DNA of 25,386 nucleotides from Thermoplasmata archaeon M9B2D (GTDB lineage: Archaea; Thermoplasmatota; E2; DHVEG-1), in NCBI GenBank assembly GCA_002900555.1, contig MUGD01000024.1, positions 1 through 25,386 on the forward strand, read 5' to 3'. Positions within the stretch are counted from its first letter, which is position 1. Each line of letters opens with the position of its first letter. Shown piece by piece: positions 1 to 25,386 of this stretch. A program made the position numbers and the translations under genes. The notes under the pieces were generated by a model that saw only the letters and a list, made by a program, of their open reading frames with translations, was not told where the DNA came from and made no database searches.

Positions 1-1
1 C

Positions 2-1231
2 AACATCCTTGGTACGGACCCGACCGTGGACGACTCCAAACTCGATCCTGACAACGACGGCATCCCGACCGCATGGGAGTGGAAATGGGACTATGACCCT
101 TTCACCTGGGATGACCATGAACGACTCGACCCTGACCTTGATGGCCTCTCCAACATCGAGGAATACCAGATGGAGAAATGGTTTGCCAACCCATTCATTC
201 AGAATATTTATTACGAGGTCGATGTCATGGAGCAGGGTGGACTGTTCGACCCGCCACACTACCTCTATGAAGAAAGCAAGCAAGGAGTCATCGAGCGATT
301 TGCAGAGCATAACATCAAATGCTTTTTTGATGATGGGTGGCCAGATACCCCAGCAAACGGCGGTGGGCAGCTTGTACCACATTATGAGAAGGTATCCTTT
401 GATTCTGGGATGATGCTGCGATTTTACAACAGTTACTTCCCTGATGAGCGAAAAGGGATTTTCCGGTACCTGGTCATCGGTCATGGTGGCGGCTTTGCGT
501 CCCCCTCAAAAAATAACATGCCGGATACCGTAGAAATCTCGTACTTGCCCTCGATGTTCTACAAACCAGCGCTACAACTCTTTAATTTTGCGTTAATGGG
601 TCTTGTGCCGACACAGCGGGGAAAACGGATTGCGGTTGGGTCATTAATATTACATGAAACCACTCATACCTGTAGCATCAGTCGGCAAACCTGTGAATTT
701 GAAGGCATTGATAATATCAGCTATGGATTCTATCTTTTTCCCAATAAACAGTATAAGGCGACCTGGGGGCAATACCATAGTATCATGAACTACATGTATA
801 CCAACGGTCTGAAAACATTTGACCTCTCTTCCGGTGAGAATGGTCCACCGTATGATCAAGACGACTGGGGAATGATGTTTGTCGGGCATTTCCAGTATAA
901 CATGAATTTTTTTCCAGAATCAAACGGTGGGAACTCAGCCGTACAGAGCGAATGGATAGTCCCCGAGTATAGGTATGATGCGAATCTGACCAAGCAGTTT
1001 ATAGACTTGGTTGGCGGGTATTCGCCGATTGATCCGGTCAAGGTGAACTGGTCTGTCTACAAAGCAAATGAGAACAGGGATCAGCCCTTTGCACGGGAAA
1101 TAAAGGTTTTTGCTCAGCCTAAGATAAAAACGACACGGCAATGGGTTTTATTTGCCGAGGGGGTTGTCGATGCACAAGGGATGTTGCAGTTTTACTCATA
1201 TGCTGACGTCGTAGAAGAGGTCATCGGATGA
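2..1231 (+). CDS. Secreted metzincin-like zinc metallopeptidase, 5' truncated by window edge
   Basis: The frame is open from base 2, and the first visible residues (NILGTDPTVDD) match the middle of the paralogue at 12777-14438, so the true start lies outside; the GTG at 26 is not a start. About 409 residues are visible. Acidic calcium-binding repeats of TSP3 type come first (DPDNDG, DPDLDGLSNIEEY). The zinc motif HETTH follows at visible residues 218-222, then a Met-turn-like SIMNYMY near 260-266. The glycine and third histidine of the classical HExxHxxGxxH motif are missing: after HETTH come TCSISR. About 140 residues follow the Met-turn, much more than in the paralogue. Probable role: extracellular calcium-stabilised peptidase. 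The family is inferred from the motif pair and is not certain. Confidence 0.7.
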   Translation, partial: NILGTDPTVDDSKLDPDNDGIPTAWEWKWDYDPFTWDDHERLDPDLDGLSNIEEYQMEKWFANPFIQNIYYEVDVMEQGGLFDPPHYLYEESKQGVIERFAEHNIKCFFDDGWPDTPANGGGQLVPHYEKVSFDSGMMLRFYNSYFPDERKGIFRYLVIGHGGGFASPSKNNMPDTVEISYLPSMFYKPALQLFNFALMGLVPTQRGKRIAVGSLILHETTHTCSISRQTCEFEGIDNISYGFYLFPNKQYKATWGQYHSIMNYMYTNGLKTFDLSSGENGPPYDQDDWGMMFVGHFQYNMNFFPESNGGNSAVQSEWIVPEYRYDANLTKQFIDLVGGYSPIDPVKVNWSVYKANENRDQPFAREIKVFAQPKIKTTRQWVLFAEGVVDAQGMLQFYSYADVVEEVIG

Positions 1232-1248
1232 ACTGGTTTTTGCATTAG

Positions 1249-1263
1249 TTTTTTTTTTTTTTT
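1249..1263 (+). terminator. Oligo-T terminator after the metallopeptidase
   Basis: Fifteen uninterrupted T residues start 18 bases after the stop codon, with no strong stem before them. This is the usual archaeal oligo-T termination signal. Confidence 0.55.
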
Positions 1264-1344
1264 ATGACCCTTAAGCGTATGTTATGGATTTTGGTTGTGG
1301 TTATCAGGTTATAGGTCGGTTTTCCCCCTTTAACCCCTCGAAAA

Positions 1345-1382
1345 AGCGAAAGTAATATAAACCATAATTAACAATTGTTAAT
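1345..1382 (+). promoter_or_regulatory. Promoter with a 16-bp palindromic operator
   Basis: A BRE-like CGAAAG directly precedes a TATA box, TAATATAA, at 1353-1360. A perfect 16-bp palindrome, ATTAACAATTGTTAAT, occupies 1367-1382, between the TATA box and the expected transcription start near 1380. A dimeric repressor bound there would block initiation. The layout is seen directly; repression is inference. Confidence 0.5.
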
Positions 1383-1397
1383 CAAGGACGTGGAACT

Positions 1398-1514
1398 ATG
1401 AGGAAGTATCGTATTCATTCTCATTACTTATGTCTCCCTAACTACATACTTTTCTCATTTTTACGTCCACTTTCTTTCCCAATTCCACCACATGCGAAAG
1501 GAAATAGTCCCTAA
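1398..1514 (+). CDS. Possible 38-residue microprotein or short RNA
   Basis: An ATG 15-18 bases after the predicted transcription start opens a 38-codon frame (starts MRKYRIHSHY, ends PPHAKGNSP) that stops exactly where the following terminator hairpin begins. The upstream GGACGTGG is only a weak ribosome binding site. The peptide is basic and aromatic with no recognisable domain. Promoter, operator and terminator suggest a real transcription unit of about 165 bases; whether its product is this peptide or an RNA cannot be decided here. Confidence 0.3.
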   Translation: MRKYRIHSHYLCLPNYILFSFLRPLSFPIPPHAKGNSP

Positions 1515-1547
1515 GAATGCGAGGTGGTGCTCTCTGCATTCTTTTTC
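1513..1547 (+). terminator. Hairpin terminator of the mini-unit
   Basis: AAGAATGC (1513-1520) and GCATTCTT (1536-1543) form a perfect 8-bp stem with a 15-base loop; the T-run continues to 1546. A second T-run follows at 1556-1564. Confidence 0.55.
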
Positions 1548-1607
1548 CCGCTATCTTTTTTTTTAAAAAAACAGCAACTGTTTCGGAAATGGCTTCTAAC
1601 GCATAAA

Positions 1608-1615
1608 TTTAAATA
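1608..1615 (+). promoter_or_regulatory. TATA box of the M28 peptidase gene
   Basis: TTTAAATA lies 22-29 bases before the ATG at 1637 and there is no ribosome binding site between them, so the transcript is probably leaderless. Confidence 0.6.
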
Positions 1616-1636
1616 AATATTAATAATTTTATTATT

Positions 1637-2968
1637 ATGTTCAAAAAGTCAAGAACGACGAATATCGTTTCGTTATGGGCGCTCTTTCTGATTTTCATGT
1701 CTATATTATCTGTATTAGTCATGACCCAGACCGCTGCTCAGACAATACAACCTCCCAACACCCGGGCCACCTCCCCGGACATTATTGAAATGATACAACA
1801 GGTCAATAGCTCTGTTCTAAAAAGACATGTACAGACCATTCAAGACATTGGCCCGCATAAAACAGGGTCAGAAGCCCTTGAACGTGTTGCAGCATATATT
1901 TACAACGAATTAACATCGATTCAGTTGCCTGTCGAATATTGGGAATGGAGCACTACGAAACTTTCTGGGAAGAATATTGTCGCGACGTTACAAGGAGAAG
2001 GCACGGCAGATGGTATTGTTATCGTATGTGCTCATTATGATTCGATTGAGATCTCACCAGGTGCCGATGATGATGCATCGGGTGTTGCCATTGTGTTACA
2101 GCTTGCAGAAATCATGAGCAAGTATGTTTTTAATTCGACCATTACGTTCATACTATTCTCAGGAGAAGAACAAGGGAAGTTTGGCAGCAGCGCGTATGCA
2201 AAAGCAGCGAAAACAAACGGAGATAATATTGTCGGTGTGCTTGCTTTAGATAAGGTCGGGTACGCGAATACCGCTGATGAAGGAAGCAAGGTGGTGCATC
2301 ATTCCAATAGTGAGTCGGATTGGATGGTCGATATCAGCAGTGAAATGGCACAGACCTATCAACAGTATATCGGCCTTGAGGTCCTCCGCTGGTCACAGGA
2401 CCCAGCAAGTGATCATGTCTCCTTTGTAGAACAAGGATTCCATGGAACGGATTTTGTCAGATATGCAATCAATCCGTTCTATCATACAAGCGAAGATACC
2501 CTTGAACATATGAACATCACCTACCTCACAAAGGTCTGTAACCTCACGCTTGCAACGATCTCAACGATAGCTGGATTAAATCCATTTCTCACAAACGATG
2601 ATTTACATATCGTGATTCATGGTACGTTTTTATCCAGACCAGCTCAATTGTATATCCTTATTGAAAACAAAGGCTATGAACAGGATACTGCGAATGTCTC
2701 AATCTCCATCCGTCTCAAGCATATACTACGGGACCTGTATGTTGTAACAAAAAAAGAACATTACGAGGTCCTATGTAACTGGAGTGTTACAAAGGAAATT
2801 AAGGAAAGATGGGAGTTTTTCGTAGACGGACATACATTCACGCGGGGACTGTGCATCCTTGAGGTTGTCGTCCAAGGAATCAATGATGACGTGTATTTAT
2901 ATCAGCGGAAGGTGACGTATGGGTGTATTATTCATTATATCAATGTCCGATTGCTACCTCGATGGTGA
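1637..2968 (+). CDS. Exported M28-family zinc aminopeptidase
   Basis: A 443-residue protein with an N-terminal membrane or signal segment at about residues 12-32, cut or anchored near the AAQ that follows. All M28 metal-ligand and catalytic positions are visible: H133 in CAHYDS, the bridging Asp in GADDDASG (about D145), the E177-E178 pair in SGEEQG, D205 in LDKVGY and H283 in YHTSEDT. This predicts a co-catalytic two-zinc exopeptidase that removes N-terminal residues from peptides outside the cell. Residues 325-443 form an extra beta-rich C-terminal region with no recognised domain. The start is supported by a TATA box 22-29 bases upstream. The gene converges with the lipoprotein gene at 3063. 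Confidence 0.9.
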   Translation: MFKKSRTTNIVSLWALFLIFMSILSVLVMTQTAAQTIQPPNTRATSPDIIEMIQQVNSSVLKRHVQTIQDIGPHKTGSEALERVAAYIYNELTSIQLPVEYWEWSTTKLSGKNIVATLQGEGTADGIVIVCAHYDSIEISPGADDDASGVAIVLQLAEIMSKYVFNSTITFILFSGEEQGKFGSSAYAKAAKTNGDNIVGVLALDKVGYANTADEGSKVVHHSNSESDWMVDISSEMAQTYQQYIGLEVLRWSQDPASDHVSFVEQGFHGTDFVRYAINPFYHTSEDTLEHMNITYLTKVCNLTLATISTIAGLNPFLTNDDLHIVIHGTFLSRPAQLYILIENKGYEQDTANVSISIRLKHILRDLYVVTKKEHYEVLCNWSVTKEIKERWEFFVDGHTFTRGLCILEVVVQGINDDVYLYQRKVTYGCIIHYINVRLLPRW

Positions 2969-3062
2969 GAAATGAAACAGTCATGCGTATTTCTAGTTTA
3001 GAAGGCTAGTCAACGAAGGTACCAGCATGATTCCTCTTGTAGGTATTCTGCATAGGGTTTTA

Positions 3063-3410
3063 TTACTGTCTTACCCAGACCTCCACATAGTTGTTTTCAG
3101 TAAAGGTAAGCGTAAGGGTGTTATCGTTGTTTGAAAATACATAGTCATAGGTGGATGATAAGGAAATACTTTCTATATTGATGACTAATTGTCCATCTTT
3201 TATCTCCCATGTGCCAGCATAGTTCCAAAAGATACAGGAACCATTTGAAAATAAACTCATTGTTAGAAAATAACTTTGTGTTGTATTCAGCCATGTTCCT
3301 ATGAATCTCTCCTTTTCGGAATGTACTGTGTTAGGTTCTTGGTTGCATCCACTTAGTATCAGGCATATGATCAAGACCAGACTGCCAATGACGATTAGAT
3401 TTCGTCTCAT
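3063..3410 (-). CDS. Small lipoprotein with lipocalin-like beta domain
   Basis: 115 residues. Residues 1-21 are a lipoprotein signal ending in the lipobox LSGC with the lipidated cysteine at C22. The rest has the pattern FIGTW, then FSNGSC, GTWEIKDGQLVI and NTLTLTF, typical of small secreted beta-barrel domains related to the lipocalin-like or DUF5640-like families. It is a diverged paralogue of the lipoprotein at 12120-12509, with the same signal length and order of motifs. GGAG lies about 13 bases before the ATG and a TATA element sits at 3451-3466. Probable place: outer face of the membrane; ligand unknown. Confidence 0.75.
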   Translation of the reverse strand: MRRNLIVIGSLVLIICLILSGCNQEPNTVHSEKERFIGTWLNTTQSYFLTMSLFSNGSCIFWNYAGTWEIKDGQLVINIESISLSSTYDYVFSNNDNTLTLTFTENNYVEVWVRQ

Positions 3411-3450
3411 ATGGTGTTGTCTCCATTCTTTGGTTTTATAACAAGTTCTT

Positions 3451-3466
3451 ACTTAAAAGTATATCC
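3451..3466 (-). promoter_or_regulatory. Promoter of the 3063 lipoprotein gene
   Basis: On the minus strand it reads GGATATACTTTTAAGT, a TATA-like TTTTAAG with the GGATAT extension also found before the regulator genes at 5125 and 15739. It lies about 45 bases before the start codon. Confidence 0.4.
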
Positions 3467-3525
3467 GTATTTATTTGACTAAAAGGTATGGGTATATATG
3501 GGTTGATCCAAATATAATAAAAAAA

Positions 3526-3533
3526 TATTTATA
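3526..3533 (+). promoter_or_regulatory. TATA box of an intergenic transcription unit
   Basis: TATTTATA in an A-rich stretch, 27 bases before the ATGGGGGAG at 3553. The spacing fits initiation at or just before 3553. Confidence 0.45.
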
Positions 3534-3552
3534 CAATGAAAGATAAAATAAT

Positions 3553-3695
3553 ATGGGGGAGTCAAGAGAGATAAGTTCGTTTAATCCTCGCCAGTATTTT
3601 CCGCATAGCGCCTTCCTCATTTCCTTTGAATCAAGGCTCCCCCGTTTCCCCCGTTGAGGGGCAGGTGAAAGGTGTTATAGATCTATAATTTTTTT
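3553..3695 (+). ncRNA. Candidate structured small RNA (or 34-residue leaderless microprotein)
   Basis: The unit starts at the expected transcription start. GGGGGAG (3555-3561) pairs perfectly with CTCCCCC (3637-3643), closing an 89-base element. Inside is a hairpin at 3566-3589 with a UUCG tetraloop, and GCCTT (3610-3614) can pair with AAGGC (3633-3637). A CCCC/GGGG hairpin follows at 3648-3661. It is not a tRNA: no D-arm or anticodon arm fits. The same strand also holds a leaderless 34-codon frame, 3553-3657 (MGESREISSF...), ending before the terminator, so a microprotein is the alternative. Confidence 0.4.
3675..3695 (+). terminator. Palindrome plus oligo-T terminator
   Basis: TTATAGATCTATAA is a perfect 14-base palindrome at 3675-3688, followed directly by seven T residues. 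Confidence 0.5.
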
Positions 3696-3751
3696 ATACA
3701 CAGTCAAATGACGATCCAGATGCTTTGCACTTCCATAGGGGTTTGTTGTAT

Positions 3752-3771
3752 AAAAATCCCCTGTCCGGGGG
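3752..3771 (-). terminator. Minus-strand hairpin terminator below the 3835 relic
   Basis: Read on the minus strand, a CCCC/GGGG stem with a short loop is followed by ATTTTT. It lies about 65 bases downstream of the stop of the decayed gene at 3835. Confidence 0.35.
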
Positions 3772-3834
3772 TTATTATTCCTGTTCCATCCATACGAGAC
3801 AGATCCTTCGAATCAAGAAAATGTTACCCTGGCG

Positions 3835-4160
3835 TTAACTATCATCAGGTCCGAGATAAAATCGCCAGATAATCTCCTCGTACAAATCAAGTAACTCTTT
3901 GTCTTCCTGTTTTTTCATTAATCTTTCTTCTTTTAATGATTCCAACCACTTCACTATCGTCCTCTCCGTTCTTTCTCGTATGTATTTTTGTTTTTCAGGT
4001 TATAATAAGCTTTCGTGGAAGAATATCAAAGCGAGAAACAGTCGATTCATGGTAGACCGTGTATCCTACGTTCCAATAAATTTTATGAATCGGACCAATA
4101 GTTTTTAGAAAAGAAATATCTGCAGGTGCGGATCGTTTGCATAGGTTTTTCTTTTATGAT
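3835..4160 (-). pseudogene. Decayed gene fragment with shifts between three frames
   Basis: Three coding-like stretches follow each other on the minus strand in different frames: TYANDPHLQIFLF (about 4147-4105), then KTIGPIHKIYWNVGYTVYHE... to RFDILPRKLIIT (about 4110-3995), then EKQKYIRERTERTIVKWLES... to YEEIIWRFYLGPDDS ending at a TAA at 3835-3837. The last stretch alone could start at a GTG at 3954 with GGAGAGG before it, giving 39 residues. A TATA-like ATACATTTAAAG lies upstream near 4190-4202 and a terminator downstream. The charged, amphipathic C-terminus looks like a real protein end. The family is not recognised. Either two frameshifts have broken one gene, or only the last part is still expressed. 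Confidence 0.4.
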
Positions 4161-4236
4161 ACGTCCTCTTTTTTTGTTAGCGGCGCTTTGCTTTAAATGT
4201 ATTTTGAAAGAATATTTTTGCTTTTATCTATCTTGG

Positions 4237-5019
4237 TTATGATTCGATAAGCAAGACCAGGAACAGAATGGCGTTTAGATTTGAACGGGCGTCAGCGATC
4301 CCAAAGATCGTGTCGGATTTCACACGATGTCGTATAGAGAGTTCTGTTTTGAAATAATATGAATGGTTTGTGGAAAGCGTTACGGGCATGATGAGGATGC
4401 ATAACTTACGAACCCATCGTTTAAATGTCGAGAACCCATGGTATACTGTTCTTGTCGCAGATCCAGCTGATTCGTTCGTCTCGTTGGTATACAGGTGACC
4501 ACTTAAGGTTATACGTGATTCTGTTTCGCTCTGAGATCCTTTTGTCGTCGTCGCGGCTGCACCGTTTAAGAGAAAAAACATCACCATCATAGCATCGCCA
4601 GAGTTCTCTGTTTTTACAGTCCCTTCTTCTGGTCCGGTGAGAAACGCCCATGCCTGTACATCTGCCGTGCAGTCTAGGCCTTCCGCATGTGTTTCACCTT
4701 TTAGGTATAATTCACCAAACCTATGGTTGGCGTCCCATTCCGCGTCATGGTATGAATTTTCCCCGGACCCTGTATGGTTTTTCCCACCACCACTTGAGTT
4801 AAAGGGTGGTATGAAGTAATTGATGGTTGCTGCTCTGATACCGTCATCGGTGATTTGGTAGGTTGCTTGGACCGTGGTCTTGTTGGTATGAATCGCGTTG
4901 ACTGATGTGTCATGAATGCCTGCCATGGCAGGTCCTGTGGTTTCTAAGACGACAGGAGTGATGATCCCAAGCGGGAGTATCGCAAGGAGTAGTACTGTGG
5001 TCAACAGAGCGTCTCGCAT
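4237..5019 (-). CDS. Secreted protein of unknown function
   Basis: 260 residues with a clear signal peptide (MRDALLTTVLLLAILPLGII) and a Thr/Ser/Asn-rich, glycosylation-prone ectodomain containing NTT, NES and NHS type sequons. A Gly/His/Asn-rich patch (SSGGGKNHTGSGENSYHD) lies near residues 75-92. The last 11 residues are strongly hydrophobic (AILFLVLLIES), which may be a membrane tail or an altered C-terminus. No catalytic motif is seen. A GGGGAG lies about 11 bases before the ATG and a TATA box at 5071-5082. The gene follows the regulator gene at 5125 on the same strand but has its own promoter. Confidence 0.65.
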   Translation of the reverse strand: MRDALLTTVLLLAILPLGIITPVVLETTGPAMAGIHDTSVNAIHTNKTTVQATYQITDDGIRAATINYFIPPFNSSGGGKNHTGSGENSYHDAEWDANHRFGELYLKGETHAEGLDCTADVQAWAFLTGPEEGTVKTENSGDAMMVMFFLLNGAAATTTKGSQSETESRITLSGHLYTNETNESAGSATRTVYHGFSTFKRWVRKLCILIMPVTLSTNHSYYFKTELSIRHRVKSDTIFGIADARSNLNAILFLVLLIES

Positions 5020-5070
5020 CGTTCATATCTCCCCTGTGTAAAAACAGGTTAGTTATAATTATATATTAAT

Positions 5071-5082
5071 TTTATATAAATG
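5071..5082 (-). promoter_or_regulatory. TATA box of the 4237 gene
   Basis: Reads CATTTATATAAA on the minus strand, about 55 bases before the ATG, leaving a leader of about 30 bases that carries GGGGAG. Confidence 0.5.
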
Positions 5083-5124
5083 TTTGGAAACAATACATGT
5101 CCAAGACGCACATCATGGACACGG

Positions 5125-5649
5125 TTATATGAATTCCTTCATGGTGAGGATATTTGGGTTTCGAATATAGTTTTCCCGCACTGTGTACAGAATCTGGCTG
5201 ATATGCACCAGTTGCTTACCAGGGAATTTCAGCATCATTGTTTCAGAAAATTTTTTCGCATCTCGAATATCCTTTGCGGTAAAAATCAGCACCCAATCGT
5301 ATTCACCATGGATAAAGTACGAACTTATGACCGTCACTCCTAAGTCCTTTTTTACAGCAGCAAGAAGATTCTGAACAATCTCATCGATGTCGTTTTGGTT
5401 ATGCTGCGTTTTTGTACGCTTCACAAACAACATGAATTTTTCAAGATCTTGCTTTTCATTGTCAAGAGCAACGGAATACCCCCAGATTTTTTGGTCCGTC
5501 TCCAGTTGCTTGATGATTCTCCACGCTTTCTGTCGCGAGAACCCACAGTGTTTTGCAATCGTTTCTATGTTTTCTTTTGAGTTTTTCATAAGTTCGGATA
5601 GGACCTTTTTTTCATCCTCTTCTCTGTGATCTTTCCTACTTTGCCTCAT
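5125..5649 (-). CDS. Lrp/AsnC-type winged-helix transcription regulator (paralogue 1)
   Basis: About 174 residues. An AsnC-type helix-turn-helix spans roughly residues 10-60 (ENIETIAKHCGFSRQKAWR as the DNA-reading part), followed by an Lrp-like ligand/dimer domain containing YFIHGEYDWVLIFTA and AKKFSETM. Two paralogues lie at 10310-10834 and 15739-16266. The frame is open back to 5811, but alignment with the paralogues and the TATA box at 5691-5706 place the start at the ATG at 5649, or at 5658 three codons upstream. It sits between two secreted-protein genes, which makes them possible targets. The effector is unknown. Confidence 0.8.
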   Translation of the reverse strand: MRQSRKDHREEDEKKVLSELMKNSKENIETIAKHCGFSRQKAWRIIKQLETDQKIWGYSVALDNEKQDLEKFMLFVKRTKTQHNQNDIDEIVQNLLAAVKKDLGVTVISSYFIHGEYDWVLIFTAKDIRDAKKFSETMMLKFPGKQLVHISQILYTVRENYIRNPNILTMKEFI

Positions 5650-5690
5650 AATTCTCATCCAACAAACCAAATAAAAAAAAACAGTGGTGG

Positions 5691-5706
5691 CTTTAAAAAC
5701 ATATCC
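5691..5706 (-). promoter_or_regulatory. Promoter of regulator 1
   Basis: Minus strand GGATATGTTTTTAAAG. The 13 bases GATATGTTTTTAA are identical to the promoter of the third regulator at 16311-16326. It lies 42-57 bases before the 5649 start and excludes a start at 5811. Confidence 0.55.
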
Positions 5707-5791
5707 GTTGGAACAATGATAGTGTGACATGGATGGAACGCCTAGCAGCGGGTTGCTCGACAGATCCATTAAAGCATTTAAGAATGGTGTT

Positions 5792-6217
5792 CTAACTAGT
5801 TGTTCCTCCACCTAGGCGAATCATGTTGATGTCCTGGTTTTGTTTGGTTGGTTGGGATGAGGTCAATCGGACAAGTCGGAAACTTGCAAGATATTCACCT
5901 GGTTTACGAGCCAATATGAAAAAAATTCCAATAGGTATATCAGAAAACGAGTAGTAACCTTCTGCATTTGTCGGAATGCTTTTCTCAAGGGCAAATGTGA
6001 CCCCATCAATGATTTTTCCCCCGATTAGGAATACCTGGGCTCCTTCTACAGGGAACGCTCCTGTGCCATCGAGTGGAAGACCATAGATGGTTCCGCTAAT
6101 GGAGATAGCGTTCGCAGGTGTTGGTCCGACTGCAATGAAGCTTGCGACAGCCGGGGTTCCAATCAGTATAAAAAGTATTCCACACACCAAGCCTATTTTT
6201 CTAATATTTGTTCTCAT
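5792..6217 (-). CDS. Secreted carboxypeptidase-regulatory-like (CnaB/transthyretin-fold) protein
   Basis: 141 residues. A signal peptide covers residues 1-25 or so (IGLVCGILFILIGTPAVA). The mature part carries the usual pattern of a carboxypeptidase regulatory-like domain: ISGTIYG, then VEGAQVFLIG, then TNAEGYYSFSDIPIG and FFILARKPGEY, a seven-strand beta sandwich found in many surface proteins. There is no enzyme domain, so it is a free-standing binding or structural module. A TATA box, ATTTAAAT, is at 6273-6280. It is the first of three minus-strand genes here. Confidence 0.75.
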   Translation of the reverse strand: MRTNIRKIGLVCGILFILIGTPAVASFIAVGPTPANAISISGTIYGLPLDGTGAFPVEGAQVFLIGGKIIDGVTFALEKSIPTNAEGYYSFSDIPIGIFFILARKPGEYLASFRLVRLTSSQPTKQNQDINMIRLGGGTTS

Positions 6218-6271
6218 ACGTTTACGACCCCCAACAACATACTCTCTTAATGAATTATTATGATGTCATTA

Positions 6272-6281
6272 CATTTAAATG
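6272..6281 (-). promoter_or_regulatory. TATA box of the 5792 gene
   Basis: ACATTTAAAT region containing the symmetric ATTTAAAT, about 55-65 bases before the ATG; the leader carries GGGGGTCG. Confidence 0.45.
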
Positions 6282-6298
6282 TTTGTACATAATAAAAA

Positions 6299-6306
6299 TT
6301 ATATAC
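6299..6306 (+). promoter_or_regulatory. Possible TATA box of the 6351 small ORF
   Basis: TTATATAC, about 50 bases before a GTG that has GGAGGTG seven bases ahead of it. Confidence 0.35.
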
Positions 6307-6350
6307 AGGTCTAATTGATTAATTTTTTTTAAACCAGGAGGTGGTATTGG

Positions 6351-6524
6351 GTGTATACACACCACATAGAAGAAAAAATAAAAAACGAGTTGTTTTGTAA
6401 CAATTTTTCATATGAATTCTGCCTGATAATCACTCGTATCGCTCTAGGTCTTTCTAAAGCGAGCGCCTGCTCTCTTTTTCTTTCATCCTCTTTGATAGCG
6501 TCCGTACACGGATTTTATATATAG
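6351..6524 (+). CDS. Possible 57-residue small protein, GTG start
   Basis: A near-ideal ribosome binding site, GGAGGTG at 6338-6344, stands six bases before GTG at 6351. The frame is open for 57 codons (MYTHHIEEKIKNELFCNN..., hydrophobic second half). A TATA-like element lies at the right distance. The start codon is inside a perfect palindrome, GTGTATACAC, which may fold over the initiation site. The protein sequence is not clearly coding-like and matches nothing I know. Confidence 0.3.
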   Translation: MYTHHIEEKIKNELFCNNFSYEFCLIITRIALGLSKASACSLFLSSSLIASVHGFYI

Positions 6525-6546
6525 TTGCTCCAGCAAGATATGGGTG

Positions 6547-6581
6547 AAATTCTGGTAAAATTCTGGTAAAACCATATATAA
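6547..6581 (+). promoter_or_regulatory. Promoter with tandem 11-bp repeats before the TATA box
   Basis: The unit AAATTCTGGTA occurs twice head to tail (6547-6557, 6558-6568), followed by AAACC and the TATA box ATATATAA at 6574-6581. Eleven bases is about one DNA helix turn, so two protein subunits would bind the same face just upstream of TBP/TFB. This is the promoter of the 6627-7385 gene pair. Confidence 0.5.
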
Positions 6582-6626
6582 CGTGAGGGGGTATCCTTTG
6601 ATAAGAATAAGTACAGGTATGAAAAC

Positions 6627-7160
6627 ATGAAAGGGAAACTACTAATTGTCGCAATCGCTGCCCTCCTCCTTTTCTCAGGGGTTGTCGCAGCTGCGGGAGA
6701 ACAGGCTGGTAACGTTCAACATCAAGTGGAAAAAAACCAATACCAAACAGTGCCAAATGGTGATGGTGTGATGCAACGGTTGATGTACCGAATCAGGGAC
6801 ATGCTTGGAATCTGCCAAGGCGGATGTGTGCTTTCTGAACTGACTGGTGTAATGACCTATGATGGAGCAAATTTCTACATTGAATCTGTTGAACTCCATT
6901 TCGGTCCAAACTGGTATATTACCTCGGCTATATCTGCAGTAGATTATGACCAGGATGGAGAACTTGAACTAGTGATAGATGAACTCCTTGGTCTGGTCAA
7001 CACCACGGTCACCGTCGAAGGCCACTACCAAGCAGACGACTGGATGAGCGTTTTTACCATCAACGGTGAAGTCTACCGTGAACCAGGTCAACCGATCTGG
7101 GCAGCACAGCATCACTGGCGCTGGCGATATGGTCGCCAATATAACCAACCACAACCATAG
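6627..7160 (+). CDS. Secreted protein with EF-hand-like loop, unknown function
   Basis: 177 residues. Residues 1-23 form a signal peptide (LLIVAIAALLLFSGVVAAAG). The mature part has two cysteines close together (CQGGC), an acidic loop DYDQDGELELVIDEL of EF-hand/TSP3 calcium-binding type near residues 111-125, and a beta-rich end with EGHYQADDW and FTINGEVYREPG, which resembles an OB-like fold. The tail is Trp/His/Arg/Gln-rich. ATG 6627 follows the TATA box at 6574-6581 by 46 bases. The small secreted gene at 7182 starts 21 bases after its stop and shares the terminator at 7424, so they are probably one operon. Confidence 0.65.
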   Translation: MKGKLLIVAIAALLLFSGVVAAAGEQAGNVQHQVEKNQYQTVPNGDGVMQRLMYRIRDMLGICQGGCVLSELTGVMTYDGANFYIESVELHFGPNWYITSAISAVDYDQDGELELVIDELLGLVNTTVTVEGHYQADDWMSVFTINGEVYREPGQPIWAAQHHWRWRYGRQYNQPQP

Positions 7161-7181
7161 AGATGACTCGAAGGCAAGTCC

Positions 7182-7385
7182 ATGAGAAAAAAAATCGCTC
7201 TCATCGTCCTTGCCCTCCTAATCTTTGGAGCGATCTTCATCGGAAGCTCGCAGGCTGGGGGAGACAATAATCGATATAACAACGGGGAAAATGGGAACTA
7301 TGAAATGCATAACAAAAATCCATTCCCCGATGGAACCTTCCCTGGTCAACATAATCAGAAAAGAGCAGGGGTCATATGGTCGTAG
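7182..7385 (+). CDS. Small secreted Asn/Gly-rich peptide
   Basis: 67 residues. A signal peptide of about 25 residues (KIALIVLALLIFGAIFIGSS) is followed by a 42-residue Asn/Gly/Pro-rich mature peptide without cysteines or known motif. It lies 21 bases behind the 6627 gene and just before a strong hairpin terminator, so it is co-transcribed and may act with that protein. Confidence 0.6.
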   Translation: MRKKIALIVLALLIFGAIFIGSSQAGGDNNRYNNGENGNYEMHNKNPFPDGTFPGQHNQKRAGVIWS

Positions 7386-7423
7386 GAAATAAAAAAACCG
7401 TCTTACACTCTCCTCTCCGCTCT

Positions 7424-7461
7424 CGAGACCCACTGGCATCCGGGTCTCGAATTTTTTTTTT
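7424..7461 (+). terminator. Hairpin terminator of the 6627-7385 operon
   Basis: CGAGACCC (7424-7431) and GGGTCTCG (7442-7449) form a perfect 8-bp stem, followed by AA and ten T residues. Confidence 0.7.
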
Positions 7462-7545
7462 ACTTGGTTTACATGGTAAGACAAGAGAACAACAAAGCAT
7501 CCTATTTAGAGAACCTCCATCATATTCGATGAATTTACAAAAATG

Positions 7546-7553
7546 TATTTAAA
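7546..7553 (+). promoter_or_regulatory. TATA box of the DUF4382 lipoprotein gene
   Basis: TATTTAAA, 53-60 bases before the chosen ATG at 7606. Because it lies inside the longer open frame that begins at 7543, it argues against that earlier start. Confidence 0.55.
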
Positions 7554-7605
7554 CAATAGAATCCATAATGAATACACGTGGAAAAATCGTGTAGGAGATG
7601 AAAAA

Positions 7606-8145
7606 ATGAAGAAAATCCTCTTAATAGGCATAGTGACGACCGCCGTCATCGCAACCATGTTGAGCGGATGTATGCAAAATGAAACAGGAACATTGGTTCT
7701 TCAGATTACTGATGCTCCCGGTGATTTAAACATAACTCATGCGAATGTCACGATATCTCGTGTTGAGGTTCATAAGAACGTTGAGGGTGAAGAAAACATT
7801 ACTGCATATTGGTATACTGTTGTCAATTACAATGAGTCCAAGACCTTTGATTTGATTGAAATTATGGATGTCAAAGAATTCCTTGGCAGCGAAGAACTTC
7901 CCGCGGGCATATATACACAGATACGTCTTATCATCGACTCATGTATTATTACTGTCAATGGAACCGAATATACGTGTAAGCTTCCAACGGAGACGATTAA
8001 GCTAGTTAGCCAGTTCGAGTTGACTGCAGGTGAAACGACAACCTTGACATTGGATTTTGATGTCTATGAATCAGTGCTCCAGGAAGGAGTCCATGGAATC
8101 TATGAATATATCTTTCAACCAGTCATCATTGTAATACAGGAATAA
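7606..8145 (+). CDS. DUF4382-family lipoprotein
   Basis: 179 residues from the ATG at 7606, which has GGAG eleven bases upstream and gives a proper lipoprotein signal with lipobox LSGC (C22). The mature part matches the DUF4382 pattern well: GTLVLQITDAPGD, then VTISRVEVHKN, FDLIEIMDVKEFLG, LPAGIYTQIRLIID, LTAGETTTLTLDFD and a C-terminal FQPVIIV. DUF4382 proteins are anchored beta-rich surface proteins of unknown function in archaea and bacteria. The gene stands alone between two terminators. Confidence 0.85.
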   Translation: MKKILLIGIVTTAVIATMLSGCMQNETGTLVLQITDAPGDLNITHANVTISRVEVHKNVEGEENITAYWYTVVNYNESKTFDLIEIMDVKEFLGSEELPAGIYTQIRLIIDSCIITVNGTEYTCKLPTETIKLVSQFELTAGETTTLTLDFDVYESVLQEGVHGIYEYIFQPVIIVIQE

Positions 8146-8146
8146 T

Positions 8147-8171
8147 CTTTTTCCTTTTTTTTCCTTTTTTT
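8147..8171 (+). terminator. Triple oligo-T terminator after the DUF4382 gene
   Basis: Three T-tracts separated by CC (five, six-plus and seven T) within 25 bases of the stop codon. Confidence 0.55.
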
Positions 8172-8403
8172 AAAATGCTGATATCCCATGAGTTACGGTG
8201 ATAGATCTGCATAGCGTGTACTAATTCTGAGACAAGCAATTGGCAGCATTGAGGTCATAAGGTGTATACTTTTTTTTAGTAAATAGTTGACGTCGCATGG
8301 GATGGATTGTTTGATTGTGTATCCGATTCTTCTTTGAGGTCTGTGGCTTAGTGGCTCTCTACTAGCATCTTTTGAAAAAAACAGATCCCTGGAGGTTTCA
8401 ACT

Positions 8404-9543
8404 CTATGTTTGGAGCTCATCCTGTGGGGATGTGTACTCATATTCTGTAAGTGCGAAGCCCCAGTGGTTCTGGACCTTCTTTTTTATTGAATCGGTGAAG
8501 GTGTACAGGTCCTGTTGGACTGTTTTCTGCGTCGCAAGATAAGCGTCGAAGGTCGGCTCGATTTCCTGGTATCCACTAAGGTTGAATTTCTTATACAGGG
8601 TGCTGACAGTCTGCAGGGGGTCTGCGATGAAGGGTTCGTAACGCACTTCTAGGAGGTTCTCCTTTGGGATTAGGGGTTTATCCTGGAGGTATTTCTTGGT
8701 CATGGTTGTAAAGAGGCGTATCATGTGGTCTTCTACGTCCTTTAGTGGTGGTGGGGTTTGCACACAGTACAGCGGGATGACCCGATACATAAACTTACGC
8801 ATGGACATATAGAGATTATACGGGTTGCGGTACATGTAGATGAATTTCGCATCAGGGAACATTTCCAGGATTTGTGGGATTTTACCAGTGTTGTCTTGGT
8901 TTTTTAGGACCAGCTGTTTACCATGATGGTACATGGAGATTTTTTTCAGGAGATGAAGATACGTGGTCTTCCAGTCTTGGATGGTCTGTGATGAGGCGTT
9001 CTGAAAATCGATGTAGTTGTTGTAACGCGCCATGTTCTGGGGGAAGCACCAGCCGTGGTAGTAGGAGTACGGGGATAGTGCGCCCAGGGCGTAGATATCC
9101 TCTTGTGGAAGGTCAGCGCCAAGGTCCCCATCGTCCATCGGCCGTTTCTTTGGGAGGCTTGCGACCACGATGGGTTTGAAGAGTTTTTCACCGCTGATGA
9201 AAATGGAGGGGATAAGTGTCTGGTAGGTGGTGAAATACCCGAACTGCTGGTCTCGTGTCAGGATGTTGTGCATCAGTGTCGTCCCGCAGCGCCAGTGGCC
9301 GATGATGAAAATCGGGTCTTTGCTAATCGGTGTTTCTTTAATGAGTTTATCGTACTTGATGCGTTCTCGGATGTAGAACGGGCTCATGATGGTGCTAAGG
9401 ACCATGCTGTAGGCGAACCGTGCAGCGTACCTGGGGCTGATGTGAAAACGGTTCTGCGCTAGCATGCGAAACATGTTTGGGAGGGTGTATCCTGCTAAGG
9501 GGGTGTAGGTGACGACCAAGTTTTTTGAGAGGTCAAAGTCCAT
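8404..9543 (-). CDS. Sulfotransferase family protein
   Basis: 379 residues from ATG 9543. The 5'-phosphosulfate-binding loop is IIGHWRCGTTLMHN (about residues 80-93), and FIYMYRNPYNLYMSM further on fits the 3'-phosphate-binding region, as in Sulfotransfer_3-type enzymes that use PAPS. It would sulfate a carbohydrate, lipid or protein; substrate unknown. No signal peptide, but residues 8-50 are rather hydrophobic and aromatic. The frame extends to an ATG at 9618, but a TATA box at 9566-9580 lies inside that extension, and the extra 25 residues are Lys-rich and coded from a poly-A run, so I prefer 9543. It may decorate exported glycans or proteins of this region. Confidence 0.82.
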   Translation of the reverse strand: MDFDLSKNLVVTYTPLAGYTLPNMFRMLAQNRFHISPRYAARFAYSMVLSTIMSPFYIRERIKYDKLIKETPISKDPIFIIGHWRCGTTLMHNILTRDQQFGYFTTYQTLIPSIFISGEKLFKPIVVASLPKKRPMDDGDLGADLPQEDIYALGALSPYSYYHGWCFPQNMARYNNYIDFQNASSQTIQDWKTTYLHLLKKISMYHHGKQLVLKNQDNTGKIPQILEMFPDAKFIYMYRNPYNLYMSMRKFMYRVIPLYCVQTPPPLKDVEDHMIRLFTTMTKKYLQDKPLIPKENLLEVRYEPFIADPLQTVSTLYKKFNLSGYQEIEPTFDAYLATQKTVQQDLYTFTDSIKKKVQNHWGFALTEYEYTSPQDELQT

Positions 9544-9565
9544 GCAGGATATTAAATCATCCTTA

Positions 9566-9580
9566 GTATATAAAATATAT
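9566..9580 (-). promoter_or_regulatory. TATA box of the sulfotransferase gene
   Basis: Minus strand ATATATTTTATATAC, 23-37 bases before ATG 9543, implying a very short leader. Confidence 0.55.
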
Positions 9581-9762
9581 GGAGGCGTCCGAGCCTTGTT
9601 TTTTTTTTTTTGAATCATCTGCGCTGTTTTGTCAAGATCACAGAAGGTAAATTTTTCTAAATTTTGTTACGATTGAAATCGAAGGATAAAATATCAATAT
9701 CATCTTGACATTTTTTTTAAAAAAACCCGTAATTTTTTTGGGAGGATGGGGAGGGACATATC

Positions 9763-10084
9763 ATGTAAGGGAAAATCGTTGGTATTGTTTTATGTATGCT
9801 GATACTAATTATGGTGCCTGTCACAGCAGCAATGACCGTACTGCATGACCCGCAATCAAATAATATTGGCTGGATTACTCTTCAGGGATTTATCTTCGGA
9901 TTACGGGAGATAAATGGCGGTGCTTTGATAGGATTTAGTTGTCTTTTTGTTCATTACATCGGTAGAAGCCAGGGGCAGCGGGTCACTAGTTTTTTGGTAC
10001 GGTGACCGGCTGATTGTAATCCCTGCGTCGTTCAGAGGGGTCCTGATGCCACATATAATCATGGGCTGGTGCTTCGACGTCTGA
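9763..10084 (+). pseudogene. Broken gene for a small secreted beta-domain protein
   Basis: A good ribosome binding site (GGGAGGGAC) leads to ATG 9763, but the next codon is TAA. Past it the same frame reads GKIVGIVLCMLILIMVPVTA, a typical signal peptide, then WITLQGFIFGLREINGG and FSCLFVHYIG. At a run of six T (9990-9995) the frame slips: with one T fewer it continues FWYGDRLIVIPASFRGVL and MPHIIMGWCFDV to a stop at 10082-10084. The repaired product has about 106 residues and resembles the NosD C-terminal and cyclophilin N-terminal domains. A shorter product could start at ATG 9796 but would lose half the signal and the C-terminus. Confidence 0.55.
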
Positions 10085-10190
10085 GAATTTTCAGGCGGAC
10101 TGTCTGTTATCTTTTCTTTTTCCTTCGTCTTAGCAAAAAAACCATAGGGATTTCCAATACAGGGCTGCTCCCTTATTTCGAAGCATATGG

Positions 10191-10213
10191 TATTTAAAGG
10201 TAATAGCATTACC
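10191..10213 (+). promoter_or_regulatory. Promoter and palindromic operator of regulator 2
   Basis: TATA box TATTTAAA at 10191-10198 is directly followed by GGTAAT-agc-ATTACC (10199-10213), a perfect 6-bp inverted repeat between the TATA box and the expected start near 10217. Lrp-type proteins often control their own genes, so autoregulation is likely but unproven. The leader is about 95 bases long and contains AGACAC/GTGTCT around a small CAGA/TCTG hairpin. Confidence 0.5.
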
Positions 10214-10309
10214 GGTTTTGAAACAAACAAGACACACTAGCGTCTCAGATAACGTCTGGGGTGTCTCTCTACAAAGCTTCATACAAAAAAAGAATTACGG
10301 GAGAAGAAC

Positions 10310-10834
10310 ATGGTGAAAAACAGTAGGGAAACGATAAAACAGGATGAACTAAAAGTATTAACATCCTTAGAGCAAAATTCACAGGAAAGCATTGACACGA
10401 TAGCGAAGAACTGTGGGTTCTCCCGTCAGAAGGTATGGCGTATAATTAAGGACCTGGAGACGCAGAAAACAATTTGGGGATATACCGCGGTTACCGACGA
10501 GAACGCCAAAAACCTAAAGCATTTCATCGCACTGTTGAAACGGTCAAACGTCCCATTCGATGATGCGATACGAAAAGAGATGATTGAAGATAAAATCGAT
10601 CGCCACACCCCCGGATTAGTGACCATTGAGAATATCTATCACACACATGGGGTTGCTGACATGGTGTTTACGTTTTATGCCACTGACATCATCGCTGCAA
10701 AGAAGTTCGTTGAGAAAACTGCCAATCGATATCATCAATATATTGATGAATATTTTCTTATCGAGACCCTGGTTCCAATTCGGAAACAGGGTTTGAAGAA
10801 TCCTAAGATCAAGGAATTAACAAAGTATCTCTAA
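10310..10834 (+). CDS. Lrp/AsnC-type winged-helix transcription regulator (paralogue 2)
   Basis: 174 residues, the same layout as the regulators at 5125 and 15739: HTH near residues 11-60 (ESIDTIAKNCGFSRQKVWR) and an Lrp-like C-terminal domain. Its equivalent of the HGEYDWV motif is THGVADMVFTFYA, with the Tyr-Asp-Trp positions changed, so ligand or partner may differ. GGGAG lies seven bases before the ATG. Terminator T-run at 10854-10860. It lies just downstream of the broken secreted gene at 9763. Confidence 0.82.
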   Translation: MVKNSRETIKQDELKVLTSLEQNSQESIDTIAKNCGFSRQKVWRIIKDLETQKTIWGYTAVTDENAKNLKHFIALLKRSNVPFDDAIRKEMIEDKIDRHTPGLVTIENIYHTHGVADMVFTFYATDIIAAKKFVEKTANRYHQYIDEYFLIETLVPIRKQGLKNPKIKELTKYL

Positions 10835-10854
10835 TCCCGCAATCGTCCCTCCAT

Positions 10855-11148
10855 TTTTTTGTATCAGGCAAGATACCACAAACAATACCACTCGTCATTA
10901 GTCTTGTATCTTTCATTGTCGATGAAGGTGTTTTGGTTTATCTTCGTACGAACCGTGCGAAAGAGCCATATCTCAAGCTTGTCATTGGTCTTCGTATTGT
11001 TAGATATACGATGGCTGTTTTGGAATGATATGTAGATTCCGGTGTCGCAGTTCGTAATAATGGTGCGGTAGCTCTATCAAATATAAAGAAGCGCTTTAAG
11101 AGAAGGGGAAAAAGTAAGACTGTTTTTCATAGTCGGGTCCTGATATAG
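10855..11148 (+). pseudogene. Relic of a membrane protein gene
   Basis: One frame stays open from the T-run at 10855 to 11148 except for a TGA at 11026-11028, but has no usable start. It reads VSGKIPQTIPLVISLVSFIV (a hydrophobic segment), then YLRTNRAKEPYLKLVIGLRIV and RYTMAVLE, then after the TGA SGVAVRNNGAVALSNIKKRF and a basic end KRRGKSKTVFHSRVLI. Third-position choice looks coding. Its 3' part is the upstream copy of the direct repeat that recurs at 11913. Family not recognised. Confidence 0.35.
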
Positions 11149-11217
11149 TCATTAAATAGAGTCGATAGTACGTCTAACCGTGGTTCTTCTCAATGTCTAA
11201 TTGTCGAACTACGGTAG
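11082..11217 (+). repeat. Diverged direct repeat, copy A
   Basis: About 135 bases resembling copy B at 11913-12046. The longest identical block is the 18 bases AGACTGTTTTTCATAGTC (11117-11134 here). The 3' part contains ACCGTGGTTC and GAACTACGGT, a 10-bp stem with one G-U pair, which is not preserved in copy B. The repeat overlaps the relic at 10855-11148. Confidence 0.55.
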
Positions 11218-11282
11218 AAAAACATAAGGCGAATTCTGTTATCTATATCAATTCGTGCAAAAAATGTTTCCATTTTTCTTAG

Positions 11283-11290
11283 TATTTATC
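11283..11290 (+). promoter_or_regulatory. TATA box of the 11302 gene
   Basis: TATTTATC; initiation is expected near 11308-11313, which favours the second methionine (11332) as start. Confidence 0.35.
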
Positions 11291-11301
11291 GTAATTATTA
11301 T

Positions 11302-11769
11302 ATGATATGTCCGTATGTCTCTTATCTGGATATGCCACGATTTAGTCGATGCAGGTCACTTCTCTGTGAACTGTCCACCTCCCCAGTTGTAGAAAAACTC
11401 TCGCTTCTCCTCCCTGTGTTAGTGCTAATTATCGATATCGTCCTAATCGAACATGCGGTCCGGATAAACGAGCAGTACATCATTTTTTTTACCTCGGTTC
11501 TTTTTTCTTTATCGGTTACCGAGATATTGATTGTCCTTAGCGAAATTCATACGAATTATCAAAAAAACATTGGTCTGAAAACACTTACTGCAAAACTATC
11601 TGATTTTATGGCACATAAAAAAGGAAAAAACGTAAAGATCCTGGTCAGTCAGTTTATAGAGCGACATCCTGAATATCTCTCTAACCGGGATGAAGTCTAT
11701 CAAATCGTTTGTAAAATTCTACGGGAACATGAGCAATCAAATTCTAGGAAGACGCAAAAAAACAAATAG
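11302..11769 (+). CDS. Small membrane protein with two transmembrane helices
   Basis: 155 residues, or 145 if translation begins at ATG 11332, which the TATA position favours. After a Cys/Arg-containing start (FSRCRSLLCELSTSPVVEKL) come two hydrophobic helices, LSLLLPVLVLIIDIVLIEHA and IIFFTSVLFSLSVTEILIVL, at about residues 33-52 and 60-80. The remaining 75 residues are soluble, charged and helical and probably cytoplasmic. No enzyme motif. The gene lies between the two copies of the direct repeat, with its own promoter. Function unknown. Confidence 0.6.
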   Translation: MICPYVSYLDMPRFSRCRSLLCELSTSPVVEKLSLLLPVLVLIIDIVLIEHAVRINEQYIIFFTSVLFSLSVTEILIVLSEIHTNYQKNIGLKTLTAKLSDFMAHKKGKNVKILVSQFIERHPEYLSNRDEVYQIVCKILREHEQSNSRKTQKNK

Positions 11770-11912
11770 TACGATTTTTTTTCTTTTGGATTGGTTACAC
11801 ATAAAACTATCCTCGTCTCATCAGAATTACTAAATTTAGTTCAATCGTGATGAGCCTACGTGGTTTTCAAGATTCTGTACCAGTAGTTCAGCAAGTCAGT
11901 TTGTAGAAGATG

Positions 11913-12046
11913 TATAACGGAGTGTTTTAGGAGAAGATGAAAAACTAGACTGTTTTTCATAGTCAAGTCTTGATATCTTCTTCGACTATTGCCAATAGAA
12001 CATTACACCATGGTTTTTCTGCATGTTTAATTGCTGAACTACTGTT
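11913..12046 (+). repeat. Diverged direct repeat, copy B
   Basis: Second copy of the repeat at 11082-11217, same orientation; the shared 18-base block is at 11947-11964. One base is missing next to it relative to copy A, so no reading frame is kept in common. It ends about 12 bases before the promoter of the lipoprotein gene at 12120. Weaker similarity extends upstream to about 11866. Nothing else is seen between 11770 and 12058. Confidence 0.55.
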
Positions 12047-12058
12047 CTTAGAAATAAG

Positions 12059-12066
12059 TTTTTAAA
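12059..12066 (+). promoter_or_regulatory. TATA box of the 12120 lipoprotein gene
   Basis: TTTTTAAA preceded by AATAAG, 54-61 bases before ATG 12120. Confidence 0.5.
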
Positions 12067-12119
12067 CAGGGAGAGAATAAAACATAGACCACCTTGGGAC
12101 GACTGTGAGGGACCATGCT

Positions 12120-12509
12120 ATGAAAAGACAACTTGTTGTAACTGGACTGGCGGCTCTTCTTGTTTCTGTGTTGTTGAGCGGCTGCAATCAGGTTGACCGT
12201 ACTCTTAGCCCTGAAGAACGCAAGTTTGTTGGGACCTGGGTGACCGATGACCAAATCGCATGGGAGGACCTTGGGGACACACTTGTGTTTTTTTCAGATG
12301 GGACGGTTACATTCCAATCTGATGTCCGGGGGACGTTTGAGGTCGATGCTGGGAACTATCTGATTGTTCATATGCCTCTAGATGGTATGCAGACGCAGCA
12401 TCTGTTTGACTATGAGTTTACTGAGAATAACACCATCCTTCGATTGCAGTATCAGGCCACAGGCAGACTCTACAGGTATACAAGAGAATTACACATTGTG
12501 TTCGTATAG
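12120..12509 (+). CDS. Small lipoprotein with lipocalin-like beta domain (paralogue of 3063)
   Basis: 129 residues from ATG 12120, which has GAGGG about eight bases upstream; a GTG at 12105 in the same frame overlaps that site and is less likely. The signal ends in the lipobox LSGC with C22, the same length as in the 3063 gene. The shared order is SPEERKFVGTW, FFSDGTVTF, GTFEVDAGNYLIV, then YEFTENNTILRLQY. This fits a small calycin-like beta barrel on the outer membrane face. Oligo-T at 12532-12538 ends the unit. Confidence 0.75.
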   Translation: MKRQLVVTGLAALLVSVLLSGCNQVDRTLSPEERKFVGTWVTDDQIAWEDLGDTLVFFSDGTVTFQSDVRGTFEVDAGNYLIVHMPLDGMQTQHLFDYEFTENNTILRLQYQATGRLYRYTRELHIVFV

Positions 12510-12711
12510 TATGTCTTGTTTTCCCTCTAACTTTTTTTCATTGTTATTTCTGGTGGTGTCACCAAGAGAACCACATACATCCGCTGCTCGTATATGCTCT
12601 AGTGTCATAGGAATTGATGCTGTCCTTATGGCATACGAACATCTCGGATGTTCTTTGTCAGCAGTGGCTCTAGTCATCTCTTTTTTGCAATGAACAGAGT
12701 TTGTGAAAAAA

Positions 12712-12719
12712 ATATATAT
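12712..12719 (+). promoter_or_regulatory. TATA box of the 12777 peptidase gene
   Basis: ATATATAT, about 60 bases before the ATG; the leader carries a strong AAAGGAGAT ending four bases before ATG 12777. Between 12540 and 12700 I see no supported gene. Confidence 0.5.
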
Positions 12720-12776
12720 AGGGACGGTTATTATATGGATGAATAATAAAAAACATGTCTTTGAAAGGAGATTTCT

Positions 12777-14438
12777 ATGAAAAATACTATGAAAAAGAAT
12801 TCTGTACCCCTACAATGTATGATTGTCCTGTTGCTGCTTATGGTCAGCCCGATTGCTGTTCTTGCACAGCAACCTCAACCACCACTCTTTACGGTTCTGT
12901 CAGCACAGACAGTCAACCCTGGGCTACCACACACACTTTATGCCCCAACAGGCGTGACAGATTTCGATCCACTGGTTGATGAGATTGTTGTCACGGTAAC
13001 GGTCCATGAGATCCGTGCGTTGAAAACCATTGATGTACTCTCAGACCCTGATTTTTCTGTACAAGTCACGATCAACGAAAAGGAGTTTACCAGCCCTGTA
13101 TGGCAGAACATGAAGTACGTGGAGCATCCGAACTGGTCTGCTGCTGTGCAGGTCCCAAAGGATACAGAGTTTGTTGAGATCACTCTTGCGCTGTGGGACA
13201 ATAATCTAATCATCGATCGTCTCTGTGACATCAGCCCGAAAAGCACAGGGGATCAAGCGCATCAGTATATCGCCACGCTGACCTACAGCATCGCCACCGG
13301 TGTCTGGTGGGGGGATGATTGCCTGGGGGATGCAAGTGGATATGGTCGGTTGAATGGATGCGATGACACCACCATCTATCAGGAAGATCGGGATTGCGAG
13401 ATGTGGTTTGATATCACCCAGAACGATTTTGATGGAGATGGGTTCCCCTATTGGCTTGAGACGAATATGTATAACACCAGTCCGACAGTTGATAATCGCG
13501 GTGAGGATGCAGACGACGACAAGATCCCCATCGAATGGGAATACACCTTTGGAATCACCTACATCGACTGGGGCTATGATTCGGGATACTACATGGTCTA
13601 TGACCCGTTCACCTGGGAGAATCATTCCGATATGGATGACGATGTGGATGGATTAACCAATGTTGAGGAGTACAAGACCTGGCAGTGGGGTTCAGACCCG
13701 TTCAGGCAGGATATCTTCATTGAGTTTGATCAGATGGAGGCAGGTCCCAATGACGAGGGAAGTTTCATTCCCGTTGGAGCGTTTGATCTAATCCGTGACT
13801 CCCATTCGAAGTATAACATCGTCTGGCATGTCGATGACGGTCGCCTTGGTGGCGGTGAGACAATACCCTACAAGGAGGTTATCGATGAAGGGGACCACGC
13901 TGAATGGTATTGGAAATACTTCATGCATGAAGATGAGAACAACTGGCGGCGTGGGGTCTTTCGCTGGGGACTGATTGCGTATAATTGGACATGGGCCAAA
14001 GGGTTCTGTTTTTCTTCAGATATCAACAACTCCTCTGCCCGGGATTGTTTCTTCCTTTCGACAAAGTATCATGACTCACGAGTGAAAAACCTCCCGTTGA
14101 TCGACAGCATCATCAGAAAAACCTTTGATAGCGAGAAACAGCGGGCGTTCATCTATGCTGGAGCGATCATGCATGAAACTGGCCATACGCTTTCCATCTG
14201 GAATCGTGGCGTGGATAACCGTCGTGCGGTGTGGCCTTGGCAGCTGGGATTCTATCGATTCGCGTCATATAAAAGCGTCATGAACTACCGGTACATCTAC
14301 TCGGATCTGGTGGATTATTCTGATGGGTCCCATGGGCGTATGGATTTTAATGACTGGGCGGACATGGACCTAACCAGTTTCAACCCACGGAAGGCATCGG
14401 CAGAGGACCTTGCTGCAGAAACCATGGTTCTATACTAG
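12777..14438 (+). CDS. Secreted metzincin-like zinc metallopeptidase with C2-like domain
   Basis: 553 residues. Signal peptide to about residue 30 (CMIVLLLLMVSPIAVLAQ). Residues about 65-160 look like a C2 domain (IVVTVTVHEIRALK, SDPDFSVQVTIN, ITLALWDNN). Calcium-binding TSP3-like repeats follow at about 214-300 (NDFDGDGFPYWLE, DADDDKIPIEWEY, DMDDDVDGLTNVEEY). The zinc site is HETGH at 466-470 and the Met-turn-like SVMNYRY has M502. In place of HExxHxxGxxH the sequence continues TLSIWN, so the glycine is Ser and the third ligand could be Asn or lie elsewhere. It ends shortly after GRMDFNDWADMDL. It is the full-length paralogue of the gene at 2-1231 and probably a calcium-dependent extracellular protease. 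Confidence 0.78.
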   Translation: MKNTMKKNSVPLQCMIVLLLLMVSPIAVLAQQPQPPLFTVLSAQTVNPGLPHTLYAPTGVTDFDPLVDEIVVTVTVHEIRALKTIDVLSDPDFSVQVTINEKEFTSPVWQNMKYVEHPNWSAAVQVPKDTEFVEITLALWDNNLIIDRLCDISPKSTGDQAHQYIATLTYSIATGVWWGDDCLGDASGYGRLNGCDDTTIYQEDRDCEMWFDITQNDFDGDGFPYWLETNMYNTSPTVDNRGEDADDDKIPIEWEYTFGITYIDWGYDSGYYMVYDPFTWENHSDMDDDVDGLTNVEEYKTWQWGSDPFRQDIFIEFDQMEAGPNDEGSFIPVGAFDLIRDSHSKYNIVWHVDDGRLGGGETIPYKEVIDEGDHAEWYWKYFMHEDENNWRRGVFRWGLIAYNWTWAKGFCFSSDINNSSARDCFFLSTKYHDSRVKNLPLIDSIIRKTFDSEKQRAFIYAGAIMHETGHTLSIWNRGVDNRRAVWPWQLGFYRFASYKSVMNYRYIYSDLVDYSDGSHGRMDFNDWADMDLTSFNPRKASAEDLAAETMVLY

Positions 14439-14455
14439 GGTTGTTTCCTCTTTCC

Positions 14456-14466
14456 CTTTTTTTTTT
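14456..14466 (+). terminator. Oligo-T terminator after the 12777 gene
   Basis: A run of about ten T residues starts 18 bases after the stop codon. Confidence 0.5.
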
Positions 14467-14691
14467 GGGCTTCATCCCTGATGTAGTTGCATGTACTGTG
14501 CATGTCTGGCTCGAAAGCTACCGTGTGGTATCAGTACAGCAGGGTGGTGAGAGCCTTAAGTGATGGCGGTCGACCGGTTCTGTAAAACGGGTACCATTTG
14601 TTCAATTTCATAGAGAACGTACGATAGATATCCTGTCCTCTGAAACATTTTTTTGGTGGTTTCTTTTATGCAGATGCTCCTAATCTTTTTC
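14467..14691. other. Intergenic stretch with a possible minus-strand coding relic
   Basis: On the minus strand an ATG at 14648, with a TATA-like GCATAAAAG about 20 bases upstream, opens 30 codons (MFQRTGYLSYVLYEIEQMVP... to a TAA at 14556-14558). The same frame then stays open for another 27 codons. This could be a decayed gene. It is weak evidence; otherwise nothing is seen here. Confidence 0.2.
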
Positions 14692-15294
14692 CTAGGGGAT
14701 GGTCATCTCGGTTTCCGAAGGTACGGTTTCTCTCCAAACCTTATGTGCTTTTTTCCGGTAGATGTCTTCAATCTCGACAGTTTCGTTTACTAGTTTCTCC
14801 CCAGCTCTGATGAAATGATCAACGCCCATCCTGCTATGTTTCAGTCGTCCGAGCTGGTTTCCCTGCGAGGTGGTATAGTCAAGCGCATAGTCAGGGATTT
14901 CTATGTTGAATTTACCAGACTCATCCTCCCAACAGCTCTTCACATACACCTTGAAATGCTCTGCGATGCGGGATTTTTGGCTTCGACAGAGGAGCAATAT
15001 GACGTACGCGAGAGGGGCTTCCCAGTCGTGGGTCTTGCTTTCGTACAGGACCGTCATGTCATCGACAGCTTTTGACACACGCAGGACTGCCTCCGGGTTC
15101 GCAAGCCCGATGTCCTCATAAGCAAGGAGTTTTAACCGATTCCGTAACCACCAAAACGAGGATTCACTCTCATGGGCAAGTTCCAATGCAAAGAACAACG
15201 CCCCGGTTTCATCCCCCCGTCGTATCGTCTTCTGAATCACGCTTTTGACTTCATCATCATTATACTGGTGAGCTTTTGTTTTATATGCTGTCAT
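14692..15294 (-). CDS. MgsA/RarA C-terminal-domain-like protein without AAA+ ATPase part
   Basis: 200 residues. The helical sequence resembles the C-terminal region of RarA/MgsA-type replication-associated ATPases (ALFFALELAH, LLAYEDIGLANPEAVL, PLAYVILLLCRSQKS). It ends with the conserved type TSQGNQLGRLKHSRMGVDHF. No Walker A or B motif and no clamp-loader ATPase domain is present, so it is a free-standing module, perhaps for tetramerisation or binding to replication proteins. The start is ATG 15294, with GAGGTG seven bases upstream; an ATG at 15309 overlaps that site and is rejected. It is one of few cytoplasmic housekeeping-like genes here. Family assignment is moderately sure. Confidence 0.6.
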   Translation of the reverse strand: MTAYKTKAHQYNDDEVKSVIQKTIRRGDETGALFFALELAHESESSFWWLRNRLKLLAYEDIGLANPEAVLRVSKAVDDMTVLYESKTHDWEAPLAYVILLLCRSQKSRIAEHFKVYVKSCWEDESGKFNIEIPDYALDYTTSQGNQLGRLKHSRMGVDHFIRAGEKLVNETVEIEDIYRKKAHKVWRETVPSETEMTIP

Positions 15295-15325
15295 TTCTCT
15301 ACACCTCATTTCAACAAACTGAAAA

Positions 15326-15344
15326 GTACTTTAAAACTTTATGC
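15326..15344 (-). promoter_or_regulatory. Promoter of the 14692 gene
   Basis: Minus strand GCATAAAGTTTTAAAGTAC with a TTTTAAAG box, about 35-45 bases before ATG 15294. Between here and 15512 I see nothing else. Confidence 0.5.
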
Positions 15345-15512
15345 TAAAGCTTAAATTTCAGAAAACACAGAACACATGATGCCATGGATGACCTGTTTTT
15401 GTAGCAGGATAGGGTATATGCAGTGGTTTTTTTAGGTCCACCGTCCCCTTATCATTCATACAGTACGGTATTCTTGATGATGCCTCATTTCTCCAATGTG
15501 GAAAAATACCAC

Positions 15513-15526
15513 CATATGTTTAAATA
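15513..15526 (+). promoter_or_regulatory. Promoter of the 37-residue gene
   Basis: CATATGTTTAAATA: the TATA box TTTAAATA is at 15519-15526 with the ATATG extension also seen before the regulator genes. Expected start near 15546. Confidence 0.5.
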
Positions 15527-15562
15527 GCGTCACCGTCACATACAACACTGAGGTGGGACCTG

Positions 15563-15676
15563 ATGGAGAACCAACCATGTCCCTATACGAAAAAAAAGAC
15601 AAAACCTAATAAAGTTATTCAAAAACTTGTTCGACTATGGAGATTTCCCGAGGACGAGGAGTACTATTATCTGTAA
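15563..15676 (+). CDS. Microprotein, 37 residues
   Basis: A complete small gene: TATA box 37-44 bases upstream, GAGGTG at 15550-15555 seven bases before ATG 15563, a 37-codon frame, and a nine-T terminator at 15695-15703. The product (starts MENQPCPYTKKKTK, ends FPEDEEYYYL) has a basic Lys-rich first half, a short amphipathic stretch (VIQKLVRLWRF) and an acidic, tyrosine-rich tail. There is one cysteine and no signal peptide. It could bind nucleic acid or membranes through its basic half; function unknown. It converges with the regulator gene at 15739. Confidence 0.55.
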   Translation: MENQPCPYTKKKTKPNKVIQKLVRLWRFPEDEEYYYL

Positions 15677-15694
15677 CCCACAGACCATACACTC

Positions 15695-15703
15695 TTTTTT
15701 TTT
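15695..15703 (+). terminator. Oligo-T terminator of the 37-residue gene
   Basis: Nine T residues, 18 bases after the stop codon. Confidence 0.45.
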
Positions 15704-15738
15704 CTTCTCTAGGTTTGTGAAACACAGGGTGTTCTGGC

Positions 15739-16266
15739 TTACAAGATCTCTTTTAACCTTTGAAGGTTTGGATTAACGATATAATTTTTTCGTATAAATA
15801 GCAATGTTTGGACAATTGTTATTTTTTCGATTAAACCCGGGTAGAGTCTGACCAATGAATCGGAGAATTTTTTTGCTTGTGAAATGTCTGGTGCGGTAAA
15901 CGTCACTATCCAGTCGTACTCGCCATGGACATAGGCGCTGCTTTCAATAGTGGCGTCGTATTCCCCGCCTCGTCCTATGAGTTGTCTTGATATGATTCGT
16001 TCCGCTGTTGCTTTTTCTAATTCTTTGGCGGTTCTTTTTATCATCAACATGAAATGTTGCAGTCCTATCTGTGTTTCATCAAACACGGTTGTATATCCCC
16101 AAATCATCTTTTTCTCTTCTAGTGCTTTTATAATTCTGCAGACTTTCTGCCGAGAGAACCTACAGTGTGCCGCTATCGTATCCATCTGCTGGTTTGAGTT
16201 TTTCCGCAGCTCCCTAAGGACTTTTCGTTCATCTTCTTTTTTCTGTTGGTTAGCGTATTTTGCCAT
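15739..16266 (-). CDS. Lrp/AsnC-type winged-helix transcription regulator (paralogue 3)
   Basis: 175 residues. HTH near residues 11-60 (QMDTIAAHCRFSRQKVCR) and an Lrp-like effector domain with YVHGEYDWIVTFTA and AKKFSDSL. It is closest in motif content to paralogue 1 (5125), sharing HGEYDW and the promoter core GATATGTTTTTAA. GCAGGG lies just before the ATG. It is divergent from the NosD/PKD gene at 16365, so that gene is a candidate target. Confidence 0.82.
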   Translation of the reverse strand: MAKYANQQKKEDERKVLRELRKNSNQQMDTIAAHCRFSRQKVCRIIKALEEKKMIWGYTTVFDETQIGLQHFMLMIKRTAKELEKATAERIISRQLIGRGGEYDATIESSAYVHGEYDWIVTFTAPDISQAKKFSDSLVRLYPGLIEKITIVQTLLFIRKNYIVNPNLQRLKEIL

Positions 16267-16310
16267 ACCCTGCTTACTCCCAAGCTTAGTTATGCTTATA
16301 ACGATTCTTC

Positions 16311-16326
16311 ACTTAAAAACATATCT
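16311..16326 (-). promoter_or_regulatory. Promoter of regulator 3
   Basis: Minus strand AGATATGTTTTTAAGT, 45-60 bases before the ATG at 16266; 13 bases are identical to the promoter of regulator 1. Confidence 0.55.
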
Positions 16327-16364
16327 TCAGAAACCAGGGGCGCATTGATAGGGGTTTTTTCATA

Positions 16365-18206
16365 ATGGATGTTGTGATGCATAATCAAAATGTTAAAAAT
16401 AAAACAACAATGCATCGTCCAACTATTACGGTTTCTTCTTGTTTCTCAGGATATATTCTTAAAGGGGAGCAGGATAATAACATAGTACATAGGGGGATAT
16501 CGTCTCTGAATCAGAAAGGATTGACCGCTGGAGTGGTTCTTTTAGTACTTGGAGCAGGTGTTATTCCTCTAACTGCATACGAGGGGGCAACACCATATCA
16601 TCTCGCGTCACAAGGGGACTGGTTGTATGTGGGTGGGTCTGGGCCAGGGAATTTTTCAGAGATTCAGCAGGCGATTGACAATGCAAGTGATGGAGATACC
16701 GTGTTTGTGTTTAGTGGAACATATGTCGGTCATCTCAACATCAATAAATCCATCACTCTTCTTGGTGAGGATAAAAATACAACGTTTATACTTGGATATG
16801 TTGCATTTACCATTTCATTTATTTCTGATTGGGTGACGATGGGCAGGTTCACCATTCAAAACAGTGGGCGTCTCGGTGAGGGGATTCGAATCGACTCCTC
16901 CCATAACATGTTTTTTGATACCATCATTGAATTCCCCTATGACAACATACGGATCGCTGGAGATCACAACACCATCACAGCAAACATCATTTCTTGCGAC
17001 ACGATCTATCTAGGGGGACAAGGCAATATCATCACTGGGAACTCTATCACGAATGCCGTCCATGGGATCTACCTTACAGATGCAGAGGACAATATCATTA
17101 CCCATAACACGTTTCTTTCCTGTGGGTTATTTCTTTCCGATGACTCACCGTGCAATACTCTTGTGACAAACAACACGGTGAACGGCAAGCCTCTTATCTA
17201 TCTCTCCAACACATCTGATAGGATAGTTTCTTCCGATGCAGGGCAAATAATTCTTGTCGAGTGCATCAACATCACCGTGCATAATCACGCACTCTTCAAC
17301 ACGACGGTCGGTATCCAGGTGTTACGGTCCTCAGCCTGTGTCGTCTCGGGGAACATCATCGGAGACAGCCTGTATGGTGTATGGCTGAACGGGTGGTACA
17401 ACACCCTCTATGGGAACACCATCAGGGACAACGAGTACGGCATACTGCTCAAAGACTCTGTTGGCAATCGTCTGTACCATAACAATCTTCTCCACAACAC
17501 CCTTAATGCATTTGACTCGCTGAGTAACACCTGGGATGACCCATTACGTCATGAAGGGAATTATTGGTCGGATTACACTGGAGGAGATACTGATGGTGAT
17601 GGAATCGGGGACACGCCATATGATATTCCTGGCGGGGATAATCAAGACCATTATCCGTTCATGGAACCAAATGGATGGATACACCCACCATACCCACCAT
17701 CTATACACGGGCCACATTGTGGTAAAAGAAACACAGTGTACATATTCTCGATTGATACGGTCACTTGCCCGGAGGAAGACCACCTGTATTGTATGTGGGA
17801 CTGGGGTGATGGGACTCAGAGTGATTGGCTTGGTCCGTATGACTCTGGGGATGTCGTGGAGACATCCCATGCGTGGAGCAACCAAGGGTCATATATAATA
17901 ACCGTGAAACTGAAGAACAGTACCGGTGCGGAAGGAAACTGGTCAGAGCCATTTCCTATCGATATCACGTCAAAGGTATTGCTTGGTGGAATCATACAGA
18001 GTGTTGTAAACCAAAGCGGGATATGCAGTATCTTTGAGATGTCTCGTGTAGTGATTATCAGCGGAAACCCCTTTGCCATGGAAAGGTATTTTTCGATGCA
18101 GGTCCTCATTGTTTTTGATGAGTTCAGAGGTATGATGGCACCACGGTTTATCGCTGGAGTTATGTATGCAATGATCCTAAACAAAGAACAAGGCGTTCTT
18201 TTATGA
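16365..18206 (+). CDS. Exported NosD-like beta-helix protein with PKD and C-terminal beta domain
   Basis: 613 residues. A polar 50-residue start is followed by a membrane/signal segment (LTAGVVLLVLGAGVIPLTAY, about 52-71); later methionines (5, 16) are possible starts. Residues about 85-400 form a NosD/CASH-type right-handed beta-helix with repeats such as GDHNTITANI and GQGNIITGNSITNA. It closes with NYWSDYTGGDTDGDGIGDTPY (calcium-binding end near 406-418). A PKD domain follows (WDWGDGTQSDWLGPYDSG, HAWSNQGSYIITVK). Residues 537-607 (LLGGIIQSV to FIAGVMYAMIL) form a small beta domain that recurs at the start of the cyclophilin protein. NosD family members bind carbohydrate or copper; here a surface carbohydrate or adhesive role is likelier. 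Confidence 0.82.
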   Translation: MDVVMHNQNVKNKTTMHRPTITVSSCFSGYILKGEQDNNIVHRGISSLNQKGLTAGVVLLVLGAGVIPLTAYEGATPYHLASQGDWLYVGGSGPGNFSEIQQAIDNASDGDTVFVFSGTYVGHLNINKSITLLGEDKNTTFILGYVAFTISFISDWVTMGRFTIQNSGRLGEGIRIDSSHNMFFDTIIEFPYDNIRIAGDHNTITANIISCDTIYLGGQGNIITGNSITNAVHGIYLTDAEDNIITHNTFLSCGLFLSDDSPCNTLVTNNTVNGKPLIYLSNTSDRIVSSDAGQIILVECINITVHNHALFNTTVGIQVLRSSACVVSGNIIGDSLYGVWLNGWYNTLYGNTIRDNEYGILLKDSVGNRLYHNNLLHNTLNAFDSLSNTWDDPLRHEGNYWSDYTGGDTDGDGIGDTPYDIPGGDNQDHYPFMEPNGWIHPPYPPSIHGPHCGKRNTVYIFSIDTVTCPEEDHLYCMWDWGDGTQSDWLGPYDSGDVVETSHAWSNQGSYIITVKLKNSTGAEGNWSEPFPIDITSKVLLGGIIQSVVNQSGICSIFEMSRVVIISGNPFAMERYFSMQVLIVFDEFRGMMAPRFIAGVMYAMILNKEQGVLL

Positions 18207-18239
18207 TGTCTGCGATGAGACATACTTTCCTATTGTCTA

Positions 18240-18504
18240 TTATCGGAACGTGGAACCCCTGGTAAAACAATCATATCTTTTTTTCTCGTAGTCTTTAAAC
18301 ACCGCGGCAGAGGGTCGCATACGAAACACCAGCGTTTTTCTTTTTCTAGTTTCCATTACCTTTATCAACTCATGCACATGAGGCGTTAGTAACATGGTGG
18401 TTCACGAGTGAAACAGTAAAGGTAGCTTTGATAGTATGTAACAATTTTCTTTCTAGGGTATGGATAGGACGCATCGAAGATCTGCTGCTTCGTGTCAGTG
18501 GCAT
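18240..18504 (-). pseudogene. Decayed minus-strand gene in two overlapping frames
   Basis: One frame runs from ATG 18504 to a TGA at 18370-18372 (MPLTRSSRSSMRPIHTLERK... ending VSLVNHHVTNASCA). A second runs from ATG 18395 to a TAA at 18240-18242 (MLLTPHVHELIKVMETRKRK... with FRMRPSAAVFKDYEKKRYD and FTRGSTFR). Both look coding and overlap at 18370-18395, as expected if one frameshift split a gene of about 85 codons. TTTAAATAGG at 18559-18569 could serve as promoter in this direction and for the 18606 gene in the other. Family unknown. Apart from this and the NosD oligo-T at 18271-18277, the 18207-18559 gap shows nothing. Confidence 0.35.
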
Positions 18505-18559
18505 ACTTTCGTAAACGATAGTGATCACTCTATGTCTCTTCGATAAAGTTCCAAGAACC

Positions 18560-18568
18560 TATTTAAAG
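18560..18568 (+). promoter_or_regulatory. TATA box of the 18606 gene
   Basis: TATTTAAAG, 38-46 bases before ATG 18606; the leader has AAGGAGAT ending six bases before the start. Confidence 0.55.
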
Positions 18569-18605
18569 GAAAACGGACCATAGATTATAGATAAGGAGAT
18601 GATTT

Positions 18606-18851
18606 ATGAAAAGGAAAACTATGATAGTAGCAGTATGTGTGATCGTAGGGTTTGTCAGTATCGCTAGCACAGCGATCGCATCAAATAGTGCAGGACCTGC
18701 CCCTAACTCAGGTGACGGAGATTCTGACGGCAGCGGGTTTGAAGTCCGTCCTGGTCCTAATGGGGAGCTTAACGGATACGGACATCTTGGTCCTGCCCCT
18801 AACTCAGGTGATGGAATCCATGATGGACCTGGGTGGGATGAGGAAGAATAA
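18606..18851 (+). CDS. Small secreted acidic GPAPNSGDG-repeat protein
   Basis: 81 residues. A signal peptide covers residues 1-26 (MIVAVCVIVGFVSIASTAIA). The mature peptide of about 55 residues holds two copies of GPAPNSGDG followed by a D-G element (GDSDGSG and GIHDGPGW), plus a weaker middle element (RPGPNGELNGYG), and ends WDEEE. The Asp/Asn/Gly spacing suggests calcium binding, as in TSP3-like loops. No cysteine. Its ribosome binding site is strong, so it may be made in quantity. Similar short GPAPNSGDGxPDG proteins exist in other archaea, to my knowledge without known function. Confidence 0.7.
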   Translation: MKRKTMIVAVCVIVGFVSIASTAIASNSAGPAPNSGDGDSDGSGFEVRPGPNGELNGYGHLGPAPNSGDGIHDGPGWDEEE

Positions 18852-18868
18852 ATAGAAACACCCTTCCA

Positions 18869-18876
18869 TTTTTTTT
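18869..18876 (+). terminator. Oligo-T terminator after the 18606 gene
   Basis: Eight T residues, 18 bases after the stop codon. The rest of the gap to the promoter at 19029 shows only further short T-tracts. Confidence 0.45.
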
Positions 18877-19028
18877 CTCTCTTTTGATCCGAGGCAGAGA
18901 GACGTTTGTATGGATTTTTTGTAAGATACATGTTGTCTGCATAGGGAACTCTGTGTTGATGATTGCTTTTTTTTATGAGTCGTTATCGTTTTTGTTTGTA
19001 CTATTCTGTATTTTTTCAACCCAAAACA

Positions 19029-19035
19029 TTTATAT
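19029..19035 (+). promoter_or_regulatory. TATA box of the cyclophilin gene
   Basis: TTTATAT(GG), 55-61 bases before ATG 19090. Confidence 0.45.
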
Positions 19036-19089
19036 GGATTCATAGGATAATTAATCATACTCTGGTTGGAAAAAGAAGGATTCTTTCCT

Positions 19090-20838
19090 ATGAGCATCAT
19101 CAAACTGACCGATGTCTTTATGGTATTGCTCCTGCTTAGCAGCGTCTCGGTGCTGGCAGCAGGCGTTGAAAAGAGTAGTTATGAAGCTAGTGCAGAGGAG
19201 ACTGCAGAGGTCTTCTCAGATGAAGAGTTGTATAAGCGGATGTTTCTGCTTGGTCGGGTTCATACACTGATGACCGATGAGAGGTACTCGACTGTTATGG
19301 CGGTGAATGTGTACATCGTATTCTTCAAACCCATTCAATTCCTTCATTACACCAACGGGGAACAGATCACGTTTCTAAATCAGGATAGAGGAATAATCCT
19401 TAGGGATGTATTTCTCCTTGGTGGTTTTACGGTGGTTCTGCCGTGTAATAAAAATAGTATCGCAGTGATAAATACGACGAAGGGAACGATGGTTGTGGAG
19501 CTGTTTGAGGATAGGATGCCGAACACCACTGCAAACTTCATCCGACTTGCAACGGATGGATTTTATGATGGGTTGGTGTTTCATCGGGTGATTAATAACT
19601 TTGTTATTCAGGGTGGTGGATATTACCCAAACGGAACTTTAAAGGAAAGCCCATATGGCCCGATTGATCTGGAGGTTCATCCTGAGGTGCGTCATCTTGA
19701 TGGTACGATTGGGATGGCGCGGACCAGTGACCCGAACAGTGCGACCAGTCAGTTTTTTATCGACGATGGCAGGCAGCGGCAACTGGAACCCGGTGGGGTG
19801 GATTCCTATGGGTATGCCGCGTTTGGCAGGGTGGTAAACGGTATTGAAGTGGTGCGTGCCATAGCCAAAGTTCAGACGACAACAAAATACGGGTCTATGG
19901 AGAACTGGCCGGTTGAGGACGTAATCATACAGCAGATTCGCATTCTCCGTCCTGCTACGGTTACCATCACCGATTATGTTGGGGATATCTGTTCCTTTGA
20001 TTATCTGACTGGTGAGACGACGATTGTGACCAATTCCACAGAGATTTGTGTGGAGAATCTTGATATCGAACGGGCAACCTATATCCAACAAGGAATGGTG
20101 TGTACCGTTTGTTTACATGTTGTGGGCAATATTGAAAACAGGGGGACATTCAGAAATGACTCTAATTTTACATGGTATATAGACATGGTCGAATATGGAT
20201 TTCAGATGTCGACCTCCGAACAAGATTATTTTGTGAGTTACTGCAATAGGACCGGTACGCTGTGCTATGGCGCTGTGGTACGAAACCTCACCTCAGAGGA
20301 TTTCATGGTTGTTGCCGAAACCCTTTCCTTTACGTTTTATTTGGAACGTCCTACGGAACAATATGAATCTCTTAGTGTCTATGCTGCATACGTAAAAATT
20401 AATTTTTCCCATCCGGCTTCAACGTTTCTGTATTTTATAGATATCGCTCCAAACCCCCCGCTTGAGATTTCTGAAATCTGGGCGCCACATGTCGGGTACG
20501 TTGGTGAGACCATTCAGTTTAACGCAAGCGTGCAGCCGCTCACAGGGCTACCACCCTACAGTTATCTGTGGGAGTTTGGCGATCAGGGAACCTCAACAAA
20601 GTTAAACCCAACACATGTGTACACAGACCCAGGCGTCTATACCTACCCGTCACTGATGCTGCGGGAAACACTGCCAATGCGTCTGGTACGATTACGATTC
20701 TTGTTCCCGATGTGGCGATGGGGTTGTTTGTATTTGAGGAAGTTGTGGTCTGCTGTTGCAATGAGACAACTGATGTGGTGGCATCCTCTTGATATCATCA
20801 TGTTTTTCTCTGATACGCTATCGTACCTTCGTAGGTGA
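19090..20838 (+). CDS. Exported cyclophilin-type peptidyl-prolyl isomerase with flanking beta and PKD domains, frameshifted at the 3' end
   Basis: From ATG 19090 (AAGGA eight bases upstream; a TTG at 19066 is less likely). Signal peptide to about residue 24 (MVLLLLSSVSVLAAG). Residues 50-118 (MFLLGRVHTL to FLLGGFTVV) form the small beta domain also at the end of the NosD protein. Residues 122-288 are a cyclophilin with the active-site set FHRVINNFVIQGGG and SATSQFFIDDG, so prolyl cis-trans isomerase activity outside the cell is likely. An unknown region follows, then a PKD domain from about 457 (YSYLWEFGDQGTS, HVYTDPGVYTY). At CCC 20646-20648 the frame slips by one base; the other frame carries the PKD end VTDAAGNTANASGTITILVP and stops at 20792. 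Confidence 0.8.
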   Translation: MSIIKLTDVFMVLLLLSSVSVLAAGVEKSSYEASAEETAEVFSDEELYKRMFLLGRVHTLMTDERYSTVMAVNVYIVFFKPIQFLHYTNGEQITFLNQDRGIILRDVFLLGGFTVVLPCNKNSIAVINTTKGTMVVELFEDRMPNTTANFIRLATDGFYDGLVFHRVINNFVIQGGGYYPNGTLKESPYGPIDLEVHPEVRHLDGTIGMARTSDPNSATSQFFIDDGRQRQLEPGGVDSYGYAAFGRVVNGIEVVRAIAKVQTTTKYGSMENWPVEDVIIQQIRILRPATVTITDYVGDICSFDYLTGETTIVTNSTEICVENLDIERATYIQQGMVCTVCLHVVGNIENRGTFRNDSNFTWYIDMVEYGFQMSTSEQDYFVSYCNRTGTLCYGAVVRNLTSEDFMVVAETLSFTFYLERPTEQYESLSVYAAYVKINFSHPASTFLYFIDIAPNPPLEISEIWAPHVGYVGETIQFNASVQPLTGLPPYSYLWEFGDQGTSTKLNPTHVYTDPGVYTYPSLMLRETLPMRLVRLRFLFPMWRWGCLYLRKLWSAVAMRQLMWWHPLDIIMFFSDTLSYLRR

Positions 20839-21023
20839 TGTTTTTGTATCGGGAGCCGTACTATAAAAGGATGTTCCTTCACAACAAGGTAAAATCTAGA
20901 GTAAACGGAATTATATTGACTGATGAAACATCAATGAAAAAAAAATTTAAAAGAGATTCGTTGATTGCATTTTTTTCTCGTCTTTATGATGTTTCGTTGA
21001 ATAGCGGGAGGATTCCTGAGAAA

Positions 21024-21032
21024 TTTATATAA
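21024..21032 (+). promoter_or_regulatory. TATA box of the caspase-like gene
   Basis: TTTATATAA, 40-48 bases before ATG 21072; GGGGG (21060-21065) is the ribosome binding site. Confidence 0.5.
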
Positions 21033-21071
21033 ATGATGTTCTTATTATAACAAGATGATAGGGGGTACATT

Positions 21072-22021
21072 ATGAAAGTAGGTAGAAACACATTCATAGG
21101 CTGCGCATCATTCATCTGCGTTGTGTTGCTGTTGTGTTGCTGCTGTCACCTGCATGGGCTACAGCAGTCAATGTAGGGCAACACAATAAAGAAAGCGAAG
21201 CGTCCCAGGGAACGTCGGAATCCAATTATTGGGCGCTGCTATTTGCGGTGGGAGTGTATCTGAATGCTCCTGACCAGAATCGCCCCTCCATGCTTGAAGC
21301 ATGCGATAACCTGACTGCATGTCTTCTTGATTCACCTCAGTATTGGAACGAAGAAAATATTCGGGTGGTCAAAGGGAGTGATGCAACGCTTCAGAACCTG
21401 ATTAAAGGACTTCTTTGGTTACGGAAGAATTCACAAAGTGAGGATCACGTTGTCGTCTACATCACGACGCATGGGAATCACCTCTACAGCCCCTTTAATG
21501 GTCAACCATGGGATCTGCCTCCAAAGGACGAGGCTGATGGCTCAGACGAGGTTCTTATCATGTATAACGGATTTAACAAATGGTATGGGTTTATCACGGA
21601 TGATCTGCTGAATTTCTTCTTAAGCATGATCCGCTGTCAAGGCCTGTGTCTTATCGTTGACTCCTGCTATAGTGGCGGGTTTAATGACCCCCCGATGTTC
21701 GGCACCACTCGTCAGGATCGACAGGTGACGTACACTGCAGAGAGTTATAGCGAGGGGTTTGTGCAAAGCGTCGCAGGCCAGGGTCGAGTGGTCCTTATGT
21801 CCTCTCAGGAGAATCAGGTGTCGTATGGCTCGTTCTTCTCAGATTTTCTTATCAGTGGGTTTAACGGATGGGCAGATTCCAATGGCAATCACGATGGTAT
21901 TAACTCAGCGGAGGAGGCTTTTTCGTATGCCAAACCATGGGTCGAACTGTTTGTGTTTTTCTGGACAGGGCATCAACAAACCCCGACGATCAGTGACTTA
22001 TATCCAGGGGAGTTCCCCTAA
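21072..22021 (+). CDS. Exported caspase-like (clan CD, C14-type) cysteine peptidase, frame broken by an 11-bp duplication
   Basis: ATG 21072 has a TATA box and GGGGGT upstream and starts MKVGRNTFIGCASFICVVLL, but this frame ends at a TAG near 21174. The peptidase frame is open from 21134 and would lack most of the signal. Removing one copy of the 11-bp repeat at 21120-21141 joins both as CVVLLLSPAWATAV, a normal signal peptide with an AWA cleavage site, giving about 312 residues. The fold signature is YWALLFAVGVYLN and ACDNLTACLLDS. The catalytic pair is H130 in YITTHGNHL and C195 in LIVDSCYSGGF (repaired numbering). An acidic GWADSNGNHDGINSAEEAF loop may bind calcium. Probable role: extracellular protein cleavage or maturation. 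Confidence 0.75.
21120..21141 (+). repeat. Exact 11-bp tandem duplication in the signal-peptide coding region
   Basis: GTTGTGTTGCT occurs twice head to tail (21120-21130, 21131-21141), followed by the partial unit GCTG. Eleven is not a multiple of three, so the extra copy shifts the frame. Confidence 0.85.
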
Positions 22022-22084
22022 TAAGAGGGTAAAATTCCACAAGATATGTATCCATGGCTCTCTTCCGATAAAGCTGGGTACATC

Positions 22085-22112
22085 TTTTTTTCTCTTTACG
22101 CCTCCTTTTTTG
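22085..22112 (+). terminator. Oligo-T terminator after the caspase-like gene
   Basis: T7 at 22085-22091 and T6 at 22106-22111, about 65-90 bases after the stop. Confidence 0.4.
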
Positions 22113-22237
22113 AACCATTGAATCAATCATTGAATTCGAAAAAGAACAGGAGCCACATCACCCGTAATAGTATCTATAAATGTACTAATGAACAGTATCC
22201 ATAAAGGAGTTTTTTCTTTTATAGGATGTTAGATGCT

Positions 22238-22369
22238 TTATGGGATTGTGGGTATGAGGATGACTTCGCCACCGCAGTTTGGACAGTTGTTCCCATCCAG
22301 GATTCCCATTTTTTGTAAACTCCCTTTTTTTGGCCGCAGGAGACCGCAGTCTGTACATTTCACATACAT
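22238..22369 (-). CDS. Zinc-ribbon microprotein, 43 residues
   Basis: On the minus strand ATG 22369 opens 43 codons with two clean CxxC knuckles: VKCTDCG (C5, C8) and NNCPNCGGE (C29, C32), 20 residues apart, a typical zinc ribbon. The rest is basic in the middle and hydrophobic at the end (VILIPTIP). A TATA element lies at 22413-22425, and GAAAG just before the start. No signal peptide, so it is cytoplasmic; such stand-alone ribbons usually bind nucleic acid or a protein partner. It is too short for most gene callers. The larger frames overlapping it on either strand have no conserved pattern. Confidence 0.65.
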   Translation of the reverse strand: MYVKCTDCGLLRPKKGSLQKMGILDGNNCPNCGGEVILIPTIP

Positions 22370-22412
22370 AGTAGCTTTCAAAAAAACATTCCCCATTATT
22401 TATATTAATGAA

Positions 22413-22425
22413 CATTTATATAAGC
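22413..22425 (-). promoter_or_regulatory. TATA box of the zinc-ribbon gene
   Basis: Minus strand GCTTATATAAATG, about 45-55 bases before ATG 22369. Confidence 0.5.
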
Positions 22426-22479
22426 TTTTGGGATGTGATGATCCCTTCTCTCCCGTGTTTCCATCATCTTTTTTAGTCA

Positions 22480-22884
22480 TTACTCTGTAATGTCTTCTTC
22501 GTTTTCTCCGTCGATAGGGGAAAACAGTAGCATTGAGTCAAAGGAAGCAGTCTCGTAGTCCCTGATCGGGTCCAATTCCATCAGGTCTTGTGTGAACGGT
22601 CTTGCTTGGTCTACTGTTGAGATGTCAGGGCTTAGTAAAGTGTCGATATCAAGGAGAAACAGTTTTTTTATCCATTTTTTGCAATAGGTGTCATGGTCAG
22701 TCATTTTCTTATGAGTTCTGTGGGGGAGGGGGACGACGATGATGCTGTTTACATGATGCATGTCGATGCTTCGGACATCACCTTTTGGGAACGGATTGTC
22801 AAAAAGAGGCAGATACCCTAGGTTTCGTTTCTTTGCATTTGCCTTTCGTTGAACATGGTTGAATCGTCGTTTCTTTCTGGCCAT
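22480..22884 (-). CDS. HNH-like putative nuclease-fold protein
   Basis: 134 residues. A very basic start (MARKKRRFNHVQRKANAKKR) suits nucleic-acid binding. Then come GYLPLFDNPFP, MHHVNSIIVVPLPHRTHKKM and CKKWIKKLFLLD, which resemble the HH-N-H core of HNH-type endonucleases (HH near residues 42-43, N45, H55 or H58). No CxxC structural zinc knuckles are present. The last 50 residues are acidic. The assignment rests on motif shape and is tentative; activity is uncertain. The TATA box is very near the start, so the mRNA is almost leaderless. Confidence 0.5.
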   Translation of the reverse strand: MARKKRRFNHVQRKANAKKRNLGYLPLFDNPFPKGDVRSIDMHHVNSIIVVPLPHRTHKKMTDHDTYCKKWIKKLFLLDIDTLLSPDISTVDQARPFTQDLMELDPIRDYETASFDSMLLFSPIDGENEEDITE

Positions 22885-22913
22885 GTCTGGTGAAAAAAAT
22901 GTAGTGAGTGTTT

Positions 22914-22929
22914 CTTTAAAAACGTATGT
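22914..22929 (-). promoter_or_regulatory. Promoter of the HNH-like gene
   Basis: Minus strand ACATACGTTTTTAAAG, 30-45 bases before ATG 22884, of the same type as the regulator promoters. Confidence 0.5.
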
Positions 22930-22987
22930 GTAGAATCAAGAGGATGTTGATACGTGGTTTTTCAGGACCTATCAAAATCAAAGGATT

Positions 22988-23004
22988 AAAAAAAAGGAAA
23001 AAAA
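22988..23004 (-). terminator. Terminator of the propeller gene
   Basis: On the minus strand two T-tracts (seven and eight T) separated by CC begin about ten bases after the stop codon at 23014. Confidence 0.5.
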
Positions 23005-23013
23005 TAGAACGTC

Positions 23014-25077
23014 TTAGCTTACGTTCAGGACGAAGGGTCCAAAGACGAATGCAGATGCGGTTTTCTCTGCGGTTTTTCCCTCGTCGCAGCTTGCCGATAC
23101 CTTGATGGTTGTTTTACCAATCCCAAAGACAAAACCTGTTTTAATGGATATTTGAGTTCCTTCTGCGATACTTGTTTCTACGCCCCCTGATGATTTTCCA
23201 ATGAAGATCAATGTACCGTCAAGGACGATGGTCCAGGAAACCTTCGTTGCTTCTGCAGTACCGTTGTTCTTAACAACCGCTGATACACCTATTCCACCGA
23301 CGATTTCACCAATCCAAAGGACCGGTCCTTTGATAGTTACGTTTAACGGATCAGACAACGGGCTTTCTGCTCCGTAGGCGTCCTTTGCTTTCACTTGGAT
23401 GGCATATACGCCTTGGTCAGACCATACATGTGTTGCAGTGATGGTATGACCGGAAGGATATGGACCAAGCCAGTTCCCTGGTGAGTTATCACCCCAGTCA
23501 AACCAATAATAGACCTCGTCATCATCTGGATCGGTTGTGACAACAGAGTAATTATACATTCTGCCGGTTTTTCCGTCTGTTGGACCGGTAGGTTTTTCAG
23601 GGGTGTTTGGTGGAAAATTTTCCCTGTATTTATAAAAAATATCGTAGTCCGTGCCGCTGCCACCATATTCAGTTCCGTCCTCCCAGGCGACATGTACTAC
23701 ACCCTTGCTATCCACAAACGATGTAGGATATTTACTTAAGCTTGTACTTTCAGTGCTTACCACCTCCGCTGCTATCCAGCTGCCTCCACTGGGTTTTTGC
23801 TTATAGAAAATATCCCGGTCGCTGCCGCTGCCACCATACTCCGTAAGATCGTCCCAGGTGACATGTACTGTGCCTTCGTAATCCACAGATATTGAAGGGT
23901 TGCTGCTAAAGGCTGTGCTCTCGGTACTTACTACCTCTGTTGTTGTCCAGCTGCCTCCACTTGGTTTTTGCTTGTAGAAAATATCTTCATCCTCGCCACT
24001 ACCACTATAATACGTCCTATCCGCCCAGGCGACATGTACAGTGCCTACAGAGTCTACAGACAATGACGGATTCCAGCTTAAGCCTGTGCTCTCGGTGCTT
24101 ACTACCTCTGTTGTTGTCCAGCTGCCACCGCTAGGTTTCCGTTTGTAGAAAACATCAGGATCGCTGCCACTGCCGCCATAGTTGGTCCCGTCATACCAGG
24201 CGACATGTACAGTGCCTGCAGCGTCTACAGACAATGACGGATTCCAGCTTAAGCCTGTGCTCTCGGTGCTTACCACCTCGGTTGTTGTCCAGCTGCCTCC
24301 ACTGGGTTTTTGCTTGTAGAAAATATCCTGGTCGCTACCGCTGCCGCCATAATTCGTTTCATCAAACCATGTGACATGTACCGAGCCTGCAGCGTCTACA
24401 GACAAAGACGGGTGCGAACTATATTCTGTGCTTTCTGTGCTTACCACCTCTGTTGTTGTCCAGCTGCCTCCACTTGGTTTTTGTTTATAAAAGATATCCC
24501 AGTCACTGCCACATCCACCATAATCCGTGCCGTCATACCAGGCGAGATGCAGTGTACCTAAGGCGTCCACGGCCAAGGAAGGATTATAGCTATGGTCTGA
24601 GCTTTCTGTGCTTACCACCTCTGTTGTCGTCCAGCTGCCGTTAACTGGTTTTTTTTTATAAAAAATGTCCTCATCATAGCCACTGCCGCCGTAATCCGAC
24701 CTATCGCTCCAGGCGATATGCACCGTACCCTCATTGTCAACTACAACGGAAGGAGTATAACAATTCCCTATGCTTTCTGTGCTTACCACCTCAGTCACAC
24801 TCCAGCCTTTACACATTACTAAAGCCTTCTGAGTATTTCTATCTTCATTTGCGTCATCACCCCAGGGACACCTCTGAGGCATCAGACAGGATTGTCTTGG
24901 TACATATGCATCATGACATCGAGTATCGGATTCGTTCATGTGCATGAATATCTGCTTACCATGTGCTGTAGGGAGAGTTTTTTCTCCGCTCTCACCAAAA
25001 ATCCCTGTTCCAATACTTATACCAAATAAAAGAGCTATTCCAAAGACAATACTTTTTGTTTTTATTCTTGTTCTCAT
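23014..25077 (-). CDS. Secreted seven-bladed beta-propeller / PKD / CARDB-like protein
   Basis: 687 residues. A signal or membrane segment spans residues 10-28 (IVFGIALLFGISIGTGIFG). After a Cys-containing linker, residues 92-490 are seven tandem repeats of 57 residues with the core WTTTEVVSTEST, PSLSVDAAGTVHVAW, GGSGSD and DIFYKQKPSGGS, a sialidase-like (Asp-box related) propeller. No sialidase active-site Arg triad is evident. A PKD domain follows (about 491-585: FDWGDNSPGNWLGPYPSG, HVWSDQGVYAIQVKAKD). The last 100 residues (GGIGVSAVVKNNGTAEATKV) are CARDB-like. GGGGAGG precedes ATG 25077. Likely role: surface adhesion or carbohydrate/protein binding. Confidence 0.85.
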   Translation of the reverse strand: MRTRIKTKSIVFGIALLFGISIGTGIFGESGEKTLPTAHGKQIFMHMNESDTRCHDAYVPRQSCLMPQRCPWGDDANEDRNTQKALVMCKGWSVTEVVSTESIGNCYTPSVVVDNEGTVHIAWSDRSDYGGSGYDEDIFYKKKPVNGSWTTTEVVSTESSDHSYNPSLAVDALGTLHLAWYDGTDYGGCGSDWDIFYKQKPSGGSWTTTEVVSTESTEYSSHPSLSVDAAGSVHVTWFDETNYGGSGSDQDIFYKQKPSGGSWTTTEVVSTESTGLSWNPSLSVDAAGTVHVAWYDGTNYGGSGSDPDVFYKRKPSGGSWTTTEVVSTESTGLSWNPSLSVDSVGTVHVAWADRTYYSGSGEDEDIFYKQKPSGGSWTTTEVVSTESTAFSSNPSISVDYEGTVHVTWDDLTEYGGSGSDRDIFYKQKPSGGSWIAAEVVSTESTSLSKYPTSFVDSKGVVHVAWEDGTEYGGSGTDYDIFYKYRENFPPNTPEKPTGPTDGKTGRMYNYSVVTTDPDDDEVYYWFDWGDNSPGNWLGPYPSGHTITATHVWSDQGVYAIQVKAKDAYGAESPLSDPLNVTIKGPVLWIGEIVGGIGVSAVVKNNGTAEATKVSWTIVLDGTLIFIGKSSGGVETSIAEGTQISIKTGFVFGIGKTTIKVSASCDEGKTAEKTASAFVFGPFVLNVS
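23608..24804 (-). repeat. Seven tandem 171-bp coding repeats
   Basis: The propeller blades repeat at DNA level with period 171 bp (57 codons). The third to sixth copies are the most alike, with long shared blocks; the first and last are more diverged, as is usual for arrays homogenised by recombination. Confidence 0.8.
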
Positions 25078-25129
25078 AATATTTGTTCCTCCCCTGAAAA
25101 CACGGGTAAAGAATTATTAATGGAAAGTA

Positions 25130-25141
25130 GGATTTAAATAT
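25130..25141 (-). promoter_or_regulatory. TATA box of the propeller gene
   Basis: Minus strand contains TATTTAAATCC, about 55-65 bases before ATG 25077. Confidence 0.5.
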
Positions 25142-25386
25142 TATGATAGGATGCGATGGAGCATGTCCTGTTTTTTTTTTTTGTTTTTCATAGAACTTCC
25201 TCCTCTTTGGTTTTATATTTGGAGAGCAACTTTTTTTTTCTTCTTGTTTTTGAGGGTCATATTTAAGAATCCTAATTGGTGTAGAAATGCATGGTGTGGA
25301 TGGGTAGTCGGTGTGTGGTTTGTAGAAATCTATCGGGTCATACGTAGTGGGTGTGGATTCATATGTAAGGGATGGAGTGCTGTGCA
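25142..25386. other. Intergenic end of the window, no gene seen
   Basis: Contains long plus-strand T-tracts near 25171-25182 and 25231-25239, and a plus-strand TATA-like ATATTTAAG near 25259. The only frame behind it (ATG 25287) closes after six codons. A gene may start beyond the window. Confidence 0.3.

Follow-up and report, generated by a model that had tools for sequence, protein, structure and literature searches.

Prokaryotic metacaspases, or orthocaspases (family C14, clan CD), have a His-Cys dyad, the motif VDSCYSGG and a caspase-like fold, and cleavage after Arg or Lys is a criterion of a metacaspase-like peptidase. A survey reports N-terminal helices or signal peptides in some of them, and among 114 archaeal genomes it found 5 with a single metacaspase each (PMC3501461). 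The gene described here lies in a window of 25,386 nucleotides, i.e. the whole stretch of DNA that was analysed. It shares the dyad, the motif and the fold, but its signal peptide is out of frame and its protein, taken alone, is below the Pfam cut-off. As against the survey's figure, matches at E 1e-3, counting weak and distant ones, occur in 49 of 52 genomes of the order to which the nearest genome belongs.

In microhomology-mediated tandem duplication, a short perfect homology of several bases is present at both ends of the duplicated segment. The pneumococcal capsule gene cap3A is reportedly switched off by tandem duplications of about 11 bases and more in one reading frame, and precise loss of the duplication is said to restore it; both states are said to have been isolated in cap3A, whereas the window lineage has presented the two-copy state only. 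In ssp1 of Schizosaccharomyces pombe, according to a review, a microhomology-mediated two-copy segment causes an early stop, and return to one copy is possible (PMC13207564). The present locus is similar in that a single short coding segment was made two-copy with an early stop, but ssp1-type duplications are bounded by microhomology pairs, whereas the homology of the window repeat extends 1 base past the unit. Simple-sequence contingency loci usually consist of many short units and show known polymorphism (PMC4235727). As in the window, the copy number of their repeat sets the reading frame, but the window has two 11-base units, and the relatives examined lack this repeat. The spontaneous mutations recorded for Sulfolobus acidocaldarius include tandem duplications (PMC7785828), and a 2025 review leaves to future work the question of how far phase variation extends into archaea (PMC11868660). 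No report of duplication-driven phase variation in archaea was recognised in a literature search of partial coverage, and phase variation is little documented in archaea.

The repeat and its two reading frames

The 11-base unit GTTGTGTTGCT is present in two exact copies, head to tail (Table 1), as the first-pass annotation had stated. The period-11 match run at 21120 is 12 bases long, which for an 11-base unit leaves 1 base of homology past the unit, i.e. no bounding microhomology was found. The unit length is not divisible by 3, and the two frames flank the array. The frame from ATG 21072 has 34 residues and ends at TAG 21174-21176, in agreement with the earlier claim that it closes after 34 codons. 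The frame of the caspase-like domain can be read from GTG 21134, its first usual start codon, to a TAA. The first-pass annotation had also proposed that the second copy separates a signal peptide from an intact caspase-like domain, and this view is supported by the relatives, which show the continuous form. The box TTTATATA at 21024 may be a promoter element, a role that we assign from the layout of archaeal promoters. No ribosome-binding site was seen by eye in the sequence before GTG 21134.

Table 1. Coordinates of the repeat, the two frames and neighbouring features in the window
Feature	Position	Strand	Basis
Cyclophilin-PKD gene, out-of-frame stretch ~20646-20743	19066..20838	+	Protein comparison with P0123 and P0124
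TATA-like box TTTATATA, possible archaeal promoter element	21024..21031	+	Sequence match; role presumed from promoter layout
GGGGG, likely ribosome-binding site of ATG 21072	21061..21065	+	Position; role presumed
34-codon frame: signal-peptide start, then out-of-frame tail and TAG	21072..21176	+	Open reading frame; relative P0003
11-base unit, copy 1, GTTGTGTTGCT	21120..21130	+	Direct sequence match
11-base unit, copy 2	21131..21141	+	Direct sequence match
Metacaspase-like domain frame, 295 residues	21134..22021	+	Open reading frame; 283/294 residues identical to P0003; fold
Catalytic-type His codon, H113	21470..21472	+	Invariant in 40/40 rows
Catalytic-type Cys codon, C178, in VDSCYSGG	21665..21667	+	Invariant in 40/40 rows
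Stop codon after GEFP; the four tail residues of P0003 absent	22019..22021	+	Alignment

Relatives, ancestral state and conservation of the domain

A protein search found 401 relatives at E 1e-3, of which the best 120 were listed; the window protein and 39 of these 120 were aligned (40 rows). The closest of the listed relatives, P0003 (316 aa, a cluster of 9 members, 96% identity in the domain), runs from signal peptide to domain as one chain without a break. Either side of the repeat, the respective window frame tracks P0003: 14 of the first 18 residues of the ATG 21072 frame are identical to it, as are 283 of 294 residues of the domain frame. Reading across the repeat site is unbroken in all 39 aligned relatives, P0003 included.

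Since predicted proteins favour intact genes, DNA loci were examined as well. A first genome scan with a single protein gave no match, and a second scan with patterns within the domain gave 27 loci (L001-L027). L022-L023 (partial, 31-32% identity) and L024-L027 (bacteria) were left out of the count of 21 archaeal loci. In 21/21 of these the domain frame reaches an upstream ATG, and by eye each opens with a hydrophobic stretch; we note that the 21 are not independent orthologues, as several come from one genome (e.g. four from CSMAG_1320) and three belong to a longer subfamily (L013, L015, L021). The search across the order of the nearest genome agrees, with an internal stop absent from every match listed. 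The genomes of this order have up to 9 match rows each, and the longer subfamily there has open frames of ~670-730 codons.

The two-copy array was found in none of 54 fetched loci. Among the tandem units listed for the 100 bases that follow the first ATG, none is of 8-15 bases in any of the 21 loci; shorter units of 5-7 bases occur in this stretch in some of them. With the array absent from all 54 loci and no unit of 8-15 bases in the 21, we rule out that the repeat is a trait of the family. Likewise, a two-copy state with a conserved start at 21134, the outcome that would have spoken against the first-pass annotation, was not found in the 54 loci or the 39 aligned relatives. Because the relatives and the archaeal DNA loci read on unbroken, the continuous frame is ancestral and the second copy derived. 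When 80 genomes of the class were searched at the DNA level, the best identity was 68-72%. Plasmid and viral-contig searches gave no match, and the Rfam and tRNA searches found nothing.

The complete catalytic domain that had been described with H130 and C195 is indeed present; numbered from GTG 21134, these residues are H113 and C178, and both are invariant in the alignment. The protein has a caspase-like fold, closest to that of metacaspases. It has no match in Pfam at the cut-off (C13 reached 17.7 bits against a cut-off of 22.8), and among family members at E 1e-3, 20 of 40 match Peptidase_C14 and 5 match Peptidase_C13, but the window protein has no match at that threshold. When the DNA was compared with four relatives of 62-64% protein identity, the differences were concentrated in third codon positions (e.g. 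88, 53 and 176 differences from L001 at codon positions 1, 2 and 3), and 49-52% of the changed codons were synonymous. The concentration in third positions shows that the domain was under purifying selection for a long time.

The 11 differences between the domain and P0003 are mostly at variable columns; one exception is E29, where 30 of 38 other rows have Q. The window frame closes after GEFP, whereas P0003 goes on for another four residues. A threonine of this tail is kept in the other 38/38 aligned rows; the distant locus L019 ends differently. The earlier statement that the remainder of the gene is free of decay thus has to be qualified, as these four tail residues are missing.

Tandem units and small indels in the window

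The window contains two exact tandem units of 11-30 bases, at 6547 and 21120; of 60 dinucleotide shuffles, two contained any such unit (mean 0.03 per window). The 11-mer itself, with one mismatch or fewer, matches the window at the 2 copies only, and at least 2 matches occurred in 9 of 100 shuffles. In other words, the number of 11-mer matches alone is unremarkable, and the improbable part is the exact adjacency. Exact tandem units of 9-60 bases number six in the 25.4-kb window (at 3638, 6547, 8148, 17683, 21120 and 24424), each of 9-11 bases, compared with 7 in the archaeal loci L001-L023 (n=23, 281,685 bases), i.e. 0.63 per window length. This comparison is suggestive, and no more, of a general excess of tandem duplications in the window over the loci of the relatives. 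The unit at 17683 is probably not unique to the window lineage, since the protein encoded by the stretch around it is identical in P0243. Three of the six units are inside listed frames, and among those the unit at 21120 is the only one whose length is not a multiple of 3.

The neighbouring cyclophilin-PKD gene also differs from its relatives. Compared with P0123 (99% identical), 515 of 519 residues are identical up to ~20646, and from ~20743 on 28 of 31 residues match again; between these points the window has 96 bases, out of frame, where P0123 needs 129. Judged from the protein of the relative, the gene seems to have undergone two deletions, of ~7 and 26 bases. Their sum is a multiple of 3, so the frame would have been lost for 32 codons and then restored. 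The window holds the changed version, since P0124 shares the arrangement of P0123. In comparison, the gene at 16365-18206, 3 kb upstream of the repeat, is identical to P0243 in 605 of 609 residues (99%); its frame starts four residues earlier, and there is no gap after the first residue of P0243. As this gene is ungapped and the others bear indels, small indels cluster at 20.6-22.0 kb among the three genes that were compared this closely.

Gene context is no help for function. When 20 window frames were compared with L001-L023, most matches outside the caspase-like gene were short or weak ones to secreted proteins of repeat type; M28 peptidase matches were found in three of these loci, and a cyclophilin-PKD match in L016 alone, over 80 residues. 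Two other frames of the window look secreted as well. At 18606-18851 an 81-residue frame has a signal-peptide-like start, GPAPNSGDG twice and then an acidic end, and it may encode a small secreted protein. On the reverse strand, 23014-25077 encodes a secreted-looking protein with a 171-base tandem repeat in about five copies, which has weak matches to several Pfam families and to the PKD domain.

A probable recent duplication and its alternatives

We think it probable that slippage recently produced the duplication, that it disrupted the gene for a secreted metacaspase-like protease in an uncultured archaeon related to Thermoplasmatota, and that export was lost or greatly lowered. This reading is favoured because P0003 is unbroken and each window frame tracks it on one side of the repeat, the frame is continuous in the 39 relatives and the 21 loci, the matches listed for the order are free of internal stops, and the array is absent from the 54 loci; it is also favoured by the third-position bias, a sign of long purifying selection on the domain, and by the nearby indels, i.e. 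the two putative deletions in the cyclophilin-PKD gene and the shortened tail. Slippage would have doubled 11 bases in the part of the gene that encodes the signal peptide. Translation from ATG 21072 would then close as a useless 34-residue peptide, and GTG 21134 would be a poor start at best, so that little or no enzyme would be exported. The result would be an ordinary and recent loss-of-function allele in a region where small indels are accumulating, and the protease gene is perhaps under relaxed selection. Precise loss of one copy may happen at a low rate, which would not make the array an evolved switch. Two observations speak against this reading: the domain frame is open to its end, which would be equally expected of an on/off locus or of an assembly error, and the contig is not decaying throughout, as the gene at 16365-18206 has no internal gap.

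An error of assembly or sequencing would mean that the organism carries a single unit and that the second copy, like the indels near it, is artefactual. This would fit the fact that 1.4 kb of one metagenome-like contig contain several multi-base indels. We consider it improbable, because the 22-base array should be shorter than usual reads and k-mers, because the usual errors are single-base, as opposed to indels of 7, 26 and 11 bases, and because no internal gap interrupts the alignment of the gene at 16365-18206 with its 99% relative.

The first-pass annotation had also suggested a slipped-strand on/off switch. Here the second copy would be gained and lost often, a fraction of the cells would export the protease, and selection would keep this state. 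It is true that the unit is perfect, directly adjacent, of a length that is not a multiple of 3 and within the export signal, that the domain is intact, and that reverting two-copy duplications are described for fission yeast (PMC13207564). But there are two copies only, the relatives have no repeat at the site (21 loci; 54 loci), the homology past the unit is 1 base without bounding microhomology, and the other indels close by are explained no less well by plain mutation under weak selection. The proposal is therefore not supported by our data, and we regard it as rather unlikely. Doubtful, too, is the further step that such a two-state duplication switch lets part of a clonal archaeal population release a metacaspase-like enzyme, with a possible role in cell death or at the cell surface.

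Translation from GTG 21134 into an unexported, cytoplasmic form of the enzyme would agree with the frame being open over 21134-22021 with a complete domain, but it is unlikely, given that no ribosome-binding site was seen before 21134, that none of the 39 aligned relatives has its annotated start at or after this column (the latest, P0120, starts four columns earlier), and that basic residues are absent from the first 8 positions of the protein and its uncharged run is 12 residues long, compared with 21-28 in the 29 relatives measured. We note that this count is a simple measure and not a signal-peptide predictor, and that in 2 of the 29 (P0020 and P0022) the first 8 residues, as annotated, likewise include no basic one. 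To judge from these features, export of a protein begun at GTG 21134 is unlikely. A conserved start at GTG 21134 was rejected on the same grounds, i.e. the starts of the 39 relatives and the lack of a binding site before it. Ribosomal frameshifting over the repeat was set aside, as no slippery heptamer was seen near 21120-21145 by eye.

If both states were present in one strain, the locus would offer one of the rare cases in which reversible gene switching in archaea can be tested, and it would bear on the role of exported caspase-like enzymes there. If, on the other hand, the duplication is a newly arisen null mutation, it is ordinary and of modest value; it would suggest that a natural lineage can lose a conserved and exported enzyme of the metacaspase-like type.
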